From assembly GCF_002836775.1 (NCBI RefSeq), contig NZ_PJAQ01000043.1:123350-187349 (forward strand): DNA of 64,000 nt, given 5' to 3'. The notes beneath the pieces are model-generated. The model had not been told where the DNA came from and made no database searches. It saw nothing but the letters and a program-made list of their open reading frames with translations. The position numbers and the translations under genes are program-made. The stretch is from Colwellia sp. 12G3. Its GTDB lineage: Bacteria; Pseudomonadota; Gammaproteobacteria; Enterobacterales; Alteromonadaceae. This document shows, piece by piece, positions 1 through 64,000 of this stretch (its first letter is position 1; the number at the start of each line of letters is the position of its first letter).

Positions 1-222
1 TTTAGCGTAATCAATAGCAGCGGTAGTGTCGTGAATAGAACAAGGGCCGATAATTACTAATAAACGCTTGTCTTCACCACTTATGACCGCTTCAATTTCT
101 TTGCGGCTTTGCATAATAAAATCTGCTGTCGCAGTACTCAAAGGTATTTGTTCAGCAAGTTGCGCAGGAGAGGCTAAATTTTCAATTAGCGTAGTGCGTA
201 ACTCATCAGTTTTAATAGTCAT
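1..222 (-). CDS. aroH: 3-deoxy-7-phosphoheptulonate synthase, AroH-type (partial, 3' end outside window)
   Basis: First enzyme of the shikimate pathway, condensing PEP and erythrose 4-phosphate to DAHP. Only the first 74 residues are present; the gene runs off the left edge. The start ATG (complement of 220-222) gives MTIKTDELRTTLIENL, and the class I DAHP synthase motif IGPCSIHD follows near residue 58. The N-terminus resembles the E. coli tryptophan-sensitive isozyme AroH more than AroF or AroG. The location downstream of ppsR-ppsA matches the E. coli aroH-ppsR-ppsA order, which supports the isozyme call. Feedback specificity cannot be judged from this fragment. Confidence 0.85.
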   Translation of the reverse strand, partial: MTIKTDELRTTLIENLASPAQLAEQIPLSTATADFIMQSRKEIEAVISGEDKRLLVIIGPCSIHDTTAAIDYAK

Positions 223-385
223 GAAACTCTAATATATGTTTGGTTTTAGTTGGGTATTAGCTTGGCTTTTTTATGGGCGAACAACATGCCGCGAATAAAC
301 TAATTTATGCGCGATAACATAGCTAAATTAGTCGCTAATGTGAACTGTTATTACAGATTTAAGTTAATATAAAGCAATAAAAATA

Positions 386-423
386 GAATAACTGACCGAT
401 AAATTGATATGAGTCGGTTATTC
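386..423 (-). terminator. Probable Rho-independent terminator of ppsR
   Basis: An imperfect stem (GAATAACTGAC paired with GTCGGTTATTC, one mismatch) lies just after the ppsR stop. Read on the minus strand it is followed by a T-rich tract, as expected for an intrinsic terminator between ppsR and aroH. Confidence 0.55.
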
Positions 424-433
424 GTTATTTAAT

Positions 434-1243
434 TTAATACTTATAACGCTGTAAGCCAGTTTCAGCCAGTATTTTAGCGGTGATTTCTTCAACAGAAAAC
501 TTGGTGGTATTAATGAAAGGTATCTTCTCATTTTTATAAAGCTTTTCTACTTCTCTTACTTCCATACGACATTGCCTTGCCGATGAATATTTACTGTTAG
601 CCATTCGGCCATCTCTTATATCGATTAGGCGCTGTGCATCTATGGTTAAGCCGAACAATTTCTTATGAAAAGGTTTCAAAAAAATCGGGATTTTAAGCTC
701 TTCCATATCATCATCGGTAAAAGGGTAATTTGCCGCTTTTATGCCATATTGCAATGCTAAATAGAGGGCGCTGGGGGTTTTTCCTGAACGTGAAACACCG
801 ACTAAAATCACATCAGCATCTTCATAATTAGTGACGTTTGAACCATCGTCATTATTTAAAGCGTAGTTCACCGCTTCAATTCGGTAATCATAACTATTTT
901 CATGAATACTATGTGTTCTATGGGTTTTAGGTTTGGCTTTTATTGCTAACTCTTTTTCAAGAGGGGCAATAAAGGGGTCTAAAAAGTTATAAAGAACCGC
1001 ATCACAGCTCTCAATAATTTCACGCGCATCGTTATTAACAAAGGTATGAAATACTAAAGCAGGTTGACCTGCGCGGTTAGTCGCTTTGTTAATACGCTCT
1101 TTTGCAGCAAGGGCTTTCTCGGTTGTTTCAACAAACGAAATGGTATGATGCTGAAATTCAGTCGGGAAAAGTGACAGTAGTGCATGACCGAAAACTTCAG
1201 ATGTTATGGCGGTACCATCCGAGATATAAAAAGCTGATCGCAT
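434..1243 (-). CDS. ppsR: PEP synthase regulatory protein (bifunctional kinase/pyrophosphorylase)
   Basis: DUF299/PSRP family protein of 269 residues, a normal length. In E. coli this protein inactivates PEP synthase by ADP-dependent phosphorylation of a threonine beside the catalytic histidine and reactivates it by Pi-dependent dephosphorylation. The nucleotide-binding P-loop GVSRSGKTP is at residues 149-157 and the N-terminus (RSAFYISDGTAITSE) is typical. It is divergent from ppsA, its target, which retains the Thr-Cys-His target site. The two are separated by about 500 bp containing a dispersed repeat. Function is taken from the family; the identification is secure. Confidence 0.95.
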   Translation of the reverse strand: MRSAFYISDGTAITSEVFGHALLSLFPTEFQHHTISFVETTEKALAAKERINKATNRAGQPALVFHTFVNNDAREIIESCDAVLYNFLDPFIAPLEKELAIKAKPKTHRTHSIHENSYDYRIEAVNYALNNDDGSNVTNYEDADVILVGVSRSGKTPSALYLALQYGIKAANYPFTDDDMEELKIPIFLKPFHKKLFGLTIDAQRLIDIRDGRMANSKYSSARQCRMEVREVEKLYKNEKIPFINTTKFSVEEITAKILAETGLQRYKY

Positions 1244-1370
1244 ATTTAATTCTTCTTATTGAATAGTTATTTAGTAGTGATAACTTTGTTATGAAAGTTA
1301 GACTGAAAACTTTTAACTTATATTTCTTTTTGTCTTTTAGTTTGTACAACTGGCAGTGTAGAATGTATGT

Positions 1371-1636
1371 ATACCAAGTCTATTAAGTTATTTCCCACTC
1401 AGCAAGAGTTAAAACACTTAAAGGTAAGGCATTGATTGAAGATAATGGTTATTCTCTTATCAAAATCGATAACGCAACATTTAAGTATTTTAAACTTGCC
1501 CTTTGGGAGCCTATCAGCTATCTAATAACTGCACTAAAGTTATTTGATTTAGAACGACTAAATCTAAATCAATTTAGTTTGTTCTTAAACTGCTGATATA
1601 GCTCTGAGTTGTGAATAAATTTAATAGAATTGGTAT
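1371..1636. repeat. Dispersed TIR element, copy A (266 bp, ATACCAA subtype)
   Basis: The ends are imperfect inverted repeats of about 32 bp: the left end starts ATACCAAGTCTATTAAG and the right end, read on the minus strand, starts ATACCAATTCTATTAAA. The interior carries GGTAAGGCATTGATTGAAG, shared with the copies at 33324 and 49904. No ORF is inside. It fills most of the ppsR-ppsA intergenic region. A short ATACCCGTCGTCTTGA stretch at about 1675 looks like a leftover end of the other subtype. Confidence 0.8.
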
Positions 1637-1739
1637 TTAGCTACAAATAAATAAACAAACTATTTTATTTTTATATACCCGTCGTCTTGATTTATTAATG
1701 GTCAAGTTGAATGGATATTCCCCAATTTGGAGAAGTTAC

Positions 1740-4133
1740 GTGCAAGAAAATGTTCTTTGGTATCAAAGCTTAGGCATGAATGATGTAGACCGTGTCGGCG
1801 GTAAAAATGCATCACTTGGTGAGATGATTTCTAACTTAGCGAATGTTGGTGTGCAAGTTCCTACTGGGTTTGCTACTACGTCATTTGCATTTAATGAATT
1901 TTTAGAGCAAAGCGGTATTAATGAAAAAATTTACCAACTCCTTGATGATTTAGACGTAGACGATATTAGTGCACTAGGTAAATGTGGTGCTGTTATTCGT
2001 CAATGGATTATTGATACACCATTTCTCCCACAAATGCAGAGTGATATTGAAGCTGCATATGCAAAACTTGCCGGTGACTTCTCAGACGATGCATCTTTTG
2101 CAGTGCGTTCTTCTGCCACAGCAGAAGATATGCCAGATGCCTCTTTTGCTGGCCAACAAGAAACCTTTTTAAACGTTCGTGGTTTTGATGCAGTCATGAT
2201 TGCTATTAAGCATGTATTTGCATCGCTTTTTAATGACAGAGCTATTTCATACCGTGTTCACCAAGGCTATGACCATCGTGGTGTTGCCTTATCTGCTGGT
2301 ATTCAACAAATGGTACGTAGTGATATTTCATCCTCTGGTGTTATGTTCTCTATTGATACTGAGTCTGGTTTTGACCAAGTTGTTTTCATCACCTCAAGCT
2401 TTGGCCTAGGTGAAATGGTGGTACAGGGTGCGGTAAACCCTGATGAATTTTATGTTCATAAACCAACGCTGGCTAAAGGAAAACCTGCAGTAGTACGTCG
2501 TAATATTGGTAGCAAAGCTATCAAGATGGTTTACTCAGATAGCCAAGAGCATTCTAAACAAGTTGAAATTGTTGATATAGAGCAAGCTGATTCTAACCGT
2601 TTTTCATTAACAGATAGCGAAGTTGAAGAATTGGCTAAACAAGCGGTAATCATCGAAAACCATTACGGCCATCCAATGGATATTGAATGGGCAAAAGATG
2701 GCTTAGATGGCAAGCTATATATTGTTCAAGCACGTCCTGAAACGGTAAGAAGTCGTGAAAATGCCAATGTAATGGAACAGTTCCAATTACAAACTAACGA
2801 TAATGTAACTGTTGTTTGTGAAGGTCGTTCTATTGGTCACAAAATTGGTAGCGGTGAAGCTAAAGTTTTATCGTCACTAGCTGAAATGGATAAAATCTTA
2901 CCTGGCGATGTATTAGTTACTGACATGACCGACCCTGATTGGGAGCCTATCATGAAGCGTGCTTCAGCGATTGTGACTAATCGTGGTGGCAGAACTTGTC
3001 ATGCTGCTATCATTGCACGTGAAATGGGTATTCCAGCGGTTGTTGGTTGTGGTAATGCAACTGCGCTTATCAACACTGGCGATCACGTCACCGTTTCGTG
3101 CGCCGAAGGTGATACTGGGTTTATTTACCGCGGCAAGTTAGATTATGACGTGAAAACGTCTGAAATTAATGATATGCCAGAATTACCACTTAAAATCATG
3201 ATGAATGTGGGTAACCCAGACAGAGCTTTTGCTTTTGCCCGTTTACCTCATGCTGGTATTGGTCTAGCGCGTTTAGAATTTATCATCAATAAAATGATTG
3301 GTATTCACCCTAAAGCTCTGCTTAATTTTGATACGCAGTCTGCTGAGTTACAAGACGAAATCAATGAAATTATCGTGGGTTATGATAACCCGGTTGAGTT
3401 TTATATTGCTAAGCTAACAGAAGGTATTTCAACGTTAGCAGCAGCATACTCTCCAGAGAAAGTTATTGTGCGTATGTCTGATTTCAAATCAAACGAATAC
3501 GCTAATCTTGTTGGCGGCGAAGCGTATGAACCGCACGAAGAAAACCCTATGATTGGTTATCGTGGTGCCGCCCGTTATATCTCTAAAGATTTCAGAGATT
3601 GTTTTGCCCTTGAATGTGAAGCGATAAAGCGTGTTCGTAACGACATGGATTTAACTAATGTTGAAGTCATGATCCCGTTTGTACGTACTCTAGGTGAAGC
3701 GGCCGCGGTTATTGATATTTTAGCTGAGCATGGCTTAAAACGTGGCGAGAATGGTTTACGCATTATTATGATGTGTGAGTTACCGTCCAATGCGCTACTA
3801 GCTGATCAATTTCTTGATTACTTCGATGGTTTCTCTATAGGTTCAAACGATTTAACTCAGTTAACGCTTGGTTTAGATAGAGACTCAGGTTTAATTGCGC
3901 ATTTATTTGATGAGCGTGACCCAGCGATTAAAATATTATTAGCGATGGCGATAAAAGCCTGTAAAGCACGAGGTAAATACGTGGGGATTTGTGGTCAAGG
4001 ACCTTCAGATCATGAAGACTTTGCTGCGTGGTTAGTAGAGCAGGGCATTGATAGTGTTTCGTTAAACCCAGATACCGTATTACCAACATGGCTATACCTT
4101 GCGGAGCAATTAGCGAAAAAAGATAACAGCTAG
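1740..4133 (+). CDS. ppsA: Phosphoenolpyruvate synthase
   Basis: Converts pyruvate, ATP and water to PEP, AMP and Pi for gluconeogenesis. Domain order is the ATP-binding domain, the swivelling phosphohistidine domain with GGRTCHAAIIARE, then the PEP/pyruvate-binding barrel ending in GQGPSDHEDFAAWL. The start was placed at GTG 1740, which has GGAG at 1729-1732 just upstream. With it the catalytic histidine is residue 421 and the regulatory threonine residue 419, the same numbers as in E. coli, and the length is 797 residues. An in-frame ATG at 1698 would add 14 residues but has no ribosome-binding site. Divergent from its regulator ppsR. Confidence 0.96.
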   Translation: MQENVLWYQSLGMNDVDRVGGKNASLGEMISNLANVGVQVPTGFATTSFAFNEFLEQSGINEKIYQLLDDLDVDDISALGKCGAVIRQWIIDTPFLPQMQSDIEAAYAKLAGDFSDDASFAVRSSATAEDMPDASFAGQQETFLNVRGFDAVMIAIKHVFASLFNDRAISYRVHQGYDHRGVALSAGIQQMVRSDISSSGVMFSIDTESGFDQVVFITSSFGLGEMVVQGAVNPDEFYVHKPTLAKGKPAVVRRNIGSKAIKMVYSDSQEHSKQVEIVDIEQADSNRFSLTDSEVEELAKQAVIIENHYGHPMDIEWAKDGLDGKLYIVQARPETVRSRENANVMEQFQLQTNDNVTVVCEGRSIGHKIGSGEAKVLSSLAEMDKILPGDVLVTDMTDPDWEPIMKRASAIVTNRGGRTCHAAIIAREMGIPAVVGCGNATALINTGDHVTVSCAEGDTGFIYRGKLDYDVKTSEINDMPELPLKIMMNVGNPDRAFAFARLPHAGIGLARLEFIINKMIGIHPKALLNFDTQSAELQDEINEIIVGYDNPVEFYIAKLTEGISTLAAAYSPEKVIVRMSDFKSNEYANLVGGEAYEPHEENPMIGYRGAARYISKDFRDCFALECEAIKRVRNDMDLTNVEVMIPFVRTLGEAAAVIDILAEHGLKRGENGLRIIMMCELPSNALLADQFLDYFDGFSIGSNDLTQLTLGLDRDSGLIAHLFDERDPAIKILLAMAIKACKARGKYVGICGQGPSDHEDFAAWLVEQGIDSVSLNPDTVLPTWLYLAEQLAKKDNS

Positions 4134-4137
4134 TTAT

Positions 4138-4369
4138 ATATCCGTTTCACTTGAAAAAGCAGGATCCAATTGGCTTAGAAGTGTTTTATGCTGTGTTATT
4201 GATTTGGACAAGGGATAGTTGGGATTGATAGCAAGGCTGATGTGGCGTATTTTAGCCAGTGCAAGTAAGCAACAAGTTAATTAAATTGGCATAATCATAT
4301 ATCAATATATACGCCTTGATTATGAGTTGCTAATAGTTTCTAAAATATACATATTCAGGTAATTGGATA
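4138..4369. repeat. Dispersed TIR element, copy E (degenerate, inverted orientation)
   Basis: The left end reads ATATCCGTTTCACTTGAA and the right end CATATTCAGGTAATTGGATA, both decayed versions of the ATACCCG-subtype ends at 49904-50168. The interior TTTATGCTGTGTTATTGATTT matches the reverse complement of the core of copy C, so this copy lies in the opposite orientation. It is shorter than the others because of internal deletion. Confidence 0.6.
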
Positions 4370-4380
4370 GCGTAAATATA

Positions 4381-4415
4381 AAAAAGGCCATATGTTGATA
4401 ACATATGGCCTTTTT
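4381..4415 (-). terminator. Strong intrinsic terminator after pykA (bidirectional)
   Basis: A perfect stem AAAAAGGCCATATG / CATATGGCCTTTTT with a 7-nt loop, flanked by an A-run and a T-run. It lies 19 bp beyond the pykA stop and can also end ppsA transcripts arriving from the left. Confidence 0.9.
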
Positions 4416-4433
4416 AGCATTAAGTATGGAACT

Positions 4434-5885
4434 TTACTTAAGGTGTTTTTTAGTAACCGTTAGTATTTTCAAAGTATTCGAAGCGCCGACTGTTTCCATC
4501 ATATCACCATGGGTTAAAATGAGTTTATCACCGACAGCTAAATCAATTTGACTACTGACTACTTTTAACATTTCGTCAGACAAATTGTCATTATTTACGT
4601 GAGTTGAATCAAACTCAATAGGGTAAACGCCACGGTATATTGCTGTTTTATTTAATGTTTTTGGATGGCGAGATAATGAGAATATAGGTAAACCTGAAGT
4701 AATGCGTGACATTAACTTACTTGTTTGACCTGATTCGGTTAAAGAGATAATCGCTTTAACACCCTCTAAATGGTTTGCAGCGTACATAGCAGAAAGGGCA
4801 ATGGTTTCTGACACTTCACTAAAAGTAAGTTCAATTCTGTGGTTTGAAATATTAACTGAGCGATGTAGCTCAGCACCAACACAAACATTAGCCATTGCTT
4901 TCACTGTTTCAACAGGATATTTACCTGCTGCAGTTTCTGCTGATAACATAACAGCGTCAGTACCATCTAATACAGCATTTGCCACATCCATAACTTCAGC
5001 ACGCGTTGGCATAGGCTGCTCAATCATGGTTTCCATCATCTGTGTTGCAGTGATCACGACACGATTCAATTGACGAGAGCGAGTAATAATATGCTTTTGC
5101 TTACCAACTAATGCAGCATCACCAATCTCAACACCTAAATCACCACGAGCTACCATAACAACATCTGAGGCTAAGATAATACCATCAAGAACTTTGTCAT
5201 CATTAACCGCTTCAGCGCGTTCAATTTTAGAGACTAAACGAGCATCGCAGCCAGCTTCTTGCGCGAGTAAACGTGCTTCGCGCATATCTGCTGCATCACG
5301 AGGGAATGAAACTGCTAGAAAATCGACATCGATAATGGCAGCTAATTTAATATCTTCTTTATCTTTAGCGGTTAAGGCTGGTGCAGTTAAACCACCACCT
5401 TGACGGTTAATGCCTTTGTTATTTGATAACGGGCCACCAACAGTAACTATCGTAAATACCGAATTATCAGAAGTAGATAATACTTTTAATTGTACACGGC
5501 CATCGTCAAGTAACAAGATGTCACCGGTGTTCACATCTTGCACTAATTTTTTATAATCGATACCAACTTTTTCTTGGCAGCCTTCACCTTTTTCTAGCGT
5601 GGCATCTAATTCAAATTTATCGCCAATAGCTAATTTAATCGGGCCATTTTTAAATGTAGAAATACGGATTTTAGGGCCTTGCAAGTCACCTAATATACCA
5701 ACATAAATACCAAGTTCTTTTGCTATCGCTCTGACATTGTTTGCTCTATCAATATGGTCTTGTGGAATACCGTGAGAAAAATTGAGTCTAACTACGTTTA
5801 CTCCTGCAGCTAATACACTTTTTAAAATTTCTCTATCGTCAGTTGCCGGACCTAAGGTAGCAACAATTTTCGTTCTTCTAGGCAT
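4434..5885 (-). CDS. pykA: Pyruvate kinase II
   Basis: Final glycolytic step: PEP plus ADP to pyruvate plus ATP. The 483-residue protein has the canonical start [15 protein letters not shown], substrate and metal residues in [15 protein letters not shown] and SKIERAEA, and the signature [20 protein letters not shown]. Sequence similarity is to E. coli PykA rather than PykF. It lies downstream of hexR on the same strand with a 95-bp gap, and converges on ppsA, the opposing enzyme. HexR controls pyruvate kinase genes in related bacteria. Only half-site-like sequence (AATTACG near 5905) was seen here, so direct control is not demonstrated. Confidence 0.96.
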
Positions 5886-5980
5886 TGGAATCCTCTTACG
5901 TTTTTAATTACGTTTTAAATAGGTTTATCTATTGTATTAATGATGGTTGAAATACAGTTTCAAGCATTAGCGATTTACAA

Positions 5981-6829
5981 TTAGTCTTTTCTCTCGAAGC
6001 GTGAACTTCTCAAACTATCTTTTACTTTTTTCAGGTTGTCTCTAAATTTACTACCGCGACGTAAAGTAAATCCGGTCGCTAGCACATCAATTAAGGCTAA
6101 TTGTGCAATACGTGACGACATTGGCATATACAGATCGGTATCTTCACTCACATCAACTGAAAGTACGATGTTACATTCTTTGGCAAGTGGTGTACCTGTT
6201 GTGGTGATACCTATTACTGTGGCATCGTTTTCTTTCGCTAAACTGGCCACTTCAACAAGTGACTTTGTACGTCCTGTATGCGAGATAACAACAACAACAT
6301 CACCTTGGCGGCTATTTATAGCACTCATACGTTGCATTAAGATGTCATCAAAATAAACAACAGGCACATTGAAGCGGAAAAACTTATTTTGTGCATCATG
6401 AGCGACAATCGCAGAAGCACCTAAACCAAAAAATGAAATCTTGTTGGCTTGAGTCAATAAATCCACAGAGCGATTGATATCATTAGAGTCTAAACTTTTA
6501 CGTGCTAATTCAAGACTAGCCATTGTTGATTCAAATATCTTAGAGGTATATTCATCAGCAGTATCATTTTCATCAACATGACGATTAACGTACGGCGTAC
6601 CATTAGCTAAGCTTTGAGCTAGGTGTAATTTAAAGTCAGGGTAACCTTTGGTATCTAAACGACGACAAAAGCGGTTAACGGTTGGTTCACTGATATTGGC
6701 TTGTTTGGCAAGTGCCGCAATACTTGAGTGAATAACAGTACCGGGTGACGCTAATATAACTTCAGCTACCTTTCGTTCTGATTTACTGAGCATGTCTAGT
6801 TCGTTAGTGATCTTTTCTAATATATTCAT
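5981..6829 (-). CDS. hexR: HexR-type transcriptional regulator (RpiR family)
   Basis: RpiR-family regulator of 282 residues with an N-terminal HTH_6 domain (about residues 1-77, including SIAALAKQANISEPTVNRFC) and a C-terminal SIS sugar-phosphate-binding domain (about 115-250, including FFGLGASAIVAHDAQNKF and VISHTGRT). In Pseudomonas and Shewanella, HexR binds KDPG and controls zwf, edd, eda, pyk, pps and gap genes. It lies between pykA and the divergent zwf-pgl-edd-eda genes, and two good HexR-type boxes lie in front of zwf. A half-match TGTAATTTA occurs in its own upstream DNA near 6920. Confidence 0.93.
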   Translation of the reverse strand: MNILEKITNELDMLSKSERKVAEVILASPGTVIHSSIAALAKQANISEPTVNRFCRRLDTKGYPDFKLHLAQSLANGTPYVNRHVDENDTADEYTSKIFESTMASLELARKSLDSNDINRSVDLLTQANKISFFGLGASAIVAHDAQNKFFRFNVPVVYFDDILMQRMSAINSRQGDVVVVISHTGRTKSLVEVASLAKENDATVIGITTTGTPLAKECNIVLSVDVSEDTDLYMPMSSRIAQLALIDVLATGFTLRRGSKFRDNLKKVKDSLRSSRFERKD

Positions 6830-7118
6830 TATGGTCTGATCCTAGATCTTCTGTATCGAAAGTTTTAACCGATATTTTAATGATAACGAGCAAAAATATT
6901 AGGCTATTTTGTCTATACTGTAATTTATTTTCTGCCTAAGGAACAGAAAAAATGAAATTTTATTTCATAAATTAGGATTAATATAAGAAATTAGCGGTGT
7001 ATTTTATAAATGTTTACTATTTAAACAACACGATTACTGTGTGCTTCTATAGTAAAGAGACCTTTATTTACCGTGCTACCTTATCTGAAGGCTGATAATT
7101 GGATATGAAGATAATTGA

Positions 7119-7133
7119 TGTAGTAAAATTACA
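7119..7133. promoter_or_regulatory. HexR operator 1 upstream of zwf
   Basis: TGTAGTAAAATTACA fits every position of the published gammaproteobacterial HexR consensus as I remember it, TGTARTWWWATTACA. It is 156 bp upstream of the zwf ATG and the regulator gene itself is divergent and adjacent. Confidence 0.75.
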
Positions 7134-7179
7134 AAAAGTTCTTTACTGTCGACTAAACAAGCGCTAAATTAGATGTATA

Positions 7180-7194
7180 TGTAGTTTAGTTACA
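7180..7194. promoter_or_regulatory. HexR operator 2 upstream of zwf
   Basis: TGTAGTTTAGTTACA matches the HexR palindrome except at one core position. Its centre is 61 bp from that of operator 1 and it sits within the TTAGATGTA/TACATCTAA inverted repeat, closer to zwf. The pair suggests cooperative repression of the Entner-Doudoroff genes (inference). Confidence 0.65.
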
Positions 7195-7288
7195 TCTAAT
7201 TAGTTTTGCTGTAAGCGCGTTATCTTTGATGCATGAGTAAATATATAAGTAAAATTAAAGCAATGAAATTTTATATAAGAGAAATTCT

Positions 7289-8758
7289 ATGAGTAATTTA
7301 GATTGTCAATCAGCGAGTGAAATCGTCATTTTTGGAGCCTTGGGTGATTTATCTCGCCGCAAGCTACTACCCGCATTATACCAACTAGAAGTCTGTGGTT
7401 TAATCAATAAAGATAGCCGTATTGTTGGTGCGGCAAGACAAGATCATAGCCTTGAAGAATTCAAAAGCGTTGTTTTAGAGAATTTAAATAATTTTGTTAA
7501 AGAAAAAATAGATGAGGAAGTGCTAGCACGTTTTATCAATCGATTGGTTTATCAGCAGCTAGATTTCAAAGAGTACAGCTCATTTAATAAATTAGGTGAT
7601 GCGCTAGCGAGCGGAAACACTACCCGTGTTTATTACTTTTCAACACCACCAGCAATTTATGGTGATATTTGTAAGGGCTTAGACCACGCTAATTTAATTA
7701 CCGATGCGGATCGTGTTGTGATGGAAAAGCCAATTGGCCACTCGCTTGAGTCTTCAATTGAAATCAACAATCAGGTGTCTGAATTCTTCAAAGAAAACCA
7801 AACTTACCGTATAGATCATTATTTAGGTAAAGAAACGGTATTAAACCTATTGGTATTACGTTTTGCCAACTCACTATTTACTAACAACTGGGATCGTAAC
7901 AGCATAGATCATGTACAAATTACCGTAGCAGAGAGTGTTGGTATTGAAGGTCGTTGGGGATTTTATGATGAAGCCGGACAAATGCGCGATATGGTGCAAA
8001 ATCACTTATTGCAAATATTATCTCTTTTGGCCATGGAGCCACCGGCTGATTTAAGTGCGGAAAGTGTTCGTGCCGAAAAGTTGAAAGTTGTTAAAGCATT
8101 AAAAGCAATCAACCGAGAAAATATTAAAGATAAAGCTGTTCGTGGTCAATACAGTGATGGCTTCTTAAATGGCGCACCTGTGCCTGGTTATTTAAATGAA
8201 GAAGATGCGAACGCTAATAGCAATACAGAAACATTTGTCGCTATTAAAGCAGAGATAGATAATTGGCGTTGGAAAGGCGTACCATTTTACCTTCGAACAG
8301 GTAAGCGTATGCCAAAGAAACACAGTGAAATAGTGGTACATTTTAAGCAGCAACCACATAATATTTTTAAAGATAGCTACAGCGACTTACCTGCTAATAA
8401 ATTAACCATCCGTTTGCAACCTGACGAAGGAGTTGAGTTACAAATGATGAACAAAATTCCGGGTATTGCTTCACAAATGCGTATTCAAGAAAATAAGTTA
8501 GATTTAAGTTTTTCTGATACTTATAACGATGAACGTGTTGTTGATGCTTACGAACGTTTAATGTTAGAAGTGCTAAATGGCAATCAGTCATTATTCGTTA
8601 GCCGTGATGAAGTTGAAGCTGCTTGGATATGGGCTGATAGTATTATTGAAGCGTGGAATACAACAAATGAAGCACCTAAACCCTATGCTGCGGGTTCATG
8701 GGGACCTGTATCTTCAATATCTCTAATTGCGCGTGATGATCGCCAGTGGATAGAATAA
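7289..8758 (+). CDS. zwf: Glucose-6-phosphate 1-dehydrogenase
   Basis: Oxidises glucose 6-phosphate to 6-phosphogluconolactone with NADP+. The 489-residue protein starts with the dinucleotide-binding segment GALGDLSRRKLLPALYQL and has the active-site motif RIDHYLGKE with Asp176 and His177. The C-terminal substrate domain includes FYLRTGKRMPKKHSEIVVHF. It is the first gene of zwf-pgl-edd-eda, transcribed away from hexR behind two HexR-type boxes. Start ATG 7289 follows AAGAGAAATTCT, a weak but usable ribosome-binding site. Confidence 0.97.
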   Translation: MSNLDCQSASEIVIFGALGDLSRRKLLPALYQLEVCGLINKDSRIVGAARQDHSLEEFKSVVLENLNNFVKEKIDEEVLARFINRLVYQQLDFKEYSSFNKLGDALASGNTTRVYYFSTPPAIYGDICKGLDHANLITDADRVVMEKPIGHSLESSIEINNQVSEFFKENQTYRIDHYLGKETVLNLLVLRFANSLFTNNWDRNSIDHVQITVAESVGIEGRWGFYDEAGQMRDMVQNHLLQILSLLAMEPPADLSAESVRAEKLKVVKALKAINRENIKDKAVRGQYSDGFLNGAPVPGYLNEEDANANSNTETFVAIKAEIDNWRWKGVPFYLRTGKRMPKKHSEIVVHFKQQPHNIFKDSYSDLPANKLTIRLQPDEGVELQMMNKIPGIASQMRIQENKLDLSFSDTYNDERVVDAYERLMLEVLNGNQSLFVSRDEVEAAWIWADSIIEAWNTTNEAPKPYAAGSWGPVSSISLIARDDRQWIE

Positions 8759-8760
8759 TT

Positions 8761-9456
8761 ATGCACCAATTAACAGAATTCACCTCACGAGACGATTTAG
8801 ATAATCAACTAGCAAACACGGTCAGTGATATTTTAGCTAAAGCAATTAAAGAGACAGGTAAAGCAAGCATTGCCGTATCCGGAGGCTCTACGCCTAAAGG
8901 TTTCTTTAGCGTGTTATCACAAAGTGATCTTGATTGGTCAAAGGTAACCATTACCTTGGCTGATGAACGTTGGGTTCCTATTGATAGCGATGCAAGTAAT
9001 ACCCGTTTAGTTCATGAAAACTTACTACAAAATAAAGCTGAAAAAGCTAAGTTTTTTCATCTTAAACAAGGTAATGAACTAACAGACGAAACTCTTGCTG
9101 ATTTAAACGTAGCAGCAAGTAAAACATTGTTACCACTAGATGTATTAATTTTAGGAATGGGTGAAGACGGTCACACGGCTTCATTATTCCCATGTAGCGA
9201 CGAAATCACTTCAGGTCTCGATGAATCGAATGATGACGTACTACTGAAAGTTCAACCTAAAACGGCGCCACATCAGCGCATCAGTTTTACTTTTGCTAGC
9301 TTAATAACCAGCAAAAATATTTTCCTTCACTCATGCGGAGAAGGAAAGAAGACGGTATTAACACAAGCGTTAAATGGTGATGATCCGTTTGAAATGCCTA
9401 TCAGGGCATTTTTACAACACCCTAGCTTAAACACTCAAATTTTTTGGGCACCATAA
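8761..9456 (+). CDS. pgl: 6-phosphogluconolactonase
   Basis: Hydrolyses 6-phosphogluconolactone to 6-phosphogluconate. NagB/Pgl (DevB) family with AVSGGSTPKGFF, LADERWVP and GMGEDGHTASLFP in the expected order. I placed the start at ATG 8761 (231 residues), two bases after the zwf stop. An in-frame GTG at 8746 inside zwf would add five residues, and neither start has a strong ribosome-binding site. Translational coupling to zwf is likely from the spacing. Confidence 0.94.
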   Translation: MHQLTEFTSRDDLDNQLANTVSDILAKAIKETGKASIAVSGGSTPKGFFSVLSQSDLDWSKVTITLADERWVPIDSDASNTRLVHENLLQNKAEKAKFFHLKQGNELTDETLADLNVAASKTLLPLDVLILGMGEDGHTASLFPCSDEITSGLDESNDDVLLKVQPKTAPHQRISFTFASLITSKNIFLHSCGEGKKTVLTQALNGDDPFEMPIRAFLQHPSLNTQIFWAP

Positions 9457-9520
9457 CTCACTTGGCAAAATAAGTTTAAGTTTTAGATCAAAATGAAAAG
9501 TATATAAGTTGAGAGATTAA

Positions 9521-11335
9521 ATGAAACAGCAAATAGTAGATATTACCGACAGAATCATAAAACGTAGTGCTAAAACGCGTGCTGAATATTTAGCTAAAAT
9601 TGATGCAGCCAAATCAGACACGGTACATCGTGCTGGCTTATCATGTGGTAACTTAGCACATGGCTTTGCAGCTTGTGGTAAAGAAGATAAAGCCTCGTTA
9701 CGCGGTATACAACACTCAGACATCGCTATTGTTACCTCTTACAACGATATGCTTAGTGCACATCAACCGTATCAAACGTACCCTGATATTATCAAAGCAG
9801 CAGTTAAAGACGCAGGTGGTGTTGCACAAGTTGCTGCCGGTGTTCCTGCTATGTGCGATGGCGTGACTCAAGGTCAACCGGGCATGGATTTAAGCCTGAT
9901 GAGCCGTGATGTTATCGCTATGTCAACAGCTGTTGGTCTATCTCATAACATGTTTGATGGTGCATTAATGCTAGGCATCTGTGACAAAATAGTACCCGGA
10001 TTACTGATCGCGAGTATGACATTTGGTCACTTACCAACCGTATTTGTTCCTGCAGGTCCAATGCCTTCAGGACTTCCAAATAAAGAAAAAGCACGTGTAC
10101 GTCAGCAGCATGCTAAAGGTGAAGTAGACGAAGAAGCTTTACTTGAGGCTGAGTCGGCATCATATCACTCTGCTGGTACTTGTACTTTCTTCGGCACAGC
10201 AAACTCCAATCAGCTAGTGGTTGAAGTAATGGGATTACATTTACCAGGTGCTTCATTTATTGCGCCTAATACACAACTTCGTGAAGAATTAACAAAAGCC
10301 GCTGCTCGTCAAGCAACACGCTTAACACAGCAATCTGGCAGTTACATGCCGATTGGTAAAATGGTTGATGAACGCTCAGTGGTAAACGCAATTGTTGCAT
10401 TACTGGCAACAGGTGGTTCAACTAACTTAACCATGCATATTATTGCTTTTGCTAAAGCCGCCGGTATCATCATTAACTTTCAAGATTTTAATGATCTTTC
10501 TGAAGAAGTACCACTATTAACACGTATATACCCTAATGGCCATGCAGACATTAACCAATTCCAAGAAGCAGGTGGGATGGCGTTATTATTCCGTGAACTT
10601 ATTGAAGGCGGACTAGTGTACGAAGATGTAGAAACCATATGTGGTCGTGGTTTAACTCGTTACACTAAAAAACCAGTATTAGATAATGGTGAACTTAAGT
10701 GGGTTGATTGTGTTGAAAAGTCACTTGATGATGCCATTATTGCAACGGTTGCTAAACCATTTAGCGCTCATGGTGGTTTACGTGTAATGAAAGGTAACTT
10801 GGGTGTTTCTGTTATAAAAACATCATCACTTCGAGAAGGCAGTTTTGTCATTAAAGCCCCTGCTGTTGTATTTGAAGACCAACATGAATTACAAACTGCA
10901 TTTGATGCAGGAGAGCTAGAAAAAGATTTTGTTGCCGTTGTTAGATTCCAAGGACCTAAAGCGCGTGGCATGCCTGAATTACATAAATTAACGCCATTGT
11001 TAGGTGTACTTCAAGACAAAGGTTTTAAAGTCGCTCTTGTTACTGACGGACGTATGTCTGGCGCATCAGGAAAGGTACCTGCAGCCATCCATTTATGCCC
11101 TGAAGCACTTGATGGCGGTTTGATTGCTAAGGTTCAGACAGGCGACATGATTAGCCTAAATGGTGAAACGGGCGAATTGACACTCCTCGTTGATGAACAA
11201 GAGTTAGCAAATCGCGAAACGTCAATATTTCAAGTTAATGGCCATCATGAAGGTATGGGTCGTGAGTTATTTGGCTTTATGCGCCGTAACTTGAGTTCGG
11301 CTGAAACAGGTGCGTGTTCGTTATTCGATTCATAA
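9521..11335 (+). CDS. edd: Phosphogluconate dehydratase
   Basis: Entner-Doudoroff dehydratase converting 6-phosphogluconate to KDPG. It is 604 residues long, the normal size for an IlvD/Edd [4Fe-4S] enzyme. The conserved segments [47 protein letters not shown] and [16 protein letters not shown] are present, with cysteines in the first two positioned as iron-sulfur ligands. It lies third in the zwf-pgl-edd-eda set with GAGAG just ahead of the ATG. Confidence 0.97.
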
Positions 11336-11356
11336 CCAATAAGAACAGATAACGAT

Positions 11357-11381
11357 TAAGGAGTTACAACGTGGCTCCTTA
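11357..11381 (+). terminator. Hairpin between edd and eda (possible attenuator)
   Basis: A 7-bp stem TAAGGAG / CTCCTTA is followed by TTATAATT, which resembles a weak terminator. A second palindrome, TTAACC-CTAA-GGTTAA, lies at 11416-11431. Because eda follows on the same strand this may tune eda expression instead of ending the transcript. Confidence 0.35.
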
Positions 11382-11457
11382 TTATAATTAACAATATAAA
11401 AAATTCAGCGTCTATTTAACCCTAAGGTTAAGTGTCGTAAAGAAATAAAGAGGAATT

Positions 11458-12105
11458 ATGACAGTATCAAAAAATTGGCAAATTATGCCAAAGGACCTTT
11501 TCAACATGGGACCTATTGTTCCTGTACTAGTAATTAACAACGTTGAAGAAGCGTTACCAATTGCTGAAGCGCTATTAACTGCTGGGATTAAAGTCTTAGA
11601 AGTAACCCTACGTACGCCAGCAGCACTTGATGTTATCAGTGCCATTGCTAGAGAGTTACCAGAAGCTATCGTAGGCTCGGGTACAGTAACCAATCGTCAG
11701 CAGTTACAACAGTCTTATGATGCAGGTGCTAAATTTGCTATTAGTCCAGGTTTAACAAAAGATTTATTACAAGCCGGCAATGAAGGTAATATCGCGTTAA
11801 TACCAGGTATATCTTCGATTTCAGAGCTTATGGAAGGAGCCGATTATGGTTACGATCATTTAAAGTTTTTTCCTGCTGAAGCATCCGGTGGCGTTAATGC
11901 TATTAAATCAATTGGTGGTCCTTTCCCTGATATTCGTTTTTGCCCTACGGGAGGCATAAACTTAAATAATGTTCGAGATTATTTAGCCTTACCTAATGTT
12001 GTTTGTTGTGGCGGCTCATGGTTAGTATCAAATGAGATTGTTGACAATAAGAATTGGTCTGAAATCACTAGATTAGCCAACCAAGCGTTAGCGCATGTAA
12101 GGTAA
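11458..12105 (+). CDS. eda: KDPG/KHG aldolase
   Basis: Cleaves 2-keto-3-deoxy-6-phosphogluconate to pyruvate and glyceraldehyde 3-phosphate. The 215-residue class I aldolase has IVPVLVINNVEEALPIAEAL, the catalytic Glu region EVTLRTP, the phosphate-binding GSGTV, and the Schiff-base lysine in HLKFFPAEASGG (Lys136; Lys133 in E. coli). It closes the Entner-Doudoroff cluster and is followed by a strong terminator. AAAGAGG lies just before the ATG. Confidence 0.96.
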   Translation: MTVSKNWQIMPKDLFNMGPIVPVLVINNVEEALPIAEALLTAGIKVLEVTLRTPAALDVISAIARELPEAIVGSGTVTNRQQLQQSYDAGAKFAISPGLTKDLLQAGNEGNIALIPGISSISELMEGADYGYDHLKFFPAEASGGVNAIKSIGGPFPDIRFCPTGGINLNNVRDYLALPNVVCCGGSWLVSNEIVDNKNWSEITRLANQALAHVR

Positions 12106-12130
12106 AACTAAGGCTTATTCGTTAATAAGC

Positions 12131-12174
12131 AATAAAAAAGCCAGTCATTATAAATAATGACTGGCTTTTTTATT
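12131..12174. terminator. Bidirectional intrinsic terminator between eda and the GYF-domain gene
   Basis: A long perfect stem, AAAAAAGCCAGTCATTAT with ATAATGACTGGCTTTTTT and a tiny AA loop, has A- and T-runs on both sides. It serves the converging eda (+) and 12215-13141 (-) genes. Confidence 0.92.
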
Positions 12175-12214
12175 GCTATGTTATCAACAAGTCACAGCTT
12201 TTGTAGGAACATTT

Positions 12215-13141
12215 TTACTGGTTGTTTTGGGCCATTTTCAAACGTTCAGCCATTGATAATGGCTCATCCTTACCTTTTTTGATTTCAACTTTTTTAACAT
12301 CTTCTTTTTTAACTTCAACTTTCTCTACTTTACTGTCACCTTTAAATACAGACTTCATCATGCTTTTCATGCCATTGAAGCTGTCTTTAGTTGAATGACT
12401 CTCTTCGACTGTGTCGTTTGAAAGTGATTTCGATGCAGTTTTATCTACGTTTTTGGCTGTTTTATTATCGAGCTCTTTTATTTCAACAGGAGCTACTTCA
12501 ACCTTTGCTTCGACGGCGTCAGCACGACTATGAGGTGTTGCTAATTTTTCTTGGGCAAGTTTCGCTCTACTTACTTGTGCGCTGGAAAGTGCGTTACCAC
12601 CACTGTCTTGTGACATTGCTATGCTTTGGTTACAAGAAGGCATAAATATATCATTAGAGCTCATTCTACGATCAAAGTCGTCCACTACCTCAGTCATTTC
12701 AGTCTCAGCTATACTAACAGCATCTTTAACTTGAGATAACTTACGTCTTAAGTTGTTGTATTTCTTCTCAATGTTATCAATAGCACCTTTAACATCATCA
12801 TTTAAGTTCTGAGTTAGATCCTTATACTCTTCAATTTGTTTATCAAATTTAGCAAGAGAAGATTGACTATGATTAATGCTATCGTCAATTGAGGTCAATT
12901 TTGATTCTAAACGTTGTTTCTTAGCTAAAAACTTGTCAGAAATTTCTTTTGGAATTGAAGGCGACTGCACAGTCGGCGGAAGTACATCGGCAAATTCACT
13001 AATACAATTGACCGGCTTCCACTGAGTAAAGGAAGGGTGCCAGCCATAAACATTTGGGTTACTTGCTAAATAATCTTTCGCTGCGTCTAAATCTAATGGG
13101 GCAGTTACTTTGCCATTATTTGAAAAAAACCATTTTTTCAT
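12215..13141 (-). CDS. GYF-domain coiled-coil protein of unknown function (long paralog)
   Basis: The 308-residue protein opens with a GYF_2-like module (residues 1-50: MKKWFFSNNGKVTAPLDL then GWHPSFTQWKPV), a fold that binds proline-rich peptides in other proteins. A long, charged, heptad-like helix follows (about 70-150), then a Lys/Glu/Val-rich disordered tail ending SMAERLKMAQNNQ. No signal peptide or membrane segment is seen, so a cytoplasmic adaptor is plausible. It is a paralog of the neighbouring 143-residue gene, which shares the GYF module and coiled coil but lacks the tail. The gap between the two is 81 bp. Function unknown. Confidence 0.75.
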   Translation of the reverse strand: MKKWFFSNNGKVTAPLDLDAAKDYLASNPNVYGWHPSFTQWKPVNCISEFADVLPPTVQSPSIPKEISDKFLAKKQRLESKLTSIDDSINHSQSSLAKFDKQIEEYKDLTQNLNDDVKGAIDNIEKKYNNLRRKLSQVKDAVSIAETEMTEVVDDFDRRMSSNDIFMPSCNQSIAMSQDSGGNALSSAQVSRAKLAQEKLATPHSRADAVEAKVEVAPVEIKELDNKTAKNVDKTASKSLSNDTVEESHSTKDSFNGMKSMMKSVFKGDSKVEKVEVKKEDVKKVEIKKGKDEPLSMAERLKMAQNNQ

Positions 13142-13222
13142 CGTAAATACTCTTATCTGTTAACGTTAGTTTTATAATTAATTTGATAAACGACTCAGTT
13201 GGTATTTAACCAACGAGCAGTG

Positions 13223-13654
13223 TTAATAATCAGTTTTAATTACGTTAGCTAGGTTTTTCTGTAGAGAGGCGTACTGCTCTTCAATCTGCTTGACCACTAT
13301 TTTAACTTGTTCTGTTAAATCACGAGCTGTTCTTCCATAATTATCTAAGTCAGTATCAATTTCATACAAAGAATCAGACGTGATTTTAATCGTTTTATCA
13401 ATACGGTCTAATGTTGTTATCAATTCTTTTTCTTCCCCAATTAAATCATCAATAAGACCACTTGGGATCTCTATTGGAGGTGGAGGAGGGGAAATTGACG
13501 TTTCAAATTCATCAATACAACTAACGGGGACCCAATGAGTGTAAGAAGGGTGCCAAGCATATAAGTCAGGATTCTTTGAAATTAATTCATTTGACTCTTT
13601 TAACCCTAAAGGACCTGTTACTTCACCATTGTCAGAAAAAAACCATTTTTTCAT
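13223..13654 (-). CDS. GYF-domain coiled-coil protein of unknown function (short paralog)
   Basis: The 143-residue protein has the same N-terminal module as its neighbour (MKKWFFSDNGEVTGPLGL, then AWHPSYTHWVPVSCIDEF), a proline stretch SPPPPPIEIP at about residue 54, and a predicted coiled coil to the end. It is upstream of the longer paralog on the same strand, which suggests a tandem duplication and co-transcription. The short proline run could itself be a GYF ligand for the partner (inference). No function can be assigned. Confidence 0.72.
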   Translation of the reverse strand: MKKWFFSDNGEVTGPLGLKESNELISKNPDLYAWHPSYTHWVPVSCIDEFETSISPPPPPIEIPSGLIDDLIGEEKELITTLDRIDKTIKITSDSLYEIDTDLDNYGRTARDLTEQVKIVVKQIEEQYASLQKNLANVIKTDY

Positions 13655-13956
13655 AATAATTATTACTCTCTTTTATATCAGTTACCCTATTTGAATTAGG
13701 TAACAATAACGACCTATCTAATTTATTAACTGTGGGTCTTCTACTCCTTACCATTTAACGTTAGCTTAAGCCAACAGTCAAGCTATTTTGTTAATGCTAA
13801 GTTATAGTTTTGTATTACTTTTTTTAATGGGTTTGTAAATATAATGTTATATAAATGTACTGAGTTAACATCTTAATTCATATACTTTTTATAATTAATT
13901 TAATAACTAAGGTGTAGGAATGAATAGTGTTTAAGCCGTTAAAATTTAGATAAAAA
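13655..13956. other. Intergenic DNA between rne and the GYF gene pair
   Basis: About 300 AT-rich bases. The only structure noted is the inverted repeat GTTACC-CTATTTGAATTA-GGTAAC at 13681-13704, just upstream of the GYF gene start, which could be an operator. No ORF or clear promoter was recognised. Confidence 0.4.
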
Positions 13957-13988
13957 AAAGCCAGTTATAATGTTTATAACTGGCTTTT
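13957..13988 (-). terminator. Intrinsic terminator of rne
   Basis: Stem AAAAGCCAGTTATAA / TTATAACTGGCTTTT with a 2-nt loop and a T-run on the minus strand, 21 bp past the rne stop. Confidence 0.88.
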
Positions 13989-14009
13989 AAGTTTAAAGAA
14001 CGCGTTGTT

Positions 14010-17000
14010 CTATGGCTTAGTAGCCATCGCGCTACTACGGCTTGTCACATCAGCAAGAATAGCAGTCCTACCTGATGACTGATGAACTTGTCGTTCACTA
14101 TCAGCCATAAAGCTTGTTGGGATCTCTTTAATTACTGAGATTGTTTCTGTTTTTGTCATTGGTGCTGTTGCATGACCAGAAAGACTATTTGCTTTCTTAA
14201 TTTGCCTTGCTAACTTTTTATCTTTTGTTGCGGTTTTCTTCGCAGCAGGAGCAGCCTTCTTGACTTTTTTAACTTCAACCTCAACTTTATCTTCTTGAGT
14301 TTCTATATTGTCTTCAGCCGCTTCAACGTCAATAACTACAGGAGCAACAACTTCTAGCTTCTCTATTGCAACTGTTTCAGCAGACTGACTTGTCACTTCT
14401 GCAGTTACAACAATATCTTCTTTTTGTTCTAACGGTAACTCTTGCTGAACTTCAGTCACAGGTGCAGCTTCAACAGGAGCAGCTTCAACAGGTGCAGCTT
14501 CAACAGGAGCCGCTTCAACAGGAGCAGCTTCAACAGGAGCCGCTTCAACAGGTGCAGCTTCAACAGGAGCCGCTTCAACAGGTGCAGCTTCAACAGGTGC
14601 CGCTTCAACAGGAGCCGCTTCAACAGGTGCCGCTTCAACAGGAGCAGCTTCAACAGGTGCCGCTTCAACAGGAGCAGCTTCAACAGGTGCCGCTTCAACA
14701 GGAGCAGCTTCAACAGGTGCAGCTTCAACAGGAGCAGTTACAACAGGTGCAGCTTCAACAAGTGCAGCTTCAACAAGTGCAGCTTCAACAGGAGCAGTTA
14801 CAACAGGTGCAGTTGTCGTAGCAGGATAACGTGCCTCTACAGATTCATCGATAGATACTTCTTCACCAGTTAATGCCTGTTCTTGTTGTGAATTTTCACT
14901 ATCACTGTTGCTACGGCGACGTCGTTGGCCATTTGCTCTTAGGTGTCTAGGAGAACGTCTATTACGTGGTTTATCATCATTTTGAGCTACGTCTTCTACA
15001 ATAGGAGTATTAACCTGTTCATTCTCAGTTGTGTTAACTGCTGTTAATGCTTCAGTTGTATCGATAGCTATATTTGCTGGGTTTACACGTATTTTTTTAC
15101 GATTAGTTCTACGTTGGCGACGCTCACCGACTTTCTCTTCTTTAATGACATTTTCTTTCTCTACACTATCATTCTTACGAGGTTGTCTCTTAGGCTTATT
15201 CACTTCATCATGACTAGAACGAGGTGTTCTTGGTTCATTCTGTTTATTAACAGGACGATTGGTAGAGTCCTCGTCATTACGATCGGGACGATTGGTGCCA
15301 CGATTATTACGACGTTTTGCTTGCTGATTTCTTTGTCTATCTTGTGGTCGTCTAGGTTTTTGACTAGTGCTTGTTTCTTTACTCTCTTTAACAACCACTA
15401 CTTCTTCGGCAATAAATAAGCCCTTTAACCAAGTAAAGAAGCCACCAGATTTCTTTGATACCAAAGGGGTGTCAGCTTTTACTGCTTTTTCAGTAGGCAT
15501 TGGAGCTGATTTTGGTGCTGTCATTCCTTGAATCAAAGGTTCATCAGGCTTTGATGTTACTTTATCAAATTTCGGCATTTTAGCTTCTTCAAGTTCAGCT
15601 TGTTTTACCGGTAATTCATAACTTGCTTCAACAACAGTTTCATCCGTTTTAACGCGCAGTACTTCGTATTGCGGTGTATCCATGTGTGGATTAGGAATGA
15701 TTAAAACCCTAACGTTATGATGTTTTTCAACATGCATAACAGAGCGACGTTTTTCATTTAATAAGTAGGTAGCAACAGGTACAGGCACTTGTGCTTGTAC
15801 ATGAAGTGTATTGTCTTTTATGGCTTCTTCTTCCATTAAACGCAATACCGATAGCGCTAAAGATTCAACGCCACGTACATGACCGGTACCACTACAACGA
15901 GGACATACACCTTGGCTTGTTTCACCAATAGAAGGACGTAAACGTTGGCGAGACATCTCTAATAAACCAAAACGAGATATTTTTCCTAGTTGTATACGTG
16001 CTCTATCTTGGTGAACTGAATCACGCATTCTATTTTCTACTTCACGTTGATGACGAACAGGTGTCATATCGATAAAATCGATGACAACTAAGCCACCTAA
16101 GTCACGTAAACGTAGTTGACGAGCAATTTCTTCTGCTGCTTCTAAGTTAGTATTAAAAGCAGTTTCTTCAATGTCACTACCTTTAGTTGCACGGGCAGAG
16201 TTAACATCTATTGAAGTCATCGCTTCAGTTGGGTCAATAACTATTGAACCACCAGAAGGTAGACGAACTTCACGTTGAAATGCGGTCTCAATTTGAGTTT
16301 CAATTTGGTAGTGAGTAAATAAAGGTACATCACTAGTATAAAGCTTGATCTTACTTAAGAAGTCAGGACGAACAACTTCAATGTGTTTTTTTACACTTTC
16401 AAAGGTTTTAGGACGATCTATTAATACTTCACCAATGTCACGGCGAAGATAGTCACGAATAGCACGCAAAATTAGGTTTGTTTCTTGATGAATTAAGAAA
16501 GGAGCAGGACGACTTTTTCCTGCCTCACTGATTGCTTGCCAGTGATGCAAAAGAACACTGAGATCCCACTTTAGTTCGTCGTAATCTTTACCAACACCAG
16601 CAGTTCTTACAATTAAACCCATTCCTTTAGGTAAATCTAGTTTACTTAATGATGTTTTTAATTCAGTACGTTCGTCACCTTCAATACGACGAGAAATACC
16701 ACCAGCACGCGGGTTGTTAGGCATTAATACTAAATAACTACCGGCGAGACTAATAAAGGTGGTAAGAGCTGCGCCTTTTTGACCACGTTCCTCTTTATCA
16801 ATTTGAACGATAACCTCTTGGCCTTCGTGTAACACTTCTTTAATGTTAGGTCGGCCTTGGAATGTATAGCCTTTAGGGAAGTATTCACGTGCGATTTCTT
16901 TCATTGGTAAGAAACCATGGCGATCAGCACCATAATCAACAAAAGCCGCTTCTAAAGAAGGCTCGATACGGGTGATTTTAGCTTTGTAAATATTAGATTT

Positions 17001-17111
17001 TTTTTGTTCATGACCAGGGCTTTCAATATCTAAATCGTAAAGCTTTTGACCATCTACTAGTGCTACGCGCAATTCTTCTGATTGGGTAGCGTTAATTAAC
17101 ATACGTTTCAT
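14010..17111 (-). CDS. rne: Ribonuclease E
   Basis: Essential endoribonuclease and degradosome scaffold. The 1033-residue protein has the catalytic N-terminal half in order: RNase H-like/S1 region (about 1-125, [20 protein letters not shown]), DNase I-like catalytic domain with [15 protein letters not shown] and [13 protein letters not shown], and the Zn-link CPRCSGTGH (Cys403 and Cys406, one off from E. coli). The C-terminal half is Arg-rich and disordered, with an amphipathic segment near [15 protein letters not shown] that resembles the membrane-targeting sequence. A long PVEAA repeat tract follows, from a 15-bp minisatellite. The repeat number may vary between strains. Confidence 0.96.
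14461..14814 (-). repeat. 15-bp minisatellite inside rne (about 24 units)
   Basis: Tandem units of the form GGWGCMGCTTCAACA run without a frame break and encode PVEAA repeats on the minus strand. The units differ mainly at two wobble positions (GGT/GGA and GCA/GCC). Units at the 14740-14814 end are more diverged ([10 protein letters not shown]). Because the unit is a multiple of three, slippage changes length without a frameshift. Confidence 0.95.
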
Positions 17112-17804
17112 AGTTTGCCGGACTCATTTTAGTCACAACACACCATTTGCTTAGGACACAAAGCAATCTGTTTTTCTGGTAACAGCAGTTTGTCAACCTC
17201 ACGGTTGTCAGAGTTAACCTGTCATAAAACCAAGTTAAGCTATTATAAATTCGGATTGTTTTTTATATCATCGCCCTTTATTTAAGTGGCAATGCTAAAT
17301 TATTTCTTTATGTGCTCAGCGTGTGTGCTGTGCAACATATCAGTGCATTCTCGCTCTGATACTATTTTATAATAATTGCTTTATGGTGCTGGGCTAATAA
17401 CAATTCAAAATCAAATTGTTAAAACTGTTTATGCTTATTTGACAATCTACAACGGGTAAAACATCAAAAGTGATGGTTTACTGTGTCAAATAATGCAATA
17501 GGCCGTACTATCAGTATGTCTTTTTTCTATTTTTATCAACGCTAAATATGTGCAGTTAATAAAATAAAAGTTCGCATAAAAATGTGGCCGCAGTTTGCCT
17601 CTTACGTCTCTCTTTAAAGCTTCTAGGGTTAAATTTGTTACGTTGATTAGCCGTGTGTGAATCTTTAATATGGCTTCTTAATACGCAGTTAGCGTTAAAT
17701 ATCAACTAATAACCCTGATATTATCCCACTATCTTTGTTGTTTAGCCAATTAAAAAGGGAGTTAATTGCATTATTCGCTAAATAAAGTGTGTTAAACTGC
17801 AGCT
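17112..17804. other. Divergent rne-rluC intergenic region with the probable rne leader
   Basis: Nearly 700 bp without a gene. The rne-proximal part contains the inverted repeat TGTCAACC-TCAC-GGTTGTCA (17191-17210). A structured rne 5' leader mediates autoregulation in E. coli, so a similar role is possible. The rest is AT-rich. TTTGACAA at 17439-17446 resembles a -35 box but no good -10 follows it. No small ORF with a convincing ribosome-binding site was found. Confidence 0.45.
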
Positions 17805-18887
17805 ATGAAAGAAATTAAGACCAAAAAAGCCAAACACGTGCCTAAAATTAAATTAAAGACAAAACATCACTCAGTTGAAAAAAAAATTCAACAGATAAAA
17901 ATCACGCCTGAAAAGCCTAAACAAGTAACAAACGAGCCTGAGCCCGAAAAGCCAAAAGTACGTTTTATCACTATAGATAGTGAGGATGAAGGACAACGAA
18001 TTGATAATTTCCTTTTAAGGACGCTCAAAGGTGTTCCTAAAAGTCATCTATATCGCTTAATGCGTAAGGGCGAGATAAGAGTTAATAAAAAGCGAATTAA
18101 ACCTGTCTATAAATTATTGTTAAATGATGAGTTACGTATTGCCCCTATTAGAGTTTCAGAAGAAAAGGATGCTGTTTCTACAGGACTCAATATTGTTGCT
18201 AATTTAGAAAAACAAATACTTTTTGAAGATGATCGTTTAATTGTTATCAATAAGCCATCAGGTATGGCAGTTCATGGTGGTAGCGGATTAAGTTTTGGAT
18301 TAATTGAAGCGTTACGTGCGTTGAGACCAGATGCGCGAATGTTAGAGCTCGTTCATCGATTAGACAGAGATACGTCTGGTTGTTTACTGGTAGCTAAAAA
18401 ACGCTCAACTTTGCGACACTTACATGAACAGTTTCGTGAAAAAAATGTACAAAAATTTTATCACGCTTTAGTTAAAGGTCATTGGCCGACTAAACTTACG
18501 CGAGTTACTGATGCACTAAAGAAAAATGATTTAAAATCAGGTGAACGCGTTGTCGTTGTTGATAACCAAGAAGGTAAAGAGTCTGAAACACGCTTTAGAG
18601 TGTTAGAGCGCTATCGTGGTGCTACTTTAGTGAGGGCTTTCCCGGTAACAGGCAGAACACATCAAATCCGCGTTCACTGTCAAACGAGTGGTCACTCCAT
18701 TGCGATGGATGCAAAATATGGTCATGAAGAGTTTGATGAGCAGATGAAGAGTAAAGGATTAAAAAGACTTTTCTTACATGCCGCTAGTATTGAGTTCACT
18801 CACCCAAGCACAGAGGAACGCTTAAAAATTGAAGCACCGATGGAGGCTAGTTTAGAGAAACTGTTAACTAAGTTGGTTAAAGAATAA
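17805..18887 (+). CDS. rluC: 23S rRNA pseudouridine(955/2504/2580) synthase
   Basis: Pseudouridine synthase of the RluA family. An S4 RNA-binding domain (about residues 57-110, QRIDNFLLRTLKGVPKSHLYRLMRKGEIRVN) precedes the catalytic domain, with the catalytic aspartate in HRLDRDTSGCLLVAK (Asp187). The 360-residue protein carries about 43 extra Lys-rich residues at the N-terminus compared with E. coli RluC (catalytic Asp144). The next in-frame ATG lies inside the S4 domain, so the extension seems real unless a GTG is used. Divergent from rne, as in E. coli. Confidence 0.94.
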   Translation: MKEIKTKKAKHVPKIKLKTKHHSVEKKIQQIKITPEKPKQVTNEPEPEKPKVRFITIDSEDEGQRIDNFLLRTLKGVPKSHLYRLMRKGEIRVNKKRIKPVYKLLLNDELRIAPIRVSEEKDAVSTGLNIVANLEKQILFEDDRLIVINKPSGMAVHGGSGLSFGLIEALRALRPDARMLELVHRLDRDTSGCLLVAKKRSTLRHLHEQFREKNVQKFYHALVKGHWPTKLTRVTDALKKNDLKSGERVVVVDNQEGKESETRFRVLERYRGATLVRAFPVTGRTHQIRVHCQTSGHSIAMDAKYGHEEFDEQMKSKGLKRLFLHAASIEFTHPSTEERLKIEAPMEASLEKLLTKLVKE

Positions 18888-18892
18888 CGCGC

Positions 18893-19558
18893 ATGACTGA
18901 GTATAAATTAGTTATTTTTGATTGGGACGGTACTTTGATGGATTCAATTGCTCGTATTGTTTCATCAATGCAAGCAGCAGCACGTCATTGTCAGTTGACT
19001 ATACCGACAGTCAATAACGTAAAAAATACCATAGGCTTAAGTTTACCTAAGGTGCTTGATATTTTATTCCCTAGTGCTTCTCAAATCGATATAACTGCTT
19101 TGCTTGAGCAATACAAATTTCAATATGTCGAGGGGAATAGTACTCCGGCACCTTTGTTTGAACATGCTCTGTCGTTATTAAAGGCACTTACCGATAACGA
19201 CAAGCTGTTAGCTGTGGCAACAGGTAAAGGGCGAGAAGGATTACAACGTGTATTTTCTGCAAGCCAAACAGAACATTTTTTTCATGCATCACGTTGTGCT
19301 GATGAGGCTCGATCTAAACCTGATCCACAGATGCTATTAAGCTTACTAGCAGAGCTAAGCATTGCACCTGAGCAAGCCGTTATGATTGGTGATACTAGTT
19401 ATGATATGCAAATGGCGCAAACGGCGGGTATAGATAGGATAGGTATTACCCTTGGCGTCCACGATAGAGATATATTAAACAACTACCAGCCAATAGCCAT
19501 TGTTGACTCTCTTGCTGAGTTACAGCAATTACTACTACCCGCAGCAGTGCACAGATAA
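18893..19558 (+). CDS. HAD-superfamily phosphatase (phosphoglycolate phosphatase-like)
   Basis: The 221-residue HAD hydrolase has motif I DWDGTLMDS (nucleophile Asp10, Asp12), a cap domain, the motif III lysine in RSKPDPQMLL, and motif IV GDTSYDM. It begins 5 bp after the rluC stop and is probably co-transcribed with it. Related proteins beside rluC in other gammaproteobacteria are annotated as phosphoglycolate phosphatase or simply HAD-IA hydrolases. The true substrate cannot be read from the sequence. Confidence 0.85.
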   Translation: MTEYKLVIFDWDGTLMDSIARIVSSMQAAARHCQLTIPTVNNVKNTIGLSLPKVLDILFPSASQIDITALLEQYKFQYVEGNSTPAPLFEHALSLLKALTDNDKLLAVATGKGREGLQRVFSASQTEHFFHASRCADEARSKPDPQMLLSLLAELSIAPEQAVMIGDTSYDMQMAQTAGIDRIGITLGVHDRDILNNYQPIAIVDSLAELQQLLLPAAVHR

Positions 19559-19587
19559 TCATGTAGCATTCTCTAAAATTACTATAC

Positions 19588-19640
19588 CTAAAACAACTAA
19601 TAGCACTTTAATACTGTGCTACTGGTTGTTTTAGATTTTC
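19588..19640. terminator. Bidirectional terminator between the HAD gene and yceF
   Basis: Outer stem CTAAAACAAC / GTTGTTTTAG with an inner stem TAGCAC / GTGCTA, then ATTTTCTT. It lies between converging genes. Confidence 0.75.
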
Positions 19641-19655
19641 TTAAACAGCGATTTA

Positions 19656-20258
19656 TTAATCAGTTATTTTACTTTGCTCAGCTAAGACATCGATACCTTG
19701 CTGCTTTAATAATGCAACAAGTTTAATTAATGGTAGCCCTATTAATGTATTTGGGTCATCACCTTCAAGTTTGTTAAATAAGCAAATACCCAAACCTTCA
19801 CTTTTAAAACTACCAGCACAGTTATAGGGTTGTTCAGCATTAAGATAATTTTCTATGTCTTTTGGGCTCAGTTGATTAAAATGCACGGTAAAGGGTTCAA
19901 CCAAGGCAATTGCTTTATCTTTCTCACTGTCATAAACGCACAGGCCAGTATAGAAGATAATGCTTTTACCACTAAATTTACTCAGCTGAATAACAGCATT
20001 GTCAAAACTATGAGGCTTCCCTAAAATTTCGCCTTCACAAACGGCAACCTGATCTGAGCCTATAATTAACGCGTTTGGATATTCTGATGTAACCGCTTTT
20101 GCCTTTTCTATGGCAAGGCGCTCAACCAAAGCTTGGGGGGATTCACCTTTTAGTGCCGTTTCATCAATATTAGGTTTTGCGCAGTGAAAAGGTAGTTGAA
20201 GTTTTTCTAAAATAGTTTTACGAAATGGAGAAGTTGATCCAAGCACTAAGGTTTTCAT
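19656..20258 (-). CDS. yceF: Maf-family nucleotide pyrophosphatase (7-methyl-GTP type)
   Basis: The 200-residue Maf/HAM1-like protein has the N-terminal signature LGSTSPFRKTILEKL, ANPNIDE-type residues (AKPNIDETALKGESP), and the conserved lysine/aspartate region LIIGSDQVAVCEGEILGKP. E. coli YceF hydrolyses m7GTP as a house-cleaning enzyme. It is divergent from yceD-rpmF, the same arrangement as E. coli, which supports the YceF sub-family over YhdE. A product with GDDPNTLIGLPL near the C-terminus is typical of the family. Confidence 0.92.
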   Translation of the reverse strand: MKTLVLGSTSPFRKTILEKLQLPFHCAKPNIDETALKGESPQALVERLAIEKAKAVTSEYPNALIIGSDQVAVCEGEILGKPHSFDNAVIQLSKFSGKSIIFYTGLCVYDSEKDKAIALVEPFTVHFNQLSPKDIENYLNAEQPYNCAGSFKSEGLGICLFNKLEGDDPNTLIGLPLIKLVALLKQQGIDVLAEQSKITD

Positions 20259-20375
20259 ATTTATCCTTCTTTTAATGTAATACTATTAAGTATAAAGAAG
20301 TGAGAACATTCTTACACTGATTAGTATTAAGTAGCTATAATGAGCTGCATTGTTTTTTTAAATAGCAATTGTTGT

Positions 20376-20413
20376 CAAAATAAACAATTATTATACAATA
20401 ATTGTTTATTTTG
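20376..20413. promoter_or_regulatory. Perfect 38-bp AT-rich palindrome upstream of the yceD-rpmF-plsX promoter
   Basis: CAAAATAAACAATTATT (20376-20392) and its exact reverse complement (20397-20413) are separated by ATAC. It ends 41 bp before the -35 element of the yceD promoter, between divergent yceF and yceD. It could be a dimeric operator, or a bidirectional hairpin. Confidence 0.6.
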
Positions 20414-20454
20414 AGACTATCTTGAACTTTTAAACAAAATAGTGCAATTTTCTT

Positions 20455-20481
20455 TTGACACTAGCCGGTAGGGACTATAAT
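20455..20481 (+). promoter_or_regulatory. Sigma-70 promoter of yceD-rpmF-plsX-fab
   Basis: TTGACA (20455-20460) and TATAAT (20476-20481) are both perfect hexamers with a short 15-bp spacer. The overlapping TTTTGA would give 17 bp. The context ACTATAATATGCGCGCC is much like the E. coli yceD promoter. The yceD ATG follows only 11 bp downstream, so the leader is very short or nearly absent. Confidence 0.8.
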
Positions 20482-20492
20482 ATGCGCGCCTT

Positions 20493-21005
20493 ATGCAGAA
20501 TCTTAAACTTCCAATAACAATTAGTCCATCCCGTAGCGCGCAACGTAGACTTGTGTGCAAAGGTGTATTTAAATTAGCGGATATGACGAGACTGCTTGCA
20601 GAATGCGAAAGCAGAAGCGAGCATGTTCAAGTAAGTGTTAAGTTTGATGTGGATGAACGTGGTTTGACAGTAATGTCAGGTACGGGATCGGCATTAGTTG
20701 CATTAACTTGTCAGCGGTGTAACGAAAATTTTGACCAGACGCTTGAAGTAGAGTTTACTTTTAGTCCTGCCAAAAATGAGGAAGCAGCTGAAAAAATCCC
20801 GTCATATTATGACGTAGTAGAATTAGATGAAAATGGTGAAGTAAACTTACGTGAATTAGTGGAAGAAGAGTTAATGCTCATGATCCCATTAATTCCACGG
20901 CACAACATTCAAGATTGTTCAGCTGATGCTGATTCAGTTTGGGGTGAGTTGCCAGAAGAGCTTGAGCAGCCAAATCCATTTGATGTATTAAAACAATTCA
21001 AGTAG
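20493..21005 (+). CDS. yceD: DUF177 protein YceD (23S rRNA accumulation protein)
   Basis: The 170-residue DUF177 protein has the zinc-ribbon-like CQRCNENF at about residue 73 and the conserved tail ELPEELEQPNPFDVLKQFK, nearly identical in style to the E. coli tail. The family is linked to 23S rRNA metabolism and is almost always encoded with rpmF, as here (48-bp gap). The ATG is only a few bases from the predicted transcription start, so initiation may be near-leaderless. Confidence 0.93.
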   Translation: MQNLKLPITISPSRSAQRRLVCKGVFKLADMTRLLAECESRSEHVQVSVKFDVDERGLTVMSGTGSALVALTCQRCNENFDQTLEVEFTFSPAKNEEAAEKIPSYYDVVELDENGEVNLRELVEEELMLMIPLIPRHNIQDCSADADSVWGELPEELEQPNPFDVLKQFK

Positions 21006-21053
21006 TTAATAAGCATAAAGCTATTTAACTAATAACCGATTTAGGAGTAACTC

Positions 21054-21224
21054 ATGGCAGTACAAAAAAGCAAAAAGTCTCGTTCAAGACGTGGCATGCG
21101 CCGTTCACATGATGCAGTAACACCGGAAAACTTATCAGTAGATCCAGTATCTGGTGAAACGCATAGACGTCACCATATAACTGCTGATGGCTTTTACAAA
21201 GGCGTTAAAGTAATCGCTGTTTAA
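21054..21224 (+). CDS. rpmF: 50S ribosomal protein L32
   Basis: The 56-residue protein starts [17 protein letters not shown] and continues with [15 protein letters not shown] and [10 protein letters not shown]. Length and sequence are canonical for bacterial L32. The cysteine pair found in some L32 proteins is absent, as in E. coli. AGGAG lies 7 bp before the ATG. Fixed neighbour of yceD and plsX. Confidence 0.97.
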
Positions 21225-21250
21225 GCGATTATATTTTAGGCTTACCTCGT

Positions 21251-22300
21251 TTGAGCTTAAATACTGATCTAACCATCGCGTTAGATGTTATGGGGGGCGA
21301 TCAAGGCCCCCTTATAACAATTTCTTCAGCAATCATGGCTATCAATAAACAGCCAAATTTGCACCTCATTCTATGTGGTGATGCAATCATCATTACAGAA
21401 ATTCTTGCCCGTTTTAAAATCACCAAAGAAAATTTAACCACTCATAAGCAGTTAAGTATTTTTCCGACCTCTCAAGTTGTTTTAATGTCGGATAAGCCCA
21501 TTGTTGCACTCAGAACCAAAAAAGATTCATCAATGCGTAAAGCACTTGATCTAGTTCATGAAGGTCGTGCACAAGCTTGTGTCAGTGCCGGTAACACCGG
21601 GGCATTATTTTCGATGGCACACTTTGTGTTAAAAAATATACCGGGAGTAGAGCGCCCAGCACTTATTTCTTCTTTGCCCACCCACGATAAAGATAAACAT
21701 GTTTTTATGCTAGATTTGGGCGCTAATGTTTTTTGTGACTCGCATGTCTTATATCAATTTGGTGTGATGGGTTCAGTAATGGCTGAACAAGTAGATGGTA
21801 TTAGTAAGCCGCGAGTTGCTTTACTTAATATGGGTGAAGAATCAATTAAAGGCAGTGACCACATAAAACTTGCTGCACTTGAGTTAAGTGAAAATAAAAA
21901 TATCAACTATGTAGGTTTCATTGAAGGCAGTGATATTTTTTCCAATAAAGCCGATGTTATTGTCTGTGATGGCTTTGTAGGTAATGTCGCGCTAAAAACC
22001 TGCGAAGGTGTAGCACGGTTAGTCTATCAAAAATCTAAAACGGCTTTTAGTGCGAGCTTATTGGCTAAGTTATTTGGATCATTACTTAAACCAAGCTTCA
22101 AAAAATTGTTTAAAACCATGAACCCCGACCAGTACAATGGCGCAAGTTTGATAGGATTACGCGGTATAGTTGTTAAGAGTCATGGTAATGCCAGTTCAAG
22201 TGCTTTTTTATCTGCCATAGAAGAAGCAGTAAAAGAGGTCGAAAGGCAAGTTCCTGAGAAAATTAAAACCTCATTTGAAGATGGCTTTGCTGGCCGATAA
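21251..22300 (+). CDS. plsX: Phosphate acyltransferase PlsX
   Basis: Converts acyl-ACP and phosphate to acyl-phosphate for phospholipid synthesis. The 349-residue protein has LTIALDVMGGDQGP at the N-terminus, EGRAQACVSAGNTGAL, and NPDQYNGASLIGLRGIVVKSHG. The start is TTG at 21251: the next ATG falls within the conserved DVMGGD motif and would delete it. It lies 26 bp after rpmF. Next is fabD, not fabH. Confidence 0.93.
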   Translation: MSLNTDLTIALDVMGGDQGPLITISSAIMAINKQPNLHLILCGDAIIITEILARFKITKENLTTHKQLSIFPTSQVVLMSDKPIVALRTKKDSSMRKALDLVHEGRAQACVSAGNTGALFSMAHFVLKNIPGVERPALISSLPTHDKDKHVFMLDLGANVFCDSHVLYQFGVMGSVMAEQVDGISKPRVALLNMGEESIKGSDHIKLAALELSENKNINYVGFIEGSDIFSNKADVIVCDGFVGNVALKTCEGVARLVYQKSKTAFSASLLAKLFGSLLKPSFKKLFKTMNPDQYNGASLIGLRGIVVKSHGNASSSAFLSAIEEAVKEVERQVPEKIKTSFEDGFAGR

Positions 22301-22403
22301 CTCCTATTACATAGTGAAAATGTATTCGACAAGATAATTTTTCTTAAGCAAAAAGTATCAAAATCAAAATATTTATTAACAAGAACTTAAATAGAGTATT
22401 AAT

Positions 22404-23342
22404 ATGCAAAATAAATTAGCATTCGTTTTTCCGGGGCAAGGCTCACAAACTGTTGCCATGCTCAGTGACTTTGCAGAAAATAGTATCGTGCAAGCAACTT
22501 TTGAAGAAGCTTCAAAGGCTTTAGGTTATGACCTATGGCAATTAGTTGCAGATGGTCCGGCAGAAAAACTTAATCAAACTAATTTCACCCAGCCTGCGTT
22601 ATTAACCGCCAGTGTTGCCTTATGGCGAGTTTGGCAAGCAGAATCGGAAGTGACTCCAGATGTCATGGCAGGCCACAGCTTAGGAGAGTATTCAGCGTTA
22701 GTTTGTGCGGGTGTGTTTTCCCTAAGTGATGCGGTAGTACTCGTTGAAAAACGTGGTGAGTTTATGCAGGCTTGTGTTCCTGCAGGAGTTGGCGCTATGG
22801 CGGCTGTTATCGGTTTAGCCGATGACGAAATCATTAAGGCTTGTGAAATGGCAAAAGAAGCTCAAGTCGTCTCAGCAGTTAATTTTAACTCTCCAGGTCA
22901 GGTCGTTATTGCTGGTCATAAGGAAGCAGTTGAACGTGCAGGTGAACTTTGTAAAGCAGCAGGCGCTAAACGCGTTTTACCATTGCCTGTTAGTGTGCCA
23001 TCACATTGTGCTTTAATGAGTGATGCCGCAACTAAATTAGCTATTGAACTAGATAAAGTTACTTTTAATGCACCCGTTATTAATGTTGTTAATAATGTTG
23101 ATGTTGCAAAGGAAACGGCAAGTGCAGCAATAAAATCTGCGTTAGTTAAGCAATTGTATTCGCCAGTACGTTGGAGCGAAACAATGAGTCTGCTAGCAAG
23201 TGAGGGCATCGACAAAGTTGTTGAAGTTGGACCAGGTAAGGTTTTACAAGGCTTAAATAAGCGTATAAATAAATCACTGCGCAGTGTTAGTTTCAATACT
23301 ACTGACTCGTTACAACAAGCAAAAGATTTAATTAATAGTTAG
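22404..23342 (+). CDS. fabD: Malonyl-CoA:ACP transacylase
   Basis: Loads malonyl groups onto ACP. The 312-residue protein has FVFPGQGSQTVAM, the nucleophile elbow GHSLGEYSALV (Ser92, as in E. coli), and VPSHCALM with the catalytic histidine. It follows plsX by about 100 bp; the fabH gene usually found between them is absent. fabG follows 113 bp downstream. Confidence 0.96.
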   Translation: MQNKLAFVFPGQGSQTVAMLSDFAENSIVQATFEEASKALGYDLWQLVADGPAEKLNQTNFTQPALLTASVALWRVWQAESEVTPDVMAGHSLGEYSALVCAGVFSLSDAVVLVEKRGEFMQACVPAGVGAMAAVIGLADDEIIKACEMAKEAQVVSAVNFNSPGQVVIAGHKEAVERAGELCKAAGAKRVLPLPVSVPSHCALMSDAATKLAIELDKVTFNAPVINVVNNVDVAKETASAAIKSALVKQLYSPVRWSETMSLLASEGIDKVVEVGPGKVLQGLNKRINKSLRSVSFNTTDSLQQAKDLINS

Positions 23343-23455
23343 GTTTAATTATTACTTAATAAGTGATAAAAGATTAGTTTAATAAAATTAACATAAATGA
23401 TGCGCTATCATATCTATCAGGACAGCGTTTTAAAATAAAAATAGTAGGTAAGAAT

Positions 23456-24202
23456 ATGTTTTCTTTAGAAGGTAAAGTCGCTTTAGTTACTGGCGCAAGC
23501 CGTGGTATTGGTAAAGCAATTGCAACACAATTACAGTCACTTGGTGCAACGGTAATTGGTACTGCGACATCAGAAAATGGTGCTAATAATATAACTGAAT
23601 ACTTAACGGCCGATAACGGTAGTGGTATGGGCTTAGTGCTTAACGTGACGAGTGATGAATCTATCTCTGAAATGTTTGTTGCTATTAAAGAAGCACATGG
23701 CTCAATTGATATTCTCGTAAATAATGCTGGTATCACACGTGATAACCTATTTATGCGTATGAAAGATGATGAGTGGTCAGATATTATTGAAACTAACTTA
23801 ACGTCTGTTTTTAAAGTAAGTAAAGCCGCGATACGTCCTATGATGAAGAAACGCACTGGCCGTATCATCAATATTGGCTCGGTTGTTGGTACCATGGGTA
23901 ACGCTGGTCAGGTTAACTATGCAACAGCTAAAGCCGGCTTACTTGGTTTTACGAAAGCATTAGCTCGTGAAGTGGCTTCTCGTGGGATAACCGTTAATAC
24001 CGTTTCACCAGGTTTTATTGATACTGATATGACACAAAGCCTGACTGATGAGCAAAAAGAGGGTATTTTCTCTCAAGTCCCTGCTAATCGTTTAGGTAAA
24101 CCAGAAGAAATTGCAAGTACGGTGGCCTTTTTAGCATCAGATGCAGCGGCTTATGTAACTGGTGAAACTATTCATGTTAATGGTGGTATGTACATGGTGT
24201 AA
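23456..24202 (+). CDS. fabG: 3-oxoacyl-[ACP] reductase
   Basis: NADPH-dependent SDR that reduces the beta-keto group in fatty-acid elongation. The 248-residue protein has the cofactor motif TGASRGIGKAIA, NNAGITRDN, the catalytic Ser-Tyr-Lys (INIGSVVG and NYATAKAG), and the C-terminal TGETIHVNGGMYMV, typical of FabG. It lies between fabD and acpP. Confidence 0.96.
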   Translation: MFSLEGKVALVTGASRGIGKAIATQLQSLGATVIGTATSENGANNITEYLTADNGSGMGLVLNVTSDESISEMFVAIKEAHGSIDILVNNAGITRDNLFMRMKDDEWSDIIETNLTSVFKVSKAAIRPMMKKRTGRIINIGSVVGTMGNAGQVNYATAKAGLLGFTKALAREVASRGITVNTVSPGFIDTDMTQSLTDEQKEGIFSQVPANRLGKPEEIASTVAFLASDAAAYVTGETIHVNGGMYMV

Positions 24203-24254
24203 GCCTTTATTTTTGTGGCTTACATTGTTTTTTAATAATATTTTTCAATAGCTC

Positions 24255-24271
24255 AACAGGTTAGACCAGTC
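24255..24271. promoter_or_regulatory. Candidate FadR-like operator upstream of acpP
   Basis: AACAGGTTAGACCAGTC resembles the FadR consensus AACTGGTCNGACCAGTT, with 13 of 16 defined positions matching. It also contains the palindrome TTAGAC-CA-GTCTAA (24261-24274). It lies 92 bp before the acpP ATG, in a 160-bp gap that could hold an acpP promoter. Assignment rests on motif similarity alone. Confidence 0.35.
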
Positions 24272-24362
24272 TAAAAAAGTGAATTAGATGCTTGCAAGGC
24301 AAGCTGTTGACGAATACACTACACGCAATTTGAAAAACTGCACTTTCAGTAAAGGAAATAAA

Positions 24363-24596
24363 ATGAGTACTATCGAAGAACGCGTAAAAAAAATCACAGT
24401 TGAACAGCTAGGTGTTAGTGAAGCAGAAGTTAAAATTGATTCATCATTTGTTGATGACTTAGGTGCTGACTCATTAGACACTGTTGAATTAGTTATGGCG
24501 TTAGAAGAAGAATTTGATACTGAAATTCCTGACGAAGAAGCTGAAAAAATCACAACAGTTCAAGCAGCAATTGATTACGTTACTGCTAACCAGTAA
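24363..24596 (+). CDS. acpP: Acyl carrier protein
   Basis: The 77-residue acidic carrier of growing acyl chains. [18 protein letters not shown] is the usual N-terminus and the phosphopantetheine serine is Ser37 in [15 protein letters not shown]. The start at 24363 (after AAAGGAAAT) was chosen because the reading frame upstream encodes unrelated residues. A strong terminator follows, while fabF has its own upstream gap. Confidence 0.97.
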
Positions 24597-24635
24597 TTGT
24601 TAATAAGTTCGATATTTCGGGCTTAGTAAAATAAT

Positions 24636-24669
24636 AAAAGCGGTATACTTAATTGCAAGTGACCGCTTT
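24636..24669 (+). terminator. Intrinsic terminator of acpP
   Basis: Stem AAAAGCGGT / ACCGCTTTT with an inner ACTT/AAGT pairing, followed by TTTTTTTTT. It separates the highly expressed acpP from fabF. Confidence 0.88.
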
Positions 24670-24752
24670 TTTTTTATCTTTAATATGACTATATTATTCA
24701 ATAGAATATTAATATTGGGTAATACATTTAACTTTTCGGAGGCCGCTCTGTT

Positions 24753-25991
24753 ATGAGACGTGTAGTAGTTACTGGCATAGGCATGCTTAGCCCATTAGGC
24801 AACACCGCAGAAGAAACATGGCAAAACCTGCTGCTTGGTAAAAGTGGTATAGGTAATATTGATCATTTTGATACCACAGATTACCCCACTAAATTTGCAG
24901 GCTTAGTAAAAGACTTTGATGCCCAAAATTATATGGAACGAAAAGAAGCCAAAAAAATGGATCTTTTTATTCAATATGGTATTGCAGCGGGCGTACAAGC
25001 TTTTAAAGACTCAGGTCTTGAAGTTACAGAGCAAAATGCACCTCGTATTGGTGTTGCTATTGGCTCTGGCATTGGCGGTTTAGGCTTAATTGAGCAAAAC
25101 CATAATAAGCTGATACAAGCCGATGGTAATCCACGTAAGTTATCGCCATTTTTTGTACCATCAACCATCATTAATATGATTGCTGGTCACTTATCAATTA
25201 TGTTTGGTCTACAAGGCCCCAATATAGCAATTACTACGGCGTGTACTAGTGGCGTTCATAACATTGGACATGCTGCACGTATGATTGCTTACGGTGATGC
25301 CGATGCTGTTGTTGCCGGAGGCGCTGAAAAAGCTTCTACAACATTGGGTATGGGGGGCTTTGGTGCGGCTCGTGCTTTATCTCGACGTAATGATGACCCT
25401 GAAGCGGCATCTCGTCCTTGGGACAAAGATCGTGATGGTTTTGTTCTTGGTGATGGCGCTGGTATTATTGTTGTTGAAGAATATGAACATGCTAAAGCCC
25501 GTGGCGCAAAAATTTATGCTGAGCTAGTTGGCTTTGGTATGAGTGGCGATGCTTATCATATGACTTCACCACCTGAAAATGGTGATGGTGCCGCGCGAGC
25601 TATGCAAAATGCGATTAATGATGCAAAGGTAGATATTAGCAGAATTGGTTACATCAATGCCCATGGCACTTCTACACAAGCGGGTGATATGGCCGAAACT
25701 AATGCGGTTAAAACTGTATTTGGTGCAGGTGCAAAGAATGTAATGATGGGTTCTACCAAGTCAATGACGGGGCATTTGTTAGGTGCTGCAGGCGCTGTTG
25801 AAGCTATTTTCAGCATCCAAGCATTAATGCATAACCAAGTTCCACCGACAATTAATTTAGATAACCCTGATGCAGGTTGTGATCTAGATTATATTGCAGG
25901 TGCGGCACGTGATGTTGAATTGGAATACGTACTTTGTAATTCATTTGGTTTTGGCGGCACAAACGGCTCATTAATATTTAAGAAAATTTAA
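24753..25991 (+). CDS. fabF: 3-oxoacyl-[ACP] synthase II
   Basis: Elongating condensing enzyme (KAS II). The 412-residue thiolase-fold protein has the nucleophile cysteine in [14 protein letters not shown] (Cys164), the histidines in [11 protein letters not shown] and [14 protein letters not shown], and the C-terminal [21 protein letters not shown] lies 13 bp before the ATG. It follows acpP in the usual order and ends in its own terminator. Confidence 0.97.
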
Positions 25992-26057
25992 TTTCTTAAA
26001 TATTCTTAAATTTTTTGTTCGCAAGTAGTAATGTAAAATACTTGAAAAATCATGAGT

Positions 26058-26106
26058 AAGCCTGAATACTAACCTCCATGTAGAGGAAGTCTTCAGGCTT
26101 TTTTAT
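26058..26106 (+). terminator. Intrinsic terminator of fabF
   Basis: AAGCCTGAA pairs with TTCAGGCTT, with a nested CCTC/GAGG stem, followed by TTTTTT. It ends just before pabC, which must have its own promoter or rely on read-through. Confidence 0.88.
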
Positions 26107-26132
26107 GTCAATAATTAATGTAGCGACACTCA

Positions 26133-26939
26133 ATGAAATATTGCTCGGTAAATGGTAAACAACAATCGAATATAGCGATTACCGATAGAGGTTTAGCTTA
26201 TGGAGATGGGATTTTTACCACAGCTAAAATAGTTAACGGCAAAGTAGTATTGTTAGCTAAACATCTAGATAGATTAGTCCATGGTTGTCTGCATTTAAAA
26301 ATTAAAGCACCGTGTAGAAACAATTTAATCGAACAATTGGCATCGGTTGCTAAAGGTTATCCACTAGCGGTATTAAAAGTAATGATTACTGCAGGCAGTG
26401 GCGGCAGGGGATACTCCCGAGAAGGGCTACGCGATAATGCAACTAATGTAATTATTATGATATCTAGTTTTCCTGATCATTACCAAGCTCTTGTCCAGCG
26501 AGGAATTAATCTTGGAGATAGTAAACAACAGATTGCGATTAGTTCAATGCTCGGCGGGATTAAACATCTCAATAGGCTTGAGCAAGTATTGTTAAGAGCT
26601 GAACTTGATGATCGAGTTGAAGATGATCTCGTTGTTACTAATTGCCAAGGTAATGTTATAGAGGCAACAAGTTCAAATTTATTTTATTGGCTTGATGAGC
26701 AGTTATGTACTCCTGACGTATCAACATCAGGAGTTGATGGTATTATTAGACAGACAATTATAGCCAATAGCCCGCAAGTGATAGTATGCCAAACTAAACT
26801 TGACGATCTTAAACAAGCTAAAGCCATATTTATCTGTAATTCTTTGATGGGCATCATCCCGGTAAAAACGTACAATAATCGGATACTTGTTGTCGATAAT
26901 GTACTGCAGCTTCAAAGACAATTGAAAGGACTGATTTAA
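26133..26939 (+). CDS. pabC: Aminodeoxychorismate lyase
   Basis: PLP enzyme releasing pyruvate from aminodeoxychorismate to give p-aminobenzoate for folate. The 268-residue fold-type IV protein has ITDRGLAYGDGIFTT, the PLP lysine in GGIKHLNRLEQVLLRAEL (Lys144), and EATSSNLFYW. Its position between fabF and mltG matches E. coli. There is no strong ribosome-binding site before the ATG. Confidence 0.93.
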   Translation: MKYCSVNGKQQSNIAITDRGLAYGDGIFTTAKIVNGKVVLLAKHLDRLVHGCLHLKIKAPCRNNLIEQLASVAKGYPLAVLKVMITAGSGGRGYSREGLRDNATNVIIMISSFPDHYQALVQRGINLGDSKQQIAISSMLGGIKHLNRLEQVLLRAELDDRVEDDLVVTNCQGNVIEATSSNLFYWLDEQLCTPDVSTSGVDGIIRQTIIANSPQVIVCQTKLDDLKQAKAIFICNSLMGIIPVKTYNNRILVVDNVLQLQRQLKGLI

Positions 26940-26985
26940 ACAACTTTTACTGTTTTTGCTGGTCATTATTTATTAAGGAAAATTC

Positions 26986-27999
26986 GTGCTCCGAAAAATT
27001 ATTCTTATTGTTTTATTAGTATTACTGGGTAGTGCAGGTACCTTAGTATATCAATTTCAACAAGCGTTAAAAGCACCTTTAGCAATTGAAAACGATAGTT
27101 TTTTAAAAATAAAACCGGGTAGTTCTATTAGCTCTTTTGCCAAGCAATTAGAGCAGTTGCAATGGATACCCACTCGTTTTTGGCTGAGAAATTATGGCCG
27201 ACTATTCCCTCAAAAGGCAAATATTAAAGCGGGTACTTACCTGATAAGAAAAAACCTAACCTTAGCGCAATTATTAATACAACTTGTTGAAGGGAAAGAA
27301 CATCAATTCTCGGTGACTTTTATTGAAGGTACACGCTTTAAAGATGCGTTAACGATACTAGCAGAGCATCCTTATATTGAACAAAGTATCAATAAGAAAA
27401 CAGTGTTAGTTATTGCCGAAAAAATAGGTATCAATGTTGAAAATCCAGAAGGATGGTTATTTCCTGATACTTATTCCTTTACTGCAGGTACTCAAGATAT
27501 AACATTATTAAAGCGTGCTTACACAAATATGCAGGCACAATTAAATAAAGTATGGGAAAGTAGGGCAGATAATTTACCGTATAAGACACCTTACCAAGCC
27601 TTGATTATGGCTTCTATTATCGAAAAAGAAACAAGTTATATCGCAGAACAGCCTGTTATATCGTCAGTTTTTGTCAACCGTTTACGAAAAAGAATGCGCC
27701 TACAAACAGATCCTACTGTTATATATGGCTTAGGGGATCGTTATCAAGGTGATATAACACGTGCACACTTACGTGAAAAAACGCCTTACAATACTTATAG
27801 AATTAATGGTCTACCGCCAACGCCTATCGCAATGCCTGGTCTATCAGCCCTTAAAGCAACATTAAATCCTGCCAATAGTGATTATTTTTATTTTGTTAGT
27901 GGTGGTAATGGCAAACATATTTTTAGCCGAACGTTGCCTGAACATAACCTTGCGGTGAAAAATTATCTAAAAAAGCAAAGACAGAATAGAACGAACTAA
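26986..27999 (+). CDS. mltG: Endolytic murein transglycosylase
   Basis: Inner-membrane YceG-family enzyme that cleaves nascent glycan strands. The 337-residue protein has one N-terminal transmembrane segment (residues 4-20), a LysM-like region, and the catalytic glutamate in MASIIEKETSY (Glu213). LQTDPTVIYGLG and YNTYRINGLPPTPIAMPG follow as in the family. GTG start at 26986 with TTAAGGAAAA upstream. It lies between pabC and tmk. Confidence 0.94.
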   Translation: MLRKIILIVLLVLLGSAGTLVYQFQQALKAPLAIENDSFLKIKPGSSISSFAKQLEQLQWIPTRFWLRNYGRLFPQKANIKAGTYLIRKNLTLAQLLIQLVEGKEHQFSVTFIEGTRFKDALTILAEHPYIEQSINKKTVLVIAEKIGINVENPEGWLFPDTYSFTAGTQDITLLKRAYTNMQAQLNKVWESRADNLPYKTPYQALIMASIIEKETSYIAEQPVISSVFVNRLRKRMRLQTDPTVIYGLGDRYQGDITRAHLREKTPYNTYRINGLPPTPIAMPGLSALKATLNPANSDYFYFVSGGNGKHIFSRTLPEHNLAVKNYLKKQRQNRTN

Positions 28000-28072
28000 A
28001 TAGTGTGATTTTTATAAATTATATAATTAGTTACATTAACCAAAACAACTGATTAAAGGTACAAGCTTAGCT

Positions 28073-28711
28073 ATGTCTACAGGAAAATTTATTGTCATTG
28101 AAGGTATGGAGGGCGCTGGTAAATCTTCAGCTATCGGGGTAATTGAACGTATTTTAAATCAACATGGTATTGAGTATATTAATACCAGAGAGCCCGGTGG
28201 TACTCCTTTAGCTGAATCTTTGCGTGATATGGTAAAGTCAGTGGAACATAAAGAAACGCTAACCGTTGAAACCGAATTACTGCTTATGTATGCCAGCCGT
28301 AGTCAATTACTTGCTAACAAGATACTACCCGCTTTAACTGCAGGGAAGTGGGTAATAGGTGATCGCCATGATTTGAGCTCTCGCGCATATCAAGGAGGAG
28401 GACGAGGGTTTGATGAAGCGGTAATGGGCACCATTAGTGATATAACCCTGAAAGGCTTTCGTCCAGACATTACCCTTTATTTAGATATAGACCCTCATAT
28501 TGGTTTGTCTCGAGCACAAGCACGGGGTGATTTAGACCGTATAGAGTTGGAGAAAATGGAGTTTTTTATCCGTGTTCATAATAAGTATAGAGAACTAGCT
28601 GAACAAGACGAGTCTATTATTACCGTTGATGCCGCACAAGTAATGCCAAAAGTGCATCTGGATATAGAGAAAGCTGTTAATGAGTTTATTGCTAAAATAG
28701 ACTTGGATTAG
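28073..28711 (+). CDS. tmk: Thymidylate kinase
   Basis: Phosphorylates dTMP to dTDP. The 212-residue P-loop kinase has Walker A EGMEGAGKSSAI, the DR(Y/H) motif as GDRHDLSSRAYQGGGRG, and a LID region ARGDLDRIELEKMEFF. Length and order are normal. It sits 9 bp upstream of holB and is probably co-transcribed with it. Confidence 0.96.
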   Translation: MSTGKFIVIEGMEGAGKSSAIGVIERILNQHGIEYINTREPGGTPLAESLRDMVKSVEHKETLTVETELLLMYASRSQLLANKILPALTAGKWVIGDRHDLSSRAYQGGGRGFDEAVMGTISDITLKGFRPDITLYLDIDPHIGLSRAQARGDLDRIELEKMEFFIRVHNKYRELAEQDESIITVDAAQVMPKVHLDIEKAVNEFIAKIDLD

Positions 28712-28720
28712 AGATCAAGT

Positions 28721-29716
28721 ATGTTACCTATTTGCCGCGAAAAACAAAGTCAATTAAGCCGACAATACCGGCAAAAAACCTTGGCACATGCCATTCTTAT
28801 TCAGGGCATAGAAGGTTGTGGTAAAGATGCATTAGCACAATGGCTAATTGAATTGTTAATATGCCAACAACCATTAGCCACAAATAATTTACCTGAGCCG
28901 ATTAGTCATGCCTGCGGGCAATGTAAAGCGTGCTTGTTAAGAAAAAGTGATAGCTACCCAGACCACTTATTATTGAAAAGCGAGAACAAAACCCTAGGGG
29001 TTGATGATATTCGTCGTGGTAATGCTTTTTTAGAGAAAACAGCTCATCTAGGTAAGGTAAAAACAATATTCATCCCACAAGCTCAAATTATGACTATTGC
29101 TGCAGCTAATGCATTATTAAAAACATTAGAAGAACCAAGCGCGAACAGCTATATCGTTCTAATTACAGACGATCTCGATAGCTTATTACCGACAATAATA
29201 AGTCGATGTGCTGTATATGCCATTAGACCTATGGTTGGTGAAGCCTTGTTGGCACAACTCAAATCATCGAACCCTCATGACTCTCAAGTATCAAGTGACG
29301 CTAGGTTACATGAAAGGTTAAATGATAATGCTTTTGTTAATTTATCTCAATTAGCTGAATTAACTGATGATGTTATTTTTCAAGAGTATCAAACCTTTAA
29401 TCAATGTTTCTTAGATTTTTTATATTTTGGTCAAAGTGAAAGTAAAGTGCTTAGTCAGCTTGTTGATAATAAGCATGGCTTACGCTGGTTAGAAAAAATA
29501 ACCTGCAATCTAGTCAGACAATCTTATCTCCTCATAGAAGCTGAGCAGATAACATCCGTTGTTAATCAAAAAATTTCAGTACAGGTGCTTAATCAAATAT
29601 ATCAAGCTATCATCAGTAGTAATAAACTGATAAAGTCTTATACCCAAGCTAATCGACAATTCGTCGGCGAACAGCTACTTATGACGATAAATGATATCGT
29701 TAGACCATCGACATAG
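28721..29716 (+). CDS. holB: DNA polymerase III delta' subunit
   Basis: Clamp-loader subunit, 331 residues. It has a degenerate P-loop GIEGCGKDALAQW, the zinc-module cysteines in HACGQCKACLLRKSDSYPDH, and the conserved NALLKTLEEPS, which carries the sensor 1-like segment. The C-terminal collar domain is less conserved. It lies between tmk and a PilZ protein, the common gammaproteobacterial order. Confidence 0.93.
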   Translation: MLPICREKQSQLSRQYRQKTLAHAILIQGIEGCGKDALAQWLIELLICQQPLATNNLPEPISHACGQCKACLLRKSDSYPDHLLLKSENKTLGVDDIRRGNAFLEKTAHLGKVKTIFIPQAQIMTIAAANALLKTLEEPSANSYIVLITDDLDSLLPTIISRCAVYAIRPMVGEALLAQLKSSNPHDSQVSSDARLHERLNDNAFVNLSQLAELTDDVIFQEYQTFNQCFLDFLYFGQSESKVLSQLVDNKHGLRWLEKITCNLVRQSYLLIEAEQITSVVNQKISVQVLNQIYQAIISSNKLIKSYTQANRQFVGEQLLMTINDIVRPST

Positions 29717-29725
29717 GAGACCAAC

Positions 29726-30052
29726 TTGGTTCCATTAAACGTAGAGTTCCATTCAGAGCGAGACTTATACCTTGCCTTTATGCCATTCCTTAAAGAAGGT
29801 GGCCTTTTTGTTCGTACTCCACGCCAGTATGATTTAGGCGATGAAGTGGAATTAAATATATTACTGCCCGATGCTTTAGAAGAGGCGGTCGTTCATGGTG
29901 AAGTTTGCTGGCTGACACCTATTGGCGCGCAAAATGGTACCCCTCCAGGTGTTGGTGTCACTTTTGTTAAAGATCCAGAAAAAATACGACACCAAATTGA
30001 GCAAATACTTGCTCGACATTTAAATTCTTCAGAGCCAACACTCACTATGTAG
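29726..30052 (+). CDS. pilZ: PilZ-domain protein
   Basis: The 108-residue single-domain PilZ protein next to holB, the location of the type IV pilus gene pilZ in Pseudomonas. TTG start at 29726 with AGGAGA six bases upstream. The c-di-GMP-binding arginine pair (RxxxR) at the N-terminus of canonical PilZ domains is not obvious here. That fits the PilZ-proper sub-family, which acts by protein contacts and often does not bind c-di-GMP. GVGVTFV near the end is conserved. Confidence 0.88.
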   Translation: MVPLNVEFHSERDLYLAFMPFLKEGGLFVRTPRQYDLGDEVELNILLPDALEEAVVHGEVCWLTPIGAQNGTPPGVGVTFVKDPEKIRHQIEQILARHLNSSEPTLTM

Positions 30053-30074
30053 TTGAGCTACCTTGTTACAAATT

Positions 30075-30133
30075 ATAACCCGTGATCATTCAAAGTGCAG
30101 TCTGAAACCTGCATCTTGAACGGTAGCGACTAT
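30075..30133. repeat. Miniature copy F of the TIR element (ends only)
   Basis: The two ends of the ATACCCG-subtype element (ATAACCCGTGATCATTCAAA and, inverted, ATAGTCGCTACCGTTCAAGA, each continuing into TGCAG) face each other across an 8-bp spacer. The element looks to have lost its interior. As RNA it would form a hairpin between pilZ and tatD. Confidence 0.55.
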
Positions 30134-30183
30134 AAGTGACAAACACTCTTTTTTAATAAACTTTTAAGCACAGGAGTTTTCCG

Positions 30184-30951
30184 TTGTTTATAGATTCTCA
30201 TTGCCATTTAGATCGTCTTAACTTATCACTACATGATAATAATCTGGATAATGTTATCCAGGCCGCAAAAGCGGCTAAAGTAGATAAATTACTATGTGTC
30301 AGCGTAACGTTAGCTGACTTTCCTGAAATGGCAGCAAAAACCGCTCATTATGATAATGTTTTTCTGACCTGTGGTGCTCATCCTTTAAATCAAGAAGATA
30401 AAGTTAACCCTGAGCATCTGTTAGCATTAAGTAAAAATGATCGTGTTATCGCTATCGGTGAAACCGGACTGGATTATCATTACGCACCAGAGACTAAAGA
30501 ACTACAACTTGACTCCTTCAAAAAGCATATTCACGTTGCCAAGCAATTAAATAAACCGCTTATTATTCACACCCGAGCAGCACAAGAAGATACTTTGTCT
30601 TTATTACGCAGTGAAGGAGCAGTGCAGGTAGGTGGAATTCTTCATTGCTTTACAGAAAGCTGGGATATGGCTGAACAAGCGATAGCATTAGGCTTTTATA
30701 TTTCATTCTCAGGTATTGTCACTTTTAAGAATGCCACAGCTCTAAGAGAAGTGGCGGCATTAGTGCCGGATGATAAATTCTTGATTGAGACAGATGCACC
30801 CTATCTAGCACCTGTACCACATAGAGGAAAAGAAAATCAGCCCGCCTATGTGGTCGAAGTTGCCAAACACTTGGCAAGTATTCGTGGTCAATCAGTTGAA
30901 GAAATAGCGAAGTTATCAAGTGATAATTTCAATCGTCTTTTTAAGTTGTAA
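30184..30951 (+). CDS. TatD-family metal-dependent hydrolase (YcfH-like)
   Basis: The 255-residue TIM-barrel hydrolase has the metal motif DSHCHLDRL at the N-terminus, GETGLDYHY, IIHTRAA, LHCFTES and the aspartate of IETDAPYLAP. TatD proteins are 3'-5' DNA exonucleases or D-aminoacyl-type deacylases. The holB-linked member corresponds to E. coli YcfH. TTG start with GGAG seven bases upstream, and no ATG is possible without losing the first histidine motif. Confidence 0.92.
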   Translation: MFIDSHCHLDRLNLSLHDNNLDNVIQAAKAAKVDKLLCVSVTLADFPEMAAKTAHYDNVFLTCGAHPLNQEDKVNPEHLLALSKNDRVIAIGETGLDYHYAPETKELQLDSFKKHIHVAKQLNKPLIIHTRAAQEDTLSLLRSEGAVQVGGILHCFTESWDMAEQAIALGFYISFSGIVTFKNATALREVAALVPDDKFLIETDAPYLAPVPHRGKENQPAYVVEVAKHLASIRGQSVEEIAKLSSDNFNRLFKL

Positions 30952-31435
30952 ATAACCTTAATTTGTTCGCGTATAGCTATTATTTTCATGATTTTTAGTC
31001 AAAAAAAAACCCAAACATAAGTTTGAGCTCAAGGGTTGGCTCAAGGGGTTTGAGCCGTGCGCTAATTAACCATTATCTGGTAATTAAGATAAAAACAAAA
31101 ACAAAAATAAACTAGGGTTGTAATCCAATTTACTACCACCTTAACAACAAAATATTACTTGATGCTAAGTTTGTGTAATTAAGTGTAGTGTAAGATTATT
31201 AAATAGCTAATGTTTATTTTTTTATTTGATTTCATTATTAAATACAGTGGGTTACCTGTGTTTATTGTATGAGTTGCTATTTTTTAACTTGTGCTGTTTA
31301 CCGTTGTTGTGACCTTTTGTCACAAGTTTTCCACAGGATTTTCACAGTGTTATAATGAGCAGTTTTATTATGGTATTCGTGCTGTTATATCTGTTTAAGT
31401 ACGCTTAATTAGCCACAGGGAAGTGTTATGTTATT
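30952..31435. other. Intergenic DNA between converging tatD and the Kef-type gene
   Basis: About 480 bp. It holds two adjacent hairpins (listed as a terminator) near tatD, then AT-rich DNA without ORFs. TTTTCCACA at 31327-31335 is one base from the DnaA box TTATCCACA but is isolated, so no origin is proposed. Confidence 0.5.
31000..31056 (-). terminator. Tandem hairpins with T-run on the minus strand
   Basis: GGCTCAA/TTGAGCC (31038-31056) is followed on the minus strand by CAAAC-TTAT-GTTTG and a run of nine T. It is oriented to end transcription from the Kef-type gene, although nearly 400 bp beyond its stop. Confidence 0.55.
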
Positions 31436-33016
31436 TCAGTGGTTATCACATGCTTTAGGTAGTAACGCTAAGCTTTCCTCAGCAAAACCGACCCCTGCTT
31501 CAGTGTAAAAGTTAAATACTTTATCAATGCCGAATTCTTCTAGTTGTAAACGTTCATCGTCATAGCGTGCGACAGCCGCGATTTTCCCTTGATAATTTGC
31601 TGCATTCAATTGTGTAGTAATGCTAATAGCATCTTGTACTGAGGGTAGCGCAAGTAACACAAGTTCGAGTTTTGAAAGATCCATGCTTTCCCAAAAGTGA
31701 ATATCTTCTGCATCACCATAATAGGCTTCAACATCTTGACTAGTTAACCAGTTGATCTTTTCTTTATCAGCATCTAAGCCCCATGCAGGATTAGTGCTAT
31801 GGCTATTGATGGCTTGATAAGCACCCATACCAACTCTACCCATACCAATTATAACGATAGGGCGCTGAGATGGTTGACAAAAACTGTCTTCTTCAAGTTT
31901 TGCTTGTCGCTCAAAAAGTGATAAAAACCCTCTGTGTTTAGCAAAGAGAGTATGAGCAAATCGATAAAGAATATTTGTCAAAATAAATGAGATGGCCATG
32001 CTTAACGCAAGGATCACTAACCAATCATTACTAAGCCAGCCAGAACTAACGCTTAAGGCTCCTACAATTAGGCCAAATTCACTAAAGTTACTTAAAGAAA
32101 GAGCGCTTAAGAATGCACTACGACAACGCATTTTTAATAAACTGAAAATACCGTAGAACATCATAAATTTAATAGGGATTAATAATATTAATAAGGTGGC
32201 TAAACCTAACATCTCTAAAGTTGGTACTGCGGTAAACCCTATTGATAAGAAGAAACCGATTAAAAATATATCTTTAAAACCCATTAAGGCTTTATTAATC
32301 TCTGTCGCTTTAATATGGGAAGCTAAGTACATGCCGACAAGTAATGCGCCTAAGTCACCTTTAATATTAACTAACTCGAATAATTCATAGCTACCTAGCG
32401 CGAGGAAGAATCCCATCAAAGGAATTAACTCGCCATGTCCTACATGATTAATCACTCGATTAATGAGGGGTTTTATGAGGAATAAGCCTAATAACGAAAA
32501 TGCCCAAACTGATGGCATTTTTCCGGTAGCGGCAACTAAAAAAGCAACGGCAATAATATCTTGAATGACAAGTATACTTACGGCTAATTTACCATGGCGA
32601 GTGCGCATTTCACCATTCTCTTCTAATAACTTGATTACACAAACCGTGCTGCTAAAACTCAAGGCAAAAGCGATCAGTGCAGCGGTCATTAAATCTAACT
32701 CGCTAAAGTAACTGACTGACATCAACGCGAGTATCTTAATAAACGTTATGGTGACCACAATCCAAAGTAAGGTATGTAAAGAGCAACCTAACCAAACTTC
32801 AGTTTTAAATAGATTTTTTACATTGAGTTTTAAGCCTATGGTAAATAGCATAATGGTAATACCCAGATCACTTAATAAACTTAAGCTGTCATCAGCTTGG
32901 TACCCTGCGATATTTAAAATAAATCCAGCTGCAAGGAAACCTATGGATGGGGGCAGTGATATTGATTTTGCCCCTAGGCCACAGGTAAAAGCGAAAAGTA
33001 TCCAGATAAAGTCCAT
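31436..33016 (-). CDS. Kef-type monovalent cation:proton antiporter (CPA2 family) with NAD-binding domain
   Basis: The 526-residue membrane protein has about twelve hydrophobic segments over residues 1-370 (Na+/H+ exchanger fold, with PPSIGFLAAGFILNIAGY in an early helix). A cytosolic Rossmann-type TrkA-N/RCK domain follows, with IIGMGRVGMGAY near residue 388. There is no RCK-C domain. By family it exchanges K+ or Na+ for protons and is gated by a nucleotide or dinucleotide. The ion is unknown. KefB/C need glutathione and ancillary KefF/G, and no such gene is adjacent, so it is called only Kef-type. Confidence 0.85.
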   Translation of the reverse strand: MDFIWILFAFTCGLGAKSISLPPSIGFLAAGFILNIAGYQADDSLSLLSDLGITIMLFTIGLKLNVKNLFKTEVWLGCSLHTLLWIVVTITFIKILALMSVSYFSELDLMTAALIAFALSFSSTVCVIKLLEENGEMRTRHGKLAVSILVIQDIIAVAFLVAATGKMPSVWAFSLLGLFLIKPLINRVINHVGHGELIPLMGFFLALGSYELFELVNIKGDLGALLVGMYLASHIKATEINKALMGFKDIFLIGFFLSIGFTAVPTLEMLGLATLLILLIPIKFMMFYGIFSLLKMRCRSAFLSALSLSNFSEFGLIVGALSVSSGWLSNDWLVILALSMAISFILTNILYRFAHTLFAKHRGFLSLFERQAKLEEDSFCQPSQRPIVIIGMGRVGMGAYQAINSHSTNPAWGLDADKEKINWLTSQDVEAYYGDAEDIHFWESMDLSKLELVLLALPSVQDAISITTQLNAANYQGKIAAVARYDDERLQLEEFGIDKVFNFYTEAGVGFAEESLALLPKACDNH

Positions 33017-33261
33017 AGTATTGCTCTAGCTTATGTTGATTTACTAAACAGAAAAGGTTTTGATGTTTGTGACAAATATTGCGAGATAGATTTTAACACT
33101 AACGATAAATTATGCAGAATTTCTTATCGATAAATATTTTATGATTTTCTCACCACATGAAGACAAGTTTACCTTAAAAACAAGATCTTATACCAATTAA
33201 ATCAGCTCATACAGGAAGTTTTATTAAGGGGGGAATTTAATGAATAAGACGCTTTAAAGAG

Positions 33262-33296
33262 TACATAGCAGGCTATTGGGGATGATAGCCTGTTAT
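33262..33296. repeat. Inverted repeat between the Kef-type gene and tesA
   Basis: ACATAGCAGGCTAT pairs with ATAGCCTGTTATGT (one mismatch) around TGGGGATG. There is no T-run, so it is not an obvious terminator. It lies 28 bp from dispersed element copy B. Confidence 0.5.
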
Positions 33297-33323
33297 GTTA
33301 TAGGAGAGTTGATTTGCTTAGTT

Positions 33324-33589
33324 ATACCAAGTTGCTTAAGTTCTTTCCCACTCAGCGAGAATTAAAAGGCTTAGAGGCAAGGCATTGATTGAAGAGAATG
33401 GTTATTCCCTTATCAAAATCAATAACGCAGCATGTAAACCTTTTAAACTCGCCCTCTGGGAGCTTTCTCGTTGTTCACTAACATCGTTAAGTTTATTTGA
33501 TTTAGAATGACTAAACCGAAACAAATTTGCCTTGTTATTGAACATCGAGCAGAGCTCTGAGTTGGGAAGAAATTTAATCAAATTGGTAT
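33324..33589. repeat. Dispersed TIR element, copy B (266 bp, ATACCAA subtype)
   Basis: Same length as copy A at 1371 and alignable with it end to end. The left end starts ATACCAAGTTGCTTAAG; the right end, read inverted, starts ATACCAATTTGATTAAA. The core GGCAAGGCATTGATTGAAGA is shared with copies A and C. It occupies the 630-bp gap between the Kef-type gene and tesA. No ORF inside. Confidence 0.8.
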
Positions 33590-33646
33590 TACTTAAATTG
33601 CTATTACACCCGTATATTTTAATGCTTTGTCTGATTTAAATGCACA

Positions 33647-34267
33647 TTATTGTTGTAACCACTTAGCAATTTCTTTGTCCATAAAATCACGGATTATTGG
33701 CTGCGCTTTCACATTAGGGTGTAAATTATCGTTGAGCATTAGCGATGAATCTATGGCAATACCTTCCATAAAAAATGGCATAAGATAGGCGCCTGTTTGC
33801 TTGGATACTTTATTATAACTGTCGGTAAACATTTGCAGGTATCTTGGACCTAGGTTAGGTGGGATTTGAATTTCCATTAGAGCAACCTTTGCTCCATGTT
33901 GCTGGCTTTTAGTGACAAGCAGACTTAAATGTTTTTGTAATAATTTAACAGGAAATCCTCTTATACCGTCATTACCACCCAACTCAATTAAGACATGACT
34001 AGGTTGGTGTGTCTTTAGCCAAGTATCAATTTTTAATAAGGCGTTATCCGTGGTTTGGCCACTGATAGCAGTATTAATAATGGTGATGGGTGTGTTATCG
34101 TCACTATATTTATTTTGTAACAAATGAACCCATGCTTGCGCTTGCTCAAGACCATAGCCAGCGCTTAAGCTATCACCAATAAGTAAAATTTTATCATTTG
34201 CAACGCTTGTAAATGATAGGTTTGTCAAAATTAATATAATAATAAATTTTAGGAAATAACGCGTCAT
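33647..34267 (-). CDS. tesA: Acyl-CoA thioesterase I / lysophospholipase (SGNH arylesterase)
   Basis: Periplasmic SGNH hydrolase of 206 residues with a signal peptide (residues 1-23, ending TSVANDK). The blocks are GDSLSAGYGL (nucleophile Ser), the Gly block, GGNDGIRG (Asn) and the catalytic Asp/His in DNLHPN. E. coli TesA acts on acyl-CoA, lysophospholipids and aryl esters. Its start codon overlaps that of divergent ybbA by two bases, so the promoter of each gene must lie within the other's coding DNA or further away. Confidence 0.93.
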   Translation of the reverse strand: MTRYFLKFIIILILTNLSFTSVANDKILLIGDSLSAGYGLEQAQAWVHLLQNKYSDDNTPITIINTAISGQTTDNALLKIDTWLKTHQPSHVLIELGGNDGIRGFPVKLLQKHLSLLVTKSQQHGAKVALMEIQIPPNLGPRYLQMFTDSYNKVSKQTGAYLMPFFMEGIAIDSSLMLNDNLHPNVKAQPIIRDFMDKEIAKWLQQ

Positions 34268-34979
34268 GTCAGTACTTTCTCAGTTAAATGTTATTCAAGT
34301 GTCAGGGCTTACTAAGCGTGTTAGTACACTTGAAGGAAGCCTCACTATCCTTAGCGATATTAACTTCTCTGTCAAGTCAGGAGAGTCAGTGGCTATTGTT
34401 GGCGCTTCAGGCTCTGGCAAGTCAACATTATTAAGTTTATTAGCCGGGTTAGATGTAGCCAGTGAAGGTGATGTTCATCTTGATGGTGAAGCCTTAAGTA
34501 CCCTTGATGAAGAAGCGCGTGCTCGGGTTAGAGCAGAGAAAATTGGTTTCGTCTTTCAATCATTTATGTTGGTGCAAAGTTTAACCGCACTTGAAAACGT
34601 TATGTTACCGGCAGAACTTGCTGGAGATCATGATGCTAAAGCACAAGCTATTGAGTTATTGGATAAAGTAGGGCTTTCACATCGACTTGAGCATTATCCT
34701 TCCCAATTGTCAGGAGGTGAGCAGCAGAGAGTGGCTATTGCTCGGGCATTTATTGGTTCGCCAAAAATACTCTTTGCTGATGAGCCATCCGCGAATCTAG
34801 ATAGCAAAAATGGTCATTTAATTGAAACGTTATTATTTGATTTAAATAAGCAAAATGGTACAACGTTAGTGTTAGTAACTCACGATGAACAATTAGCAAA
34901 ACAATGCCAACACATTATTCACATTGAAGGTGGGCAACTTGAAAAAATCAGTCAAGGGGTAGAAGCCAATGTGGGTTAA
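34266..34979 (+). CDS. ybbA: ABC transporter ATP-binding protein YbbA
   Basis: The 237-residue LolD/MacB-type ATPase has Walker A GASGSGKSTLL, Q-loop VFQSFML, signature LSGGEQQRVAIARAF, Walker B ILFADEP and the H-loop VTHD. It pairs with the large permease YbbP, overlapping its start by 11 bp. Divergent from tesA as in E. coli. The system is proposed to move hydrophobic envelope compounds; the substrate is not established. Confidence 0.93.
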   Translation: MSVLSQLNVIQVSGLTKRVSTLEGSLTILSDINFSVKSGESVAIVGASGSGKSTLLSLLAGLDVASEGDVHLDGEALSTLDEEARARVRAEKIGFVFQSFMLVQSLTALENVMLPAELAGDHDAKAQAIELLDKVGLSHRLEHYPSQLSGGEQQRVAIARAFIGSPKILFADEPSANLDSKNGHLIETLLFDLNKQNGTTLVLVTHDEQLAKQCQHIIHIEGGQLEKISQGVEANVG

Positions 34980-37482
34980 GCTCGCCTTTAAACTCTTCTC
35001 ACGAGAATTTCGTCGTGGTGAATTAACTATAATTTTTGCTGCAATAGCGTTAGCAGTTCTCACGGTATTTAGTTTATCGTCAATTACCGAGAGAATTGGC
35101 TTAAATATAGCGCAAAAAAGTAGTGATTTTATTGCCGCAGATCGTCGTTTATCCAGTAATCATGCTTTCGATCCACAAGTATTAACCAAAGCAAGTGAAT
35201 TTGGCTTAGAAACGGCAAAAATGCTCTATTTTGACTCAATGTTATTTGCTAATGATGAGTTGATTTTAGGCTCTGTAAAAGCGACAACGGAGACTTATCC
35301 TCTAAGAGGAACAATAACGGTCAAAGATAGTTTGACCAGCAAAGATTATGAAGTTGATGTGGGTCCTGAGGCCGGTTCAGTTTGGCTTAGTGAAGGTTTA
35401 TTTTACACCCTTAACGTAAAAATAGGTGATAAGGTCGAATTGGGGGCAGGGATTTTTAACGTCAGTAAAGTCTTAGTGAAAGAGCCGGATGCACCATTTT
35501 TCTCTCTGTCAGGTAATAAACGTGTACTCATAAGCTATGAAGATATTCCTACTACCCAAGCTGTTCAAGCAGGTAGTCGTGTATTTCACCGCCTTCTATT
35601 TTCAGGTAGTGAACAGCAACTAAGTGATTATTACGCTTGGCTTAAACCACAACTTAAAAGTAATCAAAACTGGGAAGGGATCAAAGATAGACAATCCCCC
35701 TTAGGCAATAACTTAGATCGCGCAGAGCGGTTTTTATTACTCGCTGGTTTATTTGGCATTATGCTAGCTGCAGTAGCGATGGCTGTTTCAGCAAAACGGT
35801 ATTGTGAACGCCAATATGACCCCGTCGCCATGATGAAAACGCTTGGTGGCAGTCGTAAAGTTATCCGAAATATTTATCTTTTACACCTGAGCTTAGTGAC
35901 AACTTTCTCTATTGTTGCAGGATTAGCAATAGGGTTTATCTTACAAACTATTGGTGCCGATTATTTAGCGACCTTTATGGGGACTGAATTACCTCAAGCA
36001 GGTGTTCGACCTTGGTTATTATCGAGCCTTATCGGCCTTATTTGCGCAATGATGTTTTCACTCAAACCTTTACTCGATTTATTTGATATTCCACCACTGC
36101 GTGTTTTACGCCGTAATTTAGGTGATACGTTAGCGATAAGTCGACTTCATCTAGCGCTATCATTTATGACTATTTTTGTTTTAATGTGGCTGTTTAGTGG
36201 TGAAATTATTACCACGCTAATTTTATTTGTCTCGACTTTATTGGTGATAGCCATTTTATTCGGTATCTCTCGATTATTATTTGCTGCTGGCCGGAGTTTA
36301 GGTCTTAGACCAGGTTCTAGTTGGTCTTTGGCAATAGCTACATTGCAAAAAAGAGCTAATGCCAATTCGATTCAACTGATCAGCTTTGCTTTAGCCATTA
36401 AGCTGATGCTATTTTTGGTCGTTTTAAAAACTGACATCATTGCAGATTGGCAAATGCAAGTTCCACCAGATGCTCCCAATATGTTCATCATTAATATTGC
36501 TGAAGACGAAGTCGATCCAATCAAACAATTCTTTACCGATAATAATATTGCTCACGAAGCTTTTTACCCAGTTTTTAGTGGCAGAGTTGATGCGGTAAAT
36601 GGTGAGGAGTATGCTCGAAGAGTATCAAAGCAAGAAGGTGAAGAAAAAGATGAGGATGCTAGACAAGGGGTCAATAGAGAGCCGAACTTAACTTGGTTAG
36701 AGTCTTTACCTGAAGGTAATGAAATAACTGAAGGACAATGGTTCTCTGATGAAGCTAAGACTGGAGATGAGATTGAGGTGTCTGTTTTTGATGGTTGGCA
36801 AGAAACACTTGATTTAAAACTGGGTGATACCATTACATTATTAGTTAATGAACAGCCAATAAAAGCCAAAGTTACTAGTTTTAGGAGTGTTGATTGGGGA
36901 ACGCTCAAACCTAATTTTGTCATGATCTTAAGTCCAAACATGGCAGGAACGGTACCAGTAACCTATTTTAGTGCCGCAAAACTTCAGGACGAACACACAA
37001 AGGGTATAAGTAAATTATTACAGCGTTACCCTACGATAAGTATGATTGATATCAAATCTCAAATTGAACAAGCGCAATCTATTATTGCGCAAGTTTCATT
37101 AGCGATTGGTTTTGTTTTATCTATTGTGTTGATTAGTGGTGCTTTAGTACTTATTTCACAAGTACAAGCGAGCTTGGCTGAGCGTATGCAAGAAGTAGTG
37201 ATATTACGAACGTTAGGCGCTAAAGGTCGCCTAATTAAACTCGCTACACTCTATGAATTCATGCTTTTGGGTGCTATTTCGGGGTTAGTTGCAGCCATAG
37301 TCAGTGATGTTGCATTACTGGTTATTCAACAGCAACTCTTTAGTATTGAAGGACGACTTCATCCTTATATTTGGTTGTTAGGGCCGTTCAGTGGCGCTGT
37401 ATTTGTTTCGACCATTGGTTACTTTATGGTCGCAAGAACTATGAGGCAAAATACCCAAGGCTTATTAAGAAAAATTGCTTAA
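34969..37482 (+). CDS. ybbP: FtsX-type ABC permease YbbP
   Basis: The 837-residue inner-membrane protein has an N-terminal transmembrane helix, a large periplasmic domain, two FtsX modules (about residues 255-370 and 710-830), and central helices near 400-500. AMMKTLGGSRKVIRNIYLLH and VVILRTLGAKGRLIKLATLYE are the repeated coupling-helix segments. It works with YbbA, whose gene it overlaps. A charged, low-complexity insertion (EEKDEDARQGVNREPN) lies near residue 560. Length is normal for YbbP. Confidence 0.92.
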   Translation: MWVKLAFKLFSREFRRGELTIIFAAIALAVLTVFSLSSITERIGLNIAQKSSDFIAADRRLSSNHAFDPQVLTKASEFGLETAKMLYFDSMLFANDELILGSVKATTETYPLRGTITVKDSLTSKDYEVDVGPEAGSVWLSEGLFYTLNVKIGDKVELGAGIFNVSKVLVKEPDAPFFSLSGNKRVLISYEDIPTTQAVQAGSRVFHRLLFSGSEQQLSDYYAWLKPQLKSNQNWEGIKDRQSPLGNNLDRAERFLLLAGLFGIMLAAVAMAVSAKRYCERQYDPVAMMKTLGGSRKVIRNIYLLHLSLVTTFSIVAGLAIGFILQTIGADYLATFMGTELPQAGVRPWLLSSLIGLICAMMFSLKPLLDLFDIPPLRVLRRNLGDTLAISRLHLALSFMTIFVLMWLFSGEIITTLILFVSTLLVIAILFGISRLLFAAGRSLGLRPGSSWSLAIATLQKRANANSIQLISFALAIKLMLFLVVLKTDIIADWQMQVPPDAPNMFIINIAEDEVDPIKQFFTDNNIAHEAFYPVFSGRVDAVNGEEYARRVSKQEGEEKDEDARQGVNREPNLTWLESLPEGNEITEGQWFSDEAKTGDEIEVSVFDGWQETLDLKLGDTITLLVNEQPIKAKVTSFRSVDWGTLKPNFVMILSPNMAGTVPVTYFSAAKLQDEHTKGISKLLQRYPTISMIDIKSQIEQAQSIIAQVSLAIGFVLSIVLISGALVLISQVQASLAERMQEVVILRTLGAKGRLIKLATLYEFMLLGAISGLVAAIVSDVALLVIQQQLFSIEGRLHPYIWLLGPFSGAVFVSTIGYFMVARTMRQNTQGLLRKIA

Positions 37483-37491
37483 TCTAGTTAG

Positions 37492-37518
37492 GTGCTCCTT
37501 GTTGATTACAAGGAGCAC
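37492..37518 (+). terminator. Hairpin downstream of ybbP
   Basis: A perfect 11-bp stem GTGCTCCTTGT / ACAAGGAGCAC with a TGATT loop, 10 bp after the ybbP stop. No T-run follows, so it may stabilise the 3' end or act with another factor. Confidence 0.5.
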
Positions 37519-37650
37519 TAAATGCTAAAAATTCACGTTGTGATTAAACCACTTTTATTAGAATGAAATTTACCCCTGAAAAATCAACCGTTCCTAGTCT
37601 AAAAATTATAATTGAGGTATATTGAAACGATAAATATAAGGAAAATTTTT

Positions 37651-38715
37651 ATGGTTTCAAGTTTAAATCAAAGTTCTATAGCAAAAGCTTTTGTCACCGT
37701 CGCCGCCATTTTTATCATTTTTGCGGGTATTAAAACAGCGGCAAATATATTAGTGCCTTTCTTGCTGTCAGTATTTATCGCAATCATCTGTAATCCATTA
37801 ATTAATAAAGCAAGCGCATTTAAAATACCCAAAGCATTTTCTATCATTTTTGTTATTGGCGTTTTTGTTACCATGGCTGTATTTCTAACGGGATTAGTAG
37901 GGAGTTCGTTGAATGAACTTTCGCAACACATACCTCTATACAGAGTACAACTTAAAGAACAATTTGTTTGGCTAACCGATTTCCTTAACAGTCATGATAT
38001 TCAGCTCTCTTCATCTATAGTAATTGAGTATTTTGATCCTGCTGCAGCAATGGGATTAGCCGCTGAAATGTTATCTAGTTTTGGCTCAGTGATGACCAAC
38101 TTGTTTCTGATTATATTAACGGTCGTTTTTATGTTGTTTGAATCGTCTACTTTTCCTCATAAGTTACATTTAGCGCTAGATGACCCTCAAATGCGTTTGA
38201 AACAAATAGAGCGATTTCTATCTTCAGTTAACCATTATATCGCCATTAAAACGCTGGTGAGCCTTGCTACGGGTTGCATCGTGTCACTAATGTTATGGAG
38301 TTTTGGTTTAGACTTCTATTTATTATGGGGAGTGTTGGCCTTTTTACTTAATTATATTCCCAATATCGGCTCTATCATTGCCGCGGTACCGCCCATGACG
38401 TTAGCTATTTTACAACTAGGTATTGGAGAAGCTGGCGCTATAGGTTTAGGTTTCGTTTTAATTAATATGGTGATGGGCAATATTATTGAACCTAGGTATC
38501 TGGGCAAAGGGCTAGGTTTATCTACGTTAGTGGTTTTCTTATCATTGATTTTTTGGGGGTGGTTACTTGGCACCGTCGGTATGTTATTAAGCGTACCACT
38601 GACGATGATATTAAAGATAGGTTTAGAGAGCTCACCAGAAGGTCGTTGGTTAGCTGTGTTATTAAGTGATGAAGTTGAGTTGGTAGATAACACCGAGCAA
38701 GCATTACTTGATTAA
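37651..38715 (+). CDS. AI-2E/PerM family transporter
   Basis: The 354-residue polytopic membrane protein of the AI-2E transporter family (PF01594-type) has about seven helices. FLLSVFIAIICNPLI is near the N-terminus and the conserved WGVLAFLLNYIPNIGSIIAAVPP is around residue 230. The start is at ATG 37651 with AAGGAAAA upstream. A TTG at 37612 in frame has no ribosome-binding site and adds non-hydrophobic residues. Family members export AI-2 or act in Na+/H+ exchange, so the substrate here is open. Confidence 0.86.
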   Translation: MVSSLNQSSIAKAFVTVAAIFIIFAGIKTAANILVPFLLSVFIAIICNPLINKASAFKIPKAFSIIFVIGVFVTMAVFLTGLVGSSLNELSQHIPLYRVQLKEQFVWLTDFLNSHDIQLSSSIVIEYFDPAAAMGLAAEMLSSFGSVMTNLFLIILTVVFMLFESSTFPHKLHLALDDPQMRLKQIERFLSSVNHYIAIKTLVSLATGCIVSLMLWSFGLDFYLLWGVLAFLLNYIPNIGSIIAAVPPMTLAILQLGIGEAGAIGLGFVLINMVMGNIIEPRYLGKGLGLSTLVVFLSLIFWGWLLGTVGMLLSVPLTMILKIGLESSPEGRWLAVLLSDEVELVDNTEQALLD

Positions 38716-38876
38716 GTTGAGTACCACGCAATATGTAAGTTTTATCGTTTGTGATGAGTTACCGTTATAGATGCGGTAATTAAACTAGACCAATAGAGAG
38801 CAACGCCGCTTTTGAATATTTTAACCAGCATGCGTGGGCAGTAACTTAATGGGATTGGTATTACTCCGCTAAATTA

Positions 38877-39308
38877 CTAAGGAGTAGGATTCGTCGTTTT
38901 AATGTTACTCAGTGCGGTTATCCTACTTTGGCTTAACATCACATAACACGTTTTATAGGCCAAATCCGCACCTCTTTCGGGGGATATAGCCAGATATTGC
39001 CAACGGCAATCATTTTCTCTATAAGTAATAAAGTTACTTTGCGAACGCTTAAACATCTTTAATGCGGAATAACGGCCATTAACTAATGCCTTTTCTTCTA
39101 AATTAAAGGTATGCAAATTCACCCATGTTTGTAATTCTCGATCAACAAAGGATATTACGCTGTCTAAACAGCGAGACATTGGCGGCGAGGACATATTCTC
39201 AGCGTTTTGCTTTTGACACTCTTCAATGCTTTTTGTGGCATGAGCTGGAGAGAACATCAATAAATGACATAAAAGTGTTGATGCTAAAAGTATTTTATTA
39301 CGGATCAT
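38877..39308 (-). CDS. LprI-like (DUF1311) secreted protein
   Basis: The 143-residue protein has a signal peptide (residues 1-24, cleaved after AHA) and four cysteines spaced as in the DUF1311/LprI fold (C-QKQN, SRC-LDS, ND-C-RWQ, KT-C-YVM). RSQSNFITYRENDCRWQY resembles the typical family block. LprI of Mycobacterium inhibits lysozyme, but most family members are uncharacterised. It is a stand-alone gene convergent with the PerM-type gene. Confidence 0.75.
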   Translation of the reverse strand: MIRNKILLASTLLCHLLMFSPAHATKSIEECQKQNAENMSSPPMSRCLDSVISFVDRELQTWVNLHTFNLEEKALVNGRYSALKMFKRSQSNFITYRENDCRWQYLAISPERGADLAYKTCYVMLSQSRITALSNIKTTNPTP

Positions 39309-39431
39309 TTTACGATTATATACTCAAGTTATTACGAGAACAAAGTACTCAAAAAGCTAATGCTTTTATGATTAAAGCTCAAACATTAGCGCTAAGTTTA
39401 GTTGATAAATAGGTGACTATAACTATTTTTA

Positions 39432-39734
39432 TTATGCGGGTAATACCTTTTTATAAGGTTTTACCGTGACTCTCTTATAAACACCGGCACTGATATATGG
39501 GTCTTGATCTGCCCATATCTGTGCGGCAGTTAAACTATCAAACTCTGCAACAATTAATGAACCAGTAAATCCAGCTTCACCAGGATCTTCATTATCAATG
39601 GCTGGGCATGGACCAGCAATTAACAGTTTCCCTTGATCTTGTAAGTCTTTTAAACGTTCAATATGCTTATCACGAACAGATAGACGCAAGCTGAGTGAGT
39701 TTTCAACATCTTCACTGTATATAACATAAAACAT
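39432..39734 (-). CDS. yciI: YciI-family protein
   Basis: The 100-residue YciI/DGPF-domain protein has [18 protein letters not shown], the conserved His in [27 protein letters not shown] and [12 protein letters not shown], closely like E. coli YciI. The start is at 39734 after AAAGGAAT; the in-frame upstream Met would add 15 unrelated residues. The biochemical role is unknown. It is downstream of yciB on the same strand. Confidence 0.92.
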
Positions 39735-39788
39735 GGCATGTATTCCTTTAAATAATAGGTTGTGCTGGCTAATTTTCAATTGGATAAT

Positions 39789-40361
39789 CTAATTAGATTC
39801 ATTGCTTTTTGCATTGGTAACGTTTTCATCTTCCTCAACTGGCAAGTACCGGTATAGGAATAGAATAGAAGTAATAGAAAAAAGAAACATTAAGCCTGTT
39901 AAGCCAAACACCTTAAAGTTAACCCAAGTGTCAAGATCATAATTAAAAGCAATATAGTAATTTAGTAAGGCGCAAAATAGAAAGAACAGAGCCCAAGCTA
40001 CGTTTAATCTTGACCAAATGTTTTCTGGTAACGATAACGACTCACCTAAAAACTCTTTAATAATATTTTTTTTGAACAGGGCATTACTTACTAATAATGC
40101 ACCAGCGAAAAAGGCATTAATAATGGACACTTTCCATTTCAGAAAAGCATCATTTTGTAAATAAATAGTTAGGCCACCAAAAACAACAATCAAGCCGAAG
40201 ATTATCCATTGTTTAGCAGGGATTTTCTCTTTCTTAATCATGTAGTAAATTATTTGCACGAAGGCAGCGATAATTAAACTACCAGTAGCCCAATAAATAC
40301 CCGCGATTGAATTAACAATGAAAAAAATAATGAGGGGGAAGTATTCAAGAAATAACTGCAT
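39789..40361 (-). CDS. yciB: Inner membrane-spanning protein YciB (septation protein A)
   Basis: The 190-residue protein has five or six hydrophobic helices and family motifs FLEYFPLIIFFIVNSIAGIY and WSRLNVAWALFFLFCALLNYY. YciB/IspZ affects cell-envelope synthesis and division, probably through interactions with elongasome and divisome proteins. It precedes yciI on the minus strand, the same partnership as in E. coli. Confidence 0.93.
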   Translation of the reverse strand: MQLFLEYFPLIIFFIVNSIAGIYWATGSLIIAAFVQIIYYMIKKEKIPAKQWIIFGLIVVFGGLTIYLQNDAFLKWKVSIINAFFAGALLVSNALFKKNIIKEFLGESLSLPENIWSRLNVAWALFFLFCALLNYYIAFNYDLDTWVNFKVFGLTGLMFLFSITSILFLYRYLPVEEDENVTNAKSNESN

Positions 40362-40517
40362 ATAAAACCATGATTAAAGGTGACATTAAAAGTGAAGTTA
40401 AGGCTATTTTAACAATCACGGTGCGACGAATATGACAATTTTAACGAATGCGAGATTAATAGCCAAGCTTATATTTGCATATCAGTGAACTATAAATTTT
40501 TTATTTCACCATTGTCA

Positions 40518-40531
40518 TTGATCTTCATCAA
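40518..40531. promoter_or_regulatory. FNR/DNR-type box upstream of norQ
   Basis: TTGATCTTCATCAA is a perfect match to TTGAT-N4-ATCAA. TTTTAT at 40556-40561 is a plausible -10 element about 24 bp after the box, which would put the box near -41, a class II activator position. The norQ ATG is 84 bp downstream. Oxygen- or NO-responsive activation is expected. Confidence 0.8.
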
Positions 40532-40614
40532 CGAACAGGCTTTACGTAATTGTACTTTTATAAAGAGCAAGGTACTTTAACGTCAAGTTTAATTACCATA
40601 GATATATCTCTCTA

Positions 40615-41397
40615 ATGACAGCTGACAAGTTATTTTACCAAGAACAAAGCAATGAAGTATCATTGTTTACTTATGCTTTTGAGCACCAACTTCCTGTATT
40701 GATAAAAGGGCCAACAGGTTGTGGTAAAACACGTTTTGTCGCCCATATGGCAGAAAAACTGAATAAACCTTTATACACAGTTGCTTGTCACGATGATTTA
40801 ACCGCGGCAGACTTAGTGGGTAGACACTTAATTGGGCCTAATGGTACGTATTGGCAAGATGGCCCATTAACGCGCGCAGTGCGTGAAGGTGGCATTTGTT
40901 ATTTAGATGAAGTTGTTGAGGCACGTAAAGATACTACAGTGGTTTTGCATCCTCTGGCCGATGACCGTCGTATTTTACCTTTAGAGCGAACAGGTGAGAT
41001 ACTTGAAGCCGCACCAGGTTTCATGTTGGTAGTTTCTTACAACCCCGGTTATCAAAATTTACTAAAAGGTATGAAAGCGAGTACGAGACAACGCTTTGTT
41101 GCATTACGCTTTGAATACCCTAATGCGGAACTGGAACAACAAATTTTGATTAAAGAAGCATCTGCTGACCCGCATTTAGCTTTTAAATTGGTTGAACTAG
41201 CAGGTGCTTTACGTCGATTAGAACAAAATGATTTAGATGAAGTGGCCTCAACACGTTTATTAATTTATGCAGCGAGAATGATCAGTTCAGGTATGGACCC
41301 GTTAGAAGTTTGCCGTTGCTGTTTAGCTGAGCCATTATCTGATGATCCTCAAACGGTAAAAGCCTTGATGGATGTTGCCAGAATATACTTCGATTAG
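40615..41397 (+). CDS. norQ: NorQ/NirQ/CbbQ-type AAA+ ATPase
   Basis: The 260-residue MoxR-class AAA+ ATPase has Walker A GPTGCGKT (residues 32-39), Walker B GGICYLDEVVEAR, and the CbbQ C-terminal block CRCCLAEPLSDDPQTVKALMDVA. NorQ with NorD activates nitric oxide reductase, apparently by metal insertion or remodelling. CbbQ does the same for Rubisco. No Rubisco gene is here, while NorE-, NorF- and NorD-like genes follow, so the NO reductase role is favoured. First gene after a perfect FNR-type box. Confidence 0.88.
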   Translation: MTADKLFYQEQSNEVSLFTYAFEHQLPVLIKGPTGCGKTRFVAHMAEKLNKPLYTVACHDDLTAADLVGRHLIGPNGTYWQDGPLTRAVREGGICYLDEVVEARKDTTVVLHPLADDRRILPLERTGEILEAAPGFMLVVSYNPGYQNLLKGMKASTRQRFVALRFEYPNAELEQQILIKEASADPHLAFKLVELAGALRRLEQNDLDEVASTRLLIYAARMISSGMDPLEVCRCCLAEPLSDDPQTVKALMDVARIYFD

Positions 41398-41413
41398 TTA
41401 TCCTGCCAATTTT

Positions 41414-42013
41414 ATGAGCAATTCATCAATCGCTTTAGTACACCAAGATAGGGTATTTCCAGATAAAAAGCTGCCAGGTGATTTAGCCATGTGGTTTTTT
41501 ATTTTGGCAGAACTTACTGTTTTTGCCCTGTTCTTTATAGGCTTTGCCGTAAGTGAACAGCTAAACGAAACAATGTTTAGCCAAGGTAAAGCTCAGTTAC
41601 ATCAAATGTCAGGTTTAATTAATACCATTGCTTTGATTACCAGTAGTTTTTTTGTCGCATTGGCACTGACTGCGATGCATAAAGCACAAGCTAAAAAAGC
41701 GGTGTTATTATTACTAACCGCTAAAGTGTTCGCATTAATTTATATTTCGGTGAAAGTTTGGGAGTACCTATCGCTATTTAAGCAAGGGATAACCATTGAA
41801 ACGAATACTTTTTTCACTTTATATTTTTTAATCACTGCTTTTCATTTGATGCATGTTTTATTGGGCATGGTGATCTTAGCTTTTCTTGCGTACAGTGCTT
41901 GGCATGATAAGTATCTGAATAATGACCTTTCTGGCTTTGAAGCTGGGACAAGTTATTGGCACATGGTGGACTTATTATGGATAATTTTATTTCCGTTGAT
42001 ATATGTCATTTAA
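41414..42013 (+). CDS. norE: NorE-like cytochrome c oxidase subunit III family protein
   Basis: The 199-residue membrane protein of the COX3 superfamily has five hydrophobic helices, PGDLAMWFFILAELTVFALFF near the start, FHLMHVLLGM (conserved His) and SYWHMVDLLWIILFPLIYV at the end. NorE homologues accompany NO reductase genes and help maturation or activity. The start was placed at ATG 41414, 17 bp after the norQ stop. A longer frame would overlap norQ and adds non-conserved residues. Confidence 0.85.
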   Translation: MSNSSIALVHQDRVFPDKKLPGDLAMWFFILAELTVFALFFIGFAVSEQLNETMFSQGKAQLHQMSGLINTIALITSSFFVALALTAMHKAQAKKAVLLLLTAKVFALIYISVKVWEYLSLFKQGITIETNTFFTLYFLITAFHLMHVLLGMVILAFLAYSAWHDKYLNNDLSGFEAGTSYWHMVDLLWIILFPLIYVI

Positions 42014-42038
42014 GTCTAAGTAGCGAGTAATTAAGGTA

Positions 42039-42320
42039 ATGTATAAGGATACATTAGTGCAGATAAATATAATCGTTAATCCAGCAACAAAGAGTTGGCT
42101 TTTACTTGTTCTTTTAAGTGTTATCGCTATTTATTTACCTGAAGCTATTGATAATAGGTGTATATATATTATCAGCGTGTTAATTATTGTCGTGATAAAA
42201 GGTCAACAAATTGTTGATGTATTTATGGAACTTAACACTGCACCCCGATTTTGGCGCTTGATATTTTTAAGTTACATTGTACTGTTACCGATAATTATTA
42301 CTGCGATATATTTAATGTAA
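42039..42320 (+). CDS. norF: NorF-like cytochrome c oxidase subunit IV family protein
   Basis: The 93-residue protein has three predicted transmembrane segments. IIVVIKGQQIVDVFMELNTAP is typical of the small COX4-like/NorF proteins encoded after NorE. It probably forms a small accessory subunit with NorE. It is 25 bp downstream of norE on the same strand. Confidence 0.75.
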   Translation: MYKDTLVQINIIVNPATKSWLLLVLLSVIAIYLPEAIDNRCIYIISVLIIVVIKGQQIVDVFMELNTAPRFWRLIFLSYIVLLPIIITAIYLM

Positions 42321-42375
42321 TTGTGTCTGTATATCAATCAGGATTATACCAATTAAACGAATCAAGGAGGAAAGT

Positions 42376-42795
42376 GTGATTAATCAAAAGCCCAGTCCTA
42401 GCGGGACGTTTGCAGTCATTTGTCAATCGTTGTACTTAGCCAATTTACTTTTGCTACCTGGCATATTCTTTTTAGTATTACTGTATTATTATCGTCAATA
42501 CCATCAGCAAAAAGTTCATAATGAAGAGGGTATCGAAGATCAAGTTGTGCATAATAAAATAAGAATGAGAAACCTAGGCATAGGAAAAATTCATCTTATA
42601 AGAAGTATACAGCTTTCAGTAATTGCCGGTATTTTACTGGTCGTAGTGCCCTTAGTCGTTATTTACTTTACGTCGCAACTACAAACATCAATCATGGTTG
42701 GATTGATTTATTTTGTCACTTTACATGCGGGTTTTGTTCTTGTTGGTATGTTGAACTTATCTCGGGCAATGGCAAAAAAACTCCCTATTTTTTAA
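42376..42795 (+). CDS. Four-helix membrane protein of unknown function in the nor accessory cluster
   Basis: The 139-residue protein is not recognised. It has two hydrophobic helices at about residues 15-40 and two more in the C-terminal half (about 75-100 and 103-128), with a charged loop between them. The GTG start at 42376 has a perfect AGGAGG 5 bp upstream, the best ribosome-binding site in the cluster, so it is surely translated. Its position between norF and the truncated hemoglobin gene suggests a role in NO reductase assembly or heme/gas handling. This is inference from location only. Confidence 0.75.
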   Translation: MINQKPSPSGTFAVICQSLYLANLLLLPGIFFLVLLYYYRQYHQQKVHNEEGIEDQVVHNKIRMRNLGIGKIHLIRSIQLSVIAGILLVVVPLVVIYFTSQLQTSIMVGLIYFVTLHAGFVLVGMLNLSRAMAKKLPIF

Positions 42796-42871
42796 TACCC
42801 GTTATGCATTTTTCCTCTATAGTTTGATTAACTATTTATTATTATCATTGGTTACTGGGGCGAAACACGTA

Positions 42872-43297
42872 ATGACGAAGATTGATGATTTTAATCGTAT
42901 AGGAGGACGAGCTAGCTTGATCGCTATTAACAAAGTCTTTTACGATAAAGTGTATCAACATCCTTGGTTGAAACAGTATTTTTTAACAATACCTCAGCAG
43001 CATATTGAAGATCAACAAGTTGATTTTATGCAAAAAGTGCTTGGAGGAGAAAATCACTATATTGGTAAAGCCCCTCCTGTTGCACATAGTCATATGTTTA
43101 TTCCCGATGAGTTGTTTGATGTAAGAAAACAACTACTTGTAGACACGTTTAGTGAAACGGGTACTCACCCTGAGCTGATTGATAAATGGTTAAATCTTGA
43201 TGAATCGTTCCGCCGAATATTGGTAAAGAAATCGCCTTCTGAATGTAAACCCCGCTTTACCACAGATCCAATCTTAAACTTTGATAAACCAAAATAA
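42872..43297 (+). CDS. Truncated hemoglobin (group I-like)
   Basis: The 141-residue 2-on-2 globin begins DFNRIGGRASLIAINKVFYDKVY. It has Phe23-Tyr24 at the B9/B10 positions and a proximal histidine candidate His72 in KAPPVAHSHM, followed by ELFDVRKQLLVDTFSETG. Truncated hemoglobins bind O2 and NO, and several detoxify NO. ATG 42872 was chosen; an upstream TTG in frame would add 16 hydrophobic residues without a family match. It sits among NO reductase accessory genes, which supports a NO role. Confidence 0.82.
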   Translation: MTKIDDFNRIGGRASLIAINKVFYDKVYQHPWLKQYFLTIPQQHIEDQQVDFMQKVLGGENHYIGKAPPVAHSHMFIPDELFDVRKQLLVDTFSETGTHPELIDKWLNLDESFRRILVKKSPSECKPRFTTDPILNFDKPK

Positions 43298-43304
43298 CCT
43301 TCTA

Positions 43305-43318
43305 TTGACCCACATCAC
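43305..43318. promoter_or_regulatory. Possible second FNR/DNR-type box upstream of norD
   Basis: TTGACCCACATCAC differs from TTGAT-N4-ATCAA at one position in each half. It lies 51 bp before the norD ATG, a distance that would suit independent anaerobic activation of norD. It is weaker than the box at 40518. Confidence 0.35.
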
Positions 43319-43368
43319 AGCAATCGATAATTTTATTGATACAATCGTACTACTATTTATTTAAATGA

Positions 43369-45237
43369 ATGTATTCAGCTATGGAAGAGTGGGTTGGTGG
43401 ACTTTGGCATAAATATATTACTCGTAAAGCAAACCCTGAGTTTGATGATGCACGAGTAAATTTTGATCAAGTAAGTAAATCCGTCGCAATGGTTTTTCGA
43501 GCCCTAGGTGGTGATGTTGTTAAACGCGTCGAAGCGGCAACAGGACGTGAATATTTAACCCGTAAAAGCTTCTTGCAAAAAATATCAGGTGATAATCAAC
43601 TGGTTAGCCTTGCCTGGCAAGATGAAGAAAGCTTACGCTTACCAGAATCACTGGCGGTATTTAATGACAAAACGCTAAATTATGATCTTTATATTTGGCT
43701 TGCTGTACTTGCTGCCCATCATAATGGTAGTTTTCGTCACTGGGCTAAAGACAATCAAGCCTTGGTAGTCAACGTATTAGAGAAATTCCCTGCGCTACAT
43801 AACCGATATCGCCGCTTAGCTAAAGCATTTGTAGCGATGCGCCCACCATTAGATAAATTGCCACCAATAGAAAGAACAATGGAAAGGTCTATAAGGGATG
43901 CCATTTTAACCCCTGGCTCTGTTAATGAATTTCCAGTAGTCAATTTTGCCCCGCAAGCGGTATCTTTATGGCTTTACCCCTCAGCCAGTTGTGATGATGT
44001 GTTTGCTGCAGAAAGCGATGAGGATGAACTATCCGATGACATTGAAGATAAGGACGAAGAGAAAGAAGCGACTAAAAAATCTCATAGTGCACGAAAAAAA
44101 GCTGAACGAGTTGACTCTCCTGATAGTCGTGGTGGCATGATGATTTTTAGACTAGAAAGCTTATTTTCATGGAGTGAGTTTTCAAAAATGGACCGTGGTA
44201 CTGATGATAGTGATGAAGATGAGGAGGACTATCAAAGCACTATTGATGATCTTGATAAAATCACTTTAACCAAAAAGCAAGAGCATCAAAAAAGTGGTCA
44301 AATAAAAATAGATTTAGATTTACCTTCGGCGTCTCAAGATGATATTCCGCTAGGCGAAGGCATAAAGCTACCTGAATGGAATTATAAAACACAAACGTTA
44401 CAAGAGGATCGATGCTTATTACAGCCGATGCTACCGCGTGATGCCGCGCCAGCAAAATTACCGATAAAATTACAAAAAACAGCCAAAATGATCCAAGCTC
44501 AGTTTGAGCAATTACGCAGTGTAAAGTATTGGTTGAAAGCTCAATCACAAGGAGAAGAGCTTGATCTAAATGCTTGGCTGGATTTTCATGTTGAAAGTAA
44601 AACGGCTGCAACGGCGGAAAAAGGATTATTTAAATCATATCGAGGAAATAACCGTGATCTATCATGTTTGTTATTAGCCGATTTATCAATGTCGACGGAT
44701 TCTCACTTAGATAATGACAATCGTGTTATTGACGTAGTGCAAGACAGTTTATTGTTATTTGGTGAAGCATTACAGTCTGTTGGTGATAACTTTGCAATGT
44801 ACGGTTTTTCTTCAGTAAAACGCAGTAATATTCGATTTACTATGCTTAAAAACTTTAATGAAAATTATAACGATCATGTAAGGGGGCGTATTCAAGCAAT
44901 TACTCCTGGTTTTTATACTCGTATGGGGGCCGCTATACGTCAAGCAACAAAAGTAATCAGTGAACAAAAAACAGCGGATAAGTTATTGCTTATTTTAACG
45001 GATGGTAAGCCTAATGATATCGATCACTATGAAGGTCGATTTGGTATTGAAGATACGCATCAGGCCATTAATGAAGCAAAACGACTAGGCATCAAACCCT
45101 TTTGTATAAGCATAGATGTTGATGCACAAGAGTATTTACCCTATTTATTTGGTAATGATGGCTTTACTCAAATATTGAGACCAGCTCAATTGCCATTACG
45201 CTTACCGCAATTGTATCATCAGTTGACTTCGCATTAG
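43369..45237 (+). CDS. norD: NorD-like von Willebrand factor A protein
   Basis: The 622-residue partner of NorQ. The N-terminal segment MEEWVGGLWHKYITR is typical. A very acidic low-complexity region spans about residues 215-250, and a C-terminal VWA domain runs from about 430 to 610 with the MIDAS motif DLSMSTDS (Asp438) and LLILTDGKPNDID. VWA/MoxR pairs act as metal-insertion or protein-remodelling complexes; NorD is needed for active NO reductase in Paracoccus. The start could also be ATG 43381. The acidic insert is longer than I expect for NorD. Confidence 0.88.
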   Translation: MYSAMEEWVGGLWHKYITRKANPEFDDARVNFDQVSKSVAMVFRALGGDVVKRVEAATGREYLTRKSFLQKISGDNQLVSLAWQDEESLRLPESLAVFNDKTLNYDLYIWLAVLAAHHNGSFRHWAKDNQALVVNVLEKFPALHNRYRRLAKAFVAMRPPLDKLPPIERTMERSIRDAILTPGSVNEFPVVNFAPQAVSLWLYPSASCDDVFAAESDEDELSDDIEDKDEEKEATKKSHSARKKAERVDSPDSRGGMMIFRLESLFSWSEFSKMDRGTDDSDEDEEDYQSTIDDLDKITLTKKQEHQKSGQIKIDLDLPSASQDDIPLGEGIKLPEWNYKTQTLQEDRCLLQPMLPRDAAPAKLPIKLQKTAKMIQAQFEQLRSVKYWLKAQSQGEELDLNAWLDFHVESKTAATAEKGLFKSYRGNNRDLSCLLLADLSMSTDSHLDNDNRVIDVVQDSLLLFGEALQSVGDNFAMYGFSSVKRSNIRFTMLKNFNENYNDHVRGRIQAITPGFYTRMGAAIRQATKVISEQKTADKLLLILTDGKPNDIDHYEGRFGIEDTHQAINEAKRLGIKPFCISIDVDAQEYLPYLFGNDGFTQILRPAQLPLRLPQLYHQLTSH

Positions 45238-45269
45238 CAGCGAAAAAACTAATATTAGAGGGGTATAGT

Positions 45270-45470
45270 ATGAGTCAAATAACTAAAACGTGTCTGTATT
45301 GTCAAACTGAAAATGACAATGAGGGTGAAAATAAACTATGTCGGCACTGTGGTATGGAACTACCTGAAAAACATCCTAATGATAGAAATATTAAGGTGAA
45401 ATTTTTTGTTAAAGCTTTTTGGCTGATAGCACTATTCTGCCTAGTTATGGTCTTTTATTTACCTCGCTAA
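45270..45470 (+). CDS. Small zinc-ribbon membrane protein (DnrP-like)
   Basis: The 66-residue protein has two CxxC pairs (CLYCQ and CRHCG) forming a zinc-ribbon or rubredoxin-like knuckle, and one C-terminal transmembrane helix (about residues 45-63, ending MVFYLPR). GAGGGG precedes the ATG. Proteins called DnrP near denitrification genes in Pseudomonas look similar from memory, but this name is tentative. It follows norD by 32 bp and a terminator follows it, so it probably ends the cluster. Confidence 0.7.
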   Translation: MSQITKTCLYCQTENDNEGENKLCRHCGMELPEKHPNDRNIKVKFFVKAFWLIALFCLVMVFYLPR

Positions 45471-45523
45471 AAATACTTTCTTGTTTGGTTTTATGGTAAA
45501 AGCAAACGACTCGGTAACTCCTT

Positions 45524-45560
45524 AAAAAGTGTAAGGAAATATTATTTTTCTTGCACTTTT
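45524..45560 (+). terminator. Terminator at the end of the nor accessory cluster
   Basis: AAAAGTGTAAG pairs with CTTGCACTTTT, extended by AAA/TTT pairing, and is followed by AATTTTAT. It separates norD and the zinc-ribbon gene from the chemosensory cluster. Confidence 0.7.
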
Positions 45561-45757
45561 AATTTTATATACTAGCAATATAAAATAGACTGTTTGTCAA
45601 ATGTTCACATTTTTTATTTATAAAATAAAACCATTTTTCAATGTGTTACGTTTTTGTATGTATTATATATTCTTCTTTCTTGCATTTCGCTAAATCTATC
45701 ATATGCTTTAAGTCACAAGATAAAATAATAATAAATAAATACGGATAGATTATAAAA

Positions 45758-46033
45758 ATGATCAAATTTCCCAGTGACTTAACAATTGCTCAAGTAGACG
45801 AGTATCAAGCTCAAATTATTCCGCTAATAGATGAACAAGATGTGATAACCATCGATGACAGTGAGTTAGCACGCATCGATACTATTGGTGTGCAATTTAT
45901 CCTTGCAGTTGTTACCTATATTATTGCCCAAGGTAAAGAAATTAAGTGGCAATCAAAATCAAGCGTCCTAAAAGAAAGCATTCAACAACTTGGCATCAGT
46001 GATGCCATTTTATTGCAATACATCATGGATTGA
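45758..46033 (+). CDS. STAS-domain protein (first gene of chemosensory cluster)
   Basis: The 91-residue STAS domain has IDDSELARIDTIGVQFILAVV. The position often holding a phosphorylatable serine in anti-sigma antagonists is threonine here (Thr42 in RIDTIG). It resembles the small STAS proteins often encoded before cheY-cheA in alternative chemosensory operons. It might still be a phosphorylation target or only a scaffold. cheY follows after 69 bp. Confidence 0.82.
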   Translation: MIKFPSDLTIAQVDEYQAQIIPLIDEQDVITIDDSELARIDTIGVQFILAVVTYIIAQGKEIKWQSKSSVLKESIQQLGISDAILLQYIMD

Positions 46034-46102
46034 AGGCTTTGCCTTTCATAAGAAAATGTAAATATCCAGAACTTCGAAGCATTAAACTATGAGGAAAACC
46101 GT

Positions 46103-46465
46103 ATGACTAAAGTGTTAGTTGTTGATGACTCAAACTCAATAAGAGACATGGTCAGTTTTACCCTAAAAAGTGCCGGTTACCAAACCGTCGAAGCTAAAGA
46201 TGGTCAAGATGGTTTAAGTAAAGCGCAAACCAGTGATTTTGATTTAGTTATTTCAGATGTAAATATGCCAAATATGGACGGTATCAGTTTATGTTCTGAG
46301 CTACGAAAGTTGGCTAACTTTAAATTCACCCCTATTTTGATGTTAACCACAGAAAGCTCTACCGATATGAAAATGCGCGGTAAATCGGCTGGCGCAACTG
46401 GCTGGTTGGTTAAGCCGTTTAATCCAGAAAAATTATTAGCCACCATTAAACGCGTGGTTAAGTGA
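46103..46465 (+). CDS. cheY: Chemotaxis response regulator CheY
   Basis: The 120-residue single REC domain has the acidic pair Asp8-Asp9, phospho-acceptor Asp52 in VISDVNMPNMDG, Thr in MLTTESS and Lys in WLVKPFNPEKL. There is no output domain, so it acts by protein contact. The PNMDG and MKMRGKSAGATGWLVKPF segments are typical of CheY proteins encoded beside cheA in such clusters. Its target (motor or other) cannot be told. Confidence 0.94.
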   Translation: MTKVLVVDDSNSIRDMVSFTLKSAGYQTVEAKDGQDGLSKAQTSDFDLVISDVNMPNMDGISLCSELRKLANFKFTPILMLTTESSTDMKMRGKSAGATGWLVKPFNPEKLLATIKRVVK

Positions 46466-46513
46466 CATTGCTAGCATCAATTTCTGTTCAATCGTTATAG
46501 TACATCTATCGAA

Positions 46514-46556
46514 CTTATCTTAGGTACTTCTAGTACAAGTACTTAGTCGAGATAAG
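46514..46556. repeat. Inverted repeat between cheY and cheA
   Basis: CTTATCT-(TAG)-GTACTT pairs with AAGTAC-(TTAGTCG)-AGATAAG around a short loop. It lies in the 129-bp gap. No T-run follows, so it may be an RNA-processing or stability element that sets the cheY:cheA ratio (inference). Confidence 0.45.
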
Positions 46557-46594
46557 GTCCCTGATTTTGACAAGGAAAGAGTAGGTAATCAGTT

Positions 46595-48721
46595 ATGAGT
46601 GTTGATTTATCACAATTTATTCCAAGCTTTTTAGAAGAAAGCTTTGAAGGGCTCGAGTTGATGGAGTCTGGACTATTAAATTTAAAACCGGGTGACAATG
46701 AAACAATTCACTCAATATTTAGAGCAGCTCACTCAATTAAAGGCGGGGCAGGTACATTTGGTTTTGATAGTGTTACCGAGTTTACTCATTTAGTTGAAAC
46801 CTTACTCGATGAAATGCGAGATGGCCGACGAGAAGTAAGCAGCGCAGATACCGAGATTTTACTTGAATCCGTCGATTGCATGCGTTTATTAATTGAAGCA
46901 GCTCGAGACGAACAAGATTATGACCATGATAAAGTATCGACAACCTCCGCACGATTATCTGAAACATTAGGTGGACAACAGTCAACTGACAGTGATAGTG
47001 AAAATGAAAGCAATGTGAATAAGAATGATGGCTGTGGTTACAACATCAAATTTATTCCAGAGCATAGTTTAGCTAAAACAGGCAACGATCCCATCTTCCT
47101 TTTTAGTGCATTAGCCGAATTGGGTGAGTTAACCATTTCCGCTAACACTGAAGAATTACCTGCGTTGATGGATATTGATGCACAAGAGCTCTATTTTAGT
47201 TGGGAATTAACACTTATCACAACGGCTGAAGAAGCAGAAGTCATAGAAATCTTTGAATGGGTGGAAGATGAATGCTTATTAGAATTAGAGCCCATAGTAA
47301 ATAAAGCAAATGAAGAGCCGACTAATAACATCTCAGATGTTGCAGACGGAGTAATTAATGAATTATCAGTAGAGAGTTCACTGGGCGAAATAGAAAATCA
47401 AGAGGTACTTGCTAGTACTAAAGTAGACAATGAACCAGAGACTGCTACGGGTGAAAAAAGTAAAACCTCCAAAACTAAGGCAAAAGCAGATTTAGGTTCA
47501 ATTCGCGTTGGTGTAGATAAAGTTGATAGTTTAATTAATTTAATGGGTGAGTTAGTTATCACCCAATCTATGCTATCGGAGTTAGGTAATGATTTTGATA
47601 TGTCAAAAGTTGAACGCCTTACCAGTGGTCTTGAGCAACTATTACAAAACACAAAAGAAATGCAAGAAAGTGTTATGCGTATCCGTATGCTGCCAATCAG
47701 TTTTGCTTTTAATCGATTCCCTCGACTAGTGCATGACTTAGCCATAAAAACGGGTAAGACAATGGAGTTAGTGATCAGCGGTGAACAAACCGAGCTAGAT
47801 AAAACGGTGATGGAACAAATAGGTGATCCGTTGGTACATCTGGTGAGAAATGCTGCTGACCATGGCATTGAATCTAAAGACGTAAGACTTGCTAATGGAA
47901 AACCTGAGAAAGGAACCATTTCATTAGATGCATATCATCAAGGTGGAAATATCGTCATTGAAATTAAGGATGATGGCGCAGGAATTAATAGACAAACTGT
48001 ATTAGATAAAGCAATTGATAAAGGTCTTATAGACGCAAATGCTATCTTAACAGATAGCCAGGTATATGATTTATTATTTGAACCGGGCTTTTCTACCGCA
48101 GCAGAAGTGACTGATATATCCGGCCGTGGTGTTGGTATGGATGTAGTCAAACGTAACATTCAAGCATTAGGAGGCAGAATTCAAGTTGAATCAGTCTTAG
48201 GTAAAGGTAGTACTTTCAAAGTAAACCTACCATTAACACTAGCTATATTAGACGGTCAATTAGTCAAAGTGGGCACTGAAACATACATCATTCCACTGAT
48301 TTCAATTGTTGAATCATTACAAATTGATAATCAGCTCATTAATCGTGTATCTGGCGATATGGTTCTTTATCGATTACGTGATGACAATGTACCCGTATTA
48401 CCTATATATCAAATGTTTAATTTAGAGACAGAATGTACCGAAATAGATAAAGCCTTATTGGTTGTGGTAGAAGGCGATGGCCAAAAAGTCGGTTTGATGG
48501 TTGATGATTTACTTGCTCAACAACAAGTTGTAATAAAGAGCTTAAATGATAATTATCAACAGGTTTCTGGTATATCTGGGGCTACAATTCTCGGGGATGG
48601 CTCTGTTGCAATGATATTAGATATACCCGGTATTATTAATATGGCCTTAGAGCAAGCTCAAAAAATCCAGCGGGTTAGAACTGATGGAAATAGTAATGTA
48701 GCTGCGGAGGTCTGTTTATGA
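46595..48721 (+). CDS. cheA: Chemotaxis histidine kinase CheA
   Basis: The 708-residue kinase has an N-terminal Hpt domain (phospho-acceptor His46 in AAHSIKGGAGTFGF), a linker domain at about 145-235, and an acidic linker. The dimerisation domain (IRVGVDKVDSLINLMGELVI) follows, then the HATPase with N-box HLVRNAADHGIES and G-box GRGVGMDVVKRN, and a C-terminal CheW-like coupling domain (LAILDGQLVKVG). It overlaps cheW by the ATGA junction. It phosphorylates CheY and CheB in this cluster. Confidence 0.96.
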   Translation: MSVDLSQFIPSFLEESFEGLELMESGLLNLKPGDNETIHSIFRAAHSIKGGAGTFGFDSVTEFTHLVETLLDEMRDGRREVSSADTEILLESVDCMRLLIEAARDEQDYDHDKVSTTSARLSETLGGQQSTDSDSENESNVNKNDGCGYNIKFIPEHSLAKTGNDPIFLFSALAELGELTISANTEELPALMDIDAQELYFSWELTLITTAEEAEVIEIFEWVEDECLLELEPIVNKANEEPTNNISDVADGVINELSVESSLGEIENQEVLASTKVDNEPETATGEKSKTSKTKAKADLGSIRVGVDKVDSLINLMGELVITQSMLSELGNDFDMSKVERLTSGLEQLLQNTKEMQESVMRIRMLPISFAFNRFPRLVHDLAIKTGKTMELVISGEQTELDKTVMEQIGDPLVHLVRNAADHGIESKDVRLANGKPEKGTISLDAYHQGGNIVIEIKDDGAGINRQTVLDKAIDKGLIDANAILTDSQVYDLLFEPGFSTAAEVTDISGRGVGMDVVKRNIQALGGRIQVESVLGKGSTFKVNLPLTLAILDGQLVKVGTETYIIPLISIVESLQIDNQLINRVSGDMVLYRLRDDNVPVLPIYQMFNLETECTEIDKALLVVVEGDGQKVGLMVDDLLAQQQVVIKSLNDNYQQVSGISGATILGDGSVAMILDIPGIINMALEQAQKIQRVRTDGNSNVAAEVCL

Positions 48722-49245
48722 ATATACAAGCTATGGCACAAGATGTTCCTGTTGAAGGAGAGCACACTGTTGAAGGTATTGACTTTATTACCAGTGGTGA
48801 TCAATACCTAACGTTTCTATTAGCACAAGAACAATACGCTGTTGATATTTTGTGTGTTGAAGAGATCAGAAGTTGGGAGCAACCAACAAAAATACCCAAT
48901 GCGCCAAGTTATATAAAAGGTGTGATTAATATGAGGGGAATTATCGTACCTATCGTTGATTTACGCCTTAAATTTAACATTGGTAAAGCTAATTACTTAG
49001 AAACAACAGTTGTCATCGTACTTACTTATCAAAGTGAAGAAAAATCACGGACTATCGGCTTTGTGGTTGATGCTGTTTCTGATGTGCTCAATGTTGAAAG
49101 TGTTGATATAAAACCAGCACCTGCATTTGGTGGCTGTGTCGGGCAACAATATATTGATGGTTTAATCAATAGTGAAAATAAGGTAGTAACAGTGCTAAAT
49201 GTTGCTCATTTACAGCAAGTAGAAAAGCATAGGTTGCAAGGTTGA
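48718..49245 (+). CDS. cheW: Chemotaxis coupling protein CheW (first copy)
   Basis: The 175-residue CheW domain has YLTFLLAQEQYAVDILCVEEIR, ApSYIKGVINMRGIIVPIVDLR-type residues and VDAVSDVLNV. It couples receptors to CheA. The start overlaps the cheA stop by four bases, implying translational coupling. About 25 extra residues precede the core domain. A second, different CheW follows directly, so the array could contain mixed couplers. Confidence 0.94.
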   Translation: MNIQAMAQDVPVEGEHTVEGIDFITSGDQYLTFLLAQEQYAVDILCVEEIRSWEQPTKIPNAPSYIKGVINMRGIIVPIVDLRLKFNIGKANYLETTVVIVLTYQSEEKSRTIGFVVDAVSDVLNVESVDIKPAPAFGGCVGQQYIDGLINSENKVVTVLNVAHLQQVEKHRLQG

Positions 49246-49309
49246 TGCTTATTCTCGGTTATTTAAAACGATAAGTAATAACTAAACTATTTTGTTTAAA
49301 GGAAAGATC

Positions 49310-49861
49310 ATGGCAGATATAGAACAAGAATATCTCACTTTCATTCTGCAAGGAGAAGAGTATGGCGTTGACATACTCTGTGTTCAAGAAATTCGAGTTT
49401 GGAGCTCTGTAACTGAACTGCCAAATAAACCAGATTACATCAAAGGGGTAATTAACCTTCGAGGTGTCATTATACCTATCATTGATTTACGTCTACGGTT
49501 TGGTCAACCAGCCCTTGATTATAATGAGCAGACAGTCACTATTATATTACGCCAACAATCTAAATCTAGCAGCATGGTGGTTGGTATTGTAGTCGATGCT
49601 GTTTCAGAAGTTTACAAGTTTACTAGCCAATCCATACGTAAAGCACCTGCTTTTGGAAGTAATATTGATGGTTGTTTTTTAAAGGGACTAGCCTCGGTAG
49701 AAGAAAAATTGATTATATTACTTGATAGCGACTCACTATTAAGCGAAGACGACTTATATCGCACTGTACAACATAGTGCAGAAAGTGCAGATCAGGAGAA
49801 TGATAATTTGGAGAGTAATTCTGATTTAACCAGGGACGCACCCTCCTTATCTAGCGCTTAA
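49310..49861 (+). CDS. cheW: Chemotaxis coupling protein CheW (second copy)
   Basis: The 183-residue CheW has YLTFILQGEEYGVDILCVQEIR, KPDYIKGVINLRGVIIPIID and VDAVSEVYKF. Start at ATG 49310 with AAAGGAAAG upstream; a longer frame would add six unrelated residues. It has an acidic C-terminal tail (about 25 residues) not seen in the first CheW. It is followed by a dispersed repeat and then the globin receptor gene, which may be its specific receptor. Confidence 0.94.
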   Translation: MADIEQEYLTFILQGEEYGVDILCVQEIRVWSSVTELPNKPDYIKGVINLRGVIIPIIDLRLRFGQPALDYNEQTVTIILRQQSKSSSMVVGIVVDAVSEVYKFTSQSIRKAPAFGSNIDGCFLKGLASVEEKLIILLDSDSLLSEDDLYRTVQHSAESADQENDNLESNSDLTRDAPSLSSA

Positions 49862-49903
49862 TTAACTATTCAAGACTTGGCAGTATCGAACACCGAGCTA
49901 TGT

Positions 49904-50168
49904 ATACCCGTTCCACTTGAAGATGAATGATTCAGCTGGAATTAGAAACGCCTTTAGGCAAGGCATTGATTGAAGAGAATAGTTATTCTATTGTCGAAAT
50001 CAATAACGCAGCATAAAGCGTTTATAAACCAGCCCTTTGGGGAAGACTGAGCAAATAATACTCGTCGTTACATTTGTTTTTAAGGGAATGACCCTTAATA
50101 AAAAAATGTGCCTTGATTATGAATCGCTCAGACTTCCTGAAACGAGCATCTTCAAGTGGAATGGGTAT
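49904..50168. repeat. Dispersed TIR element, copy C (265 bp, ATACCCG subtype)
   Basis: Left end ATACCCGTTCCACTTGAAG; right end, read inverted, ATACCCATTCCACTTGAAG, with 21 of 22 terminal bases matching. TA dinucleotides flank both ends. The core shares GGCAAGGCATTGATTGAAGA and CCCTTTGGG with copies A and B, although their ends differ. ATACCAATCTATTGATT, like an end of the other subtype, directly abuts the right end. No ORF. Confidence 0.85.
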
Positions 50169-50212
50169 ATACCAATCTATTGATTATAAATAACTAAACA
50201 GGAAAATAACTT

Positions 50213-53200
50213 ATGACACCCAATCAAATAAGTTTAGTGCAAACAAGTTGGCAGAAAGTATTACCCATCGCGCCACAAGCCGCAGAAATATTTTATACCA
50301 CTTTGTTTGAAATGGATCCTTCATTAAAAGCACTATTTCCTAATGATATTGCCGAGCAAGGCAAAAAATTAATGGCGATGTTAGACACAGCCGTAAAGTT
50401 ACTTGATAACCCCGATAAGTTAATTCCTGCAGTGCAAAATTTAGGGGCTAAGCACCTTAAGTATGGTGCGGAGCCAGAACATTACGATACGGTTGGAGCA
50501 GCGTTACTGAAAACGTTAGCACAAGGTCTCGGTGATGACTTTACCGCCCCGACAAAGAAGGCTTGGACAGCAGTATACCAAACCCTAGCATCTACTATGA
50601 TAGCTGCAGCAAATGAAGCAGCATCAACTCAGTCAGCAAAAGGACCTACCATGAAGAAGAATACTGTAGAAGATGAGCAGAACAATGAGTTAACCTCACA
50701 ATTTAAGGGGGCACTAGAACAATCTGCTACGGCATTTATGATGATAGATAGAGATTTTAATGTCACTTATGCGAATCAAGCGACGTTGTCATTATTAAAG
50801 AAACATGAAGTCACTTTCTCCGAAAACTGGCCGGGCTTTACAGCAGACAAGGAGGCTATACTTTCAGCAAATATTGATAGTTTTCATAAAAAACCTAGTC
50901 ACCAAAGAGAATTATTATCAGACCCAAGTAACTTACCCTATAAAACAGACATAAGTATTAAACACCTTGTTTTTGAGCTTAATGTGAGTGCTATAATGGA
51001 TGCTACTGGCGAATACATTGGTAATGCCCTTGAATGGCAAGATGTGACGGAGGCTAGAGCGCAAGAAAACCAAACAGTGCAGTTACAAGGTGCCATAGAC
51101 CAATCAGGTACTGCTAATATTATGATCGATAGAGATTTTAATATTACCTATGCTAATGCCGCCACTTTAGCTTTACTGAAAGAACATGAAGCAACTTTTG
51201 CCGATAATTGGCCTGGTTTTAAAGCAGATCCTGAAATTATTATTGGCACCAATATTGACAGTTTCCATAAAAATCCAAGTCACCAGCGCAAATTGTTAAG
51301 TGATCCAAGTAACTTACCTTATAAAACCGATATTCAAATTAAGCACTTATCCTTTGAACTAAATGTTACCGCTATTACTGATGCTGCTGGCGAATACATT
51401 GGTAATGCCCTTGAATGGCAAGATGTGACTCAGGCTAGAGCGCAAGAAAACCAAACAGTGCAGTTACAAGGTGCCATAGACCAATCAGGTACTGCTAATA
51501 TTATGATCGATAGAGATTTTAATATTACCTATGCTAATGCCGCCACTTTAGCTTTACTGAAAGAACATGAAGCAACTTTTGCCGATAATTGGCCTGGTTT
51601 TAAAGCAGATCCTGAAATTATTATTGGCACCAATATTGACAGTTTCCATAAAAATCCAAGTCACCAGCGCAAATTGTTAAGTGATCCAAGTAACTTACCT
51701 TATAAAACCGATATTCAAATTAAGCACTTATCCTTTGAACTAAATGTTACCGCTATTACTGATGCTGCTGGCGAATACATTGGTAATGCCCTCGAATGGC
51801 AAGATGTGACTCAGGCTAGAGCGCAAGAAAATAAAGCAGTGCAACTACAAGGTGCCATTGATCAATCGGCAACTGCAAGTATCATGATAGATAGAGACTT
51901 TGTTATCACTTATGCCAATGCAGCAACTCTAGCGCTATTAAAAGAGCATGAAGCAACCTTTGCTGATAATTGGCCAGGTTTTACCGCCGATGAGGAAGTC
52001 ATTATCGGTACTAACATTGATAGCTTCCATAAAAATCCAAGCCATCAACGCAAGTTATTATCAGATCCAAATAATTTACCGTACACAACGGATATTCAAA
52101 TTAAACATTTAAGTTTTCAACTTAATGTTACCGCAATTTTAAATGCTTCAGGGGAATATATTGGTAATGCACTGGAGTGGCAGGATGTCACCTCTGCTCG
52201 TGCTAAATCGATTGAAGTTGGTCGATTGACTTCTACCATTGAAGGCATGACAACAAATGTAATGATGGCAGATACTAAGGGTAATATAGTGTATGCCAAC
52301 CCATCAGTTAAAACCATGTTACGTCGCCGTGAAGCGAAACTGCGTACTGCTTTACCATCGTTTAGCGTTGATACTATGGTAGGTACTAATTTTGATACCT
52401 TCCATAAGAATCCCGCTCATCAACAAAACTTATTGGGTAACCCTGATAATCTCCCATACACCACCGAAATATCTGTTGTTGGTCTCACTTTCCAGCTTAT
52501 CGCCATCGCCCTGAGAGATGAAGAAGGTAGTCATGTTGGAACGGCTGTTCAATGGGTTGATTTGACCGAAGAAAGAGATGCACAAGGTCAAATCGATCGC
52601 TTAATTACGGATGCAATCGCCGGTAAATTAGACAGTCGTATTGAAACTGCTGAATATGAAGGCTTTATGAAAGAGCTAGGTGATAATATTAATAACTTGA
52701 TGAATTCAATCGTTGAACCCATTAATGATGCAATAAATATTGCTCAGGCGTTAGCTGATGGCGACTTAACCCAGAGTATGAGCAGTGAGTATGGTGGTGA
52801 GTTCCTTGCACTTGCTAATGCTATGAACGGCTCAATTGAAAATTTAAGTAATATGGTCGAGGAAATTCGTAACGCTTCTACTAATGTCTTTGATTCAGCA
52901 CGTGAAATAGCATCAGGTAATAATGAGCTAAGTCATCGCACTGAATCACAAGCTTCAAGTTTAGAAGAAACCGCCTCTGCCATGGAAGAATTAACCAGTA
53001 CTGTTCAGCAAAATGCTGAGAACACCACTGAGGCAAGTAAGTTAGCTAACTCAGTTATGGAAAAAGCCAGTAACGGTGGAGCAGTGGTTCGAAATGCTAT
53101 TACTGCGATGAGTGATATTAATAAATCGAGTAAGAAAATTGCTGACATTATCAGTGTGATTGATGAAATTGCCTTTCAAACCAACTTACTTGCTTTAAAC

Positions 53201-53797
53201 GCTGCGGTTGAAGCGGCTAGAGCTGGAGAACAAGGACGAGGATTTGCCGTAGTTGCCGCGGAAGTACGAAACTTAGCGCAACGCTCTGCCGGTGCAGCTA
53301 AAGAAATTAAAGGTCTAATTAACGACAGTGTTGAAGCGGTAGGTCAAGGCACTAAATTAGTTGATGAAACGGGGCAAACATTTAGTGAGCTTGTTACTGC
53401 GATTGAAGATGTGAGTAAAATGATTGCAGATATTGACAGTGCAGGTAAAGAACAGTCTGCAGGGATTGGCGAGGTGAGTGCTGCAGTGAGTCAAATGGAT
53501 GAAATGACTCAACAGAATGCCGCATTAGTTGAAGAGGCCGCTGCATCAAGTAAATCGATGGAAGAACAATCACAGTCACTATTAGATCAAGTTTCCTTTT
53601 TCAATAATGGTGAAACAGCCCAACAACCTGAACCCGTACAACGCCAAAATAGAAACAACTCTAGGCAAGAAGCACCAACACAACAAAGAAGACAAGCAGC
53701 ACCAGCTGGCAGGCAATCAAATGTAAAAGCACAGAGGCCAACTCGAGTAGCTAAACGCCCTAGTACAGCTGTTGACCAAGAGTGGGAAGAGTTCTAA
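50213..53797 (+). CDS. Soluble globin-5xPAS methyl-accepting chemoreceptor
   Basis: The 1194-residue cytoplasmic receptor has no transmembrane segment. Residues 1-135 are a globin (proximal histidine candidate His81 in LGAKHLKYG, then [14 protein letters not shown]). Five PAS modules of about 127 residues follow (near 168, 295, 422, 549 and 676), the second and third nearly identical. After them come a HAMP-like region (about 797-890), the signalling hairpin tip [20 protein letters not shown] near 985, and a flexible Gln/Arg-rich tail. The tail ends in EWEEF, an xWxxF tether for CheR/CheB. A HemAT-like O2 or NO taxis sensor is the likely role. The PAS ligand is unknown. Confidence 0.92.
51054..51815 (+). 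repeat. Tandem 381-bp duplication encoding two PAS modules
   Basis: The units at about 51054-51434 and 51435-51815 are almost identical at DNA level (for example CTTGAATGG versus CTCGAATGG), including synonymous sites. The PAS modules before and after are clearly diverged. The period of 381 bp equals 127 codons, so the frame is kept. This indicates a recent in-frame duplication. Confidence 0.92.
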
Positions 53798-53861
53798 CGT
53801 GACAGTAAATTTATCGCTTTAACGTTGAATGATAGACTTAAGATAAAGGAGAAAAGTTAGG

Positions 53862-54770
53862 ATGGCTGAGCTAACGGGCAATAGTAATAAAAAGCAAGGT
53901 CACCCTCAAGATCGTGGATTAGATCGAGATCAGTCTATGAGACTGTCAGATGATGATTTTAAATTCATCTGTCAGTTTGTATACGAAAGCACAGGTATTG
54001 TTCTCAATGATAGTAAAAGAGAGATGTTATACCGACGATTAACACGCATTATTAGAGACCGAAAATTAAATTCATTTTCACAATATTGTCAGTTGTTAAG
54101 AAAACAAGGAGAGCAAGAAAAAGATTTTTTTATTAATGCGATAACCACTAATTTAACGAGTTTTTTTCGGGAGAATCATCACTTTGAATATTTAACAACA
54201 GAAGAAATTCCAGCATTAATAAAGAGCAAGACGGCAGGTTCTAATGGTAAAAAGCGTTTAAGGGTTTGGTCTTCAGCAAGTTCAACAGGAGAAGAGCCGT
54301 ATAGTATTGGCATTACGCTACTTGAAGCCTTGAAAAATGACTTACCTTCATGGGATGTAAAGATTCTAGCAACGGACATTGATAGTGATGTGTTGGCTAA
54401 GGGGAAAGCTGGCGTTTATGATGTTAATCGTATTGAAGACATTCCTAAAAACCTTAAACAAAGCTATTTTTTTCAAGGATGTGGGAAAAGTAGTCAAAGT
54501 GTCAAAGTACATGAGAAACTACAACGTATTATAACTTTTAAGCAACTAAATCTATTACATGATTGGCCGATGAAAGGACCATTCGATGCAATATTTTGTC
54601 GAAATGTCATTATCTATTTTGACAAAAAAACTCAACACGATTTGTTTGCACGTTACTTTGATATGCTCGCACCAGGAGGATTACTTTTTCTTGGCCATAG
54701 TGAGAACCTAGGTAATTACCAGCAATATTTTAGTAATGTTGGTAGAACCATTTTTAGAAAACCGTACTAG
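53862..54770 (+). CDS. cheR: Chemotaxis protein methyltransferase CheR
   Basis: S-adenosylmethionine-dependent methyltransferase that methylates receptor glutamates. The 302-residue protein has a helical N-domain (DDFKFICQFVYESTGIVL), the SAM site RVWSSASSTGEEPYSIGITL, ILATDIDSDVLAKGKAGVY, and FDAIFCRNVIIYFDKKTQ. It lies directly after the receptor gene carrying the xWxxF tail. The beta-subdomain that binds this tail lies around the ATDIDSD to CRNV region. About 30 extra residues precede the core. Confidence 0.95.
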   Translation: MAELTGNSNKKQGHPQDRGLDRDQSMRLSDDDFKFICQFVYESTGIVLNDSKREMLYRRLTRIIRDRKLNSFSQYCQLLRKQGEQEKDFFINAITTNLTSFFRENHHFEYLTTEEIPALIKSKTAGSNGKKRLRVWSSASSTGEEPYSIGITLLEALKNDLPSWDVKILATDIDSDVLAKGKAGVYDVNRIEDIPKNLKQSYFFQGCGKSSQSVKVHEKLQRIITFKQLNLLHDWPMKGPFDAIFCRNVIIYFDKKTQHDLFARYFDMLAPGGLLFLGHSENLGNYQQYFSNVGRTIFRKPY

Positions 54771-54802
54771 GTTATGAATACCATATTAGTGGAGGATATT
54801 TT

Positions 54803-55462
54803 GTGCTAAGACATGACCACCCTCAATTGTCTCAATATATGGAGCAGTGCTTACCAGAGTTTAAAAAAGTTAATCATTATTGGGATAGGCAAAGGGATAT
54901 GGTGGTTGCTAAAATTTTACCTGGTGAATTTTATATGACAACTAAGAATGTCGCTATCGCCACTACGTTAGGCTCATGTATTTCAGCGTGTATCTGGGAT
55001 GATCATAGTCACATTGGTGGTATGAATCATTTTATGTTACCGATCACCAATAAAGAGGCGCACGAAGTTAATTGGGGCCAAAGAGATAAAACAGCTGATG
55101 CTACCCGTTATGGCAATTTTGCAATGGAACATCTAATTAATATTATTTTAAGATCAGGAGGTAGAAGAGGAAATTTAAAAGCCAAGTTATTCGGTGGTGC
55201 TAAAGTACTTAATCAAATGTCTGATGTAGGACAAAAAAATATTGATTTTGCTTTAGCTTATTTGGAGGAAGAAGAAATCGTTATTGAAAGTAGTGATATT
55301 GGTGATTTATTTCCCAGAAAAGTGATTTTTGAACCCCGAACTGGCCGTGCTTATATCAAGCGACTCGATAATCTGCATAATGACACTATTATCCGACGTG
55401 AAAATGATTACAGCAGTGAGATTTATAAAAAAGAGGTTAGTGGCGATGTCGAAATATTTTAG
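54803..55462 (+). CDS. cheD: Chemoreceptor glutamine deamidase CheD
   Basis: The 219-residue CheD has the catalytic cysteine in TTLGSCISACIWD and histidine in GGMNHFMLP, then NLKAKLFGGAKVL and IGDLFPRKVIFEPRTGRAYIKRL. It deamidates receptor glutamines and in some species binds a CheC phosphatase; no cheC gene is seen here. GTG start at 54803 with GGAGG seven bases upstream. It lies between cheR and cheB. Confidence 0.94.
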   Translation: MLRHDHPQLSQYMEQCLPEFKKVNHYWDRQRDMVVAKILPGEFYMTTKNVAIATTLGSCISACIWDDHSHIGGMNHFMLPITNKEAHEVNWGQRDKTADATRYGNFAMEHLINIILRSGGRRGNLKAKLFGGAKVLNQMSDVGQKNIDFALAYLEEEEIVIESSDIGDLFPRKVIFEPRTGRAYIKRLDNLHNDTIIRRENDYSSEIYKKEVSGDVEIF

Positions 55463-55503
55463 TAACCTCAGTTATCGTTACCTAAGTAATGGAGTCAAAT
55501 AAC

Positions 55504-56619
55504 ATGGATATGATTAAAGTACTTATAGTTGATGATTCTTCCGTTATTCGTAGCATAATTAAAGAAGCACTCAGTCATTGCAATCATATAGAAGTTGTTG
55601 GCGAGGCAGAAGACCCTTTGGTTGCACGTGATCTTATTAAAAAATTAAATCCTGATGTATTAACCCTTGATGTAGAAATGCCCAAAATGGATGGTATTAC
55701 TTTTCTTATTAATCTTATGCGTTTACGGCCGATGGCAGTCATTATGCTTTCGACATTAACGACTAAAGGCGCTGATATCACGTTACAGGCCCTGGAAATT
55801 GGTGCGTTGGATTTCATTGCTAAGCCAACAGTACAAGAGTTAATGGCTACTCAAGACAGCTTTAAGGAAGTATTGATCGAAAAAATCACTCAAGCAGTGA
55901 CCATTGATCAGAAGAATTTCAAATTATCAGATACCTTAGCAAATAATAAAGCAAGCAACGATCTTAGCAATGTCTTATCTTTCAAGGGGGTGAAACGTGC
56001 AAATCACCTCGTCGCACTTGGTGCATCAACAGGTGGAACGGAAGCAATAAAAAAACTTTTGGTCACTCTGCCAAGTAATTCGCCAGCCATTGTTATTACT
56101 CAGCATATCCCTAAAACATTTAGCTTACGCTTTGCTCAACGTTTGAATGACATTTGTCAAGTTGAAGTACATGAGGCGACTCATGGTCAAAAAATTAAAA
56201 CTGGGCATGTTTATATTGCACCCGGAGATAAGCATTTAGAAGTAGTCCATAAAAATGGGGCATTGTTTTGTACTTTAAGTGACGGTGAGGAAGTTAATCG
56301 TCATAAACCGGCAGTGGATGTATTGTTTGATTCGGTCAGAAATTTAGCTGATAACGTGCAAGCAGTACTCTTAACTGGCATGGGACAAGATGGAGCTCAG
56401 GGAATGTTACGATTAAAAGTACTCGGAGCCAGAACTCTTATTCAAGATAAAAGTTCTAGTCTCATTTGGGGAATGCCAGGAAGAGCACATGCTCTTTCTG
56501 CCCACACAATGGAGTCACCTTTATCAGACATTGCGAAGCATATACTTGATTATGCGGCTTTAGATCGAGCGCAAATGCAGGGAGTTTTAGCTAAAAGTGC
56601 TGTAGGAAGACCTTTATGA
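55504..56619 (+). CDS. cheB: Protein-glutamate methylesterase CheB
   Basis: The 371-residue protein has an N-terminal REC domain (phospho-acceptor Asp56 in TLDVEMPKMDG) and a C-terminal methylesterase with the triad Ser175 in GASTGGTEA, His in ITQHIP, and Asp in GMGQDGAQGM. The start at 55504 was preferred over 55489 because GGAG at 55491-55494 then serves as ribosome-binding site, leaving MDMIKVLIVDD. The next gene overlaps by ATGA. Confidence 0.94.
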   Translation: MDMIKVLIVDDSSVIRSIIKEALSHCNHIEVVGEAEDPLVARDLIKKLNPDVLTLDVEMPKMDGITFLINLMRLRPMAVIMLSTLTTKGADITLQALEIGALDFIAKPTVQELMATQDSFKEVLIEKITQAVTIDQKNFKLSDTLANNKASNDLSNVLSFKGVKRANHLVALGASTGGTEAIKKLLVTLPSNSPAIVITQHIPKTFSLRFAQRLNDICQVEVHEATHGQKIKTGHVYIAPGDKHLEVVHKNGALFCTLSDGEEVNRHKPAVDVLFDSVRNLADNVQAVLLTGMGQDGAQGMLRLKVLGARTLIQDKSSSLIWGMPGRAHALSAHTMESPLSDIAKHILDYAALDRAQMQGVLAKSAVGRPL

Positions 56620-57806
56620 GACATATAACAAAGGGACTGTATTTATCGTGCACGCTAACCTTGTTGATATGGATTAATGACTTATTTCTTCATGAAAAAT
56701 CGCTATTTGTGCTTTTATTTTCTACTTTATTTATTTTATTGATAGTGTTAACAAGTCAAGCACACAAGGATACTGTCGTAAAAAATGTGGATGAAAATGT
56801 GGAAGCAATGCCTGTAGTTGACGATGAATTAATCCACAGTGTTATTTTCGAGTTACAGCAATTTATTCACCAAGAAATAAATATTGTTGAAAAAGAACTA
56901 CAACGTACGAAAGTGTTGGTAGCAGACGCGGTTACGGGCATATCTGAAAGCTTTAAACACTTACAAAATTTAAGTGAAGATCAGCAACAAATGATCCAAT
57001 TACTGATTTCTCATTCGGGCAACATGGAAGATGGTAAGGGAGGATCATTAGAAAGCTTTGTAACAGATTCCAATAAAACCCTTGATGATTTTGTTGGTGT
57101 CATTATTAATACCAGTAAGCAAAGCCTTGTAACCATGACATATACTGATGATATGGTGTCGCAATTTGACAGTATATTTAAATTATTGTCACAAGTTGAA
57201 GGCTTGGCGAGTCAAACTAATCTGTTGGCACTTAATGCGGCAATAGAAGCAGCCAGAGCAGGAGAAGCGGGACGGGGTTTTGCTGTTGTTGCTAATGAAG
57301 TACGTAGTTTGTCTGTTGGCTCAACAAAACTTAATGAAGATATCCGTACTGAAATTAATAACGCCAAAGCAATTATTGCTAAATTACGTGGGTCGGTTGA
57401 AACAATGGCCTCTGCTGATATGACCTCGACGTTAGAGGCAAAAGATAAAATGACTGTGATGATGAGCCATGTTGAGGATGTTAATAACCAAACAACTCGG
57501 AGTGTTGATGAACTTGCTATCATTGCACCTAAAATTACCGAGGCAGTAAATACAGGAGTACGTTCGTTACAGTTTGAAGATTTAACGCGGCAATCGCTAG
57601 AGTCATTGCAAATGAATGTCAGTAGCCTCCATGAAATAAGTGATGCACTAGCAACCTTTGTCAAAAACCCCAGTATAACTGTGCATCAACAATTAATTAC
57701 ACTTAAAACGACTTGTCAGCAAGTCTATTATAAGACTCAGCAATCAGAAGGTTCACGTAGTGTTAAGCAGCTAAACATGGATGAAGGTGAAATAGATTTA
57801 TTCTAA
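56616..57806 (+). CDS. Membrane receptor-like protein with MCP signalling tip and CheZ-type motif
   Basis: The 396-residue protein has two N-terminal hydrophobic helices (about residues 7-22 and 29-47) with almost no periplasmic loop, so it has no periplasmic sensor. No HAMP was seen. The MCP signalling tip is [20 protein letters not shown] near residues 195-215. Downstream, SLQFEDLTRQSLESL (Asp322 to Gln326) resembles the catalytic DxxxQ helix of the CheY phosphatase CheZ. The protein ends in EIDLF. No separate cheZ or cheC is present, so it may be a receptor-located CheY phosphatase. That is inference; the annotation by similarity is simply MCP. Confidence 0.8.
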   Translation: MRHITKGLYLSCTLTLLIWINDLFLHEKSLFVLLFSTLFILLIVLTSQAHKDTVVKNVDENVEAMPVVDDELIHSVIFELQQFIHQEINIVEKELQRTKVLVADAVTGISESFKHLQNLSEDQQQMIQLLISHSGNMEDGKGGSLESFVTDSNKTLDDFVGVIINTSKQSLVTMTYTDDMVSQFDSIFKLLSQVEGLASQTNLLALNAAIEAARAGEAGRGFAVVANEVRSLSVGSTKLNEDIRTEINNAKAIIAKLRGSVETMASADMTSTLEAKDKMTVMMSHVEDVNNQTTRSVDELAIIAPKITEAVNTGVRSLQFEDLTRQSLESLQMNVSSLHEISDALATFVKNPSITVHQQLITLKTTCQQVYYKTQQSEGSRSVKQLNMDEGEIDLF

Positions 57807-57840
57807 ACTTTTGAAATTTTAATATATAAGGAAGACACTT

Positions 57841-58146
57841 ATGACTATTAGCAGTAAACTTTCAGGAGATGGTAAAAAACTTGTCATTTCAATCGATGAG
57901 CGTTTTGATTTCTCCCTACATCAGCAATTTCGTGATGCATATACCAGTGTGATGACTCAAAATTTAACATACGTGGTGGATTTAAGCCAAACTGAATATA
58001 TGGATAGCTCGGCACTTGGTATGATTTTATTATTAAAAGACCATGTACAACATTATGCAGGGCAACTCATTATCTCTAAGCCGAGTGATACGGTAAGAAA
58101 AATATTAGAGATTGCTCAATTTCAACGCTTAATGACCATTGAATAG
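57841..58146 (+). CDS. STAS-domain anti-sigma-factor antagonist
   Basis: The 101-residue STAS protein has VVDLSQTEYMDSSALGMILLL, with the canonical phosphorylatable serine at 56 or 57. It resembles SpoIIAA/RsbV and the HsbA and CrsA proteins of Pseudomonas and Shewanella. The likely phosphatase/kinase partner is the 582-residue REC-PP2C-HATPase protein encoded next, now separated by dispersed element copy D. AAGGAAG precedes the ATG. Confidence 0.87.
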   Translation: MTISSKLSGDGKKLVISIDERFDFSLHQQFRDAYTSVMTQNLTYVVDLSQTEYMDSSALGMILLLKDHVQHYAGQLIISKPSDTVRKILEIAQFQRLMTIE

Positions 58147-58168
58147 CATTTTTATTGACGGGTTAACT

Positions 58169-58430
58169 ATACCCGTTACCAATCAAAGTGCAGGATTTCA
58201 GTGGGAATTAAAACCACTTTAGGCAAGGAAAATAATTTAAGCATAGTCATTCTATGGTTTGATTATTTAACGCCGTATAAAGTGATTTTAAACCCATCAA
58301 AGAAGCGCTTGAGCAACATCACTTCATCGTTGCTGTGACTTATAATGGAACAACCATTATTTCATCACAGCGCCTTGAATTGAAATTTCTCAAACACTTT
58401 GAAATCAGCATCTTGAATGGTAACGGGTAT
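58169..58430. repeat. Dispersed TIR element, copy D (262 bp, ATACCCG subtype)
   Basis: Left end TATACCCGTTACCAATCAAA; right end, read inverted, TATACCCGTTACCATTCAAG. Both ends lie at TA dinucleotides. The interior GGCAAGGAAAATAATTTAAG is a diverged version of the common core. It separates the STAS gene from its probable partner by 317 bp. Confidence 0.8.
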
Positions 58431-58463
58431 ATCGGTTTAACCTGTAGATTATAAGGACGATAT

Positions 58464-60212
58464 ATGTCTCAAAGCCAAAAACTTGCACTTGTTGTTGATG
58501 ATTCTAAAATGCAATGTAAATTGTTGTCGGTACTGCTGGAAGAAGAAAATTACCGTGTAGTCGTTGCAAATGATGGGGCAAGTGGTGTGAAAATGTACAT
58601 TGAACACCAACCTGATCTTGTATTAATGGATATTAATATGCCCATCATGGATGGCTTTGAAGCAACCAGAAGAATTAAGAAGTTTTCGGGCGTAGGTAAC
58701 CTCGCACCCATTATTTTTATCACCAGTATGGATAGTGAACAAGCTTTTATTGAAAGTGTTGATGCAGGAGGGGATAGTATTTTAGTACGACCTTTTACGC
58801 CGAATGTTTTTAAAGCAAAAATCAAATCGATGCAAAGAATAAGTGATTTAGTCGAACAGGTGAAAGGCCTGCAGCAAGAGCAGCAAAATGATGCAAAGCT
58901 AGCTGAAAAAATGATGTCGAATGTAATTGAAGCAAGAAATTTTGCTTTAGATAAAATTGGCGTAATTAAAAAGCCCGCTACCATTTTTAGTGGCGATATC
59001 CAATTGAGTGCGTTGTGTCCAAATGGTGATCTTCATGTATTACTTGGCGATTTTACTGGTCATGGTTTACGCTCTTCAATTGGTGCTATTCCGGTTACTG
59101 AAACGTTTAGAGCGATGACTAAAAAAGGCTTCTCCATATTAGAGATTATCGCTCAATTAAACCGACAAATGTATACCTTACTTCCTGGTGATTTATTCTT
59201 TGCAGCAAGTTTTGCTAGTATTTCAGAACATGAAAAGTCCGCTTATATCTTCAATGCAGGCCTACCGGATGGCTACCTATTTAATGAAGAAGCAAAAATT
59301 ATACAACAGTTTGCCTCAACACACCCACCGCTAGGAATATTACCGCAACTTTTACCTGATGCTCAACTAGAAGTAGTTCAAGTTAAGAGTGATGACCGAA
59401 TAGTGTTCATTACCGATGGAATAGTTGAAGCAAGAAATCAACCGGGAGAGCTTTTTGGTTTTCCGCGTTTTGAAAATGCAGCGATAGAAGGTATAAAACA
59501 AAATAATTTAATTAGTAGTGTGCTCAGAGAGCTTGATGATTTTTGTCAGCATTGTGAACAAGAGGATGATATTTCTTTAGTCGACATACCCTGCAGTGGC
59601 TGGAAAAAGATTGAAGTCACTAGTAAGGTTTTAATACCTGAAGGTTTTAATGAAGACGATAATTACTTTGGTATCCCACAAAGTACCTTACCAACCTGGT
59701 CTTATCATTTACACTTAACAGGTAAATTATTAAAGACAGTTAACCCCATTCCTTTAGTCATGAGTCAAATTAATGATTTAGAAGGTGCTGGCGAACACTG
59801 GCAAAGCTTATATACTATATTAACCGAACTCTTTATTAATGCGCTTGACCACGGAGTTTTGGAATTAAATTCATCGCTAAAAGACTCAGCGGAAGGTTTC
59901 AGTCAATATTTTAATGAGCGGGCAAAGCGGTTGGCTAAACTCGCTGATAATATCATTAATGCACCGGATAATTTTGTTAGAATTTCACTGGAATATTTTC
60001 CACTGTCACATGGAGGAAAAATGGTTATCAACATTAAAGATAGTGGCCAAGGTTTTGAAGTAGTAGATGTTATAAAAGATAACAGCATTGCAATGAAAGA
60101 CGGTTTAAAATTAAGTGGCCGAGGAGTCGAATTAGTCAACCAGCTCTGTGATACCTTAGAATATCAAGATAAAGGTACTCGAGTGACAGCAAGTTATATT
60201 TGGCATGTTTAA
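58464..60212 (+). CDS. Response regulator with PP2C phosphatase and HATPase domains (HsbR/CrsR-like)
   Basis: The 582-residue protein has an N-terminal REC domain (Asp56 in LVLMDINMPIMDG), then a coiled linker. A SpoIIE/RsbU-type PP2C domain follows (about 170-375; FSGDIQLSALC, LLGDFTGHGLRSS, FITDGIVEA). A C-terminal GHKL ATPase (about 440-580) has N-box LFINALDHGVLEL and SGRGVELVNQL. This is the architecture of HsbR (Pseudomonas) and CrsR (Shewanella), which both dephosphorylate and phosphorylate an STAS partner to steer an anti-sigma or c-di-GMP pathway. The upstream STAS gene is the natural substrate. Confidence 0.88.
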   Translation: MSQSQKLALVVDDSKMQCKLLSVLLEEENYRVVVANDGASGVKMYIEHQPDLVLMDINMPIMDGFEATRRIKKFSGVGNLAPIIFITSMDSEQAFIESVDAGGDSILVRPFTPNVFKAKIKSMQRISDLVEQVKGLQQEQQNDAKLAEKMMSNVIEARNFALDKIGVIKKPATIFSGDIQLSALCPNGDLHVLLGDFTGHGLRSSIGAIPVTETFRAMTKKGFSILEIIAQLNRQMYTLLPGDLFFAASFASISEHEKSAYIFNAGLPDGYLFNEEAKIIQQFASTHPPLGILPQLLPDAQLEVVQVKSDDRIVFITDGIVEARNQPGELFGFPRFENAAIEGIKQNNLISSVLRELDDFCQHCEQEDDISLVDIPCSGWKKIEVTSKVLIPEGFNEDDNYFGIPQSTLPTWSYHLHLTGKLLKTVNPIPLVMSQINDLEGAGEHWQSLYTILTELFINALDHGVLELNSSLKDSAEGFSQYFNERAKRLAKLADNIINAPDNFVRISLEYFPLSHGGKMVINIKDSGQGFEVVDVIKDNSIAMKDGLKLSGRGVELVNQLCDTLEYQDKGTRVTASYIWHV

Positions 60213-60246
60213 ATGGCGTTAATATTGCCTAAGAAGGAAGAGTAAA

Positions 60247-61413
60247 ATGATAAAACACAATTTATTGATTATTGATGATGACATTGACTACCTAAACTTA
60301 TTGGCAGAAAGTTTAGAGGATACTTTCGAGGTGAAATGTGCGAGTAACTTATCGGCTGCAGAGGATTTGCTGCGAGAAGATATTCACTTTGATATAGCGT
60401 TGATTGATGAGCATATAGGAAATGAAAAAGGCTCTATCTGGATAAAAGAGCAGCAGAGCAATGAAAACTCTCCTACTTCATTTGTTTTGTATTCTGGCAT
60501 GGCCACAGAAGAAGCGCTATTGAAAGGCTTAGAATGTGGTGCAGATGACTTTTTAGCAAAGCCATTCTCGTTATTAACGCTCCATTCAAAACTTGATAAA
60601 CTCATCGATTATCAAGATAAAATTCATGATTTTGAAGATGAAATAAAATCTAAAAATAACGTGATCAATGTCTCAATGGCGCAGGCTTCTAAATATGGAA
60701 GCTGTATGCAATTGACATCAAAACTCAATCATTGTTTTACCTACGAGCAAATTCGCGATGAAGTGTTTTCCTATTTCCACAGCATGGACTTACATGGTTG
60801 TATTGCATTTTACCCCATCGATGATAAGCCCAGATTTTATAGTGCTCAAAAAGGTGTTTGCTCCCCGGTAGAAATTGAAGTGATGGAGTTATTGAAAGTA
60901 AAACCTCGTCTATACCGTTTTGGTTCAAGAACCATTTTTAACCATGCGCTAGTCTCTTTATTTATACTAAACTTAGAAGAAGGCACCGTTGATACTGATA
61001 TATATATTGATGCCTTAGCGTCAGTTATTGAATGTATTGGCGCTAGAATGGCTTTTATTACGTATAAAAATTCTTTGGTGTGTGTTCAAGAGCAAATAAA
61101 GCAAGCGGTGGGTTCCACTAAAAAAATGGTTGAGATATCTAAGCATCATCAACAAGAAGTAATGAATGAAATAGTGCAAAAAATGGGTACTAGCTTTCAC
61201 ATTTTAGATATGTCACAAGAACAAGAAGACTACCTAACAGATATGGTGCATGGAGCACTTAAAAAACACAGCCAAGATGATATTAATTTTCTAGAAGTTA
61301 CTCAGTTACTTGATCAAGCGCTTAACAGTGTAGAGCAACTCCAACAGTTAAATACCGAAAATGACGAAGTTGATAATACTTATGATATTGATGATGAGGA
61401 TGAACTATTTTGA
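60247..61413 (+). CDS. Response regulator with uncharacterised C-terminal region
   Basis: The 388-residue protein has an N-terminal REC domain (Asp54 in IALIDEHIG, Lys in FLAKPFSLLTL). The region after residue 125 is not recognised: a helical linker, a possible GAF-like alpha/beta part at about 165-285 (CIAFYPIDDKPRFYSAQKG), then helices and a very acidic tail ending DEDELF. The next gene starts with a TTG that overlaps its TGA stop. It is likely a target of the downstream hybrid kinase. Confidence 0.78.
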   Translation: MIKHNLLIIDDDIDYLNLLAESLEDTFEVKCASNLSAAEDLLREDIHFDIALIDEHIGNEKGSIWIKEQQSNENSPTSFVLYSGMATEEALLKGLECGADDFLAKPFSLLTLHSKLDKLIDYQDKIHDFEDEIKSKNNVINVSMAQASKYGSCMQLTSKLNHCFTYEQIRDEVFSYFHSMDLHGCIAFYPIDDKPRFYSAQKGVCSPVEIEVMELLKVKPRLYRFGSRTIFNHALVSLFILNLEEGTVDTDIYIDALASVIECIGARMAFITYKNSLVCVQEQIKQAVGSTKKMVEISKHHQQEVMNEIVQKMGTSFHILDMSQEQEDYLTDMVHGALKKHSQDDINFLEVTQLLDQALNSVEQLQQLNTENDEVDNTYDIDDEDELF

Positions 61414-63584
61414 ACTCACAATCTCTCGACTTAACACATAAAGTACTAACCGGCATTGATGAGGCTTACTGGCAATGGGATCTCGTGAATGACAATATTT
61501 TTTATTCAGCTCAGTTAATGAAATTACTCGGCTATGCAAATGAACAGAAAACTGGTTCTAGTAGCATATGGGAGGAACATCTAGATAGTCATAACCTGGA
61601 AGTAGTCAACCAACAAATAAAGCAACACCTTAAGGGCGACATAGAACGCATTGATGTCACTATTCCAATCATCAATAATCAAGGGCATGAGTTATGGTTA
61701 CATGCTGTTGGTAAAGTGGTTGAGCGTATTGATGATAGAGCGAGTTTAATGTTTGGTACAGTGAAAGATGTCACTGATACTAAGAATATGATAGTAAAAT
61801 TAAAAAAACAAAATGATTGGCTCATGTTAGCTGAACGTATTAGTAACTCAGGTCATTGGCGCTTTGATATCGAGTCAGCAGCACTTGACTGGTCACCAGA
61901 AATATTTCGTATTCATGGGTTGACGAATAAATCGATAATACCCGATTTTGAGCAAGCAGTGGATGCAATGCGAGAAATAGATAGAGCTAAATTTCGTACC
62001 TGTTTTCATAATGCTATTCATCAGCAACAGCCATTTCACCTTAAAACTGTGTTAATACAACCTGCAGGTCATAAGGTTAAGGTTGAGATTATTGCAGAGG
62101 TTGAGCGAGATACTAATGGCAAAGCACTAGCGGTATTTGGTGTATATAAAGATATTACGCGTAATGAAGACTTATTTGAAAAATTAAAGCTATTAGCAAT
62201 GGTTAATTTTACTATAAAAGTGCCTATATTTTTTATTGATGATAATGATAATGTTGTTTATCAAGACATATCGCCCCATTATGACGGGGCTAGTGCGGTA
62301 CTCTTTAATTATATAAATTTTAGTATTACTGAATATATGGAATATAAAAAACAAGCGAAGAAACAAGGACAAATTAAAGAAAATAATGTCAGTTTTGATA
62401 AGTATACTTCAGTGTTTGACTTGTCGGTTACTTATGAAAGTGATGAAGGTATCTATATTTGGATCGTTGAGAATGTTACTGACAAATTTCGTACAGAGCA
62501 GCAACAAGTGATTTCTAATCGCTTAGCTTTGTTAGGAAATACTTTTGGTAATGTATCTCATGATATTAATAATGTATTAGGTGTTGCTCTTGGTGCCATT
62601 GAAATGTTGGAGATAAAATTCTCTCGCGGTGAAAAAGATATCTCTTCATACATAGATAGGGTCAAAAATGCGATAGATAAAGGCAAAGATGTTACCGAGA
62701 GATTATTAGCTTTTACCCGTAAGCCGACGATAAAAGTGGTTAGTTTTGACCCTATTCAAGATATTTACGAGAATCAATATTTGTTTAAGCAGTTGTTGTT
62801 AAGTACTATTAATGTCACCTTTAAATTTGAACCTATGCACTGCTTGATAAATTTCCCTCAAGGGGAGTTCATAAATATTTTATTAAATTTAGTGCTCAAT
62901 GCTCAAGATGCTATCCAAGAAAAAGGGCTCAGTGGTCAAATAGAAATTTCAGCAAATTTACTGGATAATAATCGTTTAGAAATTCACGTGAAAGATAGTG
63001 GTGTTGGTATTGAAAAAGAGAACATAACTAAAATATTTGACCCTTTTTACAGTTCAAAGTCAGTAAATAAAGGCAATGGTATTGGCTTAGCAAATGTTTA
63101 TAGTACTATGTATAAGCATAATGGTCTAATTCAAGTTGAAGGCTCTAGTGATATTGGTGGCGCGCACTTTACCCTTGTTTTTAAATGCAAAGTATTAAAA
63201 GAAAAATATTTACCTAAAGAGGCAATATCCTCCTCTCTAAGTTATCAAAATACTAATATTTTAGTGCTCGATGATGAAATAAGTATTGCTGAATTTGTCG
63301 CCCTGTTTTTAGATAGCAAGGGAGCGAATGTGGTTGTTGCTAATAATAAAGAGCAACTAATAGAAAAAATCAATGGTGATATTGTCTTTGATATTTTCAT
63401 TACAGATATGATTTTACCTGACTTATCTGGTAAGGAGGCCGTCAATATGGTTTTAGAGAAATTTCCTGATATTAATATATTTTCAATTAGTGGCTATATT
63501 GCCATCGAAGATAGGAGCTGGGATTACCCTGTACTTAGGAAGCCATTTAATTCAAAAGAGTTAGCTGAATTTTTAGCTATTTAA
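61410..63584 (+). CDS. PAS-containing hybrid histidine kinase
   Basis: The 724-residue soluble kinase has two PAS/PAC modules (about 10-130 and 150-265), a third degenerate sensor region (about 270-360), and a HisKA dimer helix with phospho-histidine His384 in NVSHDINNVLGVALG. The HATPase (NLVLNAQDAI, GVGI, GNGIGLANVY) follows, then a C-terminal REC domain with the phosphorylatable aspartate in IFITDMILPDLSG. The TTG start overlaps the previous stop. No membrane segments. It probably feeds the flanking response regulators; the signal is unknown. Confidence 0.88.
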   Translation: MNSQSLDLTHKVLTGIDEAYWQWDLVNDNIFYSAQLMKLLGYANEQKTGSSSIWEEHLDSHNLEVVNQQIKQHLKGDIERIDVTIPIINNQGHELWLHAVGKVVERIDDRASLMFGTVKDVTDTKNMIVKLKKQNDWLMLAERISNSGHWRFDIESAALDWSPEIFRIHGLTNKSIIPDFEQAVDAMREIDRAKFRTCFHNAIHQQQPFHLKTVLIQPAGHKVKVEIIAEVERDTNGKALAVFGVYKDITRNEDLFEKLKLLAMVNFTIKVPIFFIDDNDNVVYQDISPHYDGASAVLFNYINFSITEYMEYKKQAKKQGQIKENNVSFDKYTSVFDLSVTYESDEGIYIWIVENVTDKFRTEQQQVISNRLALLGNTFGNVSHDINNVLGVALGAIEMLEIKFSRGEKDISSYIDRVKNAIDKGKDVTERLLAFTRKPTIKVVSFDPIQDIYENQYLFKQLLLSTINVTFKFEPMHCLINFPQGEFINILLNLVLNAQDAIQEKGLSGQIEISANLLDNNRLEIHVKDSGVGIEKENITKIFDPFYSSKSVNKGNGIGLANVYSTMYKHNGLIQVEGSSDIGGAHFTLVFKCKVLKEKYLPKEAISSSLSYQNTNILVLDDEISIAEFVALFLDSKGANVVVANNKEQLIEKINGDIVFDIFITDMILPDLSGKEAVNMVLEKFPDINIFSISGYIAIEDRSWDYPVLRKPFNSKELAEFLAI

Positions 63585-63613
63585 TAATTTGTTTGTAGTC
63601 TGGTGACTGTTTT

Positions 63614-64000
63614 ATGATGTTAGAGAAAGAATATAGAATACTGGTTGTTGATGATGCTAAAGATACTCAGATGTTATTGGAGTTTGATCTTAGCGCCGCT
63701 GGTTACCAAGTCACATGTTGTGATTGTGGTGAAGATGCGCTCGAGTCTATGGAAACACAAGAGGTTGATCTTATTTTACTGGACATGTATATGCCAGGGC
63801 TTTCGGGATTAGAAACATTAGCTAGAATAAAGGCACAAGCCATTAGTGCTGAAATACCTGTTATTATGTTATCTGCTTCAACGGATGAAGATGAAGTTGT
63901 TGCTGCTTTAGAATTAGGGGCAGGTGATTATGTTGCAAAACCTTATGTTGCAAAAGTACTTCTTGCTCGAATGAGAACAGCGATCCGGTTAAAAGAAAAA
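63614..64000 (+). CDS. Response regulator (partial, cut by right edge)
   Basis: The first 129 residues of a gene continuing beyond the window. It is a REC domain with Asp13-Asp14, phospho-acceptor Asp57 in ILLDMYMPGLSG, and Lys in DYVAKPYVAKVLLARM. The helix RMRTAIRLKEK at the end is typical of REC domains followed by another domain, such as GGDEF, EAL or a kinase. The output domain is not visible. Confidence 0.88.
   Translation, partial: MMLEKEYRILVVDDAKDTQMLLEFDLSAAGYQVTCCDCGEDALESMETQEVDLILLDMYMPGLSGLETLARIKAQAISAEIPVIMLSASTDEDEVVAALELGAGDYVAKPYVAKVLLARMRTAIRLKEK

Follow-up and report, generated by a model that had tools for sequence, protein, structure and literature searches.

How is the signal of a CheA-CheY pathway ended when its own gene cluster contains no cheZ, and what is the role of a receptor-like gene in this cluster whose product has no recognizable sensor domain? 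Both questions are raised by the F7 chemosensory cluster in the window, i.e. the whole stretch of 64,000 nucleotides analysed here. The cluster extends on the forward strand from position 45758 to 60212. It starts with a STAS gene (45758..46033), followed by cheY, coding for a stand-alone receiver (46103..46465), cheA (46595..48721), two cheW genes (48718..49245 and 49292..49861), a gene for an Aer2-like receptor (50213..53797; globin, repeated PAS, HAMP and MCP tip, ending in EWEEF), cheR (53862..54770), cheD (54803..55462) and cheB (55489..56619). The gene under study (56616..57806, 396 aa plus stop) comes next, and downstream of it are located another STAS gene (57841..58146) and a gene for a protein composed of a receiver, a SpoIIE phosphatase and a HATPase (58464..60212).

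This gene order matches that of the stage 1 F7 clusters of Ortega et al. (2020, PMC7184735), where the gene next to the F7 genes, flanked by cheB on one side and STAS/SpoIIE on the other, is called an "McpA-like" receptor; here and below, published statements are given according to the accessible parts of the cited texts. In organisms of stages 1 and 2, cheY is found in the F6 and F7 clusters and cheZ only with F6 (PMC7184735). An earlier note on this DNA had proposed that the McpA-like protein may be an MCP-CheZ hybrid which places a CheY phosphatase at the array. Its statement that the cluster has cheY (46103-46465) and no cheZ is correct, as the single PF04344 match of the genome, a standard cheZ, lies on a different contig. 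The same note had held that a standard cheZ elsewhere, if it acts on this CheY, would refute its proposal. The host genome does carry one, and it could act on the CheY of the F7 cluster. Two genes of the CheX/CheC type are likewise located on other contigs.

Our preferred answer, to which we assign a probability of about 0.7, is that the McpA-like protein would be a phosphatase of the CheZ type, built on a chemoreceptor scaffold which no longer senses or adapts. Its substrate would be a CheY-like receiver in the phosphorylated state, and most likely the CheY encoded in the same F7 cluster.

Architecture of the McpA-like protein

The ATG of the McpA-like gene and the stop codon of cheB share 4 bases. 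Over its whole length the protein is 88% identical to one from Colwellia sp. 75C3. Its membrane anchor (56637..56765) comprises a weak hydrophobic segment at about residues 8-24, the limits of which were set by eye, and a strong one at about residues 27-50. In a hydropathy analysis with a cut-off of 1.6, the strong segment is represented by the 17-residue windows starting at residues 27-34, whereas the first segment stays below the cut-off. Two membrane helices, as the earlier note had stated, are therefore plausible, and its view that there is practically no periplasmic domain is right, since none fits into the small space between both segments.

The anchor is followed by an N-terminal helix region (residues 70-175, 56823..57140) with the highly conserved F113 and Q123, and by an MCP signalling tip of 26 aa (residues 201-226, 57216..57293), which is missing from natural tip-less homologues. 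The MCP signalling domain PF00015 is matched at residues 176-312 (E 2.5e-24); for HAMP, a sensor domain and CheZ (PF04344) no match was obtained at E <= 1. Thus, a search against both profile families, as suggested before, gave a clear result for MCP and no match for CheZ. Past the tip, the CheZ-type motif LQFEDLTRQ occupies residues 318-326 (57567..57593), with Q319 encoded at 57570-57572, D322 at 57579-57581 and Q326 at 57591-57593. The C-terminal tail is MDEGEIDLF (residues 388-396, 57777..57803), of which F396 is invariant. Both elements had been noticed earlier, and the readings agree with ours: SLQFEDLTRQ corresponds to residues 317-326 including Asp322 and Gln326, a numbering which we checked against the list of invariant columns, and the reported end EIDLF is part of EGEIDLF.

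Conservation and coupling of motif and tail

The profile with which the family was collected covers the final 115 residues and thus includes the motif. It matches 94 out of 369 genomes sampled from the class and 100 out of 398 from the phylum. Q319, D322, Q326 and F396 are identical in 85 out of 85 aligned members, one of which is tip-less; this alignment is without L034, which carries FEDLTRQ and is 99.5% identical to L035, and without the tip-less L146. L318, F320 and G391 are conserved in 80 of these 85 each, and at most positions from 280 to 350 the commonest residue accounts for less than 60%. Past the signalling tip, the invariant residues of a 17-member alignment include L318, Q319, D322, Q326, G391 and F396. 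Lack of conservation of Asp322 and Gln326, which the earlier note had named as a possible refutation, is hence excluded.

The circularity of this collection was checked with a second profile, restricted to the N-terminal helix, which found the family in 86 of the 369 genomes. Its 97 matches coincide in place with matches of the C-terminal profile in 93 cases, a figure to be read with the seed, which consisted of members of the motif-collected set, and with the motifs among the 93 having been read at the fetched loci only. Among matches to the N-helix profile only, L248 has the complete motif and tail. L247 retains D and Q, carries Glu at the position of Gln319 and has no tail; Q319 is, therefore, not absolute. 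Both tip and motif are absent from L246 (205 aa), and L249, a long receptor with a HAMP-type architecture by eye and the end WEDF, was taken as outside the family.

Motif and tail occur together. Both are present in 88 of 170 receptor frames, neither in 78 and one alone in 4 (168 frames without near-copies, which form two pairs; receptors with a tip departing from the pattern are uncounted). The motif, written as (LMIV)QFxDxxxQ, is found in 90 frames, at +100 residues from the tip pattern in 87 and at +102 in 3, and 88 of these 90 end with (IVL)x(LF)F. The tail-only frames L015 and L018 retain D and Q and are changed at F320; the motif-only frames L063 and L191 have slightly different C-terminal ends. 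Fisher's exact test gives p 2e-43 for this table, a value which is a description only, since related sequences are not independent and the loci were chosen for the family. A chance origin of the motif is ruled out by the conservation in 85 out of 85 members, the coupling to the tail and the N-helix search.

Similarity to CheZ

In CheZ, Asp143 orients phosphorylated CheY and Gln147 places the attacking water. We fixed these two positions by aligning E. coli CheZ (1KMI) to the CheZ of the host genome. Comparison of the McpA helix profile with 24 CheZ sequences then yielded a gap-free alignment of 66 columns that pairs D322 with Asp143 and Q326 with Gln147 (probability 78.7%; as a single comparison, E 1.7e-5). 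Two alternative cuts of the McpA alignment reached 67.3% and 55.6%. As controls, the N-helix gave 1.2%, the tip 4.8% and the same region of 75 ordinary receptors 3.1%, the latter in a different register. When the motif letters were masked, the match was lost (0.7%). A sister group of 13 sequences with LQFQDRxxQ matches CheZ at 89.6%, and after masking still at 24% in an unchanged register.

Searching whole genomes with the Pfam CheZ model produced 22 rows below the cut-off, the best with E 3.4e-6. Twelve of these were read; ten carry the motif, mostly of the LQFQDR kind (L122, L176-L182, L184 and L187), and L183 and L207 do not. Far below the cut-off are also the matches of L190 to the Pfam CheZ model (E 8e-4) and of L202 to the NCBIfam one (E 0.026).

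The active helix, judged from its sequence, is CheZ-like, with an Asp and a Gln four residues apart on the returning helix, like the catalytic Asp143/Gln147 of CheZ. The window protein is not classed as a member of CheZ, since it does not match the PF04344 profile, and a CheZ domain fused to an MCP was rejected on the same ground. The MCP-CheZ hybrid of the earlier note hence stands with regard to the MCP hairpin and the CheZ-type active-site pattern, and falls with regard to a Pfam CheZ domain. Since the match vanishes upon masking and PF04344 is not matched, common descent of this helix and CheZ is regarded here as no more than a possibility.

Orientation of the motif

The earlier note had considered that the helix might hide Asp322 and Gln326. 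We estimated the helix phase from the periodic spacing of hydrophobic residues along the returning helix. If the coiled-coil angle is used, positions 314, 321 and 328 point toward the core, and Q319 and Q326 (165 degrees), L323 (-144), D322 (114) and F320 (-92) point outward or to the flank. With the ideal-helix angle, Q319, Q326 and D322 lie 119, 99 and 59 degrees from the hydrophobic face, i.e. D322 comes nearer to the core. The ideal-helix fit is the weaker one, with a hydrophobic moment of 17 versus 43. Burial is thus less likely according to the coiled-coil phase, whereas the ideal-helix phase leaves room for it as far as D322 is concerned. An AlphaFold model from a shallow alignment of five close sequences had a pLDDT of 50, too poor to check the orientation or a CheZ-like four-helix bundle composed of two hairpins.

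Genomic neighbourhood and the candidate substrate

For the 90 family frames flanked by 6 kb or more in each direction, we counted neighbours within 9 kb: cheY-type genes are present for 68, cheA for 66, cheB for 62, cheD for 50, STAS for 39, SpoIIE for 33 and cheZ for 3. The loci L077, L079 and L293 have cheZ close to a member of the family. Further examples of the arrangement come from a Vibrio plasmid record of 1.85 Mb (L302), in which a gene with LQFTDIIVQ and EEGEVELF lies between cheB and STAS, and from L281-L283, in which the order is McpA-cheY-cheA-cheW-aer2-cheR-cheD-cheB, with the motif LQFQDMSSQ and the tail SAGEVELF. The latter order is that of the Che2 cluster of P. aeruginosa.

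The stand-alone CheY of the cluster is our preferred candidate substrate. An alternative candidate is found next door, in the receiver domain of the SpoIIE-type, CrsR-like protein (58464-60212); in this case the same CheZ-type chemistry would serve a partner-switching stress output and not CheY. Such a pairing would agree with the finding that a STAS frame begins at most 400 bases downstream in 38 of the 90 family frames and a SpoIIE frame in 22. It would also agree with the report that McpA-like, STAS and SpoIIE genes moved as a group and were also lost as a group (PMC7184735). However, SpoIIE is near in only 33 of the 90, compared to the much higher numbers for cheY-type genes and cheA. Moreover, at L281-L283, at loci of the LQFQDR type and at the tip-less L199, L293 and L294 the next labels are cheY and cheA, without SpoIIE. 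A natural decay is seen within 3.2 kb of a genome of the same genus (G005). Remnants of cheW and cheB are merged there and the McpA-like gene has decayed, but STAS has an intact frame and SpoIIE has one up to the end of the locus. This hints at a link of the McpA-like protein to the Che genes and not to SpoIIE. We therefore judge the SpoIIE-type receiver an unlikely substrate and retain the F7 CheY.

Receptor or enzyme

Another explanation is that the protein is an unusual but genuine chemoreceptor which signals to the F6 array, with the motif being a non-catalytic surface for docking or packing. The tip is indeed intact. Furthermore, published work on relatives points in this direction: CttP has a reported role in chemotaxis to trichloroethylene (PMC7534058), and McpAso of Shewanella, although co-transcribed with F7 genes, co-localizes in clusters with the F6 kinase CheA3, occurs in complexes with this protein and, when overproduced, raises swimming, as other receptors do (PMC9855816). 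Deletion of McpAso left swimming unchanged (PMC9855816). Array association, as envisaged in the earlier note, has thus been published for the Shewanella orthologue, but the array is F6, not F7. The F7 array is described as forming without a need for McpA-like receptors, whose heptad class was not assignable (PMC7184735). We also note that the host's cheZ and CheX/CheC-like genes and the loci with cheZ close to the family gene, together with the published F6 association and the unchanged swimming of the deletion mutant (PMC9855816), speak against a phosphatase.

The features of an adapting sensor are, however, missing. Apart from PF00015, the window protein has no sensor domain, no HAMP and no methylation consensus. 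Within 120 residues of the tip this consensus occurs in none of 90 motif-bearing receptors and in 66 out of 76 motif-less receptors from the same loci; these 76 include the variant family members L015 and L018, both without consensus, and leave out four motif-less receptors whose flanks were short. When frames were searched over their entire length, 2 of 128 from the family contained it, and the Aer2-like neighbour has three sites. The motif itself does not fit the consensus used and was rejected as a methylation site. Neither is the tail a CheR pentapeptide of the type x-[HFYW]-x2-[HFYW], as EIDLF has Ile, no aromatic residue, in the second place.

Natural forms without receptor parts also occur. 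Ten proteins without MCP tip retain motif and tail, and nine of them are located near che genes; this count excludes L201, whose frame is truncated by the end of its contig. One of the ten, L146, is from the same genus (G006). It has 183 aa, overlaps the cheB stop with its ATG just as the window gene does and is situated between cheB and STAS in an F7 cluster that is complete. Over residues 60-129 and 293-396 of the window protein, the identity between both amounts to about 61%. L133 and L202, both from one genus, also follow cheB. For L199, L293 and L294 the next frames with a label are cheY and cheA, L198 (family motif FQFYDRMSQ) and L200 lie inside che clusters and L196 is beside a cheY-type frame; no che gene was found within the 15 kb of L197. 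The tip-less proteins gave no MCPsignal match and no Pfam match above cut-off, and six of them, scanned against NCBIfam, none above cut-off either. Intermediates appear to exist in L285-L290, frames of 330-370 aa which fail the tip pattern. L285 has no hydrophobic start and an altered tip, NARIVAARAG, that still matches PF00015, and possesses motif and tail. At L291 and L292 a neighbouring paralogue is devoid of both motif and tail.

Among 80 of the 88 family-bearing genomes first listed, a CheZ match was obtained in 74, which counts against the phosphatase reading. Five of the six CheZ-less genomes (G108, G239, G122, G173 and G286) have no CheX and no CheC match, and G122, G173 and G286 no FliM match either; in these three the family member shares a cluster with a cheA. 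These genomes are not accounted for by a role restricted to the F6 array of flagellar motility. Considering also the retention of motif and tail by tip-less forms and the invariant polar residues at positions estimated to be outside, we give a genuine receptor little credit. The claim of the earlier note that the protein is not a ligand sensor has become stronger. The active-site pattern, the lack of the marks of an adapting sensor and the forms without receptor parts together suggest that it is probably an off-switch enzyme.

The tail and CheD

Peptides of CheZ and FliM bind CheY. The CheZ of the host genome ends with DDVDDLLSSLGF, and its FliM has DEIDALL near the beginning. The conserved tail of the window protein is of similar make-up to the C-terminal peptide of CheZ and is a candidate for binding CheY. 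Unexpectedly, 36 of 59 CheD frames at family loci end in the same tail pattern (SGDVELF and similar), including the CheD of the window with SGDVEIF (55439-55459). Frames labelled CheA, CheB, CheR, CheW, CheY, STAS2 or SpoIIE at these loci did not show it. Since the tail is common to both, CheD and the McpA-like proteins may share a docking partner, which is perhaps phosphorylated CheY. That motif and tail merely bind phosphorylated CheY, as an inactive CheZ-like decoy or sink which sequesters or positions it without hydrolysis, would fit their conservation equally well and the frequent tail on CheD, but is improbable in view of an Asp and a Gln which are precisely CheZ-spaced and invariant while the residues between them vary.

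Proposed mechanism and implications

The enzyme reading can be put together as follows. A long antiparallel MCP hairpin, anchored in the membrane and with a tip that is evident from the sequence, would be able to join a CheA/CheW array, as published for the Shewanella orthologue and the F6 array (PMC9855816). Its returning helix is estimated to present Gln319, Phe320, Asp322, Leu323 and Gln326 on or beside the outer face. By analogy to CheZ, Asp322 would orient phosphorylated CheY and Gln326 would place the attacking water, and a linker ending in the tail GE(I/V)(D/E)LF would capture CheY as the CheZ tail does. In this way a CheA-CheY pathway that has no cheZ of its own would have its signal ended, perhaps at an array. 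Overall, the interpretation of the earlier note is partly supported, with the phosphatase activity being a proposal from sequence.

If true, such a role would explain the missing off-switch of F7, the tail, the absent features of sensing and methylation and the tip-less versions. As a further consequence, some of the proteins in receptor counts and in receptor-ligand screens would be enzymes, not sensors. Much more speculatively, and as a view which we hold only tentatively, receptor-shaped CheY phosphatases might form a large class in Proteobacteria which has been overlooked and which ends signals in many chemosensory systems that have no cheZ of their own. CheZ, and CheT, might have arisen from such a receptor when anchor and tip were lost, a step that is seen in the tip-less genes, and CheD, with the same docking tail, might compete with the phosphatase for the same partner.

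Comparison with known systems

The closest known proteins are the McpA-like receptors CttP/PA0180, VCA1088/Mlp44 and SO_2117/McpAso. They share the operon slot, the anchored MCP part without sensor and a conserved C-terminus that is not a CheR pentapeptide; kinship with PA0180, VCA1088 and SO_2117 rests on operon slot and architecture, and motif and tail were read in L302 and L281-L283. According to Ortega et al. the C-terminus of McpA-like receptors is strikingly conserved, with its role unassigned (PMC7184735), and for VCA1088 of V. cholerae a review states that there are no experimental reports (PMC7534058). The difference lies in the interpretation, as these proteins were published as receptors of unclear role, and the accessible text does not mention a phosphatase motif (PMC7184735). 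By title or opening of the abstract, none of the literature matches listed reads them as enzymes, subscription journals and preprints being mostly outside this search. Thus, the family name and the status of an orphan "receptor" were already known, and new are the identity of Gln319, Asp322, Gln326 and Phe396 in all aligned members, the coupling of motif and tail, the absence of a methylation consensus, the alignment in register with CheZ, the tip-less forms and the five genomes without CheZ, CheX or CheC match.

With CheZ (E. coli, 1KMI) the window protein has in common a hairpin whose returning helix carries the pattern FxDxTxQ, a linker and an acidic-hydrophobic tail ending with Phe; CheZ, in contrast, lacks both the membrane anchor and the MCP tip, and the window protein has no PF04344 match. 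A further parallel, drawn by description, is CheT of Sinorhizobium meliloti, which is likewise a divergent DXXXQ protein from a che operon. It is reported to dephosphorylate a CheY and to bind CheR, and its predicted structure resembles CheZ (PMC12654446).

C-terminal tails of CheD and other proteins

The CheD protein of the window ends in SGDVEIF (55439–55459), a C-terminal pattern that is common to CheD and the McpA-like protein, the proposed CheY-P phosphatase on a receptor scaffold. Among the related loci, this pattern is found at the end of 36 out of 59 CheD frames. Since both proteins carry the same tail pattern, their sequences suggest that they may have one docking partner in common.

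Another acidic tail with a terminal Phe, DEDELF, is present in a receiver protein of 388 aa (window 60247–61413), for which no recognised output domain was found. In the related loci, all frames labelled like this protein (6/6) end in Phe.

The Aer2-like receptor (window 50213–53797) starts with a globin domain, followed by several PAS repeats, some of which are nearly identical in sequence. At locus L025 of G005, a genome of the same genus, the F7 cluster is reduced to a remnant in which cheW/cheB remnants merge into each other; the STAS and SpoIIE frames adjoining the decayed McpA-like gene are open, the SpoIIE frame up to the end of the locus.

The McpA-like protein of locus L248 (2418–3722, minus strand) has tandem tail-like ends, DQGDIDLF and then the terminal NKESVELF. 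Bigger frames of 579–620 aa were observed at loci L295, L296 and L300, inside or close to che clusters. These frames contain Qx(A/V)GDxxxQ-like motifs, have ALF or ELF at the C-terminus and possibly constitute a further related group.
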